Source: a virus
Virus record (IMG/VR): IMGVR_UViG_3300009285_001773
Span: 1-56,178 of that record
DNA: 56,178 bases
Direction: 5' to 3' (one strand)
A program made the translations under genes and the position numbers. Below are positions 1 to 56,178 of this stretch, piece by piece. The first letter of the stretch is position 1. The number at the start of each line of letters is the position of its first letter. The notes beneath the pieces were generated by a model. The model made no database searches and was not told the origin of the DNA. It worked only from the letters and a program-made list of their open reading frames with translations.

Positions 1-681
1 GCCTACATGCTTCAGGCGACGATCAAGCACCTCCGCCTGCACGGGATCCCTTTCCACAATCCCTACAGGCCCGCGCAAGGAGCATGGAACCCCCTCGCCA
101 CCGGCAAGACCGCTGAGCGGATTCTGCAATGGCTCAAGCGCTGCCCGAAGTACAGCTCCGAGGGCGAGGCCATGTTGCACCTGTGGACGGCGGCACAGCT
201 CGCGGACTGGACCAAAGACCTGGGGGCGTCCTGCTTCGTTGCCCGGGGCAAGAAGCAGGAGCTGCTTGACCTGGCCAAGGACAAGGAACGAAAGAGCGAG
301 ATGGTGCAGGCCGAGGATTTCCTGTCTGCTGCGTGCCTGGCGTGGACCGACGCGGGAGACTTCAAAGCCTATGAGCAGGCCATCCTGGGCAATAAGCGCC
401 GGTCCTACGAGTTCCCTTTGGCCCTGGCCCGGCGCGACATCAAACTACTCACCACGAAGCCGCGCGTGGTGATCGGAACGGTCCACAGCGTCAAGGGCGC
501 GGAGGCGGCGAGCGTCTACCTCGCGCCCGACCTCAGTCTGGCCGGCTACGATCAGTGGTCCAGGCGGGGCACACCCCAGCATGACGACGTGCGGCGGGTG
601 TTTTACGTCGGGATGACACGGGCAAGGACGAAGCTCACGCTGCTGGGCGCAGGAACTAACCTGGCCGTTACGGGGATGTAA
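1..681 (+). CDS. UvrD/PcrA-like helicase, C-terminal part (5' truncated by window edge)
   Basis: The reading frame is open from base 1, so the start lies upstream of the window. The last 70 residues carry two superfamily 1 helicase signatures: a motif V-like GTVHSVKGAEA near residue 160 of the visible part and a motif VI-like RVFYVGMTRARTKL near residue 198. The Walker A/B half is missing only because of the window edge. By family, such proteins are ATP-dependent 3'-5' DNA helicases used in replication or repair. The next gene starts two bases after the stop. The family call is firm; the exact phage role is not known. Confidence 0.85.
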   Translation, partial: AYMLQATIKHLRLHGIPFHNPYRPAQGAWNPLATGKTAERILQWLKRCPKYSSEGEAMLHLWTAAQLADWTKDLGASCFVARGKKQELLDLAKDKERKSEMVQAEDFLSAACLAWTDAGDFKAYEQAILGNKRRSYEFPLALARRDIKLLTTKPRVVIGTVHSVKGAEAASVYLAPDLSLAGYDQWSRRGTPQHDDVRRVFYVGMTRARTKLTLLGAGTNLAVTGM

Positions 682-682
682 G

Positions 683-1183
683 ATGCCACCCCCTCCCCCC
701 ACCTCCTGCGCCGGCTGCGGCGCAACCGACGCCGTTGTCTATCTGGACACCAACGCCGGAGAGTTGGGGCACGCTCCGCACGGGCTGCTGTGCGGTGCCT
801 GCTGGAAGGCGTGGATGCGCGGCCGGCGATGGAAGCAGAACACCAGCCCCGCAGATGTTCGGCACGAGGACCTGTTGATCGCGTGGGAAGAGGCTGATGC
901 GATGGCAGGGGATAGCGGCTCCGCAGCGCCAGCCGCTCCAGGAGGGTCCGGTGCAAGCGGGGAGGCACAGGCAGACACCCGGCGGCTGACGACCGCTCCC
1001 AGGGGCGCAGCGCCTCGTACCGTGCGCGTAGGCGACCTGTTCTCTGCGCGGGACATCCCCGTCCACGCGCTGCGCAAGCGCTGCTCCTGCGGCAGCGCGG
1101 AGGGCTACCGCGTGCAGAACGAGGAGTTTTGCGCGGGGTGTCAGCGCGTCCTATCGCGGAGCAGCACACGCAAGCGCCATTAG
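683..1183 (+). CDS. Cys-rich putative zinc-binding protein
   Basis: 166 residues. The N-terminus has CAGCG followed about 30 residues later by CGACW, a probable four-cysteine zinc site. A second cluster near the C-terminus (CSCGS then CAGC) could form another zinc knuckle. The middle (roughly residues 70-115) is a low-complexity Ala/Gly/Ser/Pro linker. The start lies two bases after the helicase stop, so the genes are probably co-transcribed. I recognise no family. A nucleic-acid-binding role is plausible from the zinc knuckles and context but is inference. Confidence 0.6.
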   Translation: MPPPPPTSCAGCGATDAVVYLDTNAGELGHAPHGLLCGACWKAWMRGRRWKQNTSPADVRHEDLLIAWEEADAMAGDSGSAAPAAPGGSGASGEAQADTRRLTTAPRGAAPRTVRVGDLFSARDIPVHALRKRCSCGSAEGYRVQNEEFCAGCQRVLSRSSTRKRH

Positions 1184-1241
1184 GAGACGGAACTTTTCTG
1201 TGTAACTTTGAAATCATGATTTTTGGGCCTATATAGGTAAG

Positions 1242-1255
1242 TGAACGGACGTTCA
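1242..1255. promoter_or_regulatory. Inverted-repeat operator, LexA-box-like (GAAC-N4-GTTC)
   Basis: The sequence TGAACGGACGTTCA is an inverted repeat of 6-base arms around GA. It fits the GAAC-N4-GTTC core of the LexA box known from Bacillus-type bacteria. It lies in the only long gap between the helicase side and the packaging genes. A single site can occur by chance, and the host's LexA specificity is unknown. Confidence 0.3.
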
Positions 1256-1513
1256 GTGTTGATGTGCAAATATATTAAAACACTGTAGATAGTTGGTGGA
1301 GTCTGGCGCGACATCGCGTGAAAACCTGGCCCTGTACTGCCATTTTACTGCCCAGAACAGCCGCCAGGCCGCTCCATGAGCCCCCACTGCGCGCCCCAGG
1401 CCTGCCCGGCCGCCAGCGGTGGCACTCTGCCCTTGCCAGGGCCGTTGGACGCAGCACGGGGCGCGTGGGGGCTTGGCGGTATCGCGCGAAAGGGTAACCG
1501 CCTCGTCCGGGGC

Positions 1514-1542
1514 TTGACACGGGCAGGGCGAGGGGTGCAAGG
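1514..1542 (+). promoter_or_regulatory. Sigma70-like promoter for the packaging operon
   Basis: A perfect -35 TTGACA (1514-1519) is followed after 17 bases by a weak -10 (GCAAGG, 1537-1542). The latter ends 7 bases before ATG 1550, the same geometry as several stronger promoters in this genome. The poor -10 lowers confidence. Confidence 0.4.
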
Positions 1543-1549
1543 TTGAAGC

Positions 1550-2011
1550 ATGCCAGGTGGTCTCATGAACCCGCCAGGGGGTAGACCTACAAAGCTCACG
1601 CCGGAAGTGGAGGCGGTGTTTGTCGATACGCTGCGCAAGGGGCTCCCCTGGAGACTCGCCTGCTGGAAGGTGGGCATCTCAGAACAGACGCTATACAACT
1701 GGCGCAACAAAGGCAAAACAGACCTAGCGAATGAAGAAAGCACGGACGCTGCCAGGTTTTTTGAGGCTTGCACGCGAGCGGCGACAGAATGGGCTGAGCG
1801 CCAGTGGGCAGAGGCGACGGACGCGCCAGACGGCAAGACGGCACAGCCGCACCAGTGGGGATTGTGCGTGCGATTCCCATGGCTGAATCCGAAGTCCGGT
1901 ATTGAGATCAGCGGCCCGGACGGCGGGCCGATGTTGACGGGGCAGGTGAGCGCGGAGGACGCGGCGAAAGCGCTTGCTGCGCTGCTTGAGAAGCGCGACG
2001 AGCCTGCATAA
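1550..2011 (+). CDS. terS: Terminase small subunit
   Basis: 153 residues. The N-terminal third reads as a helix-turn-helix (GRPTKLTPEV, then KVGISEQTLYNWRNKGK), typical of phage terminase small subunits and related phBC6A51-like proteins that recognise the packaging site. The stop overlaps the terminase large subunit start (TAATG), which supports the role. ATG 1550 lies 7 bases after a possible -10 box. A second in-frame ATG at 1565 is preceded by the Shine-Dalgarno-like AGGTGG (1553-1558), so a 148-residue product is an equally good alternative. Confidence 0.8.
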   Translation: MPGGLMNPPGGRPTKLTPEVEAVFVDTLRKGLPWRLACWKVGISEQTLYNWRNKGKTDLANEESTDAARFFEACTRAATEWAERQWAEATDAPDGKTAQPHQWGLCVRFPWLNPKSGIEISGPDGGPMLTGQVSAEDAAKALAALLEKRDEPA

Positions 2012-3387
2012 TGCACCTACCCTCGGCGCTGCGCGAGCTGCCACGCGACAAGCGCGAGGCGATGCTCGCGAAACTCGGCGGGCCGGCGAGCGCGGCGCTT
2101 CGTGGGTCCTGGCGGTACTTCTGGGCCCGGCCGGAGCAGCTCGCGCCGGGAACACCGGGAGCAGCAGACGACCGCAGGGACTGGACTTATTGGATTTGCC
2201 TCAGCGGGAGAGGTTGGGGCAAAACGAAAGCTGGTGCCGAGTGGGTGTGCGAGCGTGCGAAGCAGCCGGGACAGCACATCGCGCTAGTGGCCGCAACAGC
2301 AGACGATGCGCGCAAAACCATGCTCTCCTCGGGCATCGAGTGGAGCGAGGGAGCGAGCGGTATCCTTGCTGTCTCGCCGCCCGACTTCCGACCCCTCTAT
2401 GAACCGAGCAAACGCACGGTGACCTGGCCGAACGGCACAGTTGCGACGCTCTACACGGCGGCCGAGCCTGACAGGCTTAGAGGGCCGCAGCACCACGCAT
2501 TTTGGGCTGATGAGGTGGCCGCCTGGGCGCGCTGTCAGGACGCATGGGACATGCTGTTGTTCGGCTTGCGACTCGGTTCACATCCGCAGGGGTGCGTCAC
2601 CACAACACCGCGGCCCATCCCGCTGCTCAAGAACCTACTCAAGGACCCGCGCACAGTGATCAGCCGCGGTAAGACGCGAGACAATGCGGCGAACCTAGCG
2701 CCGGACTTTCTGCATACCATCGTGAGCCGCTACGAGGGCACACGCCTGGGGCGGCAGGAGCTTGAGGGCATCATGCTGGAGGACGTTCCGGGGGCGTTGT
2801 GGCGTCCCGAGATGATCGAGGCCACCCGCTTGCAGATCGCGCCGCAGATGCAAAGAGTTGTCGTTGCGATCGACCCGGCGGTGTCCTCCAGCGAGACCTC
2901 GGACGAGACCGGCATCGTGGTGGCTGGCATCGCCAATTGCCGTTGCAAGGGACCGCCGGAGCTGCACGGGTTCATCCTCGCCGACGAGTCGGGCAAGTAC
3001 AGCCCGAATGAATGGGCCCAGAAGGCGGTGGGCCTGTACCACCGCTGGCAGTGCGATAGGATCATCGCGGAGGTCAATAACGGGGGGGCTCTCGTCGAGG
3101 TCAACTTGCGCACCGTCGGCGCGAACTTGCCGTACAAGGCGATTCACGCCAGCCACGGCAAGCGGGCGCGCGCAGAGCCGGTGCTGGGCCTCTACGAGCA
3201 GCTAAAAATTCATCATGTAGGGGTGTTCCCCGCGCTAGAGGACCAGATGTGCGGGTGGGACGCGAGCGACAAAAACGCTAAAAGTCCAGATCGCATAGAT
3301 AGCATGGTTTACGCGATTTCCGAGATGTTGCTAGGCGTTCCGGTGGGCAAGGCGGAGGTGGGCCGCCTCAACCTGCTTGCGCGCTGA
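2011..3387 (+). CDS. terL: Terminase large subunit (packaging ATPase/nuclease)
   Basis: 458 residues, a usual TerL length. The ATPase domain has Walker A GRGWGKTKAG (residues 66-75), Walker B FWADEVA (164-170, catalytic Glu168) and a coupling TTTP motif near 200. The RNase H-like nuclease domain begins with VVVAIDPAVSS near 280 and ends with DRIDSMVYA, which carries the late metal-binding Asp. The protein pumps DNA into the prohead and cuts concatemers at the portal. It overlaps terS by one base and is followed by the portal gene, the standard order. Confidence 0.96.
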   Translation: MHLPSALRELPRDKREAMLAKLGGPASAALRGSWRYFWARPEQLAPGTPGAADDRRDWTYWICLSGRGWGKTKAGAEWVCERAKQPGQHIALVAATADDARKTMLSSGIEWSEGASGILAVSPPDFRPLYEPSKRTVTWPNGTVATLYTAAEPDRLRGPQHHAFWADEVAAWARCQDAWDMLLFGLRLGSHPQGCVTTTPRPIPLLKNLLKDPRTVISRGKTRDNAANLAPDFLHTIVSRYEGTRLGRQELEGIMLEDVPGALWRPEMIEATRLQIAPQMQRVVVAIDPAVSSSETSDETGIVVAGIANCRCKGPPELHGFILADESGKYSPNEWAQKAVGLYHRWQCDRIIAEVNNGGALVEVNLRTVGANLPYKAIHASHGKRARAEPVLGLYEQLKIHHVGVFPALEDQMCGWDASDKNAKSPDRIDSMVYAISEMLLGVPVGKAEVGRLNLLAR

Positions 3388-3428
3388 CAGGTTGCGCGAG
3401 TAGGATTGCAGGCGCGAGAGGTGAGCAT

Positions 3429-5111
3429 GTGAGCAGCGGAACCCAATACGACCCCGGAGCAGGGCGAGCCGCTGCCGGCGGGATGGCGGACAGCCTCTTC
3501 AAGAATTCTCCGGCCGCCCGCGACATGAACGAGGCGATGGGCCGGGTGAAGGCGCTGGGAATGAGCCCGCGCCAGCTCGAACTCAACCGCCGCTGGAGCT
3601 ACTACACCGCGACGCAGTACGACAACCGCCGCCTCAACTGGAACGGACGCGAGCGGGCCGACCCCATCGATCACGAGGCCATCGCCAGCGCGGGGTTTCT
3701 GCCGCCCGGGTACTACGACGCGGGCGAGTCGATGCCCATCGAGTTCCGCCGGCCGACGGTCGCGTATCACCTCGTGCGAGTGATCGTAAATCGTTTTACC
3801 TCGCTGCTGTTTTCCGAGTCGCAGAGCCCGAGGCTGCACGTCGACGGCGACCAGGACACGGAGGACTTCGTGTCGGCGATGATCGAGAGCGCCGGTCTTT
3901 GGCCGGCGATGATCATGGCGCGCACCCACGGCGGGGCGACGGGCACGTCGTGCATCGGGTTTCAGTTCCTCGCGGGCAAGCCGGTTGTCGAGGTGCACGA
4001 CCCGCGCTGGATCATCCCGGTGTTCGAGGACCGCGCGACGTGGCGGCTCAAGTCCATCGAGATCAAATATCAATATCCGGTCGAGCGGATGGACCGAGAG
4101 ACGGGGGAGTGGGAGGAGGTAATGTACTGGTATCGCCGGATCATCGACGACACCAGCGACACACTGTTTCGAGGTATTCCCGTCGGCGACGGGACCATGC
4201 CGCTGTTCTGGCCCGAGGAGCGGGCGGTGGTGCACGGCCTCGGGTTCTGCCCGGTGGTCTGGATTCAGAACATTCCCGTGCAGGACGACGCGGACGGCGA
4301 GCCAGACGTGTGGGGCATTTACGAACTGGTCGAGGGCATCGACGCGCAGCTCAGCCAGTGTCACAAGGGGACGCTGGCCAACGCCGACCCGACGCTGCTC
4401 ATCAAGACCGCCTCGGAGTTGGGCAGCCTGCGCAAGGGCAGCGAGAACGCGATCAAGCTGCCGGGGCCTGGGGACGATGCGCGGTACATGGAGATCGGCG
4501 GGGCGGGGCTCAAGATGGCGCTGGACCTCGCCGGCCAGCTTCGCAGCTACGCGCTCGAGGTGGCTCAGTGCGTGCTGGATCACCCGGACACCGCGTCGAG
4601 GACTGCGACGGAGATCGAGCGGGTGTATTCGTCGATGCTCAGCAAGGCCGACATCATGCGGGAGCAGTACGGTCAGCGCGGGGTTCGGGTGCTGGTGGAG
4701 ATGATGATCGCGGCGGCGCGAAAGCTGTCCATGCCCAGGGCAGAGGCGGGCGGCATCGTGCGAGGGGAGATCAAGCTGCCCATGAAGATAGTGAGGCACG
4801 ATGACGGGATCATTGAGCAGGTGCCGCACCGCCTGGGCAACGGCGGGACGGTGCAACTCAAGTGGGGACCCTACTTTGCGCCGAGCGTTTCCGACGCTCA
4901 GGCAGCAGCGGCTGCGGCGGGGGCTGCGAAGGGCGCGGGGATTCTCGGAGACGAGGAGGCGGCGAAGTACATCGCACCGTTCTTCAAGGTCGAGGATGCG
5001 CAGGCGATGATCGGGCGCATCCGGGAGCAGGCAGCTACGCAGGAGGCGGCGCTGATGGCGAGCATGGGCGGCGGCGGGTTCGGCGGCGCTCCCGCGCTGC
5101 CGGAGGAGTAG
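3429..5111 (+). CDS. Phage portal protein
   Basis: 560 residues, starting at GTG 3429 just after GAGGTGA. Length, position after TerL, and blocks such as FRRPTVAYHLVRVIVNRF (near 100), EVHDPRWIIPVF (near 180) and the helical region around TATEIERVYSSMLSKAD (near 395) fit a dodecameric portal with clip, wing and stem regions. The C-terminal 80 residues are Ala/Gly-rich. It forms the DNA gate at one capsid vertex and docks TerL. The portal call rests on context and length more than on one diagnostic motif. Confidence 0.88.
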   Translation: MSSGTQYDPGAGRAAAGGMADSLFKNSPAARDMNEAMGRVKALGMSPRQLELNRRWSYYTATQYDNRRLNWNGRERADPIDHEAIASAGFLPPGYYDAGESMPIEFRRPTVAYHLVRVIVNRFTSLLFSESQSPRLHVDGDQDTEDFVSAMIESAGLWPAMIMARTHGGATGTSCIGFQFLAGKPVVEVHDPRWIIPVFEDRATWRLKSIEIKYQYPVERMDRETGEWEEVMYWYRRIIDDTSDTLFRGIPVGDGTMPLFWPEERAVVHGLGFCPVVWIQNIPVQDDADGEPDVWGIYELVEGIDAQLSQCHKGTLANADPTLLIKTASELGSLRKGSENAIKLPGPGDDARYMEIGGAGLKMALDLAGQLRSYALEVAQCVLDHPDTASRTATEIERVYSSMLSKADIMREQYGQRGVRVLVEMMIAAARKLSMPRAEAGGIVRGEIKLPMKIVRHDDGIIEQVPHRLGNGGTVQLKWGPYFAPSVSDAQAAAAAAGAAKGAGILGDEEAAKYIAPFFKVEDAQAMIGRIREQAATQEAALMASMGGGGFGGAPALPEE

Positions 5112-5115
5112 GCCG

Positions 5116-5577
5116 TTGCGGCTCGCTGTGGACTTCGACGGCGTGGTGGTCGAGCAGGACCGCCCCTACGGCGACGTCACGACGCCGCTGCGGTTCGTGC
5201 CCGACGCGAAGGCCGGTCTGTACTGGCTCAAGCGGGCGGGGCACGTCCTGCTGCTGTGGTCGGGGAGGTCGAGCCCGGCGCTGCTCAAGGACCCGGAGCT
5301 TGACCCGTTGGTGCGGGTCGGTGTGGTCCGTGCGAACCGGCGCGAGTGGGAGCGCATGCGCCCCGTGCACCAGGCGCGCTACGACCAGATGGTCGCGTTC
5401 GTCGGGCGGGAGTTGCCCGGCGTGTTCGACGCCATCGACGACGGAGCGGGCGGCAAGCCCAACGTGGACCTTTTCATCGATGATAAATGCCTGCGGTTCG
5501 GCCGCGGGATGCACGCGGCGGGCTGGCGCGAGCTGGCGCACTGGTACGGCGACCCACGCCGGAAGGACGCAGCATGA
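5116..5577 (+). CDS. HAD-superfamily phosphatase-like protein
   Basis: 153 residues from TTG 5116. The N-terminus LAVDFDGVVVEQD is HAD motif I (DxD), with the nucleophile Asp at about residue 6. LLLWSGRSS near 48 is motif II (Ser/Thr). NVDLFIDDKCLR near 118 provides the acidic motif IV pair. This small cap-less form is common in phages and resembles the phosphatase half of polynucleotide kinases, so a nucleotide or nucleic-acid-end phosphatase activity is plausible. It sits between the portal and a Cys-containing small protein and overlaps the latter (ATGA). Confidence 0.75.
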   Translation: MRLAVDFDGVVVEQDRPYGDVTTPLRFVPDAKAGLYWLKRAGHVLLLWSGRSSPALLKDPELDPLVRVGVVRANRREWERMRPVHQARYDQMVAFVGRELPGVFDAIDDGAGGKPNVDLFIDDKCLRFGRGMHAAGWRELAHWYGDPRRKDAA

Positions 5578-5924
5578 GAGGCACAGGAAAGACCGCGGAG
5601 CAGCTCCACTACGAACTGGCGTCGAAGCCGTGCACGGTCTGCCGGAAGCCCGGCAAGATCCGCATTCGCACGCTGGCGCAGCTCGCCGAGGTGATCAAGC
5701 AGGCGCCGGAGATCGTAGCGGCTGCGGCGGCCGGGTGCGAGGGTGGCATGGTGCCGACCATCCCGACGAAGTACGGGCCGATGGTCTGTCTTACCGAGGT
5801 GTGGGCCTGCGAGCGCTGCCAGAAGGACGCGGAGAAGGCGTCGGCGAAGCATCCGAGCTGGGTGATCGTCGAAGTAAATTATGGGCCAGGACCAGATAAA
5901 CTCCAAATCCAAGTTCCAAGATAA
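5574..5924 (+). CDS. Small CxxC protein whose 3' end was remodelled by a GIY-YIG insertion
   Basis: 116 residues. ATG 5574 overlaps the HAD gene stop (ATGA). It carries CTVCRKPGK near residue 17 and CERCQK near 80, a likely split zinc ribbon. The function is unknown. The last 18 codons (from about 5870) switch abruptly to AT-rich codons and end in a tail reading LQIQVPR. The GIY-YIG gene just downstream ends in PQVQVPS in GC-rich codons. I infer that the downstream copy is the original 3' end of this gene and that the mobile element supplied a recoded replacement tail. Confidence 0.6.
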   Translation: MRGTGKTAEQLHYELASKPCTVCRKPGKIRIRTLAQLAEVIKQAPEIVAAAAAGCEGGMVPTIPTKYGPMVCLTEVWACERCQKDAEKASAKHPSWVIVEVNYGPGPDKLQIQVPR

Positions 5925-5930
5925 AATTAC

Positions 5931-6554
5931 ATGTCGAAATATATTATATATGCGCTTCAAGATCCGCTTACCGGGGAAATACGATATGTCGGGAAAAGTT
6001 CTACTGGTGTAGCAAGAGTTGCAAGACCGCATGCTGCACATTGTAGAGCATGGAAAGAAAGACTGAAGAGATTTGGAATCTCTCCGATTGTAATTATATT
6101 ACAAAGATTTTATAAAACCGACGATACCGATATAAATGTGATATTGAACGGTTGTGAAATTTATTGGATATCGGAGATGCGGTTGCGTGGTTGCCCTTTG
6201 ACGAACTTGACGAGCGGCGGCGACGGATCGCCGAATCTGGATTCAAGTGTTCGTTTGTCCATGTCACGCAAAAGAACTGGTAGAAAACACTCTGCTGAGA
6301 CCAGACTTAAAATGTCAATTTCTCATCTAGGAAAAAAACATAACTGGAATTTGTCAGGAGACGATCACTGGACAAGAAGAAAACCGGAAAGATTGGCAAG
6401 GAAAATACCAATTGATGTCGTTCAGGAAATATGTCGAAAATATTTAATGGGTGGAATTACGCAACGACAGATTGCTTCGGTATATGGAGTTAATCATAGA
6501 AGTATCGGAAGCCTGCTTAAACGATATTCCCCGCAGGTGCAGGTGCCGTCTTGA
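5931..6554 (+). CDS. GIY-YIG homing endonuclease
   Basis: 207 residues, strikingly AT-rich against its neighbours. The GIY-YIG fold is seen as YIIYAL (4-9) and IRYVGKS (17-23), an Arg/His stretch near 30-37, the catalytic Glu in NGCEIYW (Glu76) and NLTSGGDG (92-99). A NUMOD3-like DNA-binding segment follows (RTGRKHSAETRLKMS, near 115-130), and a helix-turn-helix ends the protein (QRQIASVYGVNHRSIGSLL). Such proteins nick or cut cognate alleles lacking the insert. No strong ribosome-binding site is visible. Its last residues appear to be borrowed from the gene it invaded. Confidence 0.9.
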   Translation: MSKYIIYALQDPLTGEIRYVGKSSTGVARVARPHAAHCRAWKERLKRFGISPIVIILQRFYKTDDTDINVILNGCEIYWISEMRLRGCPLTNLTSGGDGSPNLDSSVRLSMSRKRTGRKHSAETRLKMSISHLGKKHNWNLSGDDHWTRRKPERLARKIPIDVVQEICRKYLMGGITQRQIASVYGVNHRSIGSLLKRYSPQVQVPS

Positions 6555-6601
6555 TTTTCGGGCGGGATCACGCCTCAATGGTGGTGAGGAGGATGCACAC
6601 C

Positions 6602-7300
6602 ATGAGACTGCTTCTTGCCGTTGTTTCGTTGCTGGCCGCGTGCACCGACGGGCCGGTGGGGATGGACTCAGCCGCTGTTGCTGGCGACCTGGGCGTTGAT
6701 GCTCACCGGGTCGGCGAGGCGCGCATGGACGTGTCAGGCGAGGCGCGGCGGGATGTCACCTCGGTGCCGGACGCACCCCCCGTGGTTCATCCCGACTCTG
6801 CGATTGCGCCCACGTCCATCGGCAGCATGCAGTACAAGTATTACCAGAACGGAATGCCGTACATCGGCCAGAACGGCGGGCCTGCGATGACCTGCGCTTG
6901 CGTCATCCAGCGCAGTGCGAGCGTGGGCGCAATCTCCGTGGCCTGCGCCTCGCCGCTGCCTCCGGCGAACGAGCAGTGCGCACCTCAGAAGGGCGCAGGG
7001 TGGGGCATCTGGTTCCCTGGGTTGCCCGTCACCTCGGGCGCGGTGAAGTTCACACAAGGGCTGGCGGTGGCGAAGCTCTGGGGCGCATGGGGGAACCAGG
7101 CGGGAAACCCGGTGCCGTTTTCCGGCGACTATGCGATCCTCGTCGAGAGCCCGTATCACCCCACGTCTGGACTGATCGCCGTCGCGGCCGGCAAGCTCTC
7201 GCTCACAGCCCAGGTGATGCTGAGGAGTCAGGCCCACCCGGACAAGGCAGTGGCGGTCAACGTGACGCTGACCGACGCGCCGGTAACGGACGTGCCGTGA
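6602..7300 (+). CDS. Predicted lipoprotein
   Basis: 232 residues. I chose ATG 6602 because it gives a short lipoprotein signal (MRLLLAVVSLLAAC) with a lipobox LAAC and lies 9 bases after AGGAGG. After the cysteine comes a disordered Asp/Ala/Val-rich stretch, then a domain with a paired-cysteine block (CACVI, CAS, CAPQ) and an aromatic/Gly-rich middle (GAGWGIWFPGLP). The function is unknown. Phage lipoproteins can act in superinfection exclusion, and this position among head genes suggests a moron, but that is inference. Confidence 0.65.
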   Translation: MRLLLAVVSLLAACTDGPVGMDSAAVAGDLGVDAHRVGEARMDVSGEARRDVTSVPDAPPVVHPDSAIAPTSIGSMQYKYYQNGMPYIGQNGGPAMTCACVIQRSASVGAISVACASPLPPANEQCAPQKGAGWGIWFPGLPVTSGAVKFTQGLAVAKLWGAWGNQAGNPVPFSGDYAILVESPYHPTSGLIAVAAGKLSLTAQVMLRSQAHPDKAVAVNVTLTDAPVTDVP

Positions 7301-7307
7301 GGGAAAT

Positions 7308-7709
7308 ATGAGCGAGCTTGCCCAGCGCATCGCCAAGGTGGACCGCGAACGGAAGTCGGAGTCCATGCCGGTCGAGGAGCGCAACGCTCTGCGCAAGACC
7401 CGCGAGGAGGCGAAGGCGGCGGGGGCGACTCTGGCGACCGACGGGGAGGGAGGGATCCCCGCTTCGCAAGCCTTGGGGGTTTTCAGGCGATGTGAGTGGA
7501 AATGCATGAGATGCTCTGGACAGAAAAACCTGTCGCTGCACCACAAGGCCCACCTCGATAATCCGTCGAAGAAGATGAGGCGGCTTGGTCGCCGTGTCGA
7601 GAAGGACGACCCAAGGGGACTCGTGGCGATTTGCGAAGATTGCCACGACTCGATCCACAATGCCGACCGTGCGAACGTCGAGGGCAACGATGCCAGCGCT
7701 GAAGAATGA
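7308..7709 (+). CDS. HNH nuclease-like protein
   Basis: 133 residues. A basic helical N-terminus leads into a compact HNH/zinc-finger core: CMRC (66-69), LSLHHKAH (76-82, with the catalytic-type His pair 78-79), and AICEDCHDSIH (107-117). CxxC plus CxxCH with a distal His is the usual beta-beta-alpha metal fold. HNH proteins beside terminase genes can assist packaging cleavage; alternatively this is a free-standing homing enzyme. ATG 7308 has the weak leader GAGGGAAAT. Confidence 0.75.
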   Translation: MSELAQRIAKVDRERKSESMPVEERNALRKTREEAKAAGATLATDGEGGIPASQALGVFRRCEWKCMRCSGQKNLSLHHKAHLDNPSKKMRRLGRRVEKDDPRGLVAICEDCHDSIHNADRANVEGNDASAEE

Positions 7710-7872
7710 CCTCCAAGATCGTCCGCAGGACCAGCATGTGATGCCGTGCTACGGGCGCGAGCATTTAACATCAACGGCCTGCCCGTGCCTGCCCGTGCAG
7801 ATTGAGGTTGCGTCTGGCGCGTGGGAGGGTCCGACCGGCGCGAGGATTTTTGTTCATCACGAGGACAACTAG
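7690..7872 (+). CDS. Small hypothetical protein
   Basis: 60 residues from ATG 7690, with GAGGG 6 bases upstream, overlapping the HNH gene end by 20 bases in another frame. The C-terminal half (residues about 36-60) is conserved-looking, with alternating hydrophobics. I see no known motif. The frame stays open to the base before the next gene (GTG 7876), which fits the compact gene spacing here. Confidence 0.45.
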   Translation: MPALKNDLQDRPQDQHVMPCYGREHLTSTACPCLPVQIEVASGAWEGPTGARIFVHHEDN

Positions 7873-7875
7873 CCC

Positions 7876-9792
7876 GTGCCGCCGACCCGCGCACTCCTGC
7901 TCTACCGCGAGTTGCTGGGCGAGCACCGGACCCGCCTCGACCGGCTGATCGATCGTCGCGGTAGAGCCCGCATGAAGCGCATGTATGAGCAGGCAGAGGC
8001 AGACCTGCTTAAGAAGCTCGCCGCGCAGGCCGGATCGCGCGGGGCGACGTTCACCGCGCACACGCACAGGCTGATGCTGGCCCAGATCCGCCAGGGCCAG
8101 GCGATGATTGCTCGGCGCATGGCGGGCGAGTTGGGCGACCTGACGAAAGAGGCGCAGGTCGAGAGCTTGCGCGGGCTCGGGCGGCAGGTCACGAAGCTGG
8201 AGAATGCGTTTACGGGCGTGACCACGGTTCTGCCCATCGAGGAGGCGGCGACGTTCCAGGGGATCATCCGCGGGAGGTCCACGTCGCTGATGCGGCGGCA
8301 CGAGATCAGCATGGCGCGCTACGGTGCGCGCCTCGTCGGCAAGATGGAGGGGGAACTGTCGCAGTCGCTCATGCAGGGCGAGACGATGCACGACGCCATC
8401 GGGAGGATCGAGGAGGTCACCGGCAAGGAGTGGTGGCAGGCGGAAAGGATTGTGAGGACCGAGTGTTTACCCGGGGATACTCTCGTTTCGGGGGCGATGG
8501 TGCGGGCAGCTCACAGACGGTGGTATGAGGGTGCAATGGTTGAAATCGTCACCCAGCGTGGCCGCTCGCTCTCCGCAACCCCGAATCACCCAATGCTGAC
8601 GAGGCGCGGATGGGTTGGCGCGGGTCTGTTGCGCGAGGATGATGATCTGATCTGCTACATCAGGGACAAGAACACGAGTTCGACGAGAAATGAAGATGTA
8701 ACAGACGGACCATCCTCGATTGCTGAGATATTTAATGCGGTTGCAGCAATAGGGGTCACTAAGAGGAGAAGAGGACGAAACCCAGATTTCCACGGCGATG
8801 GGCGAGACAGCGACGTCGATGTTGCATGCGCCGACAGGATGTTGCCTGTCGGGAGTTTCTCCCCTCTCGACAAGCCATCGATACAGCGATTCTTCTCCCC
8901 ACCCCACTCTGTGACATCGAGTTGCTGCGACAGATGCGGAAAGTTGCTCGGCGTCGCGCAGCGCGGCAGCCTGCGCGACAGTGCGTTTAGGTACATGCGC
9001 GTCGTTCAATCGAGCGTGGATCAATTTGTCGCTTACGCCGAGGCGTTTTGCAATGCGGCTCACGGGCTCGCCGCTTCGGTATTGTTCGATAATCTGCTCT
9101 GCTTGGATATGCCACTTGAACCTGGGGTGAGTTTTTCTCAATGCAAATGCTGCACTCTGGGATCTTGCAACTCCAGCACGCTGGACGGCGCGTTGTACGA
9201 GATGTTTGCCGACATGCACGAGTGCAGCGACCTCCCCGGCGCTAAGCCCAGTGAGATAGAGGTTGATCGCATTGTTCGCATCGAAATCAGTGATTTTCGA
9301 GGGCATGTTTACAATCTTACCACGCCGGACGGGTACTTTGCAATAAGCGATGCAATAACCGGAAACACGGCGATGGCATACAGCGCAACGTCGGCCGACG
9401 GTATCGCGGCCATCTCGGACAGCGTCGGCGGGATGTGGATGCGCTGGACCGAGTTCGTGAGCGACAGCACCGGCGAGGGGCTGGACGACCGGGTGGGCAT
9501 TGACAGCGAGGCGATGCACGGGCAGGTTGCGCCGCCGGGCGGGAAGTTCACGCAGCCGCCGACCTCAAAGTCGGGCGGAATCGTCAAGGGGAAGATTGTC
9601 GGGGAGGAGTTCGAGTTTCCGCCGAACCGCCCCAACGACAGATCGGTGCTTGCTCCATTTCGTCCGGAGTGGGGCGTGCCCGGGTGGCAGTGGGTCGGCG
9701 GGCGGCGGGTGCCCGTGAAGAAGATACCGGACGCGGGCGAGTTCGGCGGCGGGGCGTCTGCGCTGGCCGAGGCCGCGCAAGGAGGCATGTGA
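7876..9792 (+). CDS. MuF-like head morphogenesis protein interrupted by an intein
   Basis: 638 residues as translated. Residues 1-196 and 498-638 together form a MuF/SPP1 gp7-like minor head protein: helical N-terminus, then the junction RIVRTE-TAMAYS matching the conserved RTE motif of this family. Residues 197-497 are an intein that should splice out, leaving a protein of about 337 residues. MuF proteins sit near the portal and are usually few per particle. GTG 7876 is the start. The stop overlaps the next gene (TGATG). Confidence 0.82.
   Translation: MPPTRALLLYRELLGEHRTRLDRLIDRRGRARMKRMYEQAEADLLKKLAAQAGSRGATFTAHTHRLMLAQIRQGQAMIARRMAGELGDLTKEAQVESLRGLGRQVTKLENAFTGVTTVLPIEEAATFQGIIRGRSTSLMRRHEISMARYGARLVGKMEGELSQSLMQGETMHDAIGRIEEVTGKEWWQAERIVRTECLPGDTLVSGAMVRAAHRRWYEGAMVEIVTQRGRSLSATPNHPMLTRRGWVGAGLLREDDDLICYIRDKNTSSTRNEDVTDGPSSIAEIFNAVAAIGVTKRRRGRNPDFHGDGRDSDVDVACADRMLPVGSFSPLDKPSIQRFFSPPHSVTSSCCDRCGKLLGVAQRGSLRDSAFRYMRVVQSSVDQFVAYAEAFCNAAHGLAASVLFDNLLCLDMPLEPGVSFSQCKCCTLGSCNSSTLDGALYEMFADMHECSDLPGAKPSEIEVDRIVRIEISDFRGHVYNLTTPDGYFAISDAITGNTAMAYSATSADGIAAISDSVGGMWMRWTEFVSDSTGEGLDDRVGIDSEAMHGQVAPPGGKFTQPPTSKSGGIVKGKIVGEEFEFPPNRPNDRSVLAPFRPEWGVPGWQWVGGRRVPVKKIPDAGEFGGGASALAEAAQGGM
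8467..9306 (-). CDS. Vsr-like (EDxHD-type) homing endonuclease encoded antisense inside the intein
   Basis: 279 residues from ATG 9306, wholly inside the intein DNA on the opposite strand. Two helix-turn-helix segments occur near residues 12-45 and 66-105 (RSGEPVSRIAKRLGVSDK is typical of phage homing enzymes). A Vsr/EDxHD-like nuclease domain follows at 134-207: GWGEESLYRWLVERG (Glu138), VGACNIDVAV (Asp164), IAVEIW (Glu173), then RIKYLSNRGW. The usual GG-x-WH histidine block is replaced by VSSSSPL, so activity may be weakened. A promoter (9314-9343) precedes the start by 7 bases. The stop abuts the first intein codon. It must share codons with the intein. Confidence 0.8.
   Translation of the reverse strand: MPSKITDFDANNAINLYLTGLSAGEVAALVHVGKHLVQRAVQRAGVARSQSAAFALRKTHPRFKWHIQAEQIIEQYRSGEPVSRIAKRLGVSDKLIHARLNDAHVPKRTVAQAAALRDAEQLSASVAATRCHRVGWGEESLYRWLVERGETPDRQHPVGACNIDVAVSPIAVEIWVSSSSPLSDPYCCNRIKYLSNRGWSVCYIFISRRTRVLVPDVADQIIILAQQTRANPSAPRQHWVIRGCGERAATLGDDFNHCTLIPPSVSCPHHRPRNESIPG
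9314..9343 (-). promoter_or_regulatory. Promoter for the antisense endonuclease gene (leaderless)
   Basis: On the minus strand, -35 TTGCAA (9343-9338), an 18-base spacer and -10 TAAGAT (9319-9314) are followed by exactly 7 bases and then ATG 9306. Transcription would start at or next to the start codon. No Shine-Dalgarno sequence is seen. The same 7-base geometry occurs elsewhere in the window. Confidence 0.6.
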
Positions 9793-10205
9793 TGGTGATT
9801 GACATCAGGGGCGTGCTAGAGAACGGCCAGCCGCGGGCGGTGGATATGCCGGCCTCGACGAGCTGCTACGTCGCCATTACCTCGGGCGAGTCGGCAACGG
9901 TGCGGCTCTACGCGACCACGCCGGACGGGATACCGCTCGACGCGGAGGGGTGGCGTCTGAGCATGACCATCCGCAAGGCGGTGAGCGACACGTTCGCAAA
10001 GGCGATCATCATCGGCACAGCCGAAACAGCGCAGGGCAATGGGCGGTGGACGTTCGACATCCCTACCGACGTGACCATCAAGCTCACCGCGGGCAACTAC
10101 CTATTCGACATCTGGGCAGAGGGCGGCGGCCAGCGGCTGCCGGCGGTGCTCATCTCGACGCTGTTCGTCGTACCCGCTGTCGGGCGCGCGGGCGAGAACG
10201 TCTGA
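9792..10205 (+). CDS. Hypothetical virion protein, predicted beta-sandwich
   Basis: 137 residues. ATG 9792 overlaps the previous stop (TGATG). The sequence is mostly alternating beta-prone residues: MTIRKAVSD in the middle, WTFDIPTDVTIKLTAGNYLFDIWA near 90-113, and a final VLISTLFVVPAVG. This pattern resembles small phage proteins with an immunoglobulin-like or BppU N-terminal-like fold found next to MuF genes. The fold suggestion is inference from pattern; no catalytic motif is seen. Confidence 0.55.
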   Translation: MVIDIRGVLENGQPRAVDMPASTSCYVAITSGESATVRLYATTPDGIPLDAEGWRLSMTIRKAVSDTFAKAIIIGTAETAQGNGRWTFDIPTDVTIKLTAGNYLFDIWAEGGGQRLPAVLISTLFVVPAVGRAGENV

Positions 10206-10210
10206 ACCGC

Positions 10211-10240
10211 TTGACACCCGCGTGAAATTGCGGGTAGGTT
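10211..10240 (+). promoter_or_regulatory. Sigma70-like promoter with palindromic spacer
   Basis: TTGACA (10211-10216), an 18-base spacer and TAGGTT (10235-10240). The spacer contains an inverted repeat ACCCGC/GCGGGT (10216-10221 and 10230-10235) with an 8-base loop. A transcript would begin near 10247, leaving a 17-base leader with a good GGGAGA ribosome-binding site before ATG 10264. Confidence 0.6.
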
Positions 10241-10263
10241 TCAACATCATCAAGGGAGAGTCC

Positions 10264-10641
10264 ATGGCCATCGACCCGAAGAAGCTCCGCAACTTTGCAG
10301 GCGTCGCGCCTGCCCCGCTCAAGCGCGTCAAGGTCCAGCCGCCGGAGGATGATGACGACATGGACTATGGTGACGACGATGGCGACGGCGAGGAAATGAG
10401 CATCGAGGAGATGATCGAAGCCGCTGTCGCTGCGCTCGAAGCGGGCGAGATGGACGTGGAGTTGGAAGCGACCGAGGGCTACGACCCGGAGGCGGACGGC
10501 AACCCGCCTGCATGGGTCGAGGACGAGGAGATCTGGGAGCGCGCCAAGGCTGCGGTCGAGGACAAGTGGGATGAAATGGAATCCCCCTGGGCTGTGGTAG
10601 CGTTCATCTACCAAAAAATGCACGGAAAGATCGCGGAGTAG
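10264..10641 (+). CDS. Acidic hypothetical phage protein
   Basis: 125 residues from ATG 10264, chosen for GGGAGA (10254-10259). The centre is very acidic (DDDDMDYGDDDGDGEE, near 31-46) and the rest helical. The C-terminal 35 residues (IWERAKAAVEDKWDEM to VAFIYQKMHGKI) match in style a small domain common in phage structural clusters and in prophage proteins, where it often ends larger proteins. Function unknown. Its own promoter lies directly upstream and another lies directly downstream. Confidence 0.65.
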   Translation: MAIDPKKLRNFAGVAPAPLKRVKVQPPEDDDDMDYGDDDGDGEEMSIEEMIEAAVAALEAGEMDVELEATEGYDPEADGNPPAWVEDEEIWERAKAAVEDKWDEMESPWAVVAFIYQKMHGKIAE

Positions 10642-10642
10642 C

Positions 10643-10672
10643 TTGACAGCGCAAGATTTCGCGCTGTAGCAT
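10643..10672 (+). promoter_or_regulatory. Sigma70-like promoter with palindromic spacer
   Basis: TTGACA (10643-10648), an 18-base spacer and TAGCAT (10667-10672). As in the promoter 430 bases upstream, the spacer is palindromic: AGCGC (10648-10652) and GCGCT (10661-10665) with an 8-base loop. Arm sequences differ between the two but the geometry is the same. Confidence 0.6.
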
Positions 10673-10840
10673 GTGTGCATTACATCCTGATCGAGCATCT
10701 CGGATCTCGACTCAGGCCAGCCGGAACCGGCGACACCCGCGAAAGCGAGCGCCCGGCTGGGCAGAAAGAGCCGGCATCATCTGACGGTAACCGAGACCGA
10801 GGGCACGTCACCCTCACCTGGATCGCGCAGGGACAACGAC
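10673..10840 (+). ncRNA. Structured 5' leader candidate
   Basis: A stretch of about 170 bases between a promoter and the next likely start, with no convincing gene. Bases 10717-10760 form a nested hairpin: CCAGCC/GGCTGG outer stem, GGCG/CGCC middle stem, CGC/GCG inner stem capped by a GAAA tetraloop, with internal loops GGAACC and ACACC opposite AG. It could be a regulatory leader or a small phage RNA. No known riboswitch was recognised. Confidence 0.4.
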
Positions 10841-11071
10841 GTGCCGAGCCTCTTCAAAACCAAGACGCAACCGAGCGACCCGATGGCAGCGGCTCCGTTC
10901 CCGCTCGCGCCCATCCGAGAGGCCGCGGCTGAGGGTTCGTCCGAGCGCCTCGCGCAGGAGCCGGACTCGCCGGAGCGTGCGGCCAAGGGCGACCTGGGAT
11001 TCGGCTCGATGCCCGCACCTCGCCCGCTGACAACCAACCAGCCGCCCTGGAAAGGGCTGCGGCAGAGGTAG
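10841..11071 (+). CDS. Small hypothetical protein, Pro/Ala-rich
   Basis: 76 residues from GTG 10841. The sequence is low complexity (Pro, Ala, Glu rich) and probably disordered, ending in PPWKGLRQR. It lies 3 bases before the next gene, in the head-gene operon. Codon use matches the neighbours. No function can be given. An alternative frame over the same region gives only an Arg/Gly-rich shadow. Confidence 0.5.
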   Translation: MPSLFKTKTQPSDPMAAAPFPLAPIREAAAEGSSERLAQEPDSPERAAKGDLGFGSMPAPRPLTTNQPPWKGLRQR

Positions 11072-11074
11072 CCA

Positions 11075-11356
11075 ATGGCCGCTCATCCGGGACCGAACGT
11101 GCCGCACGCGACGCCGCGCAAGCAGGCGCTGAAGTACGGCCAGGCTGATCACTTCGAGGGCGCGCTGCCCTACGACCCGGCGGCCGGCACGCCGTCGAAC
11201 CAGAGCGGCGGCACCTACGACGCCAGCCGCGAGCACGCCGCGCACAAGCACTCGGGCTACCCCGACGGGCAACCCCTGCCGCTCAACGAGATGCCCAAGG
11301 CCGCCGACCCCCATCCGTTCAACCTCGGGCCGATGACCCCGGGCCAGCGCGAGTAA
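11075..11356 (+). CDS. Small hypothetical protein, His/Pro-rich
   Basis: 93 residues from ATG 11075. Likely disordered and rich in Pro, His, Gly and Asp (for example GGTYDASREHAAHKHSGYPD, near 47-66). It sits between two other small head-region genes with gaps of only 3 bases, so it is probably co-expressed with the capsid cluster. No domain recognised. Confidence 0.6.
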   Translation: MAAHPGPNVPHATPRKQALKYGQADHFEGALPYDPAAGTPSNQSGGTYDASREHAAHKHSGYPDGQPLPLNEMPKAADPHPFNLGPMTPGQRE

Positions 11357-11359
11357 CGC

Positions 11360-11755
11360 ATGTCCGAGACCTTCACGCTCAACGGCAGCTACCAGACCTC
11401 GGGCCAGACCCCGACGGGCGGTAGCGGCGCGCTGTCCATGGACCCGACGATCCCCGCGATCATCTCGGAGACCATGACGCTGAAGGCCAAGGCCGCGTAT
11501 GACTTGCCCATCGCCACCGACTCGGTGGTTCCAGTTCCGTTCCCCGGCGTGGTCAATGCCCACGTCGTGATGCTCAAGGCCACGGGAAAGGTTCGCGTCC
11601 GCGCGACCTCTGCCGATGGCACAACGCAGTCCATCCCCGTCGATGGCGCGCTGATCCTGATTTCGTCCACGGTGCCCGTGACCGCGCTCGATGTGATGCG
11701 CGTTCCGGGTGCCGCGGCGCTGACAGTCCGCGTGTTCCTCGGCGAGAAGAACTAG
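11360..11755 (+). CDS. Probable virion protein (beta-rich)
   Basis: 131 residues from ATG 11360. A Ser/Thr/Gly-rich N-terminus is followed by a beta-rich domain (HVVMLKATGKVRVRATSADG near 68-87, then ALILISSTVPVTALDVMRVPG). The character fits small capsid-decoration or head-associated proteins encoded upstream of scaffold and capsid genes. The assignment rests on position and composition only. It is followed by a short GCCGGC hairpin (11755-11769). Confidence 0.55.
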   Translation: MSETFTLNGSYQTSGQTPTGGSGALSMDPTIPAIISETMTLKAKAAYDLPIATDSVVPVPFPGVVNAHVVMLKATGKVRVRATSADGTTQSIPVDGALILISSTVPVTALDVMRVPGAAALTVRVFLGEKN

Positions 11756-11781
11756 CCGGCGCTGCCGGCAGGGAGAAGAAA

Positions 11782-12210
11782 ATGTCAGTCACCACCACCG
11801 CGAAGGAAACCGTCAAGGCAGCGCTGGACACCGCCACGCCCGACAAGCTGCCCAGCGCGCTCCAGCGCGTGAAGCTCGGCACGATGCTCACCCCCGTCGA
11901 GGAGACCATCACAAAGACGGTGGTGGCCGCGACCATCGCGCTTGACACTGAGTCCAGCGTTGACCTCGGCGCGTTCATGATCCAGTCCGTGCGCGTGACC
12001 AGCGCGGCCGGCGGCACCGGCACCACCGGGATCAAGGCCCTCGTGGACAGCGCCCAGGCGGCTGCCGATGGCGTCTGGACCCCGTTCACGGGGACCGTGA
12101 GCCTGTCGGCCGACGGCAAGACGCTGACATTCGCCGGCACCATCCTGGCCGCGCGGGTGCGGTTCATCCCGCTGCCCAGCGCCGCGCTGACCGACGACTT
12201 CGCCAGCTAG
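11782..12210 (+). CDS. Probable virion protein (beta-rich)
   Basis: 142 residues from ATG 11782, with GGGAGAAG upstream. Like its neighbour it is Thr/Val/Ala-rich and beta-prone: TKTVVAATIALDTESSVDLG near 44-63, GTVSLSADGKTLTFAG near 104-119. The composition suggests a surface-exposed head or connector protein. No known family was recognised. It precedes the scaffold gene. Confidence 0.55.
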   Translation: MSVTTTAKETVKAALDTATPDKLPSALQRVKLGTMLTPVEETITKTVVAATIALDTESSVDLGAFMIQSVRVTSAAGGTGTTGIKALVDSAQAAADGVWTPFTGTVSLSADGKTLTFAGTILAARVRFIPLPSAALTDDFAS

Positions 12211-12228
12211 ACGGAGTAGAAACAGAAC

Positions 12229-12333
12229 GTGCAACCACAACAGCCAACGACCTGCCCGACGATCCCGACCACGCCCACGACGGCGGTAAACAGTCGGATT
12301 CCGGGGCAGAAGGAGCAGACCGATGGCGAGTGA
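12229..12333 (+). CDS. Possible very small Pro/Thr-rich protein
   Basis: 34 residues from GTG 12229, filling the gap between the virion protein and the scaffold gene and overlapping the latter start by 11 bases. It is mostly Thr and Pro (TTCPTIPTTPTTAVNS). No strong ribosome-binding site is seen. It may be only non-coding spacer, so confidence is low. Confidence 0.25.
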   Translation: MQPQQPTTCPTIPTTPTTAVNSRIPGQKEQTDGE

Positions 12334-13135
12334 GATGGATACGCAGGCCGGCGCGCAAGCCGGCGAGGGCGCGGCACCTGCTGCCGCACAGACGCCGGCT
12401 GAACCGGCTGGCAACGGCACCATTCCGAGGCTCGGCGTCACCTCGGGCGAGCTGAAAAAGAGGCTCGACGATCAGCGCCAGCGGACGGAGCGCGCGACCA
12501 TGAAGCGGCTCGACGACGAGGCCAAGAAGCACGGATTCTCCAACCACGCCGAGATGCTGGCGTGGGTCGCCGAGAACAAGCGCGCAGCGGTCAAGCCGAA
12601 GAGCAACGGCCAGCCGAACGGCCGCGGCAAGGAGCGTGAACGCGACGAGCGCAGGGCCAGCAGCGAACTCGAAAAGGAGCACGCGGCGCTGACCCGGCGG
12701 CTGGACTCCGAGCGCAAGGCCAGGCTCGGCGAGGAGCGCAAGCGCAAGCAGCTTCAGCACCAGCTCGAAGAGCGCGAGGTGGACGCGGCGCTGCGCCAGG
12801 CGGCGTGGACCTCGGGCATCACGCGAGACGACGACGTGGACTTCGCGGTCCACAAGATCCGCCGCGAGTTGGCGGCGATGACGGACGATCAACTCCAGGC
12901 GTTCGACGAGAAAGCCTGGTTCACGAAGCTCAAGGAACAACGTCCCTACCTGGCGGGCGAGGTCGTGCAGCCGGTGACCAGCGGGACCGGAGCGGGCGGG
13001 GCCCCTCCGGCACCCAAACCGGCAGCCGCGCAAGGCCAGGCAGGGCAAGATTTGCAGGTGGACGCAAAGAAGATGAAGCCGACGGAGTTCGCAGATCTGC
13101 TGCGAAAGCGCGGGTTGTCCGCGCCTTCGATGTAG
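12323..13135 (+). CDS. Scaffolding-like protein
   Basis: 270 residues from ATG 12323, preceded by AAGGAGC. After a disordered Ala/Pro/Gly N-terminus (1-35) comes a long charged helical and coiled-coil centre (about 40-170, rich in Glu, Arg, Lys), then a Gly/Pro/Ala linker near 225 and a short basic helix at the C-terminus (MKPTEFADLLRKRG). A charged coiled coil with a basic C-terminal capsid-binding helix, directly upstream of the capsid gene, is the classic scaffold layout. It would guide prohead assembly and be removed before packaging. Confidence 0.75.
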   Translation: MASEMDTQAGAQAGEGAAPAAAQTPAEPAGNGTIPRLGVTSGELKKRLDDQRQRTERATMKRLDDEAKKHGFSNHAEMLAWVAENKRAAVKPKSNGQPNGRGKERERDERRASSELEKEHAALTRRLDSERKARLGEERKRKQLQHQLEEREVDAALRQAAWTSGITRDDDVDFAVHKIRRELAAMTDDQLQAFDEKAWFTKLKEQRPYLAGEVVQPVTSGTGAGGAPPAPKPAAAQGQAGQDLQVDAKKMKPTEFADLLRKRGLSAPSM

Positions 13136-13143
13136 AGATCGAC

Positions 13144-13184
13144 GTTCTCCCGTAGCTGATTCTTCTCCCGCCTGCTGGGAGAAC
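13144..13184 (+). promoter_or_regulatory. Hairpin masking the capsid gene ribosome-binding site
   Basis: TTCTCCC (13163-13169) and GGGAGAA (13177-13183) form a 7-base-pair stem with a 7-base loop. An upstream GTTCTCCC (13144-13151) could pair instead with GGGAGAAC (13177-13184). The right arm contains the Shine-Dalgarno sequence for TTG 13189. Two alternative anti-Shine-Dalgarno copies suggest translational control or an RNA processing site. There is no T-run, so it is not a typical terminator. Confidence 0.5.
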
Positions 13185-13188
13185 GAAA

Positions 13189-14601
13189 TTGCCAGACTTC
13201 AGCACGATCCTCCAGGATCCGACCATCCGTGCGCTGGTGCAGGAGAACATCCTCGAGCGCGCCTTCCACGATGCCCTTTTCCCGCGGCTCCTGTTCCGCG
13301 GCGAGGCGACCCCGACCCAGTGGCCCGCCAACGTCGGCGACACGATGGTGTTCACCGGCGCGGGCCTGATCCGGCCCAAGCTGCGCCCGCTCGCCCCGGG
13401 CACCGACCCGCTGCCCTCGACCTACCAGTCGGAGCAGTGGTCCGCGCAGCTCCAGCAGTACGCGGACACCATCGACACCCACATGCCCTCGAGCATCGTG
13501 GCCATCGCGGACCTGTTCCTGCGCAACAGCCACCAACTCGGCATGTCGGGCGGTCAGACGATCAACCGCCTGGTCCGCAACCGGCTCTACAACGCCGGCC
13601 TGAGCGGGCACACCGTGGCAGACGGCGCGCAGGGCCCGGTCAACACCATCCGGGTCAAGCGGCTCAACGGGTTCACCCGGGCCCGCCGGCCGGATCTGGC
13701 GCTGGGCTCCCCCGTGCGGTTCGACGCGGTGAGCGCGAGCAACCCGCTGCCCATCACCATCGGAACCGGCGCCAGCCCGTTCACCTTCGTCTCTCGCAAC
13801 GTGACGGCGTTCACGCCGGACACCGCGGGTGACGAGGTGGGGCCCGGCACCATCACCGTTGACGGCGCGGCAGTGACGGTGATCGACCGCGCGTCCGTCC
13901 TGGCCACCGACCGCACCTCGCTGGTGCGCGTGGGCGGCGGGACCCGCGTGGATGACGTGGGCGCGGCCGACGTGCTCAAGCTGGCGGACATCCGCGCCGC
14001 CATCGCCAGGTTCCGTCAGATGAACGCGCCGGAGATGGCAGACGGCCGCTTCCACTGCCACCTGGACCCGACCTCGGAGACGCAGATCTTCGCCGACGCC
14101 GAGTTCCAGCGGCTGCTCACCTCGCTGCCCGACTACTACATGTACCGCCAGTTCGCCGTCGGCGAGCTGCTCGGCTGCGTGTTCTACCGCAACAGCGAGT
14201 GCCCGCTGCCCGAGACCGTCGAGCCCAAGGACGGCGTGACCTTCAGCCAGGACGACAACTTCGCCGGCGAGATGTACAACACCGGCGTGGCGACCGGGGT
14301 CAAGGTCCACCGCCCGCTGTTCGTGGCCCAGGGCGGGATCATGGAGTACTACCAGGACCTGGGCCAGCTCATCACCGAGGCCGGCATCACGGGCAGAGTG
14401 GGCGAGCCGCGGATCACGAACAACGGGATCGAGATCTTCGCCGAGCGCATCCAGCTCATCATCCGCAGCCCGCTCAACCGGCTTCAGGATCAGGTGGCGT
14501 CGAGCTGGAAGTTCGTCGGAGACTGGCCCTTCCGTACCGACGTGACCACGGGCGACGGAGCGAGGCACAAAAGGGTCGTGGTCTGCGAGCACGGCGAGTA
14601 G
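13189..14601 (+). CDS. Major capsid protein (HK97-fold, N4 gp56-like)
   Basis: 470 residues from TTG 13189, with GGGAGA in front. Length, position after the scaffold, and sequence style fit an HK97-type major capsid protein of the N4 gp56-like group: N-terminal helix (VQENILERAFHDALFPRLLFRG, within 18-42), the segment KLADIRAAIARFRQMNAPEMADG near 264-286 and the conserved-looking FHCHLDPTSETQIFADAEFQ near 288-307. It assembles the icosahedral shell. Its translation start appears to be sequestered in a hairpin. Confidence 0.85.
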   Translation: MPDFSTILQDPTIRALVQENILERAFHDALFPRLLFRGEATPTQWPANVGDTMVFTGAGLIRPKLRPLAPGTDPLPSTYQSEQWSAQLQQYADTIDTHMPSSIVAIADLFLRNSHQLGMSGGQTINRLVRNRLYNAGLSGHTVADGAQGPVNTIRVKRLNGFTRARRPDLALGSPVRFDAVSASNPLPITIGTGASPFTFVSRNVTAFTPDTAGDEVGPGTITVDGAAVTVIDRASVLATDRTSLVRVGGGTRVDDVGAADVLKLADIRAAIARFRQMNAPEMADGRFHCHLDPTSETQIFADAEFQRLLTSLPDYYMYRQFAVGELLGCVFYRNSECPLPETVEPKDGVTFSQDDNFAGEMYNTGVATGVKVHRPLFVAQGGIMEYYQDLGQLITEAGITGRVGEPRITNNGIEIFAERIQLIIRSPLNRLQDQVASSWKFVGDWPFRTDVTTGDGARHKRVVVCEHGE

Positions 14602-15043
14602 CAGTGACCGCTTTAACCCACAGTTTCGCCTCTGCCTTCGGGCATCGGCGAATCTCGGACAGGGTCGGGCTTTGCCCGACCATCTGCGCCCCTCGGTGTA
14701 GGGGCACTCTGGCCACCCCGACGGGGACTTCCGCCCGGCGCGGTCGTCGCACCAACCCGACGGGTTTCGGAGCTTTCGGGCTCCAACATGGGATGCAGGC
14801 AAACCCGTGCTTGCGCACTGGAACCGCCTCTATCCCCGCGGCACGGGTTGATGGCTTGCGCTCGCCCTTCGGGGCTTGCTCTGCCGTCTCTTGCCCGAGG
14901 GTCCAGCCAGTCTTGCTTCGGCGGGTTCTGGACGACCTGGGGCCTGGCCTGCTTCGCTCAGCACCGCACACCGGGAGCGATATCTCGGGTTCGCTGAGCC
15001 ATGGGCAGAGTCCGGGCCCCGCCGCACTTTTTGGGGAGGTTGC
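14602..15043 (+). ncRNA. Candidate large structured RNA downstream of the capsid gene
   Basis: A 442-base gap with no credible gene but dense strong hairpins. Examples: 14625-14652 (TTCGCC and TGCC stems capped by a TTCG tetraloop); 14663-14681 (GGTCGGGC/GCCCGACC, 8 pairs); 14688-14705 (GCCCCT/AGGGGC); two short CCC-GAC-GGG hairpins near 14716 and 14756; GGAGC/GCTCC near 14769-14784; a 9-pair long-range stem 14802-14810 with 14841-14849; 14901-14906 with 14928-14933; 14956-14962 with 14993-14999. It is co-directional with the late genes and ends at a GGGGAGG ribosome-binding site. No known RNA family could be assigned. Confidence 0.55.
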
Positions 15044-15322
15044 ATGATGTCGAAGCATCACCACGGGATGGTCCGCGCGGATGTGCCGGTGCAAGGAATC
15101 GTCGAGGATCCGGTTGGCGATGAGAAGGTCGCGCCGGTTGGCGAGCCTGCTGTGCCCGTTGCGCCCCCGTGCCGGTTTCTGGTGCTGGCAGAGAAGTGCA
15201 TCTCGGTGATGGGCAACATGACCTGGCTGCACAAGGACGACGTGATCGAGGCCGCCGGATACGGGACCGACGGCATTGCAAGGCTCATCGAGCAGGGCGT
15301 GCAGCTCCAGCCGGTGGAGTAG
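15044..15322 (+). CDS. Small hypothetical protein between capsid and connector genes
   Basis: 92 residues from ATG 15044 (a second ATG follows at 15047), preceded by GGGGAGG. A basic/His start (MMSKHHHG) leads to Val/Pro-rich linker sequence, then a compact C-terminal domain (FLVLAEKCISVMGNMTWLHKDDVIEAAGYG) ending in a helix. The position right after the capsid gene suggests a head-associated or connector accessory protein. No family recognised. Confidence 0.65.
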   Translation: MMSKHHHGMVRADVPVQGIVEDPVGDEKVAPVGEPAVPVAPPCRFLVLAEKCISVMGNMTWLHKDDVIEAAGYGTDGIARLIEQGVQLQPVE

Positions 15323-15343
15323 CGCCTGTGCAGGACGTGACAG

Positions 15344-15742
15344 ATGGCTCTGACCGACGCAGAAAAAGAGAGAGCCCGGCATCACCTCGGATACCCGCAG
15401 GTGCAGCCCGCCGCGTCTATCCAGTGGGGCATCCCGCGTCCGATTCAGACCGCATTTCTGGTTGAGTCCGCGATGAACAACATCATCGCCGCCGCGGAGC
15501 CCCGCGTGCGGTCGATGTTGTGCACGCTCGACGGGCTCGAAACCAAGCTCATCGAGGCGCAGGACTACCTGGTCGCGCAGAAGTTGGAGGACATCACACT
15601 GCGCGACGGGCACCCGGACCTGCTCGAGCGCGAGTACCAGCGCTGGGCCGGGCGGCTGGCTGACCTCCTCGGCGTGCCGCTCTACGCATTTAGCACCAAG
15701 TTCCGCCAGGCGGGCACCGTCAGCAACGTGAGGGTGCGCTGA
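15344..15742 (+). CDS. Head-tail connector (adaptor-like) protein
   Basis: 132 residues from ATG 15344. Helical throughout, with MALTDAEKERARHHLGYP at the N-terminus, a start typical of phage head-completion/adaptor proteins, and a C-terminal segment ADLLGVPLYAFSTKFR. It lies between the capsid and tail-completion genes and overlaps the next start (TGATG). Such proteins bind under the portal and extend the DNA channel. The call rests on context plus the N-terminal pattern. Confidence 0.65.
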   Translation: MALTDAEKERARHHLGYPQVQPAASIQWGIPRPIQTAFLVESAMNNIIAAAEPRVRSMLCTLDGLETKLIEAQDYLVAQKLEDITLRDGHPDLLEREYQRWAGRLADLLGVPLYAFSTKFRQAGTVSNVRVR

Positions 15743-16275
15743 TGGCGTTCACCCGGCTCACCCGCGCGACGTTCGCCAACACGCTCACGCGCCGCCTCGT
15801 GCCCGTCGCCGATCAGATCCGAGACCTGAGCACGAAGGTCGGGCTGCGGCCCTACCAAGTGCGCCGCGTCTGGACCATCTGGTCTGGCGGCCGGCGGGGG
15901 GTTGGCGTGGAGACGCTGTTGCGCGAGGAGTTGGTCGAGCCGACCCCTAAGCTGGGCGCGCTGGACGCGCTCACCGAGCAGGTGGTGCCGGTTGGTGTGG
16001 ATGAGCAGGGCGACCTGGTGCTGGACAAGATCAGCGGGACGTACACAGAGGAGGACCTGCGCGGCTTCACCGTGACCGAGAACGGCGAGGTACTGCGGCT
16101 GGAGCAGGCGCACCAGTTCTACTACGAGGTGGAGTTTTTCACCGATGCGGTCAACTCCTACCGCCGCCGGTTCTACATCTCGGGCACGCCGGCTTACTAC
16201 CCAGGCCGCCTCTGCTGGCAGGTGCGGTTGACTCGCGCGCGCGAGGATCGCACCCGCGACGGCGAGGTGTCCTGA
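15742..16275 (+). CDS. Head-tail connector/stopper-like protein
   Basis: 177 residues. ATG 15742 overlaps the adaptor stop and the end overlaps the next start (TGATG). Mixed alpha/beta, with aromatic-rich HQFYYEVEFFTDAVNSYRRRFYISG near 127-151. In this gene order (adaptor, this gene, gp10-like tail component, terminator) it would be the head-closure or stopper protein. No diagnostic motif, so the role is inferred from order. Confidence 0.55.
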   Translation: MAFTRLTRATFANTLTRRLVPVADQIRDLSTKVGLRPYQVRRVWTIWSGGRRGVGVETLLREELVEPTPKLGALDALTEQVVPVGVDEQGDLVLDKISGTYTEEDLRGFTVTENGEVLRLEQAHQFYYEVEFFTDAVNSYRRRFYISGTPAYYPGRLCWQVRLTRAREDRTRDGEVS

Positions 16276-16778
16276 TGGGCACCATCAAGCTCGACGCGCG
16301 GCAGTACGCCAACTGGATCGACCAGATGGCCGCGGATTTCCCGCAGGTCATGAAGACGGCGGCCGTGTCGGGGGCGATGGCCGCGCTTCCCGAGTTGCAC
16401 CTGGCGACGGACAAGAGCCCGCCGCCGTCCGGCGTAGGCGACCCGGGGGCGTTCTTCATCGGCACCTACAAGCGGGCGTGGAAGGCGGGGCAACACCCCG
16501 AGGGCGCGTGGATCTACAACTCGACGCCGTACGCCGCGGTCATCGAGCACGGCAGACGGGCGGGCAAGATGCCGCCCTGGCGCGCGCTGGTCGCATGGTG
16601 CAAACGCAAGGCGAAGGCGGAAGATCCGGAGAGGATGGCCCGCGCTCTGGCGTTCGCCATGAAGCGGCGGCCCACCAAGGGACGCCACGTCATGGGCGGC
16701 GCGCTGCCGCAGATCATGCAGCGGTTCGAGGCAGAGGTGCGGCGGGTACTTGCGCGCCGGTACGGGAGTCAGCCGTGA
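16275..16778 (+). CDS. HK97 gp10-like tail completion/neck protein
   Basis: 167 residues from ATG 16275. The central block WIYNSTPYAAVIEHGRRAGKMPPW (near 76-99) matches the hallmark of HK97 gp10-like and related tail-completion proteins (aromatic, then AxxxEHG, then a Pro-rich turn before a Trp). It is followed by a basic helical C-terminus. Such proteins cap the neck or help finish the tail. The stop overlaps the next gene's GTG start. Confidence 0.75.
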   Translation: MGTIKLDARQYANWIDQMAADFPQVMKTAAVSGAMAALPELHLATDKSPPPSGVGDPGAFFIGTYKRAWKAGQHPEGAWIYNSTPYAAVIEHGRRAGKMPPWRALVAWCKRKAKAEDPERMARALAFAMKRRPTKGRHVMGGALPQIMQRFEAEVRRVLARRYGSQP

Positions 16779-17548
16779 CCTGCAACGCGACTCCCACGCC
16801 TCCAAGCATCACCGCACAGCCGACGGAGCTTGCGCCGCTGGCCCCGCCCATCGGCCGGACCCGGCTCATGGTGCAGCCCAGCGACAAGCAAGAGCTCACG
16901 AGCAACCAGGAGACGGACGCCCGCACCGCGCTGGCCAGGGGGATTAAGGAGTACCTGGAGCAACTCCAGTGGACGGCGCAGGGCGGGCGGCACATCCGTT
17001 TTGAGCGGGTGCTGGACGTTTGGGCCGAGCCCGAGGACGGCAAGGCCGGCTACCCGTGTGCGGTGGTGCAGGGGACGGGGCCAGGCACTTACGACGCCAG
17101 CAAGTTCTCACCGAGCCCGAGCGACAAGGACCGCCTGCCGAGCGGGTTGTTTCTGGTGAGCCCGTGCGAGTTGGTGCAGGCGTTCCAGGTCGAGGTCTGG
17201 GCGGTTGACCCCGAGGAGCGGCTGGCCATTGTCGCCATGTTGGAGTCGGCTCTCATCGCTCCGACTTCGTGGCTGTATGGGATCCGGCTGTCGCTGCCGC
17301 ATTACTTTGGGCTGGTCGCCGAGTACGAATTCACAGGGCTCAACTACATCGACAGCGAGCAGGACGCGGTGCGGCGATACCGCAAGGCAATGGTGACGCT
17401 GACCGGGCGGGTCCCGGTTGCGCGGGCGGTTGCGCTGCCGCTGGCGGTCGTGGTGCCGGCGCTGGGGATGCTTTCGGCCGAGCAAGAAGCGGCCATGAGA
17501 AACCGAACCAGCGAGGTGATTTTGCGCCTCGCTCTCGACGTGACATAG
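16775..17548 (+). CDS. Probable tail terminator/completion protein
   Basis: 257 residues from GTG 16775 (GTGA overlap). A Pro/Thr-rich start is followed by an alpha/beta domain (RHIRFERVLDVWAEPEDG near 72-89; AFQVEVWAVDPEERLAIVAMLESAL near 137-161) that resembles tail terminator proteins, where a helix packs on a sheet and many monomers form a ring at the tail tip facing the head. It lies directly before the sheath gene. The assignment is by pattern and order. Confidence 0.55.
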   Translation: MTCNATPTPPSITAQPTELAPLAPPIGRTRLMVQPSDKQELTSNQETDARTALARGIKEYLEQLQWTAQGGRHIRFERVLDVWAEPEDGKAGYPCAVVQGTGPGTYDASKFSPSPSDKDRLPSGLFLVSPCELVQAFQVEVWAVDPEERLAIVAMLESALIAPTSWLYGIRLSLPHYFGLVAEYEFTGLNYIDSEQDAVRRYRKAMVTLTGRVPVARAVALPLAVVVPALGMLSAEQEAAMRNRTSEVILRLALDVT

Positions 17549-17557
17549 GAGGCTCAA

Positions 17558-19567
17558 GTGGCCGGTTTTATTCGTAGATACTCAGGTAGCTACCCCACCA
17601 CGGACACCATCGCTCTCATCGAGGGCGTGGTGATCGTGGACCTGCCTCCTCCTGGACGCGTCGATGGCGTGGGCGTCGGGACGGTCTGCATGGTGGGCGA
17701 GTTCCAGGACATGAGCTACGCAACGAAGGACAACGGCGCGGGCGGCATGAGCCGCAGTTACCGGCCGGTCGAGGTGTTCTCGGGCAAGGATCTGACCGAC
17801 AAGATCGGCGGGTTCGACACGACGCTCGGCAACATCGGCAAAACCGGCGGCAACGGGTTCATCAGCCTCCGCAACAAGAAGTTCAGCCGTCTGATCGTCC
17901 TGCCGATCAACCTGGCCTCGGCCAAGGGAGTCCGGCTGTTCCGCCAGCTTCCGACGAACCGGAGCGCGACGGACCCGAGCCCGGTGGTGCCGATGCAGGC
18001 GGGCGGCGTTAGCGCGGGAAGGCAGTTCAAGAGCGGCGCATGGCGAGTGCTGGCGGCCGGGCGGGTCGGGTTCGCTGACACGACCGATTACCGGCACGGT
18101 GTGGACGGCAGCGTGACCAACGTCGGCGCTGGCGTGACGCAACTCTTCAACGCGGCGGGCGGCGACTTCGTCAACAAGGGCGTGCTGGCCGGCGACATCC
18201 TGGTCCTCGGAGTCATCGGCGGTGCCGGTGCGCTCGGCACGAACGCGGCGACGTACCGCGTTGTCAGCGTTGCTGCTGGCGGTACGCAGCTCACCGTCGA
18301 GAAGATGGACGGGACCTCGTTCACCTGGGCGACCGGCGCGGCGCTGCCGTGGCGGCTGCACGAGCCGCTGACCGCGGACAGCGCCAAGGGGATCAACACC
18401 TCGACGGCGAGCTACACCATCCCGGCCAGACCGCTGGACCACTCCATCCCGGCGGCGACGGTCATCCCGCCGACCAGCGTTCCCGCCGCTCCGACGGCGA
18501 CCTCCTGGGATCCACTCTCCGGGCTCCAGATGAAGGTGCAGCCTGCAACTGCGCTGGACTTCTCCGCGCACCAGGCGCCGAACGCGGCCAACAGCACCGC
18601 GCTGAACACCGAGTACAGCGCGGCACTGGACGCCACCATCACCGAGGAGCTGCCGGCCAGGGAGATCAACATCGTGGTGTGCTCCCGCAAGAGCCGGGGC
18701 ATCGCGGCGAAGCTCAAGACGCATGTGGCGGACGCCTCGGCGGTGGGAATGGGGCGCGTGGCCTGCGTGAGCCCCGGGCTCGAGGACATGGGCAACGTGA
18801 CATACGTTCTCAGCGAGGCCGCGGGCACGACTACCGACGCCACCTTCGGCGTGGGCGCCTCCGACGTGGGCCGAGACGAGCGGTTGATCTACTGCTGGCC
18901 GGGCGCCAAGACCATGGTCACCGAGGCTTCCAACCTCACCATGAACACCGCCGACGGCAAGACCACCACGGACGGGGTGCTGGACACCACAGGTGACGAG
19001 TGGATGGCTTCGGTCCTGTCGGTGCTGCCGCCGGAGCGCAACCCTGGCGAGGCCAGCGGGTACACGAAGCAGGTGCTCGGCAACATCCTCGGGCTCCAGC
19101 GTGACGCGCCGGTCATGGGGATGAACGAGTACATCGCGCTGCGCAAGGCTGGCATCGCTGCGCTCCGCGTCGACAAGCGGGTCGGCCCGGTGTTCCAGAG
19201 CGGGGTCACGACCTCGCTGACCAGCGGCCAGAAGAACATCAACCGCCGGCGCATGGCCGACTACATCGAGGACAGCCTGTCCCAGCGGTTCGTCCTGTTC
19301 GCCAAGCAGCCGCTCACGAACCAGCTCAAGGGCAACATCGTGACCGAGACGGTCACGTTCCTCGACGAACTGCTGAGCGAGACGAACCCTGCCGCCCAGC
19401 GCATCAGCGGCTACCTGCTGGACGAGAAGTCGGGCAACACGCCCGAGCTGGAGGCGCGGGGCATCTGGGTGCTCATCGTCAAGGTCCGCACCCTGGCGAC
19501 CGCCGACTTCCTGGTTCTCCAGGTCGAGGCGGGCGAGGGCGTCACCGTCACCGAGCTGGCCGCGTAG
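17558..19567 (+). CDS. Contractile tail sheath protein
   Basis: 669 residues from GTG 17558, with AGGAGG 7 bases upstream. Sheath-type features: an N-terminal beta segment leading to NGFISLRNKKFSRLIVLP (near 105-122), a variable central domain (about 150-400), and a conserved-looking C-terminal core with RVDKRVGPVFQSGVTTSL then INRRRMADYIEDSLSQRF and FLDELLSE, including the extended arm that links neighbours in the sheath helix. It marks this phage as a myovirus. At 669 residues it is larger than P2-type sheaths (about 400). Confidence 0.92.
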   Translation: MAGFIRRYSGSYPTTDTIALIEGVVIVDLPPPGRVDGVGVGTVCMVGEFQDMSYATKDNGAGGMSRSYRPVEVFSGKDLTDKIGGFDTTLGNIGKTGGNGFISLRNKKFSRLIVLPINLASAKGVRLFRQLPTNRSATDPSPVVPMQAGGVSAGRQFKSGAWRVLAAGRVGFADTTDYRHGVDGSVTNVGAGVTQLFNAAGGDFVNKGVLAGDILVLGVIGGAGALGTNAATYRVVSVAAGGTQLTVEKMDGTSFTWATGAALPWRLHEPLTADSAKGINTSTASYTIPARPLDHSIPAATVIPPTSVPAAPTATSWDPLSGLQMKVQPATALDFSAHQAPNAANSTALNTEYSAALDATITEELPAREINIVVCSRKSRGIAAKLKTHVADASAVGMGRVACVSPGLEDMGNVTYVLSEAAGTTTDATFGVGASDVGRDERLIYCWPGAKTMVTEASNLTMNTADGKTTTDGVLDTTGDEWMASVLSVLPPERNPGEASGYTKQVLGNILGLQRDAPVMGMNEYIALRKAGIAALRVDKRVGPVFQSGVTTSLTSGQKNINRRRMADYIEDSLSQRFVLFAKQPLTNQLKGNIVTETVTFLDELLSETNPAAQRISGYLLDEKSGNTPELEARGIWVLIVKVRTLATADFLVLQVEAGEGVTVTELAA

Positions 19568-19585
19568 GCTCACGAGGAGAAGAAC

Positions 19586-20083
19586 ATGGCAAAGTCGAAA
19601 GTCACGAACATCAGCGGTCAGTGCCTCACGCTTCCGATGCCCTGGTCGCGCATCCTCGGGCCGGGCCGGGCGGTGATCATCGAGTCCGACGCGGACACGC
19701 TGACCACCTTTTTCGGCGGTGGCGAGGCCATCCGCGGGCTGCTGGACGTGGCTCCCTGCGCGGACGGGAGCCCGTCGGACCTCGCTGGCATCCCGGCGGT
19801 CACGCCCAGGATCTGGTTCTCGGGCGGGGTGGTGATGGCGTCGGCTGACGACGCCACGGTCACCGCAGGGAGGCTCAAGGTCGGCGTGCGCGCCGAGCTG
19901 GCGGCGCTGCGGGTGGGTGAGGGCAACCAGCCTGGCTACTACACGCCGGGGCAGGAGGCTTCGCTCGAGGCTGACGGCGTGAACCCGGCGACGGTCGAGG
20001 TCATCCGGTGGCAGGACATCGTGACCGGCGACTACTACCTCCTCAGCATGCAGGGCGGCGTTCTCACGATCATCCCCGCGTAG
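19586..20083 (+). CDS. Hypothetical virion-associated protein
   Basis: 165 residues from ATG 19586, with GAGGAGAAG upstream. Beta-rich (LGPGRAVIIESDADTLTTFF near 26-45; GDYYLLSMQGGVLTIIPA at the end). The N-terminus KSKVTNISGQCLTLPMP resembles short beta proteins encoded beside sheath or tube genes in other phages. No enzyme motif. Likely structural; the accessory block begins just after it. Confidence 0.55.
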   Translation: MAKSKVTNISGQCLTLPMPWSRILGPGRAVIIESDADTLTTFFGGGEAIRGLLDVAPCADGSPSDLAGIPAVTPRIWFSGGVVMASADDATVTAGRLKVGVRAELAALRVGEGNQPGYYTPGQEASLEADGVNPATVEVIRWQDIVTGDYYLLSMQGGVLTIIPA

Positions 20084-20104
20084 TAAATCCCACACATTTC
20101 AGGG

Positions 20105-20134
20105 TTGACATCCGGCCTCATTGTGGGGCACATT
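20105..20134 (+). promoter_or_regulatory. Promoter for the regulatory/accessory operon (leaderless geometry)
   Basis: TTGACA (20105-20110), an 18-base spacer and a weak -10 CACATT (20129-20134), then exactly 7 bases to ATG 20142. The strong -35 and the 7-base spacing match other promoters here; the -10 is poor. Confidence 0.45.
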
Positions 20135-20141
20135 GAGCACC

Positions 20142-20282
20142 ATGCCTCGCAAGACTGCTGTTCGGCTGCACCTCGACGACGACCTGCTGGAGTGGCTTCG
20201 CGCCGAGGCGGCGCGGCTGCGGTCATCTGTGAGCGCGGTCATGCGGGCGCTGGTGCTGGCGGCGATGCAGGCAAAAAAATGA
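20142..20282 (+). CDS. Ribbon-helix-helix (CopG/Arc-like) DNA-binding protein
   Basis: 46 residues. The sequence has the RHH layout: a short basic beta strand (KTAVRLHLDDD), helix 1 (LLEWLRAEAARL) and helix 2 (SVSAVMRALVLAAM). Such dimers bind operator DNA with the paired strands and usually repress their own promoters. ATG 20142 lies 7 bases after a -10 element. The stop overlaps the next gene's start (ATGA), coupling it to the sigma-like gene. It probably controls the accessory operon that follows. Confidence 0.75.
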   Translation: MPRKTAVRLHLDDDLLEWLRAEAARLRSSVSAVMRALVLAAMQAKK

Positions 20283-20869
20283 CCATCGACGCGGTGCGGG
20301 TCCATGTTCGTCTGAGCAACAATGCTCTGGCGCAGCGCAGAGAGGATGCGGGACTTACTCGCGCGCAACTCGCAGAGATGGCGGGGTGTGGCGAATCCGC
20401 AGTTCGCGAGTATGAGCGCATTCGACGACCGCCGCGAGACCGTTTCGGGAATTGGAAGCATCAAGCGTCTGCGATTGCCGAGGCGCTAGGTGTCCTTCCA
20501 GAGGATTTATGGCCACCAGTCGTCGAGGCTATCCGGTGCCCGGTTGCAACGCGCACATTAAGCGCGGATCAGTTGGAACTTTATGCAGCGCAAGAAGCTG
20601 AACGCCTCATGCTTCCATCGACAGATGATGTTGTGGATCGCAATCGTCTTGTCGAGCAAGTGGCTGGCATGGTCGAGGTGCTCCCTGCAAGGGAAAAAAT
20701 GGTGATAAAACTTCGTTTCGGTTTCGATGGGGAAACGGAACACACGTTAGAAGAAATTGGCAAGAAACTAAGATTGCAACGTGAACGAGTCCGAATGATC
20801 GAAGCAAAAGCAATCAGAAAAATGCAACATCCTCGTCGGAATGCGGTAGTAAAGGCATTCCTGAAATGA
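20279..20869 (+). CDS. XRE helix-turn-helix fused to sigma70 region 4
   Basis: 196 residues from ATG 20279. Residues 14-75 form an XRE-type helix-turn-helix (ALAQRREDAGLTRAQLAEMAGCGESAVREYE). Residues 130-184 read as sigma70 region 4: LPAREKMVIKLRFGF, TLEEIGKKLRLQRERVRMIEAKAIRKM. Regions 1 and 2 of sigma are absent, so it cannot recognise a -10 or melt DNA alone. It may contact the host RNA polymerase beta flap and -35 boxes, redirecting or repressing transcription. It overlaps the RHH gene upstream and the glycosyltransferase gene downstream, and is AT-richer near its 3' end. Confidence 0.8.
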   Translation: MTIDAVRVHVRLSNNALAQRREDAGLTRAQLAEMAGCGESAVREYERIRRPPRDRFGNWKHQASAIAEALGVLPEDLWPPVVEAIRCPVATRTLSADQLELYAAQEAERLMLPSTDDVVDRNRLVEQVAGMVEVLPAREKMVIKLRFGFDGETEHTLEEIGKKLRLQRERVRMIEAKAIRKMQHPRRNAVVKAFLK

Positions 20870-22878
20870 CCCGCGTTCTCATCGCCGTCAACGACTTCAC
20901 CGGGCCGTGGGCGCGCACCGCCGGGGCGATGACGCGATACCTGTCCGACGAGTTCGAGTTCGCGACCGTGCCCTATTCGGAGATCGTGTCGGGCACATGC
21001 GATGTGCTGGTCGCGTTCTGGTGGCCGTCTCTGCCCAAGCTGCGGGCGAACGTCCATCCGAAGCGGACCATCCTATACCTCTGCGACTACTACACCTGGC
21101 GGTCATCGGACGCGGACCTGTTCAAACTCAAGCGGGCGCTGCGGCATGCGGACGCGGTTGCCGCGGCGAACGACGACCTGGCCGAGCACGCGCGGCGGTG
21201 GACATCGGCGCCGGTGGTGGTCTGCAAGCCCGGCGTGGACCTGGAGATGTTCTCGCCGTCCCCCCTGCCCGTGCGGTTCGCCGTCGGCTGGGCGGGCAAT
21301 ACCGACGTGGGCAAGGGCGTGGACCTCAAGGGATTCGGTTTGATCCGCGAAGCATGCTCCAGGCTGGGCGTTCCGCTGCTCGTCGCGGACCGGGCCAGCT
21401 CGCCCATTCCGCATGCGTCCATGCCAGAGTTCTACAGCCAGATTTCCTGCTACGTCTGCGCGAGCGCGGCGGAAGGCACGCCGAACCCGGTCCTTGAGGC
21501 GCTGGCCAGCGGTCGGCCGGTCGTGAGCACAGCGGTGGGGCTCGTTCCCGAGCTGGCCGCGGCCGGCGCTCCGTGCATGGTGGTTCCGCGCACGGTGGAC
21601 GCGCTGGAGGCAGGGATAGCAGCGGCGAGGGCAAGTACCGGCCCGGAAGTCTCGGACGCAGCCAGGCGCAGCGTGGAGCCGTTCGCGTGGCATCTGCGGG
21701 TGGAGTCCTGGCGGGAGTGCCTGCGGGCGGCGCTGGGCTCTCCTGGTGTGAGGCGGGTACAACCGACCGCCGCGGCCGGGATGGTCCATGTTCGCATGCT
21801 CTCGGATGACGTGGGCCAGGTGGTCGATGCGGAGCTTGCCTGTGCGCTGGACCCATTCGCGGGTGCCCCGGCAGTTCCGCAGGTGATCGCGCCGGTCGCC
21901 AGGCCCGTCCATGTCCGCGTGGCGTCCTGCGCGCCTCGCCGGGAGCGCGGCCCGCGGACCCGAGAGGTTGGCCTGCTGCTCAGCGACCAGCCGGGCTGGG
22001 CTCACCACGTCGGGCACATGGACCTGGAGTCCTACATCGGCGCGTTCGATTACGAGCACTACCACATCTCGGACTTCAAGCGCGGGGTGCCGTTCCCCGA
22101 CTGCTCCTATTTTGACTTCATTTTCTCGCCGTACCGACGCTGGCAGTGCGAGGCGCTGATCGACAAGGCGCACTGCCTCGGGGCGCTGCGGTCGTCGTGC
22201 TGGTTCGCGGAGGATCCGAACCGCCCGCCTGGCAAACCCGAGTTCGACAAGGCGAACGAGTACCGGGCGTTTCAGGTCGTGACGCGGCGCTCGTTCGAAG
22301 AGTTGTGCGAGCACTGCCCGAACGTGCGGTACATCCCGAACCCGGTTAACATGCGCCGGTTCCCGGAGGTTACGCCCGTGCGCGAGGTCGTGGCGCTGTG
22401 GAGCGGCAACGCTTCGCGCCGAACCCGGACGGGCGAGTGCGTCAAGGGGTGGAAGTCGCACATCGTTCCGGCGTGCGAGGCTGCCGGCGTGCCGCTGGTG
22501 TTCTGCGAGTTTCGCGAGCGGCGGTTGCCGCCCGATCAGATGCCGGCGTTCTACCTCACCGGCTCGGTTCTGGTGATGGCCTCGACTTTTGAGGGTTGCA
22601 GCAAGACGCTGCTGGAGAGCATGGCGTCGGGCCTGGCGGTGGTGAGCACGGACGTTGGGCAAATCTCCGAGATGCGCGAGAACCAAATGCGCGAGTTCGG
22701 GGACACGGGCATCGTGCTTGTTCCACGTGAAACAGATGCCATTGCCGACGCGCTGGCGGCGCTGACTCCGGCCAGGGTGCGGGAGATGGGGGACATGAAC
22801 CGGCGCGAGGTATCCGAGCGGTGGAGCTGGGAGCTTTGGGCCCCTGAGTTCGAGAAGTTCTTGAGGATGGCGCTGTAA
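20866..22878 (+). CDS. Two-domain GT4-type glycosyltransferase
   Basis: 670 residues. The N-terminal half is GT-B-like with a GT4 donor-site segment (ASAAEGTPNPVLEALASGRPVVSTAVG, near 201-227). A linker of about 80 residues follows, and the C-terminal half repeats the layout (ASTFEGCSKTLLESMASGLAVVSTDVG, near 566-592). Both halves keep the acidic Glu of the nucleotide-sugar site, so two sugar additions by one polypeptide are possible. It starts at ATG 20866 within the sigma-like gene stop and leads the sugar-modification cluster. The acceptor is unknown (virion protein, host glycan or modified DNA). Confidence 0.82.
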   Translation: MTRVLIAVNDFTGPWARTAGAMTRYLSDEFEFATVPYSEIVSGTCDVLVAFWWPSLPKLRANVHPKRTILYLCDYYTWRSSDADLFKLKRALRHADAVAAANDDLAEHARRWTSAPVVVCKPGVDLEMFSPSPLPVRFAVGWAGNTDVGKGVDLKGFGLIREACSRLGVPLLVADRASSPIPHASMPEFYSQISCYVCASAAEGTPNPVLEALASGRPVVSTAVGLVPELAAAGAPCMVVPRTVDALEAGIAAARASTGPEVSDAARRSVEPFAWHLRVESWRECLRAALGSPGVRRVQPTAAAGMVHVRMLSDDVGQVVDAELACALDPFAGAPAVPQVIAPVARPVHVRVASCAPRRERGPRTREVGLLLSDQPGWAHHVGHMDLESYIGAFDYEHYHISDFKRGVPFPDCSYFDFIFSPYRRWQCEALIDKAHCLGALRSSCWFAEDPNRPPGKPEFDKANEYRAFQVVTRRSFEELCEHCPNVRYIPNPVNMRRFPEVTPVREVVALWSGNASRRTRTGECVKGWKSHIVPACEAAGVPLVFCEFRERRLPPDQMPAFYLTGSVLVMASTFEGCSKTLLESMASGLAVVSTDVGQISEMRENQMREFGDTGIVLVPRETDAIADALAALTPARVREMGDMNRREVSERWSWELWAPEFEKFLRMAL

Positions 22879-22883
22879 CCGAG

Positions 22884-23324
22884 GTGACCGTGGCGGACGA
22901 AAAGCAGCACGTTTCAATGAACATCAACGAGCGCATGATCTGGGCGGCGGTGTTCGCCAAGGAAAGGGATCTGCACAACCCACCGAGGCATGTCATTGGG
23001 CCAGGCCCCGACAAGGCCAAGGAGTGGATCGAGTGGGAGCGCGGGCAGATTCATTGTGCTGTCGAGATCGCAGGAGGTGCGATAACCCAACTCCGCGAAG
23101 AGCTGGAGTCCATCAAAGAGGGGTTCTTCGACGACAGTGACGTGTACCTGTTTCTTGCAGAAATGCTTGGAGTGAAAACAGAAAGCAAAACGGAAGGCGA
23201 AAAAGTGGAGGTTTGCAAAGCATGCGGGAGTCCAACGAACGAGCTGAGCGAGGGGTGCACGAGGATGATCCATCGTTGGACGCACTCCTCATTCGCTTCC
23301 AGAATGAAAGAGGATGAAAAATGA
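22884..23324 (+). CDS. Small hypothetical protein with a C-terminal zinc-knuckle-like motif
   Basis: 146 residues from GTG 22884 (GTG 22890 is an alternative). A helical N-terminal half with basic and aromatic residues is followed by acidic sequence and a CKACGSPTNELSEGC segment near 112-126. The 3' third is AT-richer than its neighbours. It overlaps the next glycosyltransferase (ATGA). Similar helical proteins occur as phage accessory genes, but I can give no function. Confidence 0.55.
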   Translation: MTVADEKQHVSMNINERMIWAAVFAKERDLHNPPRHVIGPGPDKAKEWIEWERGQIHCAVEIAGGAITQLREELESIKEGFFDDSDVYLFLAEMLGVKTESKTEGEKVEVCKACGSPTNELSEGCTRMIHRWTHSSFASRMKEDEK

Positions 23325-24340
23325 AGATCCTCTTCGCCTACCGCGGCACCCGCCAGCGCGACTTCGACCGCCTCGCCACCTACCCCACCTCGCACATGAG
23401 CGAGGTCAACGACGTGCAGCTCTGCCACGCCTGGCGGGAGATGGGACACGAGGTGGATGTGTGGGTCGAGAAGGACGGCGAGCCGGACCCGAGCAAGTAC
23501 GATCTGCTGTACCTGTTCAAGCTGCACTCGGTGCAGAAGTTCATCGCGGCCGGGCTGCTCAAGCTCCCGTGGAAGCGGGTCGCTGCCTGGTACGACTTCG
23601 GCAAGCTGGCGCAGGCGTGCGGCGATGAGCGGCACAATCTGGAGTCGGTGGCCTGGGGCACGCCGGGGCTCATGGAGCAGGAGAAGGGCTCGCTGCCCGG
23701 GGCAAAACAACTGGTCGCGGAGCACGCGACCACGTTCCCGGCGCCGCCGGCCTTGCCAGAGACGCAGCCGCGCGGGCTTTACATCGGTCGCGTGCCGAAC
23801 GCATACCGCGTCCAGGTGGAGATGGCATCGGGGTACGCGCCGCTCAACATCTTCGCGCTCAAGCTGGAGTTGGGCGGGCGCATGCTGCTGTTCCGGCATG
23901 GGCAGTACGATGATGCGGCACTGACCGAGGCGCAGCGGTGGGCCAGCGACTACCGCTGCACGTTCTCTCCGGGCGTCAACCTGATTGCCGACCCGTCGGT
24001 CGCTGTTGGTTGCTTCGGTCTGGTGCCCTCGACGAAGTACAGCACCGAGCGGCAGGTGCTATCGGCGTGCAAGGCGTGGGACTATTGGGCGCTGGGGCTG
24101 CCCGTGGTCTGCGCCGACAACGTACCCGAGGCCGAGTGGGTTCGCCAGCGCCCCATGCTCGGTTTGCTCTACAAGGTGGGCGACGAGTTGAGCATGCAGC
24201 GCGCCATCGAAGCCGCGCTGGAGCGTGCGCAGGCGGTGGACTTCGCCGAGCACCGCGAGGCGCTGCAATCCTGGACCTTCGCCAGCCACACCTGGCGACA
24301 TCGCGCAGAGGAGATTGCACATGCACAGTTTACTCCGTGA
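23321..24340 (+). CDS. Glycosyltransferase, GT-B type
   Basis: 339 residues from ATG 23321. The N-terminal Rossmann-like half begins KILFAYRGTRQRDF and includes the acceptor-side SEVNDVQLCHAWREMGHEVDVW. The C-terminal half has a donor-site-like stretch (STERQVLSACKAWDYWALGLPVVCADN, near 240-266) comparable to the E-x7-E region of GT4 enzymes. It is part of the same overlapping operon and is cytoplasmic, with no signal peptide. It overlaps the methyltransferase gene by 20 bases. Confidence 0.75.
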   Translation: MKILFAYRGTRQRDFDRLATYPTSHMSEVNDVQLCHAWREMGHEVDVWVEKDGEPDPSKYDLLYLFKLHSVQKFIAAGLLKLPWKRVAAWYDFGKLAQACGDERHNLESVAWGTPGLMEQEKGSLPGAKQLVAEHATTFPAPPALPETQPRGLYIGRVPNAYRVQVEMASGYAPLNIFALKLELGGRMLLFRHGQYDDAALTEAQRWASDYRCTFSPGVNLIADPSVAVGCFGLVPSTKYSTERQVLSACKAWDYWALGLPVVCADNVPEAEWVRQRPMLGLLYKVGDELSMQRAIEAALERAQAVDFAEHREALQSWTFASHTWRHRAEEIAHAQFTP

Positions 24341-25085
24341 CGCCATCGGCCAGCTTTGCAAGCGGGCCATCGAGACTGAGTACCCCAAGCTGGTGCTCAA
24401 GCACGCCCACCTGCTGAGCGGCAAGAAGACTTGGCTATACTTCGACCAGGGCCTCGCAGCGAACGCCAAGTACATCGAGCAGACCGTGCCCGAGGTGCTG
24501 GCCGGCGGGCTCTCTGTGCTGGACGTGGGAGCGGGGCCGGGCCACTTCCTGCTGCTCTGCCGCGAACTAGGGTGCGAGGTGGCGGGCGTGGACATGGCGC
24601 TGTCGGAGTTCGACACGGACAGGCCCGCGAACGCATATCGTGCGCTGACCGATCACTTCGGGCTCGGGGTTGAATACGTCGGATTCGAGCCGTGGTTGGA
24701 GGCACAGCCCGCCGCCGAGACTTACGACCTGATCAACTTCCGGGGCAGCATGGACGGGGTGCTGGCGATGACCATGGACGGTCACAAGCCCGAGGTGATC
24801 CGTGGCCTGCTCGACCGGCTGCGCGGGCTGCTCAAGCCCGGCGGGGCCATCGTCGTCTCGCACAACATCGGCCAGCAGTGCGAGGACTTTCGGGCGGCGG
24901 TGCAGGGCGGGGTGCCCGGGTTCGACAAGCTCGTGGACATGCCGACGCTGACCCGACTGCGGCGGGTCGAGGTTGCCGTGCTGCCGCTGCCAGAGATTCA
25001 GGTGCCCGAGATTCAGGTGCCCGAGATTCAGGTGCCCGTGGTCGTGACGCCCTCGGATCCCGCGCAGATCTCCGTCGAGCAATGA
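24321..25085 (+). CDS. Class I SAM-dependent methyltransferase with short C-terminal repeats
   Basis: 254 residues from ATG 24321. SAM-binding motif I is LSVLDVGAGPGHFLLL (near 62-77), followed by an acidic post-I residue in AGVDMALSEFD. GLLKPGGAIVVSHN near 170 fits motif III. The sequence resembles small-molecule or sugar O-methyltransferases more than DNA methylases (no NPPY/DPPY). The C-terminus has PEIQV three times, encoded by a perfect 15-base tandem repeat (24993-25037). It overlaps both neighbours, so it probably methylates the sugar or acceptor built by the adjacent glycosyltransferases. Confidence 0.78.
   Translation: MHSLLRDAIGQLCKRAIETEYPKLVLKHAHLLSGKKTWLYFDQGLAANAKYIEQTVPEVLAGGLSVLDVGAGPGHFLLLCRELGCEVAGVDMALSEFDTDRPANAYRALTDHFGLGVEYVGFEPWLEAQPAAETYDLINFRGSMDGVLAMTMDGHKPEVIRGLLDRLRGLLKPGGAIVVSHNIGQQCEDFRAAVQGGVPGFDKLVDMPTLTRLRRVEVAVLPLPEIQVPEIQVPEIQVPVVVTPSDPAQISVEQ
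24993..25037 (+). repeat. Three perfect 15-bp tandem repeats
   Basis: GAGATTCAGGTGCCC occurs three times head to tail at the 3' end of the methyltransferase gene, encoding PEIQV repeats. Perfect copies suggest recent slippage or expansion. Confidence 0.9.
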
Positions 25086-25993
25086 AAACCTGCCTCGTCA
25101 CCTACGACACGCCCGAGTGGGCGTTCCATGGCGAGTGCCTGGACATGCAGTGGTTCGTGTCCAGGCGCTATGCCGGGCTGTTAGAGGCGACCTCAATGCC
25201 TGCGCGAGACGCGGGCAACGGCTCGGGATTCGACGGCGTGTACAGCTCCGCGTGGTACGACACCCGGCTCATGGACCATCCGCGGGCCGCCTCGCAGCTC
25301 TCCTCGTTTTCCTACTGGATGGACTGCCAGAAGGCCAAGGACCGGGCACATCTGCTCAAGCGCTGGCGCTGGCTCGGAACCAAGAACCTCGCGCTGCACG
25401 AGCGGCTGACCGTCGAGGATCACCCATCGCCGCGCCTGCTCTATCATCAGATCTGCCCCGACCGCTGGCCGCACCAAGAACCGCCGCTCGTCGGGGACAA
25501 GTTCATCGTCGGGTTCGCCGGCCATCGCCAGCACACCAAGGGCATTGGGATCATCGAGGAGGCTGTGGCGCGCATCCCGAACGTCGAGCTGCGCACCGTC
25601 GAGTGGGGCAAAGGGCGCATCCAGCAACGGGAGATGTCCAACTGGTATCACGGGCTGCACGCCTACATCTGCGCCAGTGCGCAGGAGGGCGGCCCGCGCA
25701 CCGGGCTTGAGGCCATGCTGTCCGGGGCTCCTCTGATCACTACGCGGGTAGGGCAGGTTGGGGAGATGGTTGCTGCGAAGTGGGAGGCGCTGGTTATCGA
25801 GCGCACGGTGGACAGCATCGAGGCAGCCATCGTCATGCTCATGGCGGGCCAGGACATGGGCCGGCGGTTGAGCTTTGGCGCTCGCCAGTTGGCTTACTCC
25901 TGGGCCATGCGCTGGGGAAACGCATGGGCTGACTTCCTCGCGGAAGTGGTGGGCGTGGACATGCGCGAGATAGAGGATCGGCAGAAGTTGTGA
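25082..25993 (+). CDS. Glycosyltransferase, GT4-like
   Basis: 303 residues; ATG 25082 overlaps the methyltransferase stop (ATGA). The second half carries FIVGFAGHRQHTKGIGIIEEAV (near 140-161, the start of the donor-binding Rossmann domain) and the GT4 signature ASAQEGGPRTGLEAMLSGAPLITTRVG (near 199-225), with the conserved Glu pair. The N-terminal half is shorter than typical GT4 enzymes. It is cytoplasmic and is the third glycosyltransferase gene in the cluster. Confidence 0.8.
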   Translation: MKTCLVTYDTPEWAFHGECLDMQWFVSRRYAGLLEATSMPARDAGNGSGFDGVYSSAWYDTRLMDHPRAASQLSSFSYWMDCQKAKDRAHLLKRWRWLGTKNLALHERLTVEDHPSPRLLYHQICPDRWPHQEPPLVGDKFIVGFAGHRQHTKGIGIIEEAVARIPNVELRTVEWGKGRIQQREMSNWYHGLHAYICASAQEGGPRTGLEAMLSGAPLITTRVGQVGEMVAAKWEALVIERTVDSIEAAIVMLMAGQDMGRRLSFGARQLAYSWAMRWGNAWADFLAEVVGVDMREIEDRQKL

Positions 25994-26697
25994 TCTACGA
26001 TGACCGCCACCTTTTCGTCGCTCTGCCCAAGTGCGCAAGCACGTTTGTTCAGGTGCTTTTGCAGCGTAAGCACAAGTGGAGGTCAACTCCTCACGAGCCG
26101 TTCGGGAGCTGGCAGCACCGTCCGCTGTGCCTGGCGCCAGAACATCTTTGGGCAGGCCGCGAAGTTTTCGCTGTAATCCGGTCGCCGTGGGCTTGGTATC
26201 GCAGCCTGTACGCCTACGGCATGAAAACGGGGTACATGCGCAAGTGGGAACCTGGCAAGCACCACGACTTCAAGAGTTGGCTTGCTCTGCTGCTCGACGG
26301 CGGTGGGCATCCGCACCTTCCACAGGGGCAGAAGCTGGACACCGAGTTTTTCTCGGCGCTCGCGAAGTGGGACATTGGGTATCTGACCTTCAACTACGTC
26401 CTCCAGTGTTCCACGGCGCCGGGGCAGTTTCTCAAGCGACGGACGCCGCCGAGTGAAGCCGTCATCGGCGTGCAGAAGTTCTTGCGGTGCGAAAATCTGG
26501 CATCAGATCTTTCCGAGTACCTGGGGATTGACCACGCTGATCTGGCAGCCGAGCCGAAGGCCAACGTCAACACGTCTGGCCACTACAGCCAGGACTACAC
26601 GCTCGAGCTTGCCGCGCTCGTCGCTCACAAGGAGCGGTTGATCTGCGGGCGGTTCGGGTACGCATTCGAGGAGAAAGCATGCGACGCCAAGCACTGA
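25990..26697 (+). CDS. Sulfotransferase-like protein
   Basis: 235 residues from GTG 25990. An early LFVALPKCASTFVQVLL (8-24) matches the 5'-phosphosulfate-binding loop of PAPS-dependent sulfotransferases (PKxxST). VFAVIRSPWAWYRSLY (near 57-72) matches the 3'-phosphate-binding RxPxxxxxS region. The catalytic His/Lys surroundings are not certain. The enzyme would transfer sulfate from PAPS to a hydroxyl or amine, most likely on the glycan made by neighbouring enzymes. Sulfotransferases are uncommon in phage structural regions. Confidence 0.75.
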   Translation: MIYDDRHLFVALPKCASTFVQVLLQRKHKWRSTPHEPFGSWQHRPLCLAPEHLWAGREVFAVIRSPWAWYRSLYAYGMKTGYMRKWEPGKHHDFKSWLALLLDGGGHPHLPQGQKLDTEFFSALAKWDIGYLTFNYVLQCSTAPGQFLKRRTPPSEAVIGVQKFLRCENLASDLSEYLGIDHADLAAEPKANVNTSGHYSQDYTLELAALVAHKERLICGRFGYAFEEKACDAKH

Positions 26698-27371
26698 CCG
26701 ACGAAGAGTTCCGCGCCATCAAGGGACACATCCGCGCACCCTATACCGACGCCTATTTCAAGGCGGCCGAGGGCGATCACGGCCCCGCGGCGGTCCTGTT
26801 CGGGGATGTGCTCTGGGAGATGTTCGCGCCGGCCTCGGCGGTGGACTTCGGCTGCGGCTGCGGCGGAACCCTGGCCGGGCTCAAGCAGCATGGCGTTGAG
26901 GTCCAGGCGGTGGACGCGAGCGAGGCCGCCGCGCCCTTCATTGCCCGCCACGACCAGGCCATCGCAGACGGGCTCATCGTTCACGACCTGAGCAAGCCGC
27001 TACTCCTGCCGCGCAAGTATGACCTGGCCATCAGCACCGAGTGCCTGGAGCACCTGCCGCCCGAGGGCAGCGAGGAGGTGGTGCGGACCATCACCGGCGC
27101 AGTGCCCCGTGCTGTGATCACGGCCTGCGGCCCCACGGGGCGCAACCCGCTGCACACCAACGAGCGGCCGTTCGCCTTCTGGGTGGACCTGTTCACTGCC
27201 GCCGGGTTCACCCTCAACCACGAGACGACCTCAAAACTCCGCGCCATCATGCGCGGGCACCAGAACAACCTGCCGCCCGGCGTGCCGCTCATTCCGAGCT
27301 GGTATTTTTCGGGGTACATCGGCGTGTTCGAGGCGGTCATGGACGGTGCAGTTCTGACGGTTTCACCGTAG
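26679..27371 (+). CDS. SAM-dependent methyltransferase
   Basis: 230 residues from ATG 26679, overlapping the sulfotransferase by 19 bases. Motif I is AVDFGCGCGGTLAGLKQHGVEVQAVD (near 49-74), with a second acidic element in DLAISTECLEHLP (near 110-122), as in ubiE/COQ5-type small-molecule methyltransferases. The C-terminus ends in a hydrophobic stretch. It is the last gene of the plus-strand accessory cluster and converges on a minus-strand operon only 4 bases away. Confidence 0.8.
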   Translation: MRRQALTDEEFRAIKGHIRAPYTDAYFKAAEGDHGPAAVLFGDVLWEMFAPASAVDFGCGCGGTLAGLKQHGVEVQAVDASEAAAPFIARHDQAIADGLIVHDLSKPLLLPRKYDLAISTECLEHLPPEGSEEVVRTITGAVPRAVITACGPTGRNPLHTNERPFAFWVDLFTAAGFTLNHETTSKLRAIMRGHQNNLPPGVPLIPSWYFSGYIGVFEAVMDGAVLTVSP

Positions 27372-27375
27372 GGGG

Positions 27376-28164
27376 TTAGGCGGGACTATCCGGCTCCGGT
27401 TCCTCGTCTGCGTCAATCTTCGCCTTCCCGTGCATGATGTCCTGGAGCAGTTCTGGCGTGATCTCTGCATCCATGGCCCAGTCGGGGATGACCAGAGGCT
27501 TCACCGCCGGGGCGCAGATGCGCAGAACCTCCGCGATCTCGTCGGGGTCCGAGATGTGCCGACCGACGCGGTAGGTGCCGAAGCTGCCCATCTTCTCGGG
27601 CCGCCATTCACCCATGCCTCCCTTGCCGCCGCGCTGGAGCAGGTCCACGATGGTCTGCACGTTCACGATCTCAGAGAAATCGACCACCATGCGGGCCTTC
27701 CACCCGTTGAACTGCGGGCGGAATCGCACGTCGGGGGCGCCGTGGACCCTCACCATGTCCACGCGGGGGATCATCTCTTCGTAGGTGATGGGGATGGACC
27801 CACCCTGAATGTAGATGCTGGTGCGGAAGAGGGGCTTGCTTTTGAACACCTTGTTGGCGGTGCTGGGCAGTTCCATGGACCGCTTGAAGCCGACTGGAGG
27901 AATGCAGATCGCGCCTTCGGTGTTCCTGATCATCGCGTCCTCGATGCACTGCCGCGGCACCTTGGGCTCGCGTTGCACGGAGAGCCCCATGTGCTTGCGG
28001 AGCATCTGCTCCATGGACTTCTGCCCGAAGTTGTGCATGATCAGAGGCGCAGTTCCCTCCACCTCAAGAGCAACCATCAGCGTCCGCGGCTGCGCGATCA
28101 CCGGGCTCGCCGTTGCAGCGGCGGCCTTTACTTTCTCGTTAACTTGCTCGTATTTCTTCGACAT
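27376..28164 (-). CDS. RAMP/Cas7-like phage protein of unknown function
   Basis: 262 residues from ATG 28164, with AAAGGAG 7 bases upstream. A beta strand ending LEVEGTAPLIMHNF (33-46) belongs to a phage family whose members start with such a PLxMHN block. Near 176-200 a glycine-rich loop (RGGKGGMGEWRPEKMGSFG) recalls the G-rich loop of RAMP proteins such as Cas7 and Cas5, which bind RNA. Residues 86-105 (ICIPPVGFKRSMELP) fit the helix before it. No nuclease motif is seen. Kinship to Cas7 is my inference. The gene's leader is the pentamer array, so an RNA partner encoded next door is possible. Confidence 0.6.
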   Translation of the reverse strand: MSKKYEQVNEKVKAAAATASPVIAQPRTLMVALEVEGTAPLIMHNFGQKSMEQMLRKHMGLSVQREPKVPRQCIEDAMIRNTEGAICIPPVGFKRSMELPSTANKVFKSKPLFRTSIYIQGGSIPITYEEMIPRVDMVRVHGAPDVRFRPQFNGWKARMVVDFSEIVNVQTIVDLLQRGGKGGMGEWRPEKMGSFGTYRVGRHISDPDEIAEVLRICAPAVKPLVIPDWAMDAEITPELLQDIMHGKAKIDADEEPEPDSPA

Positions 28165-28184
28165 TTAATTCTCCTTTGTTAGAT

Positions 28185-28650
28185 TGGTCCGATCCTGTCC
28201 ACTCCGGTCCAGGACTTTCGTTTCCTAGCCTTTGCTGCCACTACTCTCCATTATTCTGCGTACCAAGCCGTTCCTATCCGCTGCTGCCGCTCCTATCCGC
28301 ATCGATCCCTTCCTATCCGAATCCTTACGATCCCTTCCGTTGCTGCCACTACATTCAGCGCCGATCCCGCCGCTTCCACGCCCGCCCAATCCCTTGCTGC
28401 CGATCTGCTCCCGTCCGCTCCGTTCCCGTCCAGCCGCTTCCCCTCCTGGCCTGTCCTGCCACTACATCCACCTCTCCACTCCAGTTCCCTCCCGTCCGCT
28501 ACACTCCGCTGCTGCCAATCCAATACAGTGCTGTCCCGTACAATCCTCTCCTGTCCAATCCCGTCCACGACTTGCCCCTGCTGCCGCTACACTCCGGTAC
28601 CATCCCGCACTTTCCACACCTATCCCCTGCTGCCAATCCGTTTCTGCCCC
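28185..28650 (-). repeat. Pentanucleotide array punctuated by TGCTGCC units
   Basis: On the plus strand almost the whole stretch parses into pentamers of the form NNTCC or NNNAC/NNNCC (GGANN on the transcribed minus strand). The phase is reset by TGCTGCC at 28233, 28282, 28341, 28395, 28510, 28579 and 28628, and TCCTGCC at 28454. Spacings are 49, 59, 54, 59, 56, 69 and 49, all 5n+4 except 56. Unit interiors differ in sequence. The array lies between two minus-strand genes of one operon and has no credible gene of its own. The nearest analogies are an array-encoded RNA, a CsrA (GGA) sponge or a low-complexity expansion. Confidence 0.8.
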
Positions 28651-28653
28651 CTG

Positions 28654-29184
28654 CTACTGCGCCACCAACCGCTCGATTTCCTTGCGGATGGGGTCCAACT
28701 CCTCGATGTCCACAACCGCGTCGCACCAACTCCTGAGCATGACGAGCCGGCGCTGCACGAGGTTGCCCCGCGCCTCTGCGTCGGACAGCACCGTCGGTCT
28801 GTCGCTGTACCCGCTTTCGCCGTCGTAGGCGGGCAGGAACTTGCGCAGGCTTACCTTGCGTTCTGGGATGGCAGTGACGACGGTTGGAGGCGCGTCCTCT
28901 TGCTGTTTCAGGACACACACGAACCGCGTCGCCAGGATCATGTTCGTCGCCTGGACGATGCGGTACTTGTGCGCCGCCTCGGTGTCGTCCCAGCAGAAAA
29001 ACTTGTGCAGCGGGTGGTGCTCCGCACGGGCCACGTCCACCATGAGCACTGGCGACACGGTTCCATGCGTGCTCACCAGCTTGTCAAGCTCTGCCTCGAC
29101 GACGGCGGTTCGCTTCTCCCTCGGGATCATTTCCTCGGATTTGTTTTTGTAGAGGACTTCCGGCTCCGTCTTTTTCTTCTTCAT
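28654..29184 (-). CDS. Hypothetical phage protein (WDDxxAAHxYR family style)
   Basis: 176 residues. I chose ATG 29184 because it follows AAGGAG and overlaps the upstream stop (ATGA). After a Lys-rich start come helical segments and the block HPLHKFFCWDDTEAAHKYRIVQATNMI (near 57-83), which I associate with a conserved phage protein often found near PLxMHN-type genes. RKFLPAYDGESGY near 111 and a helical C-terminus follow. The biochemical role is unknown; a nucleic-acid or regulatory role is only inference. The gene is transcribed ahead of the pentamer array. Confidence 0.6.
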   Translation of the reverse strand: MKKKKTEPEVLYKNKSEEMIPREKRTAVVEAELDKLVSTHGTVSPVLMVDVARAEHHPLHKFFCWDDTEAAHKYRIVQATNMILATRFVCVLKQQEDAPPTVVTAIPERKVSLRKFLPAYDGESGYSDRPTVLSDAEARGNLVQRRLVMLRSWCDAVVDIEELDPIRKEIERLVAQ

Positions 29185-29357
29185 GGTTTCTCCTTGACGA
29201 TCCCCAACTTGACCAGCGCCATTCTGATCAGCCAAACGACTGTGGCGCTGCGCGATGGGATGCGGGTTGCTTTTTCGAGGTCGCGTTTCTTGATCCTTGC
29301 TGCCTCGACGGGAGCCTCAAGGTCATCGGGCAGTCTGAATGTTGGTTTGTATGTCAT
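29181..29357 (-). CDS. Small ribbon-helix-helix-like regulator
   Basis: 58 residues. The pattern is a basic strand (MTYKPTFRLPDDL), a charged helix (PVEAARIKKRDLEK) and a second hydrophobic helix after SRSATVVWLIRMAL, close to CopG/Arc-type repressors. ATG 29357 sits exactly 7 bases after a strong -10 box and lacks a leader. Its stop overlaps the next gene (ATGA). It heads the minus-strand operon and probably represses the divergent promoters in 29358-29450. Confidence 0.7.
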   Translation of the reverse strand: MTYKPTFRLPDDLEAPVEAARIKKRDLEKATRIPSRSATVVWLIRMALVKLGIVKEKP

Positions 29358-29364
29358 GCGTCAT

Positions 29365-29393
29365 TGTATACCATGCAGAAAAGTATTCGTCAA
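29365..29393 (-). promoter_or_regulatory. Strong sigma70 promoter of the minus-strand operon (leaderless)
   Basis: Reading on the minus strand: -35 TTGACG (29393-29388), a 17-base spacer and -10 TATACA (29370-29365), then 7 bases and ATG 29357. A near-consensus promoter that predicts an mRNA starting at the start codon. Confidence 0.75.
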
Positions 29394-29412
29394 CTACTAT
29401 TTTTTGATCTTC

Positions 29413-29442
29413 TTGACATCCTGCATCAACCTGCCGTAGCCT
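29413..29442 (+). promoter_or_regulatory. Sigma70-like promoter for the tail tube operon
   Basis: TTGACA (29413-29418), an 18-base spacer and TAGCCT (29437-29442). It is divergent from the minus-strand promoter, with 19 bases between the two -35 boxes. It restarts plus-strand late transcription after the accessory block. Confidence 0.65.
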
Positions 29443-29479
29443 AGAAACCTGAGCCGCACCTCGCCTCGGCGAGGGATAG

Positions 29480-29518
29480 GGCGCGCATCTTCCCGCACCG
29501 GGAGATAGCGCGCCTTTT
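29480..29518 (+). terminator. Attenuator-like hairpin in the tail tube leader
   Basis: GGCGCGC-ATCT-T-CCCG (29480-29495) pairs with CGGG-AGAT-A-GCGCGCC (29499-29514) around a 3-base loop, 15 pairs with one mismatch, followed by TTTT (29515-29518). It lies between promoter and start codon. A smaller hairpin (CCTCGCC/GGCGAGG, 29459-29474) precedes it. It may attenuate the operon or stabilise the mRNA 5' end. Confidence 0.55.
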
Positions 29519-29550
29519 GCGTTTCTGGAGCCGAACAGGAGAAACGTGAA

Positions 29551-29988
29551 ATGCCTAATTTGCGCGTGAAGGGGCAAGATGTAGAGGTCGCCGTTTTGCA
29601 GGCCGGAGAGCAGGTAGCCGCGCTCACCGATGTGCGCAGCTTCGAGGTCACGCCACAGATCGAGACGACCCAGGAGGGATACCTGGGCGAGACCACCGAC
29701 CGCTACGACGACATCTTCAAGGGCGTCTCGCTGTCGATGGAGGTTCACCTGGAGACCCAGGACATTTTCAAGTTCTGGACCGCAGTGCTCGACCGTGCCC
29801 AGCGCCGCGACCCGACGCTGACCATCAACATCAAGGCGACGCTAAACTTCCCGAACGGTGAGACGCCGAGGCTCGTCCTCAAGGACGTGTACTTCGGACC
29901 CATGCCGCTCAACTTCGGCGGACGGTCCGAGTACGGGTCTGTGCGGATCGAGGGGAAGTGCTCGAACGTCAAGCCGATCTTGTCCTAA
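29551..29988 (+). CDS. Tail tube protein
   Basis: 145 residues from ATG 29551, with CAGGAGAAAC upstream. A small beta-barrel-like sequence with ETTQEGYLGETTDRYDDIFKGVSLSMEVH near 39-67 and a terminal SVRIEGKCSNVKPI. The pattern and size fit XkdM/P2 FII-type tube proteins, which stack as hexamers inside the sheath. Here the gene is separated from the sheath gene by the accessory block, unlike the usual adjacent order. The tail chaperone gene follows. Confidence 0.82.
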   Translation: MPNLRVKGQDVEVAVLQAGEQVAALTDVRSFEVTPQIETTQEGYLGETTDRYDDIFKGVSLSMEVHLETQDIFKFWTAVLDRAQRRDPTLTINIKATLNFPNGETPRLVLKDVYFGPMPLNFGGRSEYGSVRIEGKCSNVKPILS

Positions 29989-30002
29989 CCAAGAGGTGAC
30001 AT

Positions 30003-30380
30003 GTGAGTGAAATCGCTGAAGTGCTGGGCGGTGCGAGCAAGAAGCAGCCCCGCGTGGTGCACACCTTCAACGTGCCAGAGAGCCTGCACAAGCACGGCAT
30101 CACGAGCCTCGGTATCCACGAGTTGACCCCGCGCGACGAGCAGATCGCAGCCAAGAGGAGCGGCGGCGACAGTAACCGCCTGGCATACGGGCTGGCGCTC
30201 CAGGCGCTCGCGGAGGTCAACGGCAAGCCGGTGAACACCGGCGACGGGACCGCCGAGGCCGCGGTCAACGGGATGCACCCGAAGATCCGCAACCTCATGC
30301 TCATGGCCTACGCGGAGATCCACAACACCGACGAGGAGGTCACGAAGGATTTTTTGGCCAGTCGCCAGGTTCGGGTCTGA
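30003..30380 (+). CDS. Tail assembly chaperone, short form (G-like)
   Basis: 125 residues from GTG 30003, with AAGAGGTGAC upstream. It lies between tube and tape measure and ends just after a T6 slippery site, as lambda gpG-type chaperones do. The sequence is mixed, with a basic helix (TPRDEQIAAKRSGGDSNRL) and a helical C-terminus (HPKIRNLMLMAYAEIHNTDEEV). The short form is made by normal decoding; a minority of ribosomes should shift into the extension (30356-30586). Confidence 0.78.
   Translation: MSEIAEVLGGASKKQPRVVHTFNVPESLHKHGITSLGIHELTPRDEQIAAKRSGGDSNRLAYGLALQALAEVNGKPVNTGDGTAEAAVNGMHPKIRNLMLMAYAEIHNTDEEVTKDFLASRQVRV
30350..30356 (+). promoter_or_regulatory. -1 programmed ribosomal frameshift site (T TTT TTG)
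   Basis: The heptamer T-TTT-TTG is in the correct zero-frame register (codons GAT TTT TTG) for a -1 shift, giving TTT TTT in the new frame. The -1 frame is open from here to 30586 and its product ends 5 bases into the tape measure gene, the classic layout of tail chaperone genes. Confidence 0.8.
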
Positions 30381-30586
30381 CCCTGGCAGGGTTCGCGCTG
30401 GCCATCGGTGACCCGGGAGAGATGATGCAGCGTACCTGGCAGCTCCTGGCGTTTCTCGGGCGGTACGCTCACCAGCCGCTCGGGCAACTCATGGATACGC
30501 CCAAGGGCGACCTGTACGCGCTGGCAAAGGCGACGGGCGAGCTGATCGAGCAGGAGTACCCAGAGACAGGGGGCGGTCGTGCCTGA
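30356..30586 (+). CDS. Frameshift extension of the tail chaperone (T-like part of GT)
   Basis: 76 codons read only after the -1 shift, fused to residues 1-118 of the upstream chaperone for a product of about 194 residues. It reads GQSPGSGLTLAGFALAIGD, then a helical RTWQLLAFLGRYAHQPLGQL and KGDLYALAKATGELIEQEY. It has no convincing start codon of its own and ends overlapping the tape measure GTG. Family knowledge: the long form binds the tape measure and recruits tube subunits. Confidence 0.75.
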   Translation, partial: GQSPGSGLTLAGFALAIGDPGEMMQRTWQLLAFLGRYAHQPLGQLMDTPKGDLYALAKATGELIEQEYPETGGGRA

Positions 30587-32303
30587 AGTTGAAGTCTCCA
30601 CAGTATTCAAGCTCGTAGACGCGGCTACCAAGCCGCTGCGCGCCATCGGTGCGGCGGCTCGTGGCGTGAGCGGGGCTCTCGACGGAGCCACGCGGCGCAT
30701 GATGCAGATGGCAGGCATCGCGGGCGGCATCGGTGCGGTGCTTTCGTTTCGCAGCGCGATTCAGGAAACGGTCCAGCTTACCGAGCAGACCCGCCGGCTG
30801 ATGGCCCTCACGAAGGAGGGGCCGGAGACCACCTCGGCGTGGATCGACACGATGGAGGATCTTGGCGTCGGGTCGCAGCTCCTTGAGCGCACCGTAGGCT
30901 ACATCGCCAGGCAGCAGCAATCGTTCGCGATGGGGTCGAAGGCGGTCGGTAAGCAGTTCGCCGCGATGGGCATCGACATCAAGAAGGGTCCACTCGATGC
31001 GATGATGGCCATCACCCAGCAGGCCCAGGCTGGCAAGGCGAATATCGGCGCGCTGTCGCGGACGTTCCGCATGATGCCGCAGGAAGCCGCGCGGATGGTT
31101 GAACTGCTCAAGCGCGCGCCGCCTATCGCCGGGGAGATTGCGGATCGCGTCAAAGCTGGCGTGGACGTGGTGACGATGCAGACCATCCAGCAGGGAATCG
31201 CGCTGGAGCAGGTCAAGCTCGGGTTCAAGGATGCACTCGGGACCGCGAAGCTGATCATCGGCAAGGAGTTGCTGCCCATCCTCGTTGACATCGGGCCGAA
31301 GTTGTCCCGTGCGTTGCAGTCGGCAATCCCCGTCGTGCAGGACATCGGCAGGTTCCTGCGCGAGCACCTGACCCAGGCTATCGCGCTGGCTACCGCGTTT
31401 GGCAAGGTCATGCTCACCAACGCAGTGATCATGAAGACCACCTCGATGCTGGGCATCGGCGGGCCGATGGGGATGGGGCTCGGCGGTGCGGTTGGAAGAA
31501 CGGCGAGATGGGTAGCTGGTCCAGCGAAAGCTGCGGCTACTGGTGCGGCAGCAACGGCGGGGGCGGCCGGTGTGGCAGCCGCAGCGAAAGCGGGATGGTT
31601 TGCGAGGTTCGGAACCAGTATTTTGGGAATCGGAAAAGGGTTTGCTGCCATTGCGGGGCGGCTTGGCGTGATCGGATTGATTATTTCGGCGGTGGTCTGG
31701 TCCGTGAAGTTGATCGCTCAAAACTGGCAAAAGATCGTTTCATGGGCAAACGAGTGGATGGACGACATCGCTGCTCGATGGGCAGTCATTGCCAAGGTAT
31801 TTGAGCCAGTGACCTCTATTTTTTCGACTAGCGGACCCATCGGAAAGTTTTTCATGTTCACCCTTCCGCTCGTATTCGAGGGACTTGCGTTTACGGTGTC
31901 GAAGATCATGCAGGCCGTGGCGACCATCGGGATTTTCATCGGCAAGCTGATGGAGAGCCCGCGGGCGGTCTGGAAAGCTGGCATCGGGGCCACCATTGCC
32001 GGAGCGTGGTCGCAGGCCGGCGCCATGCAGCGGCAGGAGTTGATCGCCACGAAGCAGGCGCGGTTCTTCGACCAAGCGCGTGACGCGAACGAGCGGCTGC
32101 GCGCGGCGCTTGCGCCGGCCGCCCCAGGGTCCAGGCAGTCGCAGCCCGTGTACGACTTCCGAGGTTCCAACTTTTCCATCAAGCAGGATTTTGCCGAGGG
32201 ATTCGATCCCGACCGCATCGCAGCCGCGTTCGCCAGCGACCTGAGCAAGCTCGGCGAGCGGCGGTTGCAGTCGGGCTTCTCGCCCTTGTTCTCGGTGCGG
32301 TGA
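30579..32303 (+). CDS. Tail tape measure protein
   Basis: 574 residues from GTG 30579. An N-terminal helical domain (VSTVFKLVDAATKPLRAIGAAARGVSG), Ala/Gly-rich helices, several hydrophobic segments (for example AGAAGVAAAAKAGWFARFG near 333-351; LGVIGLIISAVVWSVKLIA near 366-384; MQAVATIGIFIGKL) and a charged C-terminus. Family knowledge: the length sets tail length at roughly 0.15 nm per residue, so a tail of about 85 nm. A segment near 31490-31860 is AT-richer than the rest. The stop overlaps the next gene. Confidence 0.88.
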   Translation: MPEVEVSTVFKLVDAATKPLRAIGAAARGVSGALDGATRRMMQMAGIAGGIGAVLSFRSAIQETVQLTEQTRRLMALTKEGPETTSAWIDTMEDLGVGSQLLERTVGYIARQQQSFAMGSKAVGKQFAAMGIDIKKGPLDAMMAITQQAQAGKANIGALSRTFRMMPQEAARMVELLKRAPPIAGEIADRVKAGVDVVTMQTIQQGIALEQVKLGFKDALGTAKLIIGKELLPILVDIGPKLSRALQSAIPVVQDIGRFLREHLTQAIALATAFGKVMLTNAVIMKTTSMLGIGGPMGMGLGGAVGRTARWVAGPAKAAATGAAATAGAAGVAAAAKAGWFARFGTSILGIGKGFAAIAGRLGVIGLIISAVVWSVKLIAQNWQKIVSWANEWMDDIAARWAVIAKVFEPVTSIFSTSGPIGKFFMFTLPLVFEGLAFTVSKIMQAVATIGIFIGKLMESPRAVWKAGIGATIAGAWSQAGAMQRQELIATKQARFFDQARDANERLRAALAPAAPGSRQSQPVYDFRGSNFSIKQDFAEGFDPDRIAAAFASDLSKLGERRLQSGFSPLFSVR

Positions 32304-33634
32304 TGTCCGAGCCTCTGAGCCTCGCAAGCGCGCTGACCATCGTCGAACAGACGGGGGAGAAGCGCACGCTACGGCTCATGGGGCGGGCTCTACCTTATCG
32401 GCCGCTCACGCTCAGCGGCACCATGCGCGCAGAGGTGACGTGGTATCCCGGCAACCCCGAGGCGTCGATTCAGGTGCTCGGCAGCGCCGAGGATGAATGC
32501 ACGATCAACGGATTCTGGAAGGAGCGGTTTCTCTCGACGTTCGAGCAGACCGAGTCCGGCTCGGCGACCGCGGCGACGCTCGACGACGTGCCGGTGACCG
32601 CGACCATGGACCTGGTCGAGGCGATGGACAGCATCCGCCGGCAGGGCCAGCTCCTGGAAGTGACGTGGGACAGCCTCGTTCGGTACGGAATCCTGTCGAA
32701 GTTCATCCAGAAGTGGAGCAACCGCAAGGACTGCGAGTGGGACGCCACGTTCATCTGGCTGGGCAGAGACATGGTTTCCGAGGCCGCGACCTTCGCGCAA
32801 GAGGCCGACACCAGCACCATGAGCCGGACCTGGGCCAGCCTGCTCAAGCAGCTCGAAGATGCGATTGAACTGCCGTTCGCAGCCGTGTCCGGGATGATGG
32901 ACAAGGTCAGGTCCGGCGCGAACAAGGTCAAGGCGGCGACGAACACGATCAACAACATCGCAGAGGGCGTGGTTGACGGGACCATGAACATGATCGACAC
33001 GGCGCGGGCGTCCGTCGCAGCGATTCAGAGCATCAAGACCGCGGCACTCAACATCGCGGACATCGCCGAAAGCCTGCCGTCGCAGATGTGGGTGGAGAGC
33101 GCGTCTCTCGCCGCGCAGGCGGCGGACATCTACGGGCAGCCGGGAAGCAACACCTCGTTCTCGAGCGACGTGCTCGAGGGCATCACGGGCGAGGCGATGG
33201 TGCAGGCGGTCGGGTCTGCGAGCACAACCACCCCGTCGAACCCTACCGCGTCCGGTGTTTCCGCAGAGACGATCAACTCGACCTCGACGGGCACGCAGAG
33301 CCTCGTATCCACGCCACGCGCTGACCTGCTGCGGACCATTAGCATCGGCGCAGGACTCCAGGCCGCCGTCAATGTGCGCAAGGTGCGCCGGCTCGCGCGG
33401 ACGATGGCGCAAGAGGCGGTGAGGCAGCAGGACGAGATTGCAAGCCGCATTGCGCCGGACCTGCTAGGGCACTTCGTCGCGGCAGACGACACCGACTTGC
33501 GCCGCGTGTCGCAGGACTACTACTCGACAGTCGAAGAGTGGCAGCGGTTGATGACGTTCAACCACCTGTCCACCTCGCTCCTCGACGCAGGACAGGTGGT
33601 GTTTGTGCCGGCCATCCGCAACGAGGGGATGTGA
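32303..33634 (+). CDS. Baseplate/tail protein with LysM-like end
   Basis: 443 residues from ATG 32303 (TGATG overlap). The N-terminal third (SALTIVEQTGEKRTLRLMGRALPY, then TMRAEVTWYPGNPEASIQVLG) is beta-rich and resembles N-terminal domains of tail proteins near the hub. A helical middle follows. The last 50 residues (LRRVSQDYYSTVEEWQRLMTFNHLSTSLLDAGQVVFVP) read as a LysM-like fold, as in XkdP and Mu gp43-like proteins placed between tape measure and hub. LysM would bind peptidoglycan or connect baseplate parts. Confidence 0.65.
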   Translation: MSEPLSLASALTIVEQTGEKRTLRLMGRALPYRPLTLSGTMRAEVTWYPGNPEASIQVLGSAEDECTINGFWKERFLSTFEQTESGSATAATLDDVPVTATMDLVEAMDSIRRQGQLLEVTWDSLVRYGILSKFIQKWSNRKDCEWDATFIWLGRDMVSEAATFAQEADTSTMSRTWASLLKQLEDAIELPFAAVSGMMDKVRSGANKVKAATNTINNIAEGVVDGTMNMIDTARASVAAIQSIKTAALNIADIAESLPSQMWVESASLAAQAADIYGQPGSNTSFSSDVLEGITGEAMVQAVGSASTTTPSNPTASGVSAETINSTSTGTQSLVSTPRADLLRTISIGAGLQAAVNVRKVRRLARTMAQEAVRQQDEIASRIAPDLLGHFVAADDTDLRRVSQDYYSTVEEWQRLMTFNHLSTSLLDAGQVVFVPAIRNEGM

Positions 33635-35325
33635 TGATTTATTACCCCTCTATGGTCTGCCATTTCAGGATCCGCTTCGACGAGGCGTATAGGTCCGTCT
33701 CTGTGCCATCTCCATCGACCGCGCTCGAGGCATCGAGCAACGTGGGCAGTTCTGGGCAAGCCAAGACCTCGAAACTGCCGTTGATGATCGACGGCAGCGC
33801 GGACAGCCTGACCCGGGTGGACAATGTTCTTCCCGTCTCTGCCAGCGTCGAGCTTCCCGGATTCCGCCAGGCGAGCAAGTTCAGCATCACCATGGCGTTC
33901 CGCGACTTCCCTATCGACCCGCGGCTGGTGCGGTCCTGCGCCGTCGAGATTCACCTCGGAGCGGTGCCGGCGAATGACTTCGGCGATGGCATGAAGGGAC
34001 AGCGGGCGCGGGGCGTGCTCAAGAGCATCCTGGCGACCCGCGGCAGGGTGTTCGAGCCGAACGAGGACACGCTGCTGCTGGCGGGGCTCGTGGACACCTG
34101 GCACGTCAGCCACGGGGCAAAGACCAGCGAGGTGAAGCTCGACGGGCGCGACCTGCGCGGCATCTTCCTGGACTCCCCCACCGACCCGAAGATTTTTGCA
34201 AAACTCAACCTCAACCAGACCATCGACAAGGTGGTCGCGGACATCCTCGAAAAGCACCCGCTCGGGGACCGCTTCAGAAACATGGTTGAGGTCAACGAGT
34301 TCGAGTGGCCCAAGGGCCTGCCGATTGTCGCGGTCAAGGGCGACCTGACCCGCGTGCGCCAGGCAGCCAAGGGCGGCGGGCAGAAGTCGCAGCCGGCGGG
34401 AGACACGGGTAAGCTGTCCTATTGGGACCTGATCACGCGATACTGCTTCCTCGTCGGCGCGCTGCCCTACCTCGAGGGCTATACGCTGTACCTGCGGCCG
34501 GTCCGGTCTGTGTTCGATACCGCGCTTCGCGCCGGCATCGACCCAAACTACCCGGCTCCGTTCTCCGGAGGTGCGGCCCGCGAAGTGAAGACCTCCAGTG
34601 GGTCGACGGAGAAGCTATCCATCCGCCGGCTGGTATACGGCCGCGAGGTCGAGCAGGTCAGCTTCGAGCGTAAGTTCACCGGCAAGAAGGCCAGCGTGGT
34701 CGAGTGTGTGAGCATCAATACCGACGTGCCCAAGAAGGGCCGGCGCTCGGATGGCACGCCGAAACAGCTCATCACCGCGCAGTGGCCGCCGAAGTCCAAG
34801 CCGAAGGCCCGCACGACCGACGTAGCGCCCTCAGGCGAGGCGTCTGGCACCGAGGTGCTCCGCATCCCTGTGGCGGGCGTGACGAGCACTGCGAGGCTCC
34901 AGGACATCGCCAGGGCCATCTACGAGGAGGTCGGCCGGGGAGAGATGGGCGGATCGTGCAGCACCAAGAGCCTGGCCAGCTTCAGCGGGGACAACACCGA
35001 CCCGGACCTGCTGCGGCTGCGCCCCGGCGACCCCGTAGAGCTCGCCGTCGATGCCCGCGCGCTGTCGTCGCGCTCTCCGCTGGTGGCCGAGCTGGTAGAC
35101 CACGAGCGGCGCAGCTTCGAGGAGGAGGTTTCCGCCATCGCCAAGCGGCTCAACGGGGACACCACGCTGGCCCGCGTCATCGTCTCGACGGCTCGCGGAG
35201 CGGTCAAAGAGTTGCAGCGACCGTTCCGCGTCGGCAACGTCAAAATAGACTGGTCCGCGAGCAACGGCGTAGGAATTTCGTTCGATTTTCAGAATTACGT
35301 GGAGGCCAGGTCCGATGCTGGCTAG
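33634..35325 (+). CDS. Baseplate hub protein (gpD/gp27-like)
   Basis: 563 residues from ATG 33634, overlapping the previous stop. The order after tape measure and LysM protein and before a gpV-like gene fits the hub. Beta-barrel-type segments occur in the N-terminal half (FSITMAFRDFPIDPRLV near 86-102; TWHVSHGAKTSEVKLDGRDLRG near 154-175). Near 455 RLRPGDPVELAVDARALSS resembles the late-control gpD core. It would form a trimer closing the tail tube end. The role is supported by order and fold-like pattern. Confidence 0.7.
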   Translation: MIYYPSMVCHFRIRFDEAYRSVSVPSPSTALEASSNVGSSGQAKTSKLPLMIDGSADSLTRVDNVLPVSASVELPGFRQASKFSITMAFRDFPIDPRLVRSCAVEIHLGAVPANDFGDGMKGQRARGVLKSILATRGRVFEPNEDTLLLAGLVDTWHVSHGAKTSEVKLDGRDLRGIFLDSPTDPKIFAKLNLNQTIDKVVADILEKHPLGDRFRNMVEVNEFEWPKGLPIVAVKGDLTRVRQAAKGGGQKSQPAGDTGKLSYWDLITRYCFLVGALPYLEGYTLYLRPVRSVFDTALRAGIDPNYPAPFSGGAAREVKTSSGSTEKLSIRRLVYGREVEQVSFERKFTGKKASVVECVSINTDVPKKGRRSDGTPKQLITAQWPPKSKPKARTTDVAPSGEASGTEVLRIPVAGVTSTARLQDIARAIYEEVGRGEMGGSCSTKSLASFSGDNTDPDLLRLRPGDPVELAVDARALSSRSPLVAELVDHERRSFEEEVSAIAKRLNGDTTLARVIVSTARGAVKELQRPFRVGNVKIDWSASNGVGISFDFQNYVEARSDAG

Positions 35326-36148
35326 AAGCAGAGTCTCTACCACCGTGGACGCTGGCCGCCTCGGCGAGATGCTGGCCCGGCCGGGCATGGACCCCCGCGT
35401 GTGGGTCAGCCTGGCCACGGTGCGAGCGGTCCACGTCGAGACCAACGGCAAGTTCTGCGACGTAACGCTGCTGCCGTCCGGCGACGAGGAGACGGTGCGC
35501 ATCGGCGAGGAGTACGCCGGTAACGGGTTTGGAGATCACAACCCGCTGTACGACGATGACGAGGTGGTGGTGCTGTTCCCGGGCGGCGAACCCGATGCGG
35601 GTGGTGTGATCGTGGCCCGGCTGCACAACTCGTCCGATAAGGTGCCGTCGGCTGCCGTCTCGAACAAGGACGACAGGCAGTTCATCGTCGAAAGTGGAAA
35701 GAACCTCCGGTTTACCACTCAGGGCTCAGGCGACGTGCTGGTCACGAGCGGGAGAAAGGTCACAGTCACCGCCAGCGACCTGATCGAGTTGACTTCCGGG
35801 TTGGCGAAGGCCATCAACCTAGTTCCCGGCCTCGGATCCACTGTCAACGTCGGAGGGACGGCCGCCATCGACGCGATCCTCAAGGGAACGACATTTCACA
35901 CCGCGTTTTCGACGCTGGCACCTTTCGTCACCGCCTGGCTTGGTGCACTGACGCCGATTTTTGCTGAGTGGAAATCCGCCGCAGATACAGCGCCTCCCGG
36001 CACGACTCCGTGGAAACCAGTCGTTCTAACCCAGACGGCGCTGAAAACCGCACATGACAACCTCGTCGCTGCCGGCGCCGGGGCTGCTTGGCCGCTGTTC
36101 CTCGGCACCATGACGCTCTGGCTCGCACAGAAGGGGAAGGTGGCGTGA
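35315..36148 (+). CDS. Baseplate spike protein (gpV-like)
   Basis: 277 residues from ATG 35315, overlapping the hub gene by 11 bases. The N-terminal half has an OB-fold-like run (WVSLATVRAVHVETNGKFCDVTLL near 30-53; DDDEVVVLFPGG near 79-90) as in phage baseplate assembly protein V and gp45-type spikes. The region near 138-175 (GSGDVLVTSGRKVTVTASD) suggests a short beta-helix. The C-terminal 100 residues are helical and atypical for a spike tip. Confidence 0.72.
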   Translation: MLARSRVSTTVDAGRLGEMLARPGMDPRVWVSLATVRAVHVETNGKFCDVTLLPSGDEETVRIGEEYAGNGFGDHNPLYDDDEVVVLFPGGEPDAGGVIVARLHNSSDKVPSAAVSNKDDRQFIVESGKNLRFTTQGSGDVLVTSGRKVTVTASDLIELTSGLAKAINLVPGLGSTVNVGGTAAIDAILKGTTFHTAFSTLAPFVTAWLGALTPIFAEWKSAADTAPPGTTPWKPVVLTQTALKTAHDNLVAAGAGAAWPLFLGTMTLWLAQKGKVA

Positions 36149-36981
36149 TGCCAGGCTGGGGCGGCATGCCGTGGGGGCTCGGGCCGTGGGGCGGCTTCGG
36201 CGGCGCGACCTACATCTCCAACGCCTACGCGGTGAGCACCAACACCGTGCGGGTGATCGTCGCTGGCAACCCGCAGGTCATCTCGGAGTGGACTCCCGGA
36301 GATGCGCTCAACCCGGCCTGCTGGACCGTCGAGCTTACAGCCGGCGGCAAGACATGGACCGTGATCCAGGTCGAACAGCGCCAGGCCGCTGCCGGCGCGC
36401 TTCCCGCGGTGTTCGACCTGTTCGTGCTCGAGGTGCTCGAATCCGCGCTCGTCGAGCACATGGTTGCGGCCTCGGGCGTCGTGGACCTCGGCGGGTTCCC
36501 GATCAACAGCGCGTTCGCGTTTCCCGGGGTCATCGACGAGGCGGTGCTGCCCGAGAAAGAAGCGGCGGCGCGCAACCTCGCCGTGCGTGACCTGGCCAAC
36601 CCGCCGTTCATCTCCGAGGAGTACACCGGCGGCACGCTGCGCATCACCGCGGCTGGCGACTACCAGAACGAGGAGGGTACGGCGCTTGTGCGCAAAATGA
36701 TCTGGCGCCGGCTCACGACATTCAAGGGTGCGTTCTTTCACCTGCCCGAGTTCGGCCTGGCGTTGTCGCCGAAGTCTCTGCTCACCACGAGCGACTTGAT
36801 CAAGCTCAAGGGCGAGGTAGAGAGGCAGGCCATGCGCGAGCCGGAGGTTGAGGCGGTCAAAGCCAGCATCACGCTCAGCAGCACAGGTGCGCTCACCGTC
36901 GAGCTTCGCGTGCGCGTTAGACCATCGGGGCAGGACGTGGCAATGTCCATCCAGCTGCCCGTCGCTGCCATCGCGTTGTAG
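36148..36981 (+). CDS. Baseplate wedge protein (gpW/gp25-like C-terminus)
   Basis: 277 residues from ATG 36148 (TGATG). A Gly/Trp/Pro-rich N-terminus (MPGWGGMPWGLGPWGGFGG) leads to a beta-rich half. The C-terminal 80 residues (LTTSDLIKLKGEVERQAMREPEVEAVKASITL, then LTVELRVRVRPSG) have the gp25-like pattern: helix, acidic turn, two strands. Family knowledge: gp25-like proteins nucleate sheath contraction at the baseplate. The order V, W, J matches P2 and Mu. Confidence 0.72.
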   Translation: MPGWGGMPWGLGPWGGFGGATYISNAYAVSTNTVRVIVAGNPQVISEWTPGDALNPACWTVELTAGGKTWTVIQVEQRQAAAGALPAVFDLFVLEVLESALVEHMVAASGVVDLGGFPINSAFAFPGVIDEAVLPEKEAAARNLAVRDLANPPFISEEYTGGTLRITAAGDYQNEEGTALVRKMIWRRLTTFKGAFFHLPEFGLALSPKSLLTTSDLIKLKGEVERQAMREPEVEAVKASITLSSTGALTVELRVRVRPSGQDVAMSIQLPVAAIAL

Positions 36982-36990
36982 GAGGTCGTA

Positions 36991-38208
36991 ATGGGTGACT
37001 TTCCCAACTTTCAGGACCTCTTCCGAGTCGGCCGCGACGAGGCGCTGGTCCGCAACGGCAAGCTCACCAAGGCCAGCATCGAGCGCGAGGGCGGCGACGC
37101 GAACATTCTGAACGCGGCGGCGGCGGCGGTGGGTGACGAGGTAGTCGGCCAGCTCGTGCGCATCGAGGCAGCATCGTTTCTCGACTCAGCCGAAAAGGCT
37201 GCGCTCGACCGGCTCATCTGGGACCGCTACGGGCTGCGCCGCAAGCCGGCGGCGAACGGACTCGTGCTCTTGCGCTTCACGACCACCTCGCCGACTCCGT
37301 CGCTGTTCGCCATCGATGTCAACGCGCGGGTGGGGACGGAAGACGGCGTCGAGTACCAGACCATCGAGACGGTGCCGTTTCCGATGGGCAGCATCGGCCC
37401 GGTGCAGGTCATCGCCCGGTCTGTGCTGGCCGGCGCATCACAGCAGGTCAAAGCGGCTACGCTGACCAGCATCAAATCGCAAATCACGGGCTCTCCGTCC
37501 GACCTGGCGGTGACCAACCTGCTCGCGTCGGCCGGCGCAGACGACGAGGAGCCGGATCCGGACTATCGGGCTCGGGCTCGGTCCTTCTTTCCGTCGGCTC
37601 GGATAGGGACCATGCGAGCCATTGAGGTTGCGGCGCTGGGAGTGCCCGGCATCCGGTCCGCTACTGCATTCGTGGCGCTGGACGTGCTCGGCCGCCCGGC
37701 GCGATTCGTCGAGCTGGTCGTCTCCGACGCATTCGCCGAGAGCCTGGTGCTAGCTGGCACCATCCCGCCCAGCTACTCGGCTCAGGCGCTCGTGCTCAGT
37801 TCGAGCGTGAGCGCTGCGCTTGCCGATGTGCGGGCTGGAGGCATCCACGTCCTGGTGACATTCGCGGTCCCGGTGCTTCAGACCGTGCAACTCGCACTGG
37901 CGTTCCAGTGGGGCGTCACGCCTTCTGCGGTGAGCGAGTCCGCGCGGGCCGCCATCGTGGCACAGATCAACTCCCTGCGCCCTGGCGCAACGCTCAAGCG
38001 CAGCGACCTGGTGAACGTTCTGCGGTCGGTATCTGGGCTCATCGTGACGGGCAATGAGATCGTAACGCCGGCCGCGGACGTGACCTGCCAGCCCATCCAG
38101 GTCATCCGGTCCAGCACCTCGCTGGTGGCCGTGATCTCCGGCGTGTTCGCCGGGCAGTCCGGGACCGCCGGCGCATCGACCAGCTACATCTACGGAGGGT
38201 CCACGTAG
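36991..38208 (+). CDS. Baseplate J-like protein (gp47/gp6-like)
   Basis: 405 residues from ATG 36991, with AGGAGG upstream. Typical J features: a helical N-terminus (LDRLIWDRYGLRRKPAANG near 72-90), beta-rich AIDVNARVGTEDGVEYQTIETV (near 107-128), the EPDPDYRARA block near 188-197, GTMRAIEVAALGVPGIRSATAF (near 207-228) and a C-terminal strand-rich domain. It forms the wedge ring of the baseplate. It abuts the next gene (overlap at GTG 38208). Confidence 0.87.
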   Translation: MGDFPNFQDLFRVGRDEALVRNGKLTKASIEREGGDANILNAAAAAVGDEVVGQLVRIEAASFLDSAEKAALDRLIWDRYGLRRKPAANGLVLLRFTTTSPTPSLFAIDVNARVGTEDGVEYQTIETVPFPMGSIGPVQVIARSVLAGASQQVKAATLTSIKSQITGSPSDLAVTNLLASAGADDEEPDPDYRARARSFFPSARIGTMRAIEVAALGVPGIRSATAFVALDVLGRPARFVELVVSDAFAESLVLAGTIPPSYSAQALVLSSSVSAALADVRAGGIHVLVTFAVPVLQTVQLALAFQWGVTPSAVSESARAAIVAQINSLRPGATLKRSDLVNVLRSVSGLIVTGNEIVTPAADVTCQPIQVIRSSTSLVAVISGVFAGQSGTAGASTSYIYGGST

Positions 38209-39365
38209 TGGCCGAGCAGGTCATCACGCAGGCGCAATTCCTGGCGCTCTTCGAGCGGCTGTTTCCTTCCGAGTACCTGGAGGCCATGAAGGCCGGCGCC
38301 GGTCCCGGATGGGAGCTGTTCCAGGCGTTCGCCGCTATCGGGCAGCGGTGCTCTGAGGCTGCGGTGAGTTCTGACCGCGGACTGCACTTCTCGACCGCTC
38401 CAGGCGGCGCGAAATCCGGCGGCAACGTCGAGTTCTACCGCGCCACTGCTACCGCCGGGGCCGGCGCGGTGAAGCGCGGAACCATCGTGCAGACCAGCAA
38501 GTGCGGGCGCGACTTCGTGGTGCTCGAGGACGCGGTGTTCGGCGGCGCGGACCTGGGCCCGGTCGAGGTGCCTGTCGAGGCAGTGGCAGAGGGCGAGGAG
38601 TGGAACGTCCCGGGCCAGGTTGTTACGGCGGCGGGCGAGGTGTTGCCCGGGGACATCGACACCGTGCGGGTCTGGATGCAGGATCCGGTGCACTGGGACC
38701 CGTCGGTCAAGGTCCGCAACGTCCAACCCGTTTCGGGTGGCACAACGGCGATGGTCGATGCTTTGGCCTACGACCGCGGACTGCTGCGGTACACCGGTGA
38801 GCCGACGGACAAGTTCCGGCTGCGCGTTCGCCGGCTGCCCGACAACGGATCGCCGGGCGCGCTGGACCGGATGCTCCACGCGGCCCTGGACCCGATCGGG
38901 ATCACGTTCGACTTGATCGAGCCGTGGGAGATGTCGTACCAGACCTGCTACTTCGATCCCGGAGACGACATCGGGGCGATTCCAGCCACCTACGGATTCG
39001 ACCCAAACTTGTTCTGCTACGACGACCCCCGCGCTTTCGTTCCCGTCCGCAACCGCTACCTCGACGAGAACGACCACCGTGGATCTGTACTTCTCGTTAT
39101 GCCAATTCTGCCGGCATTCCTTGATCGTGGCATGGCTTTTGACGACGTGGACAGCGACGGATGGCCGCAGCACCAGACCGCGCACGGATGGCGGGCGTGG
39201 AGCGCCTACGATGTGCCGGCTGCGGGCAACTTCCATGCGCTCGTTCACGGGTTTCTCGACGGCGCGGACTATTCGTTGCGCGGGATGTATCAGCAGTTGT
39301 ATTCTGCTCTTCAGGCGAGCGTCGCAGGTGGCGTGTTCGTTTGGGAGATGACCGAGGGAGAGTAA
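38208..39365 (+). CDS. Baseplate protein in the gpI position
   Basis: 385 residues from GTG 38208. It follows gpJ as gpI does in P2, but is about twice as long. The N-terminal helical stretch (AQFLALFERLFPSEYLEAMKAG) resembles tail protein I and wedge connectors. The middle (RLPDNGSPGALDRMLHAALDPIGITFDLIEPWEM, near 206-239) recalls J-type C-terminal domains. The rest is aromatic/Asp-rich. Probably a wedge or fibre-attachment protein; the exact role is uncertain. Confidence 0.6.
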   Translation: MAEQVITQAQFLALFERLFPSEYLEAMKAGAGPGWELFQAFAAIGQRCSEAAVSSDRGLHFSTAPGGAKSGGNVEFYRATATAGAGAVKRGTIVQTSKCGRDFVVLEDAVFGGADLGPVEVPVEAVAEGEEWNVPGQVVTAAGEVLPGDIDTVRVWMQDPVHWDPSVKVRNVQPVSGGTTAMVDALAYDRGLLRYTGEPTDKFRLRVRRLPDNGSPGALDRMLHAALDPIGITFDLIEPWEMSYQTCYFDPGDDIGAIPATYGFDPNLFCYDDPRAFVPVRNRYLDENDHRGSVLLVMPILPAFLDRGMAFDDVDSDGWPQHQTAHGWRAWSAYDVPAAGNFHALVHGFLDGADYSLRGMYQQLYSALQASVAGGVFVWEMTEGE

Positions 39366-39366
39366 C

Positions 39367-40539
39367 GTGGCGAACAACCCCCAGGACCGAACGGTTTTTA
39401 ATGTCAGAGAAAGGCCGTTGAGTTCAGATCTTAACCAGGCACAGAGCCAGATCGACCGCACTATCCGGTCACTCGCCTACGCAGAGAGCCTGCGACGCAC
39501 CTCGGCAGCAGGCGGTGATCACTTCGGCGTGGTCAACGAGGGCTTCATCAACGACGGGTTCCGCGTCTACCCGTTCGCGGGGATGCAGGTGGCGGTCAAC
39601 GCCGGTATCGGGTTCAAGTGGGACCCGACGGACGTTCCCGCAGCCATCGACGGCATCGTCGGACTCTCCGACCTAAGCCCGTACAAGCCGATGCAGCTTG
39701 TGTTACCGGCGCTGTTCACCGTACCTGCTGTTCCAGGCGCCGGACAAGAACGTTTTGACATCATCGAGGCCAAGGTCTACAGACGGCGCGAAAACCCGCT
39801 GTCCCGCGACGTGCTTGACCCTGCCACCGGCTCGTTCACACCAAGCCCGATCAACAAAACGCTGGCGTTTGCTCACGATGGGCAGATCGGATATGTGACG
39901 AGTCCGACAAACAGTACCGCCGCGATGAGTCACAAAAAGGGGGTAGCCGCACTTATCGGAGCAGCCACCGTCCCCGCCACATCGCCGGGATACACGCGAA
40001 TCGCCATTATCTATGCTCCCAACGCCCTCGGTGCTGGGCCGATCACCGAGGCTTACATCCGGGACACCCGCAAGATGGTTTCGCCGGGCGGATCGGTGAC
40101 CATCGGCGCACGATGGGACTTCAAAACCGGGGCGCTGCCTCCGGCAAACGTGACTTTTTCCGCTCCTCCCGGCGTGCGCTGCGGCATCGTGCACCCCGCC
40201 GCGTTCAACCATGTGATGCGGCTCTACGTTCTCATAGAGGGCGTACGCGCTGCGGCTCTCACGCTCAACTGCCAGACCATTGGAGCCGCTGCACCCGTGC
40301 TCTGCGACTCGTCGGGCGTGAACCCGGTGCACGCCATTGATGCACAGGACTTGGCAGATCTTCCGAACGCAGCAGTCTGCTCTCCGGTTCTCGCTCCATA
40401 CACCGACATCGTCGTGAGCCCGCAGCAATGTGTTTACGCTCCGATGGGCTTCATGGAGTGGGACGTGGCGTCGCAACTCTGGGTCGCGCTGGCTCACGAC
40501 GCGCTGCAGATGCAGGCCAACCTCACGCTGCTGCTCTAG
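39367..40539 (+). CDS. Tail fibre or baseplate-associated structural protein
   Basis: 390 residues from GTG 39367. The N-terminus (DRTVFNVRERPLSSDLNQAQSQIDRTIRSLAYAE) is a helical attachment-type segment often found in the first fibre gene after the baseplate. The rest is beta-rich and Gly/Pro/Thr-rich without enzyme motifs. Likely a fibre or fibre adaptor. Its C-terminus (WDVASQLWVALAHDALQMQANLTLLL) ends in a hydrophobic helix. Confidence 0.6.
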   Translation: MANNPQDRTVFNVRERPLSSDLNQAQSQIDRTIRSLAYAESLRRTSAAGGDHFGVVNEGFINDGFRVYPFAGMQVAVNAGIGFKWDPTDVPAAIDGIVGLSDLSPYKPMQLVLPALFTVPAVPGAGQERFDIIEAKVYRRRENPLSRDVLDPATGSFTPSPINKTLAFAHDGQIGYVTSPTNSTAAMSHKKGVAALIGAATVPATSPGYTRIAIIYAPNALGAGPITEAYIRDTRKMVSPGGSVTIGARWDFKTGALPPANVTFSAPPGVRCGIVHPAAFNHVMRLYVLIEGVRAAALTLNCQTIGAAAPVLCDSSGVNPVHAIDAQDLADLPNAAVCSPVLAPYTDIVVSPQQCVYAPMGFMEWDVASQLWVALAHDALQMQANLTLLL

Positions 40540-40548
40540 GAGGCCGCC

Positions 40549-41766
40549 GTGCCGCAAGCGAAAATCCTGATCAACGGTGCCCCGGTCAGCGCGCTGGACC
40601 TCCCTGTCGGCGGGCTCGTGCAGCTCGACAACGACGGCCTCGGCGACGAGCATACCTACCTGTGGGCGCTGCTGGACGTGCCTGCCGGGTCCGCTGCCGC
40701 GCTCTCCGACCCCGGGATCCAAAACCCGACGTTCACCTCGGACTGCGAGGGCACTTACCTCGTCAAGCTCGTCGTTGACTTGGGCATGGGCACCGAGACG
40801 GCGGACCAGAAGGTGGCTGCGGTCCTCCAGCTTAAAATCGGCGAGCGCGTCCCGGCGTGCACGGAGACGACCGAGGCCAACGCCGCGAAGGGGTGGGGTC
40901 CAGAACTCAACCGATGGTTGCGCCTTGCCGATTCGCGCCTCGCCAGCCCTGGCGTGGTGGTTGCACAGGCGTCCGCGCCGATCACCCGCGGCATGCCGGC
41001 GTGGATCAGCGGGACCGCGACGATCAAGGCAGGACTGCCCGGCGAGGAGGTCGTGCCGACCTGCGCGCAGGCTCGCGGTACGCAGCTCGTCGAGCTGGTC
41101 GCCTCGTGTGGCATCGTCGAGGGGCGCATCGACGGCAATCCGGCAGTCGGTGCTGGCGACCTGTGCGTCGTGCGAATCCTCGGGCTCGTCGGGCCGTTCG
41201 GCGGGCCGCTCGTGCTCGCAGATCTGGTGTACGTCTCCGACGCTGGCGCGCTCGACAACGCGCCGGGCACATACCCGCGATGCATCGGGCGCGTGGTCGC
41301 CGACGCTGCCGGCGATTATTGGGTGTTCGTGGACGGGATAGGATTCCCTGGGGCCATGGTTCCGCCCGACCCGGCGCGGAGGGATGCGCCTGCTATTCTA
41401 TCGTGGGGCAACGGTTCGACGCCTGCAGCGGCAGGAACCTATTACGTTGACCCATGGTGGAGAAAGCCGGTTATCACCACCGACGAAGTATTCATCGTAG
41501 TTCCATACGATGGTGTGATCTCCAGGTTGCGATGCCGCGCGGTTACTGCTCCGGTCGGAGATAACGCGGTTTTTGTTGTCAGGATCAATGGCGTGGATTC
41601 GGCTTTGGGAGCCGCGATGATTCCACCGTCTCGATCTGCAAATGACGTCGTCAACGAAATCGACGTAAGTGCCGGTGACGACATCTCCATGTCTCTGACC
41701 CTTGAAGCGGCTATCGCCGCCGGACCCGCGCTGTTCACCGCCACCATTGCTCTGACGAGGAGATAG
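40549..41766 (+). CDS. Tail fibre-like protein with N-terminal Ig/PKD-like domain
   Basis: 405 residues from GTG 40549, with AGGAGGC upstream. Residues about 12-85 read as a PKD/Ig-like sandwich (VGGLVQLDNDGLGDEHTYLWALLDVPAG, then CEGTYLVKLVVDLG), a module common in phage virion surface proteins. After a helical LNRWLRLADSRLASPG, the remainder is beta-rich. Probably exposed and host-interacting; no enzymatic signature. Confidence 0.6.
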   Translation: MPQAKILINGAPVSALDLPVGGLVQLDNDGLGDEHTYLWALLDVPAGSAAALSDPGIQNPTFTSDCEGTYLVKLVVDLGMGTETADQKVAAVLQLKIGERVPACTETTEANAAKGWGPELNRWLRLADSRLASPGVVVAQASAPITRGMPAWISGTATIKAGLPGEEVVPTCAQARGTQLVELVASCGIVEGRIDGNPAVGAGDLCVVRILGLVGPFGGPLVLADLVYVSDAGALDNAPGTYPRCIGRVVADAAGDYWVFVDGIGFPGAMVPPDPARRDAPAILSWGNGSTPAAAGTYYVDPWWRKPVITTDEVFIVVPYDGVISRLRCRAVTAPVGDNAVFVVRINGVDSALGAAMIPPSRSANDVVNEIDVSAGDDISMSLTLEAAIAAGPALFTATIALTRR

Positions 41767-41769
41767 ACC

Positions 41770-42114
41770 ATGGGCCTTTCGAGATCGACGCTCTGGAAAG
41801 CCGAGGCGATGGCCACTGAGAAAACCAGCGACGCGGTATGGACCGACGGAGACAACTGGAGCGCGCAGGTTTACTCGGCCATCGACACGCGGGCGGGGAC
41901 TCTCTACCTCGAGGGGACGGATGACGGACCCGACGAGGCATCGCCCGTCTGGACGACCATCACGAGCTTCGCTGTCGGGGCGGGCGTGCTGCTCAACCGT
42001 CTGACCAGCGTGGGTGTGATTCCGACGGCCGGCGTACGGTTGCGGTGGGAGCCGAGCGCGGGAGTCGGGATCATGAAAGCCACCGTCTGCGTCCAGCGCC
42101 TCGCGGAGGAGTAG
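41770..42114 (+). CDS. Small tail-associated hypothetical protein
   Basis: 114 residues from ATG 41770, with GAGGAGAT upstream. Beta-rich (DNWSAQVYSAIDTRAGTLYLEG near 27-48; VRLRWEPSAGVGIMKATVCVQRLAEE at the end). The pattern alternates strands in the manner of a small sandwich or jelly-roll module between fibre genes. Role unknown, probably structural. Confidence 0.55.
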   Translation: MGLSRSTLWKAEAMATEKTSDAVWTDGDNWSAQVYSAIDTRAGTLYLEGTDDGPDEASPVWTTITSFAVGAGVLLNRLTSVGVIPTAGVRLRWEPSAGVGIMKATVCVQRLAEE

Positions 42115-42117
42115 ACC

Positions 42118-42552
42118 ATGCCTGCTCTCGGCATCACTGTCAGCATTTCGGGGCTTGTCCCGGTCGTACACGCTCCATCGCACGAGGGCGGTGCAGACCC
42201 GGTTTCAGCGGCTGGCATCGGGGCGGAAACGCCGTCCGGCGCGACAACGAAGGTCAGCGACCACAACTCCGCCGCCGCGGCCCACGGTCTGAACTCCGTC
42301 GCCCCCGGCAGCGAGGGCGCACTGAAGATTGGAACAGACGCGAAAGCGAACCTCGGCGCGAGCACGACGGTTGAGGCCGCACTGACGTTCGTGGACGGGC
42401 AGAAGCCGCGCAAGTTCGACACCTGCACGGACAACCCGAACGCTGGAGTGGGGACAGTAGGGGCCGTGGGGGACAGGCGAACGGACACGCTGCACGGCAT
42501 TTCCTATGAAAACATGAACGGCAACCCCAATGGCTGGCGGGCCGACGGGTAG
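42118..42552 (+). CDS. Tail fibre segment-like protein
   Basis: 144 residues from ATG 42118. HAPSHEGGADPVS (near 19-31) matches the SHxxGGxDP motif found in the shaft region of many fibre and baseplate-attached proteins. Low-complexity Ala/Ser/Gly/Thr follows. It begins 3 bases after the previous gene. Likely one part of a multi-gene fibre. Confidence 0.6.
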   Translation: MPALGITVSISGLVPVVHAPSHEGGADPVSAAGIGAETPSGATTKVSDHNSAAAAHGLNSVAPGSEGALKIGTDAKANLGASTTVEAALTFVDGQKPRKFDTCTDNPNAGVGTVGAVGDRRTDTLHGISYENMNGNPNGWRADG

Positions 42553-42564
42553 AGGGAGGATCGC

Positions 42565-43542
42565 ATGGCTTCGTTACTCTACGGTTCTCTGGCCTACCTC
42601 GGCGAGTACGCGGGCGCGGGCGCGGTCGGAGATGCTCTGGCCCTGGCGTTTTTGCAGGCCCGGAAGTGGGACTCGCTCGGCACAGGGCTCGGCACGGCGC
42701 AAGAGGGGCACTGGTATGTGAATCTCACCGACCACCAGCCCAGGCACTGGCTCAACGGCGCTTGGGCCGCGTTCGACGTGGCCGGCGCCCCCCGCCCCCC
42801 GCTAGCGCACACCCAAACTGTCAGTACCATCTCTGACTCAGGCAGCAAGGGCCGCCAGCTAGTTCAATGCTCAACCGGGAAGGACGCTCGAAACTCTATA
42901 GGAGCACAACAAACATACAATCGAAACAGCGATCCAGGCATAAACAACGACGGAGTTGACACTGCCGGTATTGGCATTGCGTTCACAATCGGGGATGCGT
43001 GGGTCCGAAACGACACGTCTCCTCGCCGCTGGTATCGCGCCGATTCGGTGGCCACGGGCGCGGCGGTTTGGACACAGTTCAACCCGGCGGTGTTTGCTAC
43101 CGCAGCCCAAGGCGCACGGGCTCCAACTGAGCCTGCCAACCCGGCAGACGATGGCAAGGTGTGGACTGCCGGTGGCGGGAACGGGTCGTGGGTTAGTCCC
43201 ACGGGAGGTGGTGGCGATATCGTATTGACCACTGATGGTGCTACAATCAGCGCAATAGCCACAGTAATTGGTGGCGGAATCATAGACGCCACTGGCTCCC
43301 CGAACAGAACACTAGTCGCATTCGGGTCATGCGCTGGGGCTGCTGGAGAGGGGGAGATGGTGCTGTATGATCTGACTGCGGCATCTACTATTACTACCAG
43401 GGCTCTAGCCAATGGCGCTTGGTCTATCAGTCAAGCCGTGGTTTTGGCTGAAGCATCTCACCAGTATGAAATCAGGATCCGCCGGACCGCTGGTGATCCT
43501 ACTGACGAAATTTATGTAACCTGGGCGGCTATCCAGTCATAG
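42565..43542 (+). CDS. Tail fibre-like protein
   Basis: 325 residues from ATG 42565, with GAGGGAGGATC upstream. The N-terminal block (KWDSLGTGLGTAQEGHWYVNLTDHQPRHWLNGAWAAF) looks like a repeat-type fibre module. The C-terminal 110 residues are a beta-rich domain (TISAIATVIGGGIIDATGSPNRTLVAFG, then YEIRIRRTAGDPTDEIYVTWAAIQS). Codon use becomes AT-richer from about 43250, suggesting a recombined receptor-binding tip. Confidence 0.6.
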   Translation: MASLLYGSLAYLGEYAGAGAVGDALALAFLQARKWDSLGTGLGTAQEGHWYVNLTDHQPRHWLNGAWAAFDVAGAPRPPLAHTQTVSTISDSGSKGRQLVQCSTGKDARNSIGAQQTYNRNSDPGINNDGVDTAGIGIAFTIGDAWVRNDTSPRRWYRADSVATGAAVWTQFNPAVFATAAQGARAPTEPANPADDGKVWTAGGGNGSWVSPTGGGGDIVLTTDGATISAIATVIGGGIIDATGSPNRTLVAFGSCAGAAGEGEMVLYDLTAASTITTRALANGAWSISQAVVLAEASHQYEIRIRRTAGDPTDEIYVTWAAIQS

Positions 43543-43553
43543 GGAGACTTGAA

Positions 43554-44567
43554 ATGGCACTACCGACCAAAGAAAGAACTTGGAATACAATAGTTTTTAA
43601 CCAACCGGCCACAGGCTCTCGCGCTGAAAATGGCGGGAGAGTTCTGTACGCTTTGAAACAGGCCTTCCTTACAGCAGGCTGGACTGTTGTGCGATCCTGT
43701 GACCGCACATCTGTATCCGCTTCAGATCTTTGGACAGACTATACGAAAGTTTTATGGGACACTCTAGGTGGTACTTGGCATAGTTGGATAGTTTTGCAGG
43801 CTCCAGCCTCGTTGCATACCAGTCTTCAACTATTGATTTCCCCTTTTTGTAACGATAATTGGGGTAGTGAGGATGTAATTGTCCACATGACAGCAAAGTT
43901 TTCGTTTAATCCTGCTGGTTTTTCTGGTGGGTCTACTACAGAAGATCCCACGGCGTCTGGGACGGTCACATTAAGGAATGGGCAAAATAGTAACCCGGCA
44001 TCAGCTTGGCAGAATAATGTGAATGATGGGGCTGCAAACCACGCATTCAACTTCGCGTATTCTACAGATGGCGAAGCTCTCCGGTGTTGGATCTGTGTTA
44101 ATGGCGCTGTAGCCAGTGTTATATTGATTGAACATGCAGAAGACTTGCTCGGCGGTTCCTACTGGGGGACTGAGCCTGTCATTGTAGCATGGGCGTATCA
44201 GCCGACTTATGCGTCATTTAATGATGCTGCGGCTATCTACGCTAACCTCGACGGAACACCTGTTGCAGTATGTGCGGCCACTCTTGGGTGGAGCACTGCC
44301 ATGTACGGTGAAAATTACACCTTTGCAGACGAAGTTGGTGACGGTGGATGGGCACTCAATGATGTTTATCTTATAAGTACAACTGTCGGATCCCGTGGGA
44401 AGATTGGTCGCATCAAAGACCTGTTCTTTATCAGTAGTTCGCCTCCCAACGGCGCGACCATGCCGAATGACGTAGGAGAAACACGACAGTTCGTAAAATT
44501 TGGTGCATTTGTAGCTGCCTGGGATGGGACAGAGCTGGTCCAGGGTACAGCTCCGGATATGGCATAG
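43554..44567 (+). CDS. Putative receptor-binding or tail tip protein
   Basis: 337 residues from ATG 43554, with AGGGAGACTTG upstream. Much AT-richer than the flanking genes. Trp/Asn/Ser-rich with many aromatic pairs (TWHSWIVLQAPASLHTSLQLLISPF, near 74-98). The sequence style matches phage tail proteins that begin ERTWxxxxN and carry a WHSWIVLxxP block. No enzyme motif. Position at the end of the fibre module and the changed composition suggest the host-range determinant; that is inference. Confidence 0.55.
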   Translation: MALPTKERTWNTIVFNQPATGSRAENGGRVLYALKQAFLTAGWTVVRSCDRTSVSASDLWTDYTKVLWDTLGGTWHSWIVLQAPASLHTSLQLLISPFCNDNWGSEDVIVHMTAKFSFNPAGFSGGSTTEDPTASGTVTLRNGQNSNPASAWQNNVNDGAANHAFNFAYSTDGEALRCWICVNGAVASVILIEHAEDLLGGSYWGTEPVIVAWAYQPTYASFNDAAAIYANLDGTPVAVCAATLGWSTAMYGENYTFADEVGDGGWALNDVYLISTTVGSRGKIGRIKDLFFISSSPPNGATMPNDVGETRQFVKFGAFVAAWDGTELVQGTAPDMA

Positions 44568-44574
44568 GTGATTT

Positions 44575-44838
44575 ATGTCAGTTATTGATGGGACATACGT
44601 AGCGTTTGAGACTCCGGCAGGTGCGAGTGTGTACACGTCTTATCGACCGCGTCCCATTACAGGGAATTACGAGAGTGGCGGTGGCAGTGGTGCTACCACC
44701 ACGTATCGTCACAGGGCGTGGAACACAGTTCTGACACAATTTGTCTATTGGAGCTACACCGCCGAAGATAGTACAGGGGCGCATAGTGGATACGATCCTG
44801 TAGACTTGGCCGACATTGTTTTGCTGTCGGTGAACTAG
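44575..44838 (+). CDS. Small tail-associated hypothetical protein
   Basis: 87 residues from ATG 44575. Beta-prone, Ser/Thr/Tyr-rich (GASVYTSYRPRPITGNYESGG), with the same AT-richer composition as the gene before it, so the two probably moved together. No recognised domain. Possibly a cap or partner of the preceding tail protein. Confidence 0.5.
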   Translation: MSVIDGTYVAFETPAGASVYTSYRPRPITGNYESGGGSGATTTYRHRAWNTVLTQFVYWSYTAEDSTGAHSGYDPVDLADIVLLSVN

Positions 44839-44841
44839 TCC

Positions 44842-45034
44842 ATGACCCACCACGACCGCGAAGCATCACAGCCCGAAGAACCCATGGATAACAACAGCAC
44901 CATGCCTGGCTACGAGCCGCAGCACCCGCCAATGCTGGAGCGAATCGAAAAAAAAGCTCGACTCGATGGCCGACGACATCACGAACATCTCCCTGGCGCA
45001 AGCACGGCGGGATACCTACTGCCTCGCCAGCTGA
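44842..45034 (+). CDS. Small coiled-coil protein requiring a +1 shift at an A8 run
   Basis: Read from ATG 44842, the zero frame gives PMLERIEKK and then a nonsense-like tail ending at 45048. Skipping one base at the run of eight A (44948-44955) continues as KKLDSMADDITNISLAQARRDTYCLAS, a coherent amphipathic helix, and stops at TGA 45032-45034 directly in front of the next gene. Total about 63 residues. Either transcriptional slippage or ribosomal shifting restores the frame, or the run is miscounted. Function unknown; its position suggests a lysis-region coiled-coil partner. Confidence 0.5.
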
Positions 45035-45035
45035 T

Positions 45036-45584
45036 GTGGGTGATATAGTGCCACCTGACAAACGAACCACCGGCGTCCATGCCGTTGTGCCAGATCATGT
45101 TTGCTACCAGCGCGACACTCTGGTCGCCGCACTGTCGGACCTCCGTAAAGATTTCGGGGAGCGGTTTGACCTCATCACCGCGGCAATCCACGCGCACCTG
45201 CTCGACTGCGAGCGCAAGCACGGTCCGCTCGGCCCCGTCCTCGAAAATCTCATCCGGCAAGTCACCTCGAACGGACGGCTCCATGACTCCATGGAGGCTA
45301 GGCTTCGAGTTGTCGAGGACCGCGATACGGCCGAGAGTGCGCAGCGCCTCCACGACCGCGTGCGCGAGCTAGAGGCGGCCAAAGTCGAGGCCGACAAAAA
45401 GATCATCGCGCTTGCCGCAGAGACTGCAGCCGAGCTTGCAAAGCGCGACCAAGTGCAGGCGGCGAGGGAGTCAGCGGCGGCGGCAGAGCGCAAACTGTGG
45501 GGGCGCATCATCCCGGCGGCAGCTGGGCTCCTTGCAGGGGGCGGTGGAGCATTGGCGGGGAATTTCATCGAGAGGTTGTTCTGA
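45036..45584 (+). CDS. Coiled-coil protein with C-terminal transmembrane segment (possible lysis accessory)
   Basis: 182 residues from GTG 45036 (GTG 45048 is an alternative). Residues about 75-150 are a long charged coiled coil (RVVEDRDTAESAQRLHDRVRELEAAK and beyond). A hydrophobic, Gly/Ala-rich segment, RIIPAAAGLLAGGGGALAGNF, follows near the C-terminus. Coiled coil plus single membrane segment recalls XhlA-like lysis proteins. It begins the lysis/accessory region. The role is inferred from topology. Confidence 0.6.
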   Translation: MGDIVPPDKRTTGVHAVVPDHVCYQRDTLVAALSDLRKDFGERFDLITAAIHAHLLDCERKHGPLGPVLENLIRQVTSNGRLHDSMEARLRVVEDRDTAESAQRLHDRVRELEAAKVEADKKIIALAAETAAELAKRDQVQAARESAAAAERKLWGRIIPAAAGLLAGGGGALAGNFIERLF

Positions 45585-45916
45585 TGCGTATCCAGCGCCG
45601 TGTGCTTCGTGCCGCCACCGTCGGTGCGCTTGTCAAAGTCACCCGCCCTGGGGCCGCCAGGCGTGAGTATCAGATCTGGGCAGTGGATCTCGCCGCGTGC
45701 CCGGCCTGCGGCGATCTGCCGCGCTCCACCACGGCGCGTGTAGCCTATGCCGACTGCGCCGGGGACAGCTCTATCGCGCCCCACGCTGCCCCTGTGGACA
45801 TCGACTGCCCCACCTGCCCGGTGGCCCCGATCCTCCCCCCGATGCCCTGGACCGTCTGGGCCTGCGCCGCCGCGCTGTTTCTCTTTGCATCGGTGATGAT
45901 CGGACGCTGCTTTTAG
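45584..45916 (+). CDS. Small Cys-containing membrane protein
   Basis: 110 residues from ATG 45584 (TGATG overlap). A basic N-terminus (RIQRRVLRAATVGALVKVTR), a CPACG pair near 39 and CPTCP near 75, then a C-terminal transmembrane helix (WTVWACAAALFLFASVMIG). The two CxxC pairs may bind zinc outside or inside the membrane. It follows the coiled-coil membrane protein and may belong to the lysis cassette. Function unknown. Confidence 0.55.
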   Translation: MRIQRRVLRAATVGALVKVTRPGAARREYQIWAVDLAACPACGDLPRSTTARVAYADCAGDSSIAPHAAPVDIDCPTCPVAPILPPMPWTVWACAAALFLFASVMIGRCF

Positions 45917-45941
45917 GGCTTTACTCCTTCGCCGGAAGTGA

Positions 45942-45954
45942 TAGTATTGCCGGT
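45942..45954 (+). promoter_or_regulatory. -10 element placed 7 bases before a start codon
   Basis: TAGTAT (45942-45947) lies exactly 7 bases before ATG 45955, with no Shine-Dalgarno sequence between. Only a weak -35 (near TTTACT, 45920-45925) is present. It matches the leaderless geometry seen elsewhere. Confidence 0.4.
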
Positions 45955-46185
45955 ATGTCTGGCATCCACAAGTTGAGCGTTGCCCAAGAATGCGCGCTCG
46001 AGCTGCTTGAGATGCTCGGCCCGACGCCCCGCACGCTCGAGGAGCTGGAGCCCAGGCGGGAGAGGCGCGGGGTGATGGCCAACACACTTCTGGGCTTGAA
46101 CAGACGAGGCTACGCCTCGGTGTGCCGGTGCGCCTGGGCTATCACACTGGCCGGCGTCGAGGCGCTGGTGAGGGATGAACCATGA
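45955..46185 (+). CDS. Winged-helix-like small DNA-binding protein
   Basis: 76 residues from ATG 45955. LSVAQECALELLEMLGPTPRTLEELEP, then GVMANTLLGLNRRGYASVCRCAWAITLAGVEAL, follows the helix-helix-turn-helix-wing pattern of small phage winged-helix proteins (the TPRTLEEL and TLLGLNRRGYA blocks). Possibly a transcriptional regulator of the following accessory genes. It overlaps the next gene by 4 bases. Confidence 0.6.
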   Translation: MSGIHKLSVAQECALELLEMLGPTPRTLEELEPRRERRGVMANTLLGLNRRGYASVCRCAWAITLAGVEALVRDEP

Positions 46186-46388
46186 AGCCGTACAGGTGCC
46201 CGGTGTGTGGGGGCGAGGCGTGGGATCAGGTAATCGTGGAGATGGGGGAGCCGATGTTTTTAGACCAGGTCAACGATGACATGTTCATTGCGAGAATCCA
46301 GGATGGGTTCCTCGAAGAATTGCGCGAGTCTCCGAACGGCGACGCCAACGGTGACATGTGCCTCAAGTGCAACACGATATACACATAA
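46182..46388 (+). CDS. Small zinc-ribbon protein
   Basis: 68 residues from ATG 46182 (ATGA overlap). CPVCGG (6-11) and CLKC (60-63) form a two-knuckle zinc ribbon with an acidic linker of about 48 residues between. No further motif. One of several tiny zinc-binding proteins in this region. Confidence 0.6.
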   Translation: MKPYRCPVCGGEAWDQVIVEMGEPMFLDQVNDDMFIARIQDGFLEELRESPNGDANGDMCLKCNTIYT

Positions 46389-46401
46389 CAAGGAGATGAC
46401 C

Positions 46402-46599
46402 ATGTCCAAGTCTATCCCTCCCTGCAAGCACACCGACGAGCCCGCCCGCGGCTACGGGCATGCCTACGACGAGAGCACTGAGGCGCCCACCAAGAACGGG
46501 ATCTACACCAGGACATGCCCCGCGTGCGGGGTGGTCGTCTGCGCGCCAACTGCCGATCAGGCGGACGTGGCGTGGGCGCAGCTGGTGCGGGAACCATGA
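46402..46599 (+). CDS. Small Cys/His hypothetical protein
   Basis: 65 residues from ATG 46402, with AAGGAGATGACC upstream. It has PPCKHTDEPARGYGHAYDES at the start and TRTCPACGVVVCA near 39-51, a possible zinc knuckle. The end overlaps the next gene (ATGA). Function unknown. Confidence 0.55.
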   Translation: MSKSIPPCKHTDEPARGYGHAYDESTEAPTKNGIYTRTCPACGVVVCAPTADQADVAWAQLVREP

Positions 46600-46865
46600 C
46601 AAAGAAGAAGTCGGAGCCGGCGACCTCTGCCACAACGGCCCACGCGGGCTCATCTCCATTCCCGTGGTCCCCGTTCACGATGCAAGAATACCCGGTGGTA
46701 ACCCTCTATGCCGTATCCACGCCGCAGGATTTCCACGTGCCGCCGAGCTACACTTTCACTCCTACCCCGGGACCGTCGCTGGAAGAGATGCGCCGCATCA
46801 TCCGCGAGGAGATCGAGCGCATGGACAAAATCCAGCGCAAGCGGCAGAAACGGAGCAAACCATGA
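46596..46865 (+). CDS. Small hypothetical protein with C-terminal basic coiled coil
   Basis: 89 residues from ATG 46596. The first 60 residues are Thr/Pro/Ser-rich (STPQDFHVPPSYTFTPTPGPS) and probably disordered. The last 30 (LEEMRRIIREEIERMDKIQRKRQKR) form a charged helix. It overlaps the following membrane protein gene (ATGA). Function unknown. Confidence 0.55.
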   Translation: MTKKKSEPATSATTAHAGSSPFPWSPFTMQEYPVVTLYAVSTPQDFHVPPSYTFTPTPGPSLEEMRRIIREEIERMDKIQRKRQKRSKP

Positions 46866-46981
46866 GCCCGGGTCAGATGATCACGAGCTGCACGGGCTAC
46901 CGTCGCCCGCGGCGACTGCTACCGCTGGCCCTGGCGCTGCTCCTGCTGGCCGCTGGGGTGGCCGCGTGGTGGGCGGTATGA
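46862..46981 (+). CDS. Tiny single-pass membrane protein
   Basis: 39 residues. A short N-terminus with a basic patch (GYRRPRRLL) is followed by one transmembrane helix (LPLALALLLLAAGVAAWWAV). It overlaps both neighbours by ATGA, which supports translation. Size and topology are those of small holin-like or membrane-anchoring phage peptides; no specific role can be given. Confidence 0.5.
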   Translation: MSPGQMITSCTGYRRPRRLLPLALALLLLAAGVAAWWAV

Positions 46982-47604
46982 TCGCCTACGCCAGCAGGAC
47001 CGGGACACGGACCACGCTGGCCGCGCTCCGGTCGCATGGCTGGCGGCTGCTGGTTTCTGCGGCTGGGCCGCTGCGCTCCGAGGGGTTTCAGTACGCGCTG
47101 GACAACGGGGCATGGTCATACTATTGCGCCGGGCAACCATTCGATGAGCGCCGTTTTGGCCATGCGCTTGCCGCCCTCGGCGGCGGGGCAGACTGGACTT
47201 GCATTCCAGACGTGGTTGCAGGCGGCGCTGCCAGCCTAGACCTGTCGCTGCGATGGATGCGCCGCGTGCTGGACTCAACGCCCCGCGCGCTGCTGGCCGT
47301 TCAGGATGGAATGACCGTCGAGGACGTTCGGCCGTGGGTCGGGCAGCGAGTTGGTATTTTTGTCGGCGGTAGTACGGCATGGAAGTTAGCCACGCTGCAC
47401 CAGTGGGGGCAACTAGGGCGCGCTGTTGGGGCATGGGTCCACGTCGGGCGCGTGAATTCCATGCGCAGGATCGCGGCCTGCGCCGCATCCGGTGCGGACA
47501 GTTTCGACGGTACATCCGTGCCAAAATACCCGCCATCGATCAATCGGCTAAACCGCGCGATAATCCGGGCACACCGCCAACTTTCGCTTTTCGGGAGGAA
47601 TTAG
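46978..47604 (+). CDS. dpdA: DpdA-like DNA transglycosylase (7-deazaguanine insertion)
   Basis: 208 residues from ATG 46978. It has the landmarks I know from short phage members of the tRNA-guanine transglycosylase/DpdA superfamily: YALDNGAW (39-46, substrate Asp42), WTCIPDVVAGG (73-83), LLAVQDGM (105-112), GIFVGGSTAWK (126-136), VHVGRVNS (154-161) and SGADSFDGTS (171-180, Asp177). DpdA swaps guanine in DNA for a 7-deazaguanine such as preQ0. The next gene is QueD, which makes a precursor of that base, so the two support each other. It is shorter than classic DpdA (about 370 or more residues). Confidence 0.8.
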   Translation: MIAYASRTGTRTTLAALRSHGWRLLVSAAGPLRSEGFQYALDNGAWSYYCAGQPFDERRFGHALAALGGGADWTCIPDVVAGGAASLDLSLRWMRRVLDSTPRALLAVQDGMTVEDVRPWVGQRVGIFVGGSTAWKLATLHQWGQLGRAVGAWVHVGRVNSMRRIAACAASGADSFDGTSVPKYPPSINRLNRAIIRAHRQLSLFGRN

Positions 47605-47961
47605 ATGGGCAAAATGACGTTATGGGTTCGCCAGAGTTTCGAGGCCGCGCACAGCCTGTCCGGGACGTTCCCGCCGCAGCATCAGTGCGCGCGGATCCAC
47701 GGCCATCGGTACGTCGTGATCGTCGGAGTTTCTGCGCCGGACGACGGGCAGGACGTGATGGTGGACTATCACGACATGCACGCTGGACTGTCCGCAGTTC
47801 TGGCTCTCCTTGATCACCGGAACCTGAACGACGTGATGGACGTGCCAACCACCTGCGAAAACTTGTGCCGGCTGATCATGGCCAAGCTGGCGCCCATGCG
47901 CCCATCGTGGATCGAAGTGCAGGAGCAGGAGGGGACCGGATGCCGTCTCGACGCCTCCTAG
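47605..47961 (+). CDS. queD: 6-carboxy-tetrahydropterin synthase
   Basis: 118 residues, a usual QueD length. ATG 47605 is directly after the DpdA stop. Zinc ligands His16 (SFEAAHSL), His32 and His34 (CARIHGHRY), the catalytic Cys28, the LDHRNLND motif (69-76, with His71) and PTTCENLC (81-88, Glu85) are all present. The enzyme turns dihydroneopterin triphosphate into 6-carboxytetrahydropterin, the second step of preQ0 synthesis after FolE. QueE and QueC are not visible in this window and may be elsewhere in the phage or supplied by the host. Confidence 0.93.
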   Translation: MGKMTLWVRQSFEAAHSLSGTFPPQHQCARIHGHRYVVIVGVSAPDDGQDVMVDYHDMHAGLSAVLALLDHRNLNDVMDVPTTCENLCRLIMAKLAPMRPSWIEVQEQEGTGCRLDAS

Positions 47962-48389
47962 TTCTCGCCTGCGCCCTCTGCCTCGGAGCCCTGGCCCTCG
48001 CTGCCCACGCGGGCGCGCGGCCCGGCCTGCGGACGCTGGAGGGGCTGGCAGAGACACACTACGGCCTGCCTGTTGGGCTGCTGGCCAGGGTCCGGGAGTA
48101 CGAGGGCGACAAAAACATCGTGATACTCCGGCGGGGGAACCTGATCTCGGGGAAGTATCAGATCAACTGCGGCCCCTCGTGGCTCCTGGCCCGACTCGCC
48201 CGGTCGCCCGCGGCGCCTTGGATCGCGGCGCAGCTCCTCGACGAGAGCCGGGCGAAGTGCAGCCGGTTGCAAAATCAGAGACAGGTTGCGGGTTCCATGC
48301 GCGGTTGCAAATGTGACTGGATTTTCTGGAACTACAACGATAGGACCGCGCTGTGCGCCTCGCTCGCGGGGCCGGGAGGTGAGACGTGA
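47940..48389 (+). CDS. Secreted lytic-transglycosylase-like protein
   Basis: 150 residues from ATG 47940, with GGAGGGG upstream. Signal peptide MPSRRLLVLACALCLGALAL with probable cleavage after AAHA. The mature part has a helix ending VREYEGDK (candidate catalytic Glu), SGKYQINCGPSW (like the GLMQI motif of SLT enzymes) and CDWIFWNYNDR (like the third YN motif). This order fits a small goose-lysozyme/SLT fold that cleaves peptidoglycan in the periplasm. The match is by motif spacing only. It overlaps queD by 22 bases. Confidence 0.5.
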   Translation: MPSRRLLVLACALCLGALALAAHAGARPGLRTLEGLAETHYGLPVGLLARVREYEGDKNIVILRRGNLISGKYQINCGPSWLLARLARSPAAPWIAAQLLDESRAKCSRLQNQRQVAGSMRGCKCDWIFWNYNDRTALCASLAGPGGET

Positions 48390-48748
48390 GAAACGAACAG
48401 GACGAGGACCGTGAGCAGGAGACGCACGCGGAATACCTTGAGGGGCTGGAGGAGCATGAGCGGGAGCAGGGCCTGGCCGAACTTGCCCGGCTGCGCGCGT
48501 TCCGGGCATCAATCTGCGGCGCGCTTGGGGTGACCGCGGAGTGGCACCACGATGACACCCTGGTTTCAGAAACGGCAGAACTGCGAACAGGGGCCATAGC
48601 CATAGACACCGCCCTACGCAACGACGCCGACCCCCGCCTCTGGCCGCCGGGCCTGACCCGGGCGCAAGCCGTCGCCCGGCTGGTGCGAATCGTCGAGACC
48701 ATGCGTGAGGCCGAGCGGATGCAGATCGAGCAGGAGATCGATGGGTGA
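48386..48748 (+). CDS. Small helical, acidic hypothetical protein
   Basis: 120 residues from GTG 48386 (GTGA overlap). The first 45 residues are very acidic and helical (DEDREQETHAEYLEGLEEHEREQGLAEL), followed by more helical sequence (AQAVARLVRIVETMREAERMQIEQ). Coiled coil is likely. No domain recognised. Co-transcribed with its neighbours by overlap. Confidence 0.55.
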   Translation: MRNEQDEDREQETHAEYLEGLEEHEREQGLAELARLRAFRASICGALGVTAEWHHDDTLVSETAELRTGAIAIDTALRNDADPRLWPPGLTRAQAVARLVRIVETMREAERMQIEQEIDG

Positions 48749-48951
48749 TGAAAACTGAGACGCTTTGTGCGCTGTTGATCTGCGCCTATTGCCGACGCGC
48801 AAAAATCGCAGAGGCGGCGCTGCCTTGCGCTTGCCCCGAGTGCGGCGAGGAGTTGCGTCGAGTAACAACAGAACCGGAAATGAAACCCGAGGAATGCAGT
48901 CGCGAAGCTGAAGTGTGGCTGCGCTACAACCCGTTTCCGCTGGCTGCCTGA
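48748..48951 (+). CDS. Small zinc-ribbon protein
   Basis: 67 residues from ATG 48748 (TGATG overlap; GTG 48745 is one codon longer). CAYC (12-15) and CACPEC (27-32) form a zinc knuckle, with a helical acidic tail. It lies just before the TnpB element. Function unknown. Confidence 0.55.
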   Translation: MKTETLCALLICAYCRRAKIAEAALPCACPECGEELRRVTTEPEMKPEECSREAEVWLRYNPFPLAA

Positions 48952-48958
48952 TGATGAC

Positions 48959-49160
48959 CCTACCCACAACAGAGCCCCTGGCCGGCGCCACGTTGCGAGG
49001 CGTCGATACCGGCCCGGCGGAGCGCAACTCCGACGGCCGGGCGAGGCCGCAATCCTGGTCTATTCGGGACAGGTCCGGGGACGCGGTAGCCCCGGGGCGA
49101 GGGCAAATTACCTGCCCCTCGTCGCGGCCTGCAATCGCCGGGGACTCTGTTGTGGGTAGG
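48959..49160 (+). ncRNA. Structured element closed by a 16-bp inverted repeat upstream of TnpB
   Basis: CCTACCCACAACAGAG (48959-48974) and CTCTGTTGTGGGTAGG (49145-49160) are perfect complements 170 bases apart. Inside are further hairpins: CCCGGC/GCCGGG with GGAG/CTCC around CGCAA, and GAGGGCA pairing with a nearly perfect partner around AATTACC. The stretch is probably the left part of the TnpB element or a structured RNA linked to it. No known family assigned. Confidence 0.5.
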
Positions 49161-49183
49161 ACGCGGGGAGGCGCGATTCCCGA

Positions 49184-49212
49184 TTGACAAATCTTGAAAT
49201 GTGTACTATGCT
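49184..49212 (+). promoter_or_regulatory. Strong sigma70 promoter of tnpB (leaderless)
   Basis: TTGACA (49184-49189), 17 bases, TATGCT (49207-49212), then 7 bases to GTG 49220. A near-consensus promoter. Because the -10 overlaps ATG 49208, the upstream in-frame starts (TTG 49184, ATG 49199, ATG 49208) cannot be used from this transcript. Confidence 0.75.
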
Positions 49213-49219
49213 TTTTGAC

Positions 49220-50437
49220 GTGACCAGGTCGTACCGCTATCGGCTTCAGCCAAGTCGCTTGCAGGCTATTGTTCTGCTGCGCTGGCTCTCTCTTACGAGA
49301 GAACTTTACAACGCCGCTTTGACTGAACGCAAAGGGGCCTGGAAGAAGCAACGAAAATCTATTTCTCTGTACGACCAAATGCAGGAAATTCCAGATATCC
49401 GGCAAGTTCGACCGGAGTTTGGCTCCATTCCGGTTGTTATCCTTCGAGGAGTATTGCGCCGACTCGATCTCGCCTTCGCTGCATTCTTTCGTCGCTGTAA
49501 ATCTGGCGAAAAGCCCGGCTACCCCCGTTTTAAGGGTCAAGGACAGCTTGAATCCATCCTCATAGATGACCTTAACAAAAAGTCCCCCATCGTATCCGGC
49601 GGCAAGCGCGTTGCCATTCCACTCCTGGGCAAGGTGAGGTTTAAGCAACACCGCCCGATCCAAGGCACTCCGAAGGCCATGCGCCTCAAGCTGGAGGCTG
49701 ATGACCACTGGTACGTCACTTTCGCTTGCGTTGATGTACCCATGGCGCCGCTTGAGCCTACAGGCCAAGAAGTCGGCGTTGACCTCGGCTTGCTCACGTT
49801 CGCGGCTACCAGCGACGGAGAGATGTTCGAGAACCCGAGGCCGATGAAAACCGCACGCATTACTGTCGAGAGAGCGCAGCGCCGGGTAAGCCGCCGAGTC
49901 AGAGGCAGCAAGCGCTGGCGCAACGCCGTCCGGCTCCTCGCCAAGGAACACCTGCACGTCGCCAACGCGCGCCGGGAACATCACATCGCCGTCGCCCGCA
50001 CCCTCGTCGAGAAGTACGACACGATCCACGTCGAAGCATTGAACATCAAGGGCCTTGCCAGCGGGATGCTGGCAAAATCTGTAAACGATGCAGGATGGGG
50101 CGGTTTCCTTCACTGGCTGCACGTCAAGGCTGAAAGCGCTGGGCGCGTAGTTGTGGAAGTCAACCCGTCTGGTACGTCGCAAGTCTGTAGTGGCTGCGGT
50201 TCTGTTGGGGAACACAAATCTCTCGCCGTCCGTGTGCATCAGTGCCCGGATTGTGGGCTTGTGCTCGATAGAGACGTGAATGCAGCCAGGAACATTTTGA
50301 AGCTCGGGAAGAGCTTGCAGGGAGCCGCGCCGGCTGTAAGCGGACGGCGACGATCTGCGAAATCCGCAGCGCTCCAACGACCTGGTCACGCTAGTCCTCG
50401 GAGCCACAACGCCCAGAAGGTGTTGCTAAGTGAATAA
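49220..50437 (+). CDS. tnpB: TnpB RNA-guided nuclease of an IS200/IS605-like element
   Basis: 405 residues from GTG 49220. An N-terminal SYRYRLQPS start typical of TnpB, then RuvC motifs: VGVDLGLLTF (catalytic Asp188), HVEALNIKGL (Glu272) and LDRDVNAARNI (Asp352), with a zinc finger CSGCG/CPDCG between the last two. All catalytic residues are present, so it should be active. TnpB uses an omega RNA from the 3' end of its own element to cut DNA and favour transposon retention. No tnpA is nearby, so the element is not self-mobile. Confidence 0.93.
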   Translation: MTRSYRYRLQPSRLQAIVLLRWLSLTRELYNAALTERKGAWKKQRKSISLYDQMQEIPDIRQVRPEFGSIPVVILRGVLRRLDLAFAAFFRRCKSGEKPGYPRFKGQGQLESILIDDLNKKSPIVSGGKRVAIPLLGKVRFKQHRPIQGTPKAMRLKLEADDHWYVTFACVDVPMAPLEPTGQEVGVDLGLLTFAATSDGEMFENPRPMKTARITVERAQRRVSRRVRGSKRWRNAVRLLAKEHLHVANARREHHIAVARTLVEKYDTIHVEALNIKGLASGMLAKSVNDAGWGGFLHWLHVKAESAGRVVVEVNPSGTSQVCSGCGSVGEHKSLAVRVHQCPDCGLVLDRDVNAARNILKLGKSLQGAAPAVSGRRRSAKSAALQRPGHASPRSHNAQKVLLSE

Positions 50438-50609
50438 TCCACTAACGATTCTTCTGATCATCCTGATCGTCCTCGCCCTGAGCGGTGGGGCCTGGGGGCA
50501 ATCCCGCTTTGGCTACATGGGCTGGTCCCCGCTGGGCCTGATCCTGGGCGGTCTGCTGGTGCTGTGGCTGACCGGCAACCTTCATCACCTTCATCTGCCG
50601 CGCTGGTAG
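50430..50609 (+). CDS. DUF3309-like small membrane protein
   Basis: 59 residues from GTG 50430, overlapping the tnpB end. Two hydrophobic helices (TILLIILIVLALSGGAWG and GLILGGLLVLWLTG) flank a GYMGWSP turn, the layout of DUF3309-type small membrane proteins. The function is unknown in that family. The overlap places the right edge of the TnpB element close to this start codon. Confidence 0.6.
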   Translation: MNNPLTILLIILIVLALSGGAWGQSRFGYMGWSPLGLILGGLLVLWLTGNLHHLHLPRW

Positions 50610-50625
50610 GCGACGAGGAGCGGAG

Positions 50626-51357
50626 ATGGAAAGCGCGGATGGACCTGTTTTTAATCAGGGACGGCACGAGGGATGGGCCGATGTGTGCGCCAAACTGCGG
50701 GCGATCCTCGACGCTGATGACGCGCGGCACTGGAACATGGATGGACTGCTGAAAGAGGTTCAACGTCTTGCAAAAGGAGCGAAACAGATGAAACGATGGT
50801 ATGAGTCGAAACTGATCTGGTTGGGTGTTCTGACCGTCCTCGGTGCTGTGGCCGACGGCCTGGCCGCGGGCTGGGGCTGGCGGCAGCTCGTGGTGGCTGG
50901 CATCGGCGCGCTGATCGGTGTGCTGCGCCTGGCAACCACGAAGGAGATCACCTCGCCGCCCGCTGGCCCCTCGCTGCTGCTGCCACTGGTCCTCTGCGCG
51001 GGCCTGGCCGGGGGATGCGGCGGGCAGATCGATTGGGGCAAGGTCATCTCGGCCGCGGGCATCGTGATCCAGGGCGGGAGCGTGGTGACCACGCTGACCT
51101 GCCAAGCCCTGGCCGCGGCAGGCGCACCTGCTGACGACGTGCAGCGGTGTCTCCAGGCCGAGCGGGCAGCGGCCCAGGCTGCGAAGCTGGCCCCCGTGGT
51201 CGGGGCCGTGATCGGGGCCTGGACCAACGCGGGCACCCTCGAGGTCCAGGGAGTGGGCACGGTCCAGGTCCGCGCGATGGCCCCCGCCGCCTGCCCCGTG
51301 GGCGAGGCCGACAAGCCGCCCATCGGGTTCACCACGCCTGTCCCCGCGCACGACTAG
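50626..51357 (+). CDS. Holin-like membrane protein with lipobox-like segment; two possible starts
   Basis: 243 residues from ATG 50626 (GAGGAG upstream). An internal ATG 50788 follows an even better AAAAGGAG and would give 189 residues. Residues 55-108 (MKRWYESKLIWLGVLTVLGAV, then AGIGALIGVLRLATTKEI) fit a phage holin: basic start, two transmembrane helices, and the VLRLxTT ending common in such holins. Residues 115-132 (LLLPLVLCAGLAGGC) look like a lipoprotein signal, followed by an Ala-rich domain. Either a fusion or a dual-start holin/antiholin pair. Confidence 0.6.
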   Translation: MESADGPVFNQGRHEGWADVCAKLRAILDADDARHWNMDGLLKEVQRLAKGAKQMKRWYESKLIWLGVLTVLGAVADGLAAGWGWRQLVVAGIGALIGVLRLATTKEITSPPAGPSLLLPLVLCAGLAGGCGGQIDWGKVISAAGIVIQGGSVVTTLTCQALAAAGAPADDVQRCLQAERAAAQAAKLAPVVGAVIGAWTNAGTLEVQGVGTVQVRAMAPAACPVGEADKPPIGFTTPVPAHD

Positions 51358-51362
51358 CGCCC

Positions 51363-51605
51363 CTGCCCGTCTACCGCACACCGGCCGGCGAGCCGACCTG
51401 CGCCCGGGATTTCCTGTCCGGCGAGGTCTGCGAGTGGCTGCGCGTCGGGGGGATGTGCGGGAAATACGAGCTGTGTGCCCTGGGCCTGGGCCGCCCGCGC
51501 GTCTCGGCGCTGCAACGCAGATGCGCCAGCGACGGCACCGTGGGCAACGGCTACCTGATCCCGGCGAAGGACTGCCCTCTGTGGAGGGCTGAGGAGAAAC
51601 CATGA
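51363..51605 (+). CDS. Small Cys-rich hypothetical protein (start uncertain)
   Basis: About 80 residues. The protein-like region begins right after the previous stop (LPVYRTPAGEPTCARDFLSGEVCEW), but no ATG or GTG lies at a natural position; CTG 51363 is given as a placeholder. Five cysteines (C-x10-C, C-x5-C, then C, C) suggest disulfides or zinc. It overlaps the next gene (ATGA). Confidence 0.45.
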   Translation: MPVYRTPAGEPTCARDFLSGEVCEWLRVGGMCGKYELCALGLGRPRVSALQRRCASDGTVGNGYLIPAKDCPLWRAEEKP

Positions 51606-51814
51606 GCCGCCGGATCACAATCACCATAGATGACGACATCAGCGACGGAGAGTCGCTGGACATGATACGGCGCGTGGTAGCGGGTGGGCGAGTCAGCAAG
51701 AATGGAACCCGCTACTGCTACCTGACCACCTGGCCCGGCGGGCGGGCTGCGGGTGCGGAACTAACCAGGACCGGCGCCGATACATTCAAGGTGTGGAGAT
51801 TACCATCGTCATGA
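51602..51814 (+). CDS. Small hypothetical protein
   Basis: 70 residues from ATG 51602. A ferredoxin-like or swapped-hairpin pattern (RRITITIDDDISDGESLDMIRRVVAGGRVSKNG, then TRYCYLTTW). The RRVVxxGxxS..YCYLTTW block resembles a small phage protein seen in other genomes, without known role. It overlaps the next gene (ATGA). Confidence 0.55.
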   Translation: MSRRITITIDDDISDGESLDMIRRVVAGGRVSKNGTRYCYLTTWPGGRAAGAELTRTGADTFKVWRLPSS

Positions 51815-52215
51815 AATGCCCCAACTGCGGCGCCGAAGAAGTGCCGATCGCCCTCTGCCCGCGGTGCCACGACGTGAGCCCGGATGATGCTTGCGGCGTT
51901 GACCAGCCCCCACCGCAGCCGGGGAGCGTGAAAAAACGGGAGGAACTGGGGAGGATCGAGGAGCAGGCGGTGGTGAATGATCGAGCCGCTCCACTTGAAA
52001 ACCTCCAAGGGACCAACCAAATGAGACGCGGAGCTGCGCGGGGCTTGCGCCTGGCCGTCCACGACCCTGCCATCGTTGACCTTGGCTCCATCAGCATCGG
52101 CCCCGGCATGGCCAACGAGAGCGTGTGGCTTCAAATGCCCGACGGCGAGGGCGGGGAATTCCCTCTCGGAGCCGTGGCTAAGGTGCTGACTGATTTCTTC
52201 AACTCGAAGTTTTAG
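51811..52215 (+). CDS. Zinc-ribbon-containing hypothetical protein
   Basis: 134 residues from ATG 51811 (GTG 51793 is an alternative). CPNCG (3-7) and CPRCH (16-20) make an N-terminal zinc ribbon. A Pro-rich linker and a globular C-terminal half follow (GLRLAVHDPAIVDLGSISIGPGMANESVWLQMPDGEGGEF). Function unknown. Confidence 0.55.
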   Translation: MKCPNCGAEEVPIALCPRCHDVSPDDACGVDQPPPQPGSVKKREELGRIEEQAVVNDRAAPLENLQGTNQMRRGAARGLRLAVHDPAIVDLGSISIGPGMANESVWLQMPDGEGGEFPLGAVAKVLTDFFNSKF

Positions 52216-52222
52216 GAATAAA

Positions 52223-52825
52223 ATGGAACCCGACACGAACAGATTTCATTTCGAGTCGCATACCGAGGCGCAACGAAGAGAGCAACAACGGAGGGAACTG
52301 CAAGGTGAAATGCAACCTTGCATACGAGGAGCAACCAAAATGATCCGCAAATACCACGATTGGACCGAGGCTGAGGACACTCTGCTCAGCCAGGCCGTGA
52401 TGGACCTGGACTCGCTGCGCGCCGAGTACGAGGCCCGGGAGGTGCCCGCCCATCAGTTCTGGTCTGCCGTAGCTGGCCGCTTGGTGCCCGAGGTGCTAGT
52501 CACCGGCCGAGCCTGTCAGGCACGATGGCGCGACATCGAGGCCCGGCGCAAGGCCGCAGAGCAGCCGGCAGAGACCGATGCCTGGGCGCAGGTCGCAGCC
52601 CGCGTGGAGGTCTACGAGCGGGAGCTGGGCGAGGCCACCTATGACGAGGTGCGCGGAGTCGGGGAGAAACTCACGGACATCGAAACCATGATCCTCAACA
52701 ACGCCGACCAGGCACAGGTGGAGACGCTGCGGGCCGCCGTGCTGCACGTCGAGACCATGATGTGCCGCCTGCTGGCCGAGCTGGGGGTGCGTATGGGGGA
52801 TGGGTACCCGGGGGTGAAGCCGTGA
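52223..52825 (+). CDS. Myb/SANT-like domain protein
   Basis: 200 residues from ATG 52223 (AGGAATAAA upstream; ATG 52340 would give the domain alone). Residues about 43-110 (DWTEAEDTLLSQAVMDLDSL, then FWSAVAGRLVPEVLVTGRACQARW) follow the three-helix Myb/SANT pattern with spaced tryptophans, so DNA binding is likely. A long helical C-terminus (VYERELGEATYDEVRGVGEKLTD) may dimerise. The stop overlaps the next gene's GTG. Confidence 0.65.
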   Translation: MEPDTNRFHFESHTEAQRREQQRRELQGEMQPCIRGATKMIRKYHDWTEAEDTLLSQAVMDLDSLRAEYEAREVPAHQFWSAVAGRLVPEVLVTGRACQARWRDIEARRKAAEQPAETDAWAQVAARVEVYERELGEATYDEVRGVGEKLTDIETMILNNADQAQVETLRAAVLHVETMMCRLLAELGVRMGDGYPGVKP

Positions 52826-53166
52826 CCGGAATGGAGTTGCTCAATCGTGCGATCCGTGTTTGGGCGCACGACTTGATCTGTAACAGGTCCAGGATGCCAG
52901 CCGATGTAGAGAACTGGCTGTCAGCAATCGTGGAGCAACACAGGGGGCTTGACGCCACCATCCCTGCCCGCCTCACCCGCGAAGAGTGGGCGCTGTCCGA
53001 TGCCCTCGGGCACATGATGGCGGCAGAGTGCCAGTCCAAAGAGGCTGACGGTCAGTCCATGGAGGCCATGATCCGAGACGGTGTGCCCGCAGGGGTTGAC
53101 TACTGCGGCATGGCTGACGCCAACGTGCGTGCCGGGCTGAAAATCTGCGCGGGGTGGGGAAGGTGA
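52822..53166 (+). CDS. Hypothetical helical protein
   Basis: 114 residues from GTG 52822 (GTGA overlap); ATG 52831 is an alternative. Helical, with LLNRAIRVWAHDLICNRSRMPADVENWLSAIVEQH at the start and LTREEWALSDALGHMMAAECQSKEADG in the middle. No motif recognised. In the operon running to the amidase. Confidence 0.55.
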   Translation: MTGMELLNRAIRVWAHDLICNRSRMPADVENWLSAIVEQHRGLDATIPARLTREEWALSDALGHMMAAECQSKEADGQSMEAMIRDGVPAGVDYCGMADANVRAGLKICAGWGR

Positions 53167-53170
53167 ATCC

Positions 53171-53347
53171 GTGACCACGAAAGAACTCGAATCCATCCTC
53201 GCCCGCTGCCTGGTCGCGCTTGGCGAGTACCGACGCAGCGGCGGAGACACCTTCCACAATCCGCAGCACGCGGCAGCTATGCGCGCCTCGATGGACCTGA
53301 CCAAGGCCCTGGCCAAGTGGCGGCAGACGCCGCCGGGGGAAAAGTGA
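53171..53347 (+). CDS. Small helical hypothetical protein
   Basis: 58 residues from GTG 53171. Sequence: KELESILARCLVALGEYRRSGG, then HAAAMRASMDLTKALAKW. Two helices joined by a polar loop. Its stop overlaps the amidase start (TGATG), so it is probably translated. Function unknown. Confidence 0.5.
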   Translation: MTTKELESILARCLVALGEYRRSGGDTFHNPQHAAAMRASMDLTKALAKWRQTPPGEK

Positions 53348-53931
53348 TGCCTGATGCAACCCTCCCCGGCGCGATAGGCGCACCATGGATCCCAGGCTAC
53401 CCCATCACGCAAGCCTGGTGGCTCGGGTCCATGGACCCGTTTAAGGAGCCGCCAACCCTGTTGATCTGGCACAGCGGCGCCACGAAAGATGACGTTGCGA
53501 AATACCTCGCCAACCCCGTGGAAAAAGAAACCAACACCCTCCGCGATTTGCGCCAGTCCGGCGAGCGCAAGGGGCCCAAGGGTCTGTGGCTATGCCATGA
53601 TGGCAAGTACCGCCGCCAGGTCGGGACGCACTTCGCCAGCTCCACCCGCAACGGAGACTATCACGCCATGGTGGACTTGCATACCGCCGCCTGGGGCGTG
53701 GCCGGGTATAACGCCCGCGCCATCCACATCGAGGCCCCCGCCCACCATGGCCCAGACCTGGACAGGCAATCCCGGGCGCTGGTCGCCGCGCTGGTCCAGG
53801 TGGTTCCCTCGCTGCGGGAGTGGACTTGCCACCGCTGGATCCAGGGCAACCGCCGCGACCCGCTGTGTTGGTCCAACTCCGAGGTCAGGGGTTTAATGCT
53901 GGGGATGGGGTTGGGGGAGCTGGGGGGCTAG
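53347..53931 (+). CDS. Endolysin, N-acetylmuramoyl-L-alanine amidase-like
   Basis: 194 residues from ATG 53347. TLLIWHSGAT (37-46, with zinc-ligand-type His42), then HFASSTRNGDYHAMVDLHTAAWGVAGYNARAIHIEAP (near 98-134) and CHRWIQGNRRDPLC near 168-181 follow the amidase_2 order: first His, the AxH...N..IgIE strand, and the HRxxxxxRxDPG-like motif. It would cut between the glycan strand and the peptide stem of peptidoglycan. No signal peptide, so it needs a holin to reach the wall; holin-like genes lie upstream. Confidence 0.78.
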   Translation: MPDATLPGAIGAPWIPGYPITQAWWLGSMDPFKEPPTLLIWHSGATKDDVAKYLANPVEKETNTLRDLRQSGERKGPKGLWLCHDGKYRRQVGTHFASSTRNGDYHAMVDLHTAAWGVAGYNARAIHIEAPAHHGPDLDRQSRALVAALVQVVPSLREWTCHRWIQGNRRDPLCWSNSEVRGLMLGMGLGELGG

Positions 53932-54098
53932 ATCAGATCGTAGTTCAGGTAGTAGGTGTACCGCTTTCGCCCGTGATAGCAAGCCTGGGCCGCGCATCCT
54001 GCGCGAGGCATCCTGCTCTGCCCGCAATAGCGGATCTCGCTGTTCTCGAAGTAGTAGTCCTTACCGTCCATTGTCAACCACATTTGCTCATCCTCCAT
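53928..54098 (-). CDS. Small Cys/Tyr-rich protein
   Basis: 56 residues from ATG 54098. Rich in Tyr, Cys and Asp (DYYFENSEIRYCGQSRMPRAGCAAQACYHGRKRYTYY). The stop overlaps the convergent amidase stop by CTAG. It is the last gene of the minus-strand operon. Three cysteines with basic residues could bind metal; function unknown. Confidence 0.5.
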   Translation of the reverse strand: MEDEQMWLTMDGKDYYFENSEIRYCGQSRMPRAGCAAQACYHGRKRYTYYLNYDLI

Positions 54099-54127
54099 TT
54101 GCGCCGGTACAAGGCCCCGGCTGGCGC

Positions 54128-54553
54128 TCAGTCCTCCGGCTCCAGAACCTCCTTCCCGGCCTCTTCCAGGAACGCGGCAGAGAACAGCGAGCCCTTGCCG
54201 TGGAAGTCGCGCACCGCCTCGGCCATCAGCGCGCGGCAGTTGAGGCGGTCCGCGCCGATGTTGTGGATCACCTCGACGGCTTCAGCGTTCCAGCGCCGCA
54301 GGCGCTCCACCTCGCGCTGAAGTCTAAACGACTCCGCCCGCAGCTCGGCGCACGAGGGGCAGGGGCCGGGGAGCGCCGCAACCGCGATTGGATCTTCGGT
54401 GGTGCTCCACGAATCGTCATAGGAAAACCAACGGAGTTTTCCTCCTGCCCATCTCCGCTGAACCTCACGCCACGACTCGTACAGCGACCACTTGGCGAGC
54501 ACCGTGTGCATCGGTTGCGGATCCTCTGCCGTCGGCTTGCGCAGTTCGCTCAT
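54128..54553 (-). CDS. Small hypothetical protein with coiled-coil segment
   Basis: 141 residues from ATG 54553, overlapping the upstream stop (ATGA). CPSCAELRAESFRLQREVERLRRW near 74-97 joins a CxxC to a coiled coil, a combination common in small phage proteins that sit under modification or packaging operons. The C-terminus is helical. Function unknown. Confidence 0.55.
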   Translation of the reverse strand: MSELRKPTAEDPQPMHTVLAKWSLYESWREVQRRWAGGKLRWFSYDDSWSTTEDPIAVAALPGPCPSCAELRAESFRLQREVERLRRWNAEAVEVIHNIGADRLNCRALMAEAVRDFHGKGSLFSAAFLEEAGKEVLEPED

Positions 54554-54762
54554 GGTTCCCTCGTCGTCCATCGAAGCTCTGGCGGGATAGCTGGGCAGGC
54601 GCCTTCATGCGGTTGCAGCACGTCGCGCCCGCAACGGTCGCATGTCGAGGTTCCCAAAGTTGGGCGACACTCGGGGCAGTCTCCGTCGTCAGCCTGGCGG
54701 AAGTTCCTCATATTCAAGGCGTGGACACGGAGCAGCCCCTCGATGATTTCTTTGTAGTTCAT
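54550..54762 (-). CDS. Small zinc-knuckle protein
   Basis: 70 residues from ATG 54762, with GAGGGGTGG upstream. A helical start (MNYKEIIEGLLRVHALNMRNF), then CPEC and CDRCG within 37-53, a probable zinc ribbon, and a Pro-rich end. It overlaps genes on both sides (ATGA). Confidence 0.55.
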   Translation of the reverse strand: MNYKEIIEGLLRVHALNMRNFRQADDGDCPECRPTLGTSTCDRCGRDVLQPHEGACPAIPPELRWTTREP

Positions 54763-55055
54763 TTGCCACCCCTCAGCCTCAGCAGCACATCCCCCGCGCG
54801 GAGCGGGCACCAGTCGGGCGGCAACTGCCCGTCCCATGGGATGTCTTTGTTGGCTACCGCGCACCTAACATTTTGCCCAGCGTTGTGCCCCATCGGGCAA
54901 CTAACGCAATGCGTATCCACCTCTACAACCCGCGGCTCCGGCCGGGTCAGCGCCGCGCGGATCGTGGCCAGGGCATCGACGTGAGCCCATGAATTCCTCT
55001 TGGACTTGGATACCAGATCCAGCGCCTCAAGCGCTGCCTTGTTCTCGTCGCTCAT
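54759..55055 (-). CDS. Small Cys-containing hypothetical protein
   Basis: 98 residues from ATG 55055 (ATGA overlap with the gene upstream). A helical N-terminal half (NKAALEALDLVSKSKRN), then CVSCPMGHN near 50-58 and two more cysteines (RCAV, WCPL). Possibly a metal-binding fold. Function unknown. Confidence 0.55.
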   Translation of the reverse strand: MSDENKAALEALDLVSKSKRNSWAHVDALATIRAALTRPEPRVVEVDTHCVSCPMGHNAGQNVRCAVANKDIPWDGQLPPDWCPLRAGDVLLRLRGGK

Positions 55056-55990
55056 CCCTCACCTCCAGGCCACCCGGCAGGCAGCCCGTTGTGCTCGGAT
55101 CCATCCAGCACCCGGCCCACCTTCGGGCCGAGGCTTTTGAGCCAGTACGGCACCCCGGCATAGGCGGCCTGGTCACGGACCTGCCGGTGCCAGTCCACCT
55201 CAGCGGGCGAGCAGTTGTGCCCCTTGGGCGCCCCGGAAACTACCCAAGCCGGCGCATCGCGCAGGTCCATCCCGTAGGCGTCGGGCAGCACCGAGACGGA
55301 CTCAATCAAAGGTTCCAGGTGCCAGCCCCAGCGCCAGCCCATGCGGGCCAGCTCCAGCGCGTGCGGCAGGCGCTCGTCCACCTCGCGCTGCGTCGAGGCG
55401 CTGATCAGCCAGATCCAGTTGGGGGGCGGAAATAGCTCAGCGACCCGTGCCGCGCTTTCGCGCAGAACATACTTTGCGGAATCCGACAGCTCGATTCCCC
55501 CCATTAGACTGAGACTGACACCAAGGCCGTATGCCGAATCGACTTTGACTCCGCAGATTTTCCCGGCATGACCTCTGCAAAATGGGGCAGAAACAGACCC
55601 GCGATGCGTCGGGAAATTCCGCGCCCATGTCACCAGCGGCCCCGGGTCTGATGTCGGCACCCCGAATCCATGGTCAGGACTGGCCAGCGCCACACCCGCG
55701 CAGGCGGCCAGGTACTCCGGGTGGTCCGTCGCCACGTCCGCAACCTCCCCGTTGATCCACCCGTACCGCTGGGGCTCCCGCTTGCGCAGCGCCTGTGCCA
55801 GCCGCCCCGGGTGCAGCACGATCTCATGCGGCGGGTGGTCGCCGTGGATTGCTCTCCCGCGGGGGCCAGATAGCAGCGAGGGGAGCCAGCACCGGCGGCA
55901 CCCTTCGGCGCGCTGCTCCGGGGGCAGGGCCAGGTCCTTGCACCCGCTCCATGGAGATAGGTTCATCGTCCACCAGTCCCCGGCGGCCAT
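55052..55990 (-). CDS. Phage Gp37/Gp68-like (DUF5131) protein
   Basis: 312 residues from ATG 55990, which overlaps the stop of the repeat-bearing gene upstream (TGATG). The N-terminus TMNLSPWSGCKDLALPPEQRAEGCRRCWL has the WxGC...GCxxCW cysteines typical of DUF5131, a radical-SAM-related family in phages. The C-terminus keeps WLISASTQREVDERL, GWHLEPLIESVSV, WVVSGAPKG and AYAGVPYWLKSLG, all in family order. The middle (about 95-170) is unlike the usual family core. Biochemical role unknown; it may install or edit a modification. Confidence 0.72.
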   Translation of the reverse strand: MAAGDWWTMNLSPWSGCKDLALPPEQRAEGCRRCWLPSLLSGPRGRAIHGDHPPHEIVLHPGRLAQALRKREPQRYGWINGEVADVATDHPEYLAACAGVALASPDHGFGVPTSDPGPLVTWARNFPTHRGSVSAPFCRGHAGKICGVKVDSAYGLGVSLSLMGGIELSDSAKYVLRESAARVAELFPPPNWIWLISASTQREVDERLPHALELARMGWRWGWHLEPLIESVSVLPDAYGMDLRDAPAWVVSGAPKGHNCSPAEVDWHRQVRDQAAYAGVPYWLKSLGPKVGRVLDGSEHNGLPAGWPGGEG

Positions 55991-56178
55991 CACGCCACCG
56001 CCTGGAGCAGTCCGGACAGTTTCACAAGTTGGGCGTCCCATGCGGCGTCCCATGCGGCGTCCCATGCGGCGGCCCCTGCGGCGTCCCATGCGGCGGCCCA
56101 TGCGGCGGCCCTTGCGGCGTCCCATGCGGCGTCCCATGCGGCGTCCCCTGCGGCGTCCCATGCGGCGTCCCATGCGGC
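55990..56178 (-). CDS. Protein with AAWD tetrapeptide repeats (5' truncated by window edge)
   Basis: 62 residues visible, continuing beyond base 56178. The DNA is twelve copies of a 12-base unit (GCCGCATGGGAC and close variants), read as AAWD/AAGD/AARA/AAWA, followed by AQLVKLSGLLQAVA and the stop. Such Ala/Trp/Asp-rich helical C-terminal repeats occur at the end of various phage proteins. The overlap with the Gp37/Gp68-like start supports this frame over the MGRR frame. Confidence 0.65.
   Translation of the reverse strand, partial: AAWDAAWDAAGDAAWDAAWDAARAAAWAAAWDAAGAAAWDAAWDAAWDAQLVKLSGLLQAVA
56035..56178. repeat. 12-bp tandem repeat array
   Basis: At least twelve degenerate copies of GTCCCATGCGGC (plus strand) running to the window end. 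It encodes the AAWD repeats on the minus strand; the copies differ by one or two bases each. Confidence 0.9.

Follow-up and report, generated by a model that had tools for sequence, protein, structure and literature searches.

A probable mobile intein in a phage MuF-like gene, with a putative homing endonuclease encoded on the opposite strand

Our analysis makes it very likely that a phage MuF-like gene in the virus record IMGVR_UViG_3300009285_001773 (IMG/VR) is interrupted by a mobile intein whose homing endonuclease (HEN) is encoded antisense within the same DNA, its expression, splicing and cleavage being inferred. The window referred to throughout is the whole stretch of DNA analysed, 56,178 nucleotides. 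In the scheme we propose, sense translation would yield a MuF precursor, from which a splicing domain formed by the intein ends (about residues 1-67 and 261-301) would remove the insert, the intein middle serving in sense as an open linker only. Transcription of the opposite strand would yield a separate protein with two helix-turn-helix (HTH) DNA-binding domains and a Vsr/EDxHD-like nuclease, which would cleave MuF alleles devoid of the intein, close to the conserved insertion site; repair from the intein-bearing copy would then spread the element. Antisense transcription, splicing, cleavage and the cleavage target are all inferences from sequence alone. The features concerned are the following.

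7876-8463, + strand: N-extein of the MuF-like minor head protein, ending in the conserved IVRTE (ORF; phrog matches; alignment of the intein-less relative L104 through RTE)
8464-9366, + strand: intein, 301 aa (Pfam Intein_splicing; family matches; fold search)
8464-8643, both strands: about 60 codons under dual purifying selection, intein N-terminal blocks and HEN C-terminus (15 pairs pooled)
8467-9306, - strand: antisense HEN ORF, 279 aa, codon-in-register (homologues; alignments; AF2 pLDDT 86)
8554-8895, - strand: Vsr/EDxHD-like nuclease domain, HEN residues 138-251 (conservation in alignments A1 and A2; Pfam; PDB 3hrl and 3r3p)
8893-8895, 8815-8817, 8788-8790 and 8737-8739, - strand: codons of HEN residues E138, D164, E173 and R190, respectively
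8767-8778, - strand: SSSS, HEN residues 177-180, in place of the GGxWH, with its His, of most relatives (family alignment)
9001-9102, - strand: second HTH, HEN residues 69-102 (Pfam HTH_23; AF2 helices 69-77, 82-89 and 93-102)
9175-9279, - strand: first HTH, HEN residues 10-44 (AF2 helices 10-18, 23-30 and 34-44)
9304-9306, - strand: HEN start ATG, complement of the block-F His codon CAT (sequence; family comparison)
9314-9319, - strand: place of the family Shine-Dalgarno GGAGGT, a weak TAAGAT in the window (family comparison)
9367-9792, + strand: MuF-like C-extein (ORF; collinear with intein-less L104)

The MuF-like ORF (7876-9792, + strand) comprises 638 codons, and the intein occupies its residues 197-497, from the Cys at 8464 to the Asn at 9366. 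The sequence hallmarks of a cis-splicing intein of the Cys1/Asn class are all in place: Cys at position 1, block B TPNHP (TxxH), block F GHVYNL, and a C-terminal TGN ending in Asn301, followed by Thr at +1; the penultimate residue is Gly, not His. Pfam Intein_splicing matched the window sense protein (E=6e-7) and the sense proteins of 34/38 relatives, and no endonuclease family was found by Pfam in the sense frame, either in the window or in any of 38 family members. The in-frame endonuclease that would define a canonical mobile intein is thus missing in these 38 members, the nuclease being antisense. Confidence in the AF2 model of the sense intein is largely limited to the two ends, 1-67 and 261-301 (pLDDT about 79-98), with pLDDT below 50 over most of the middle and most of residues 125-260 predicted disordered. 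Nearly all of the listed PDB fold matches were inteins (best E about 0.006), and the predicted ends and the fold search together satisfy the criterion for a HINT fold.

Empty alleles exist. An IMG/VR contig, L104, carries an intein-less relative of the window MuF (N-extein 42% identical) that reads GEWWQGERIVRTE followed directly by MNFAYN (that is, IVRTE/MNFAYN), and because this allele aligns across that point the intein can be placed directly after RTE. Intein-less homologues with collinear exteins were found both for the window (L104) and for the Jerseyvirus members of the family (Salmonella phage S142). The host gene itself is identified by phrog matches to minor head and head morphogenesis proteins over N-extein residues 148-196 and, in relatives, by Pfam Phage_Mu_F. 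PHROG 15127 ("head protein") also matches the window, at 8464-8850, and is matched by 49/49 precursors tested, including one dCMP deaminase-like gene; since this profile matches through the intein, annotation by it misleads, and we set it aside as evidence for MuF.

The antisense ORF and the intein share one codon register, in which sense position 1 pairs with antisense position 3 and each triplet serves as a codon on either strand; the antisense ORF ends in a TAA stop that lies opposite the TTA of intein codon 2. The antisense product is predicted to combine a nuclease fold with DNA-binding units. AF2 predicted two HTH units and an alpha-beta nuclease domain, Pfam HTH_23 matched residues 71-93 (E=4e-6), phrog_664 matched the protein at 1.5e-8, and a sequence profile matched the endonuclease-like 3hrl (E=9e-7), which was also among the best PDB fold matches. 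The top fold match of the nuclease domain was I-Bth0305I (3r3p; Foldseek probability 1.00, E 0.015), the Foldseek E-values being modest. Taken alone, the window nuclease domain gave no Pfam match and was recognized by the family profile only; family members matched MTES_1575 (33/43) or DUF559 (10/43), in addition to HTH families. Profiles, AF2 and fold search together meet the criterion for a Vsr/DUF559 PD-(D/E)xK-like nuclease fold. In alignment A1, E138 is nearly invariant and N162, D164, E173 and R190 are invariant; with respect to the E...D...xH...D pattern, the window retains E138 and D164, lacks the His, and has no assignment for the last D.

Translation signals ahead of the antisense start are conserved in the family, in the form GGAGGTTGTANACATG. 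The block-F Leu is encoded by CTC in 47/55 loci, against about 15 (14.9) expected from the usage of the same genes, and the CTC so maintained supplies the GAG of GGAGG on the opposite strand. In the window the Leu codon is CTT, which gives TAAGAT and hence a poor ribosome site. A consensus promoter scan for a -35/-10 pair ahead of the antisense ATG found 0, with 0.6 expected.

An earlier sequence-only reading had assigned the intein to 8464-9366 and the antisense ORF to 8467-9306, with no endonuclease in the intein's own frame, an antisense stop at the first intein codons, and a minus-strand protein made up of two HTH segments and a Vsr-like EDxHD-type nuclease; each of these points held. Its proposal that one DNA segment encodes a splicing element on one strand and its mobility enzyme on the other is supported, activity remaining inferred. 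Its -35/-10 pair 7 bases before the ATG failed the promoter scan, and what the family conserves there is the Shine-Dalgarno GGAGG. The altered His block it pointed out is real as an observation, and its interpretation as decay is not proven.

Both frames are open and conserved across a wide family. A tblastn search of phage genomes with the antisense protein returned 49 records, 40 of them matched over >=80% of its length, in which the antisense frame lay within annotated head/MuF or hypothetical genes; the annotated hosts were Gordonia, Klebsiella, Vibrio, Haemophilus/Aggregatibacter, Pseudomonas, Salmonella, Cronobacter and Mycobacterium. None of the 19 phage records fetched annotates anything over the intein except the sense gene. 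Our first comparison, of 20 loci (these 19 records and one IMG/VR contig), found both frames kept in 20/20. A search of IMG/VR for close relatives with the single HEN as query found none, whereas the 20-member antisense alignment recovered relatives in 379 contigs, and we retained the 80 best. Although these 80 loci were chosen by the antisense protein alone, without selection on the sense frame, the in-register sense frame was open across the match in 80/80, mostly with recognizable intein motifs; the antisense frame contained a stop in 11/80. Conversely, four loci chosen by the sense protein alone (L018-L021) all had the antisense ORF at the same place. The association between the two frames therefore holds in both directions.

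The sequence-only reading would have been refuted by an absence of homologues of the minus-strand protein, of which many were found, or by relatives keeping the intein without the antisense frame; the 100 related loci all keep a long antisense frame, with the 11/80 IMG/VR interruptions noted above. A split intein or fractured gene was also considered and rejected, the sense frame being continuous in the window and across the match in 80/80 loci; the two separate host-gene/intein ORFs that define a fractured gene were not seen. Nor was the criterion for a ShiLan-type arrangement met (a same-strand alternate frame without splicing domain), the nuclease lying here on the opposite strand and a splicing domain being present.

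The both-strand synonymous/non-synonymous analysis that the earlier reading had proposed as a check was run, and purifying selection on the antisense frame was found. The third codon position is the fastest to change in ordinary genes. The same holds for sense position 3 in the exteins and the intein ends, whereas between 0.2 and 0.9 of the HEN length the fastest-evolving position is sense position 1, that is, antisense position 3. When substitutions were scored by their effect on both strands and pooled over 15 disjoint pairs, antisense dNN/dNS was 0.11 (0.09-0.13) in the HEN core versus 0.76 (0.63-0.95) in the exteins, and sense dNS/dSS was 0.78, near neutral, in the HEN core versus 0.18 in the exteins; the pair formed by the window and its nearest relative, locus L001, alone gave an antisense dNN/dNS of 0.08 in the core. 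Both strands are under constraint over the first ~60 codons of the intein, with an antisense dNN/dNS of 0.22 and a sense dNN/dSN of 0.13 (sense dN/dS 0.13-0.25 over the first 60 codons). Furthermore, HEN Leu and Ser codons that would cause sense stops were observed 0 times against 349 expected from the codon usage of the exteins of the same genes, a result that is partly built in for the phage loci, with their annotated sense ORFs, but not for the 80 viral loci. The antisense ORF is thus neither an artefact nor a coding shadow, and selection acts on the antisense frame, the sense middle following the antisense and not the reverse.

The element is present in some phages and absent from near-identical ones. 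The Jerseyvirus pair compared (L020, 772-2631, and L103, 301-1344) has nearly identical MuF genes: between Salmonella phages S142 (empty) and sidste (intein-bearing) the MuF exteins differ at only 55 positions, all within nucleotides 608-819 (~210 bp), with the insertion at 729. This tract is the footprint expected of homing with short co-conversion, ordinary phage recombination remaining possible; the pair offers a good natural system for the study of homing. Between sidste and an E. coli phage the exteins differ by about 25% and the inteins by about 3%, and two Klebsiella phages differ by ~12% in the exteins and ~2% in the intein. Querying with the sidste MuF matched 391 phage records, 58 of them with >=80% coverage, and many of the partial matches consisted of the two extein pieces only. 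Most MuF genes of the family carry the intein at N/CRC, a site other than that of the window, and family members also occur at two different sites in dCMP deaminase genes (L008, 616-1968, by Pfam; L081, 2198-3553, by sequence), which indicates transfer of the element between host genes that are unrelated.

Two other nuclease genes lie near the intein-bearing gene. A free-standing GIY-YIG homing endonuclease gene (5931-6554, + strand; YIIYALQDPLTGEIRYVGKS; NUMOD3 1e-4; phrog_314 1e-12) is located between a portal-like gene and MuF, and an HNH endonuclease gene (7308-7709, + strand; phrog_740 3.4e-6; Pfam HNH E=0.005, below the family cut-off) lies directly upstream of MuF. It is conceivable that these represent other mobile nucleases acting instead of the antisense HEN.

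Among the alternative explanations, the one that survives best applies to the window copy alone and does not conflict with our explanation for the family: the nuclease would be dead or dying and the intein inherited vertically or mobilized in trans. We lean against it. In its favour, the window block reads WVSSSSPL where GGxWH is common in the family, the Shine-Dalgarno is degraded, and the GIY-YIG (5931-6554) and HNH (7308-7709) genes lie upstream. Against it, the window ORF is intact, E138, D164, E173 and R190 are kept, and the window-L001 dNN/dNS is 0.08; moreover, the Jerseyvirus HENs (L020/L021), which also lack this His, look recently mobile. By a loose count a nearby His is present in about 35/41 members and absent from about 6/41, so the altered block, a minority family state found in recently mobile-looking lineages, is no proof of decay. 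Lacking the nearby active-site His and with a poor Shine-Dalgarno, the window copy may be weakened; outright decay of its nuclease is the less probable case and has not been shown.

A second alternative, which we judge very unlikely, is that the element spreads by general homologous recombination only and that the antisense protein does something else, such as regulation. Phages recombine freely and HTH domains could regulate, but the family has conserved a nuclease fold and nuclease residues, intein-bearing and intein-less alleles of otherwise near-identical genes diverge in a tract centred on the insertion site, and the family occupies several insertion sites as well as dCMP deaminase genes. 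Less likely still is a third alternative, in which the antisense endonuclease is the sole functional gene and the sense frame an open, non-splicing insert comparable to the ShiLan domain. The near-neutral and predicted disordered sense middle speaks for it; against it, blocks A, B, F and G are present and constrained (sense dN/dS 0.13-0.25 over the first 60 codons), Intein_splicing is matched in 34/38, the ends fold as inteins, and the sense frame is broken in 0/80 loci where the HEN is broken in 11. The last, that GC-rich sense coding left the antisense frame open by chance, as in-register antisense frames tend to stay open, and that its homology is a sense shadow, draws on the GC of 0.62 here and on other long antisense frames, both within the window and in MuF genes of GC-rich phages, but can be all but discarded given the codon-position flip and antisense dN/dS of 0.11 that refute it, the low-GC phages (gene GC 0.45-0.51) in which a long antisense frame occurs in the intein stretch only, and an antisense product with matches to HTH and nuclease families and a confidently predicted fold, while most of the sense middle has a pLDDT <50.

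The mobile intein with an antisense HEN that we favour resembles several known systems and matches none of them. Like canonical mobile inteins (Nintein-LAGLIDADG or HNH-Cintein), it has splicing blocks, a conserved host-gene site and a presence/absence polymorphism, and an endonuclease domain is situated between block B and block F; unlike them, its nuclease is antisense, belongs to another family and is encoded as an independent protein, with a start and a Shine-Dalgarno of its own. It shares a related nuclease family, the phage setting and the intein association with the fractured genes that have Vsr/EDxHD homing endonucleases, in which the nuclease gene reportedly stands free between two split-intein genes (Dassa et al. 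2009, 10.1093/nar/gkp095; cited in PMC12350094), whereas here the sense reading is unbroken and a single stretch of DNA is coding on either strand. I-Bth0305I (PDB 3r3p), the top fold match, and the EDxHD group I intron enzymes are intron-encoded, not intein-encoded, and, in contrast to I-Bth0305I, the protein of the window is without the usual His and has a pair of HTH domains. In the ShiLan domain, a hidden out-of-frame HNH for which no Shine-Dalgarno was found (PMC11855218), the host-gene frame likewise stays open while a second frame encodes an endonuclease, but that HNH is on the same strand and has no splicing domain, in contrast to the opposite-strand nuclease and splicing domain of the window. 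Antisense HEN genes are known in nuclear group I introns (PMC9548176), and there too the homing endonuclease lies opposite the strand of the splicing element; RNA introns, however, need no open sense frame, whereas here both strands code.

The earlier reading's claim of novelty is uncertain. The literature searched contained no paper that directly reports an antisense HEN in an intein, but a preprint outside that search (Gosselin, Arsenault & Gogarten 2025, 10.1101/2025.01.02.630785), which concerns actinobacteriophage inteins with "non-canonical architecture" and which PMC11855218 cites on the subject of overlapping reading frames in these phages, may partly anticipate the finding, and the Gordonia phages of the HEN family may be included in it. 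A bolder reading, which we consider as likely to be wrong as right, is that these elements form a large undescribed class of phage inteins with an antisense in-register HEN, in which the block-F His codon doubles as the start, sense codon choice is tuned to yield an antisense Shine-Dalgarno and ~60 codons are dual-constrained; nuclease expression would then be uncoupled from late head-gene expression.

Within the family described here, antisense dual coding recurs with measurable two-strand selection, a question usually argued from single examples, and an intein would have a second way to carry its mobility enzyme, opposite-strand expression separating nuclease timing from late head-protein synthesis. 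The intact sense frame in 80/80 loci, with a nuclease frame that is sometimes broken, provides a natural signature of the homing cycle. The family also adds a class of phage nuclease genes missed by annotation in the records examined, and the sense middle, which looks like a dispensable linker, suggests probable split points for protein engineering. Finally, the HEN of locus L001 (3004-4017, - strand) is extended at its N-terminus by ~57 aa, which may form one more HTH-like unit, and the number of DNA-binding repeats in the HEN family may accordingly vary.
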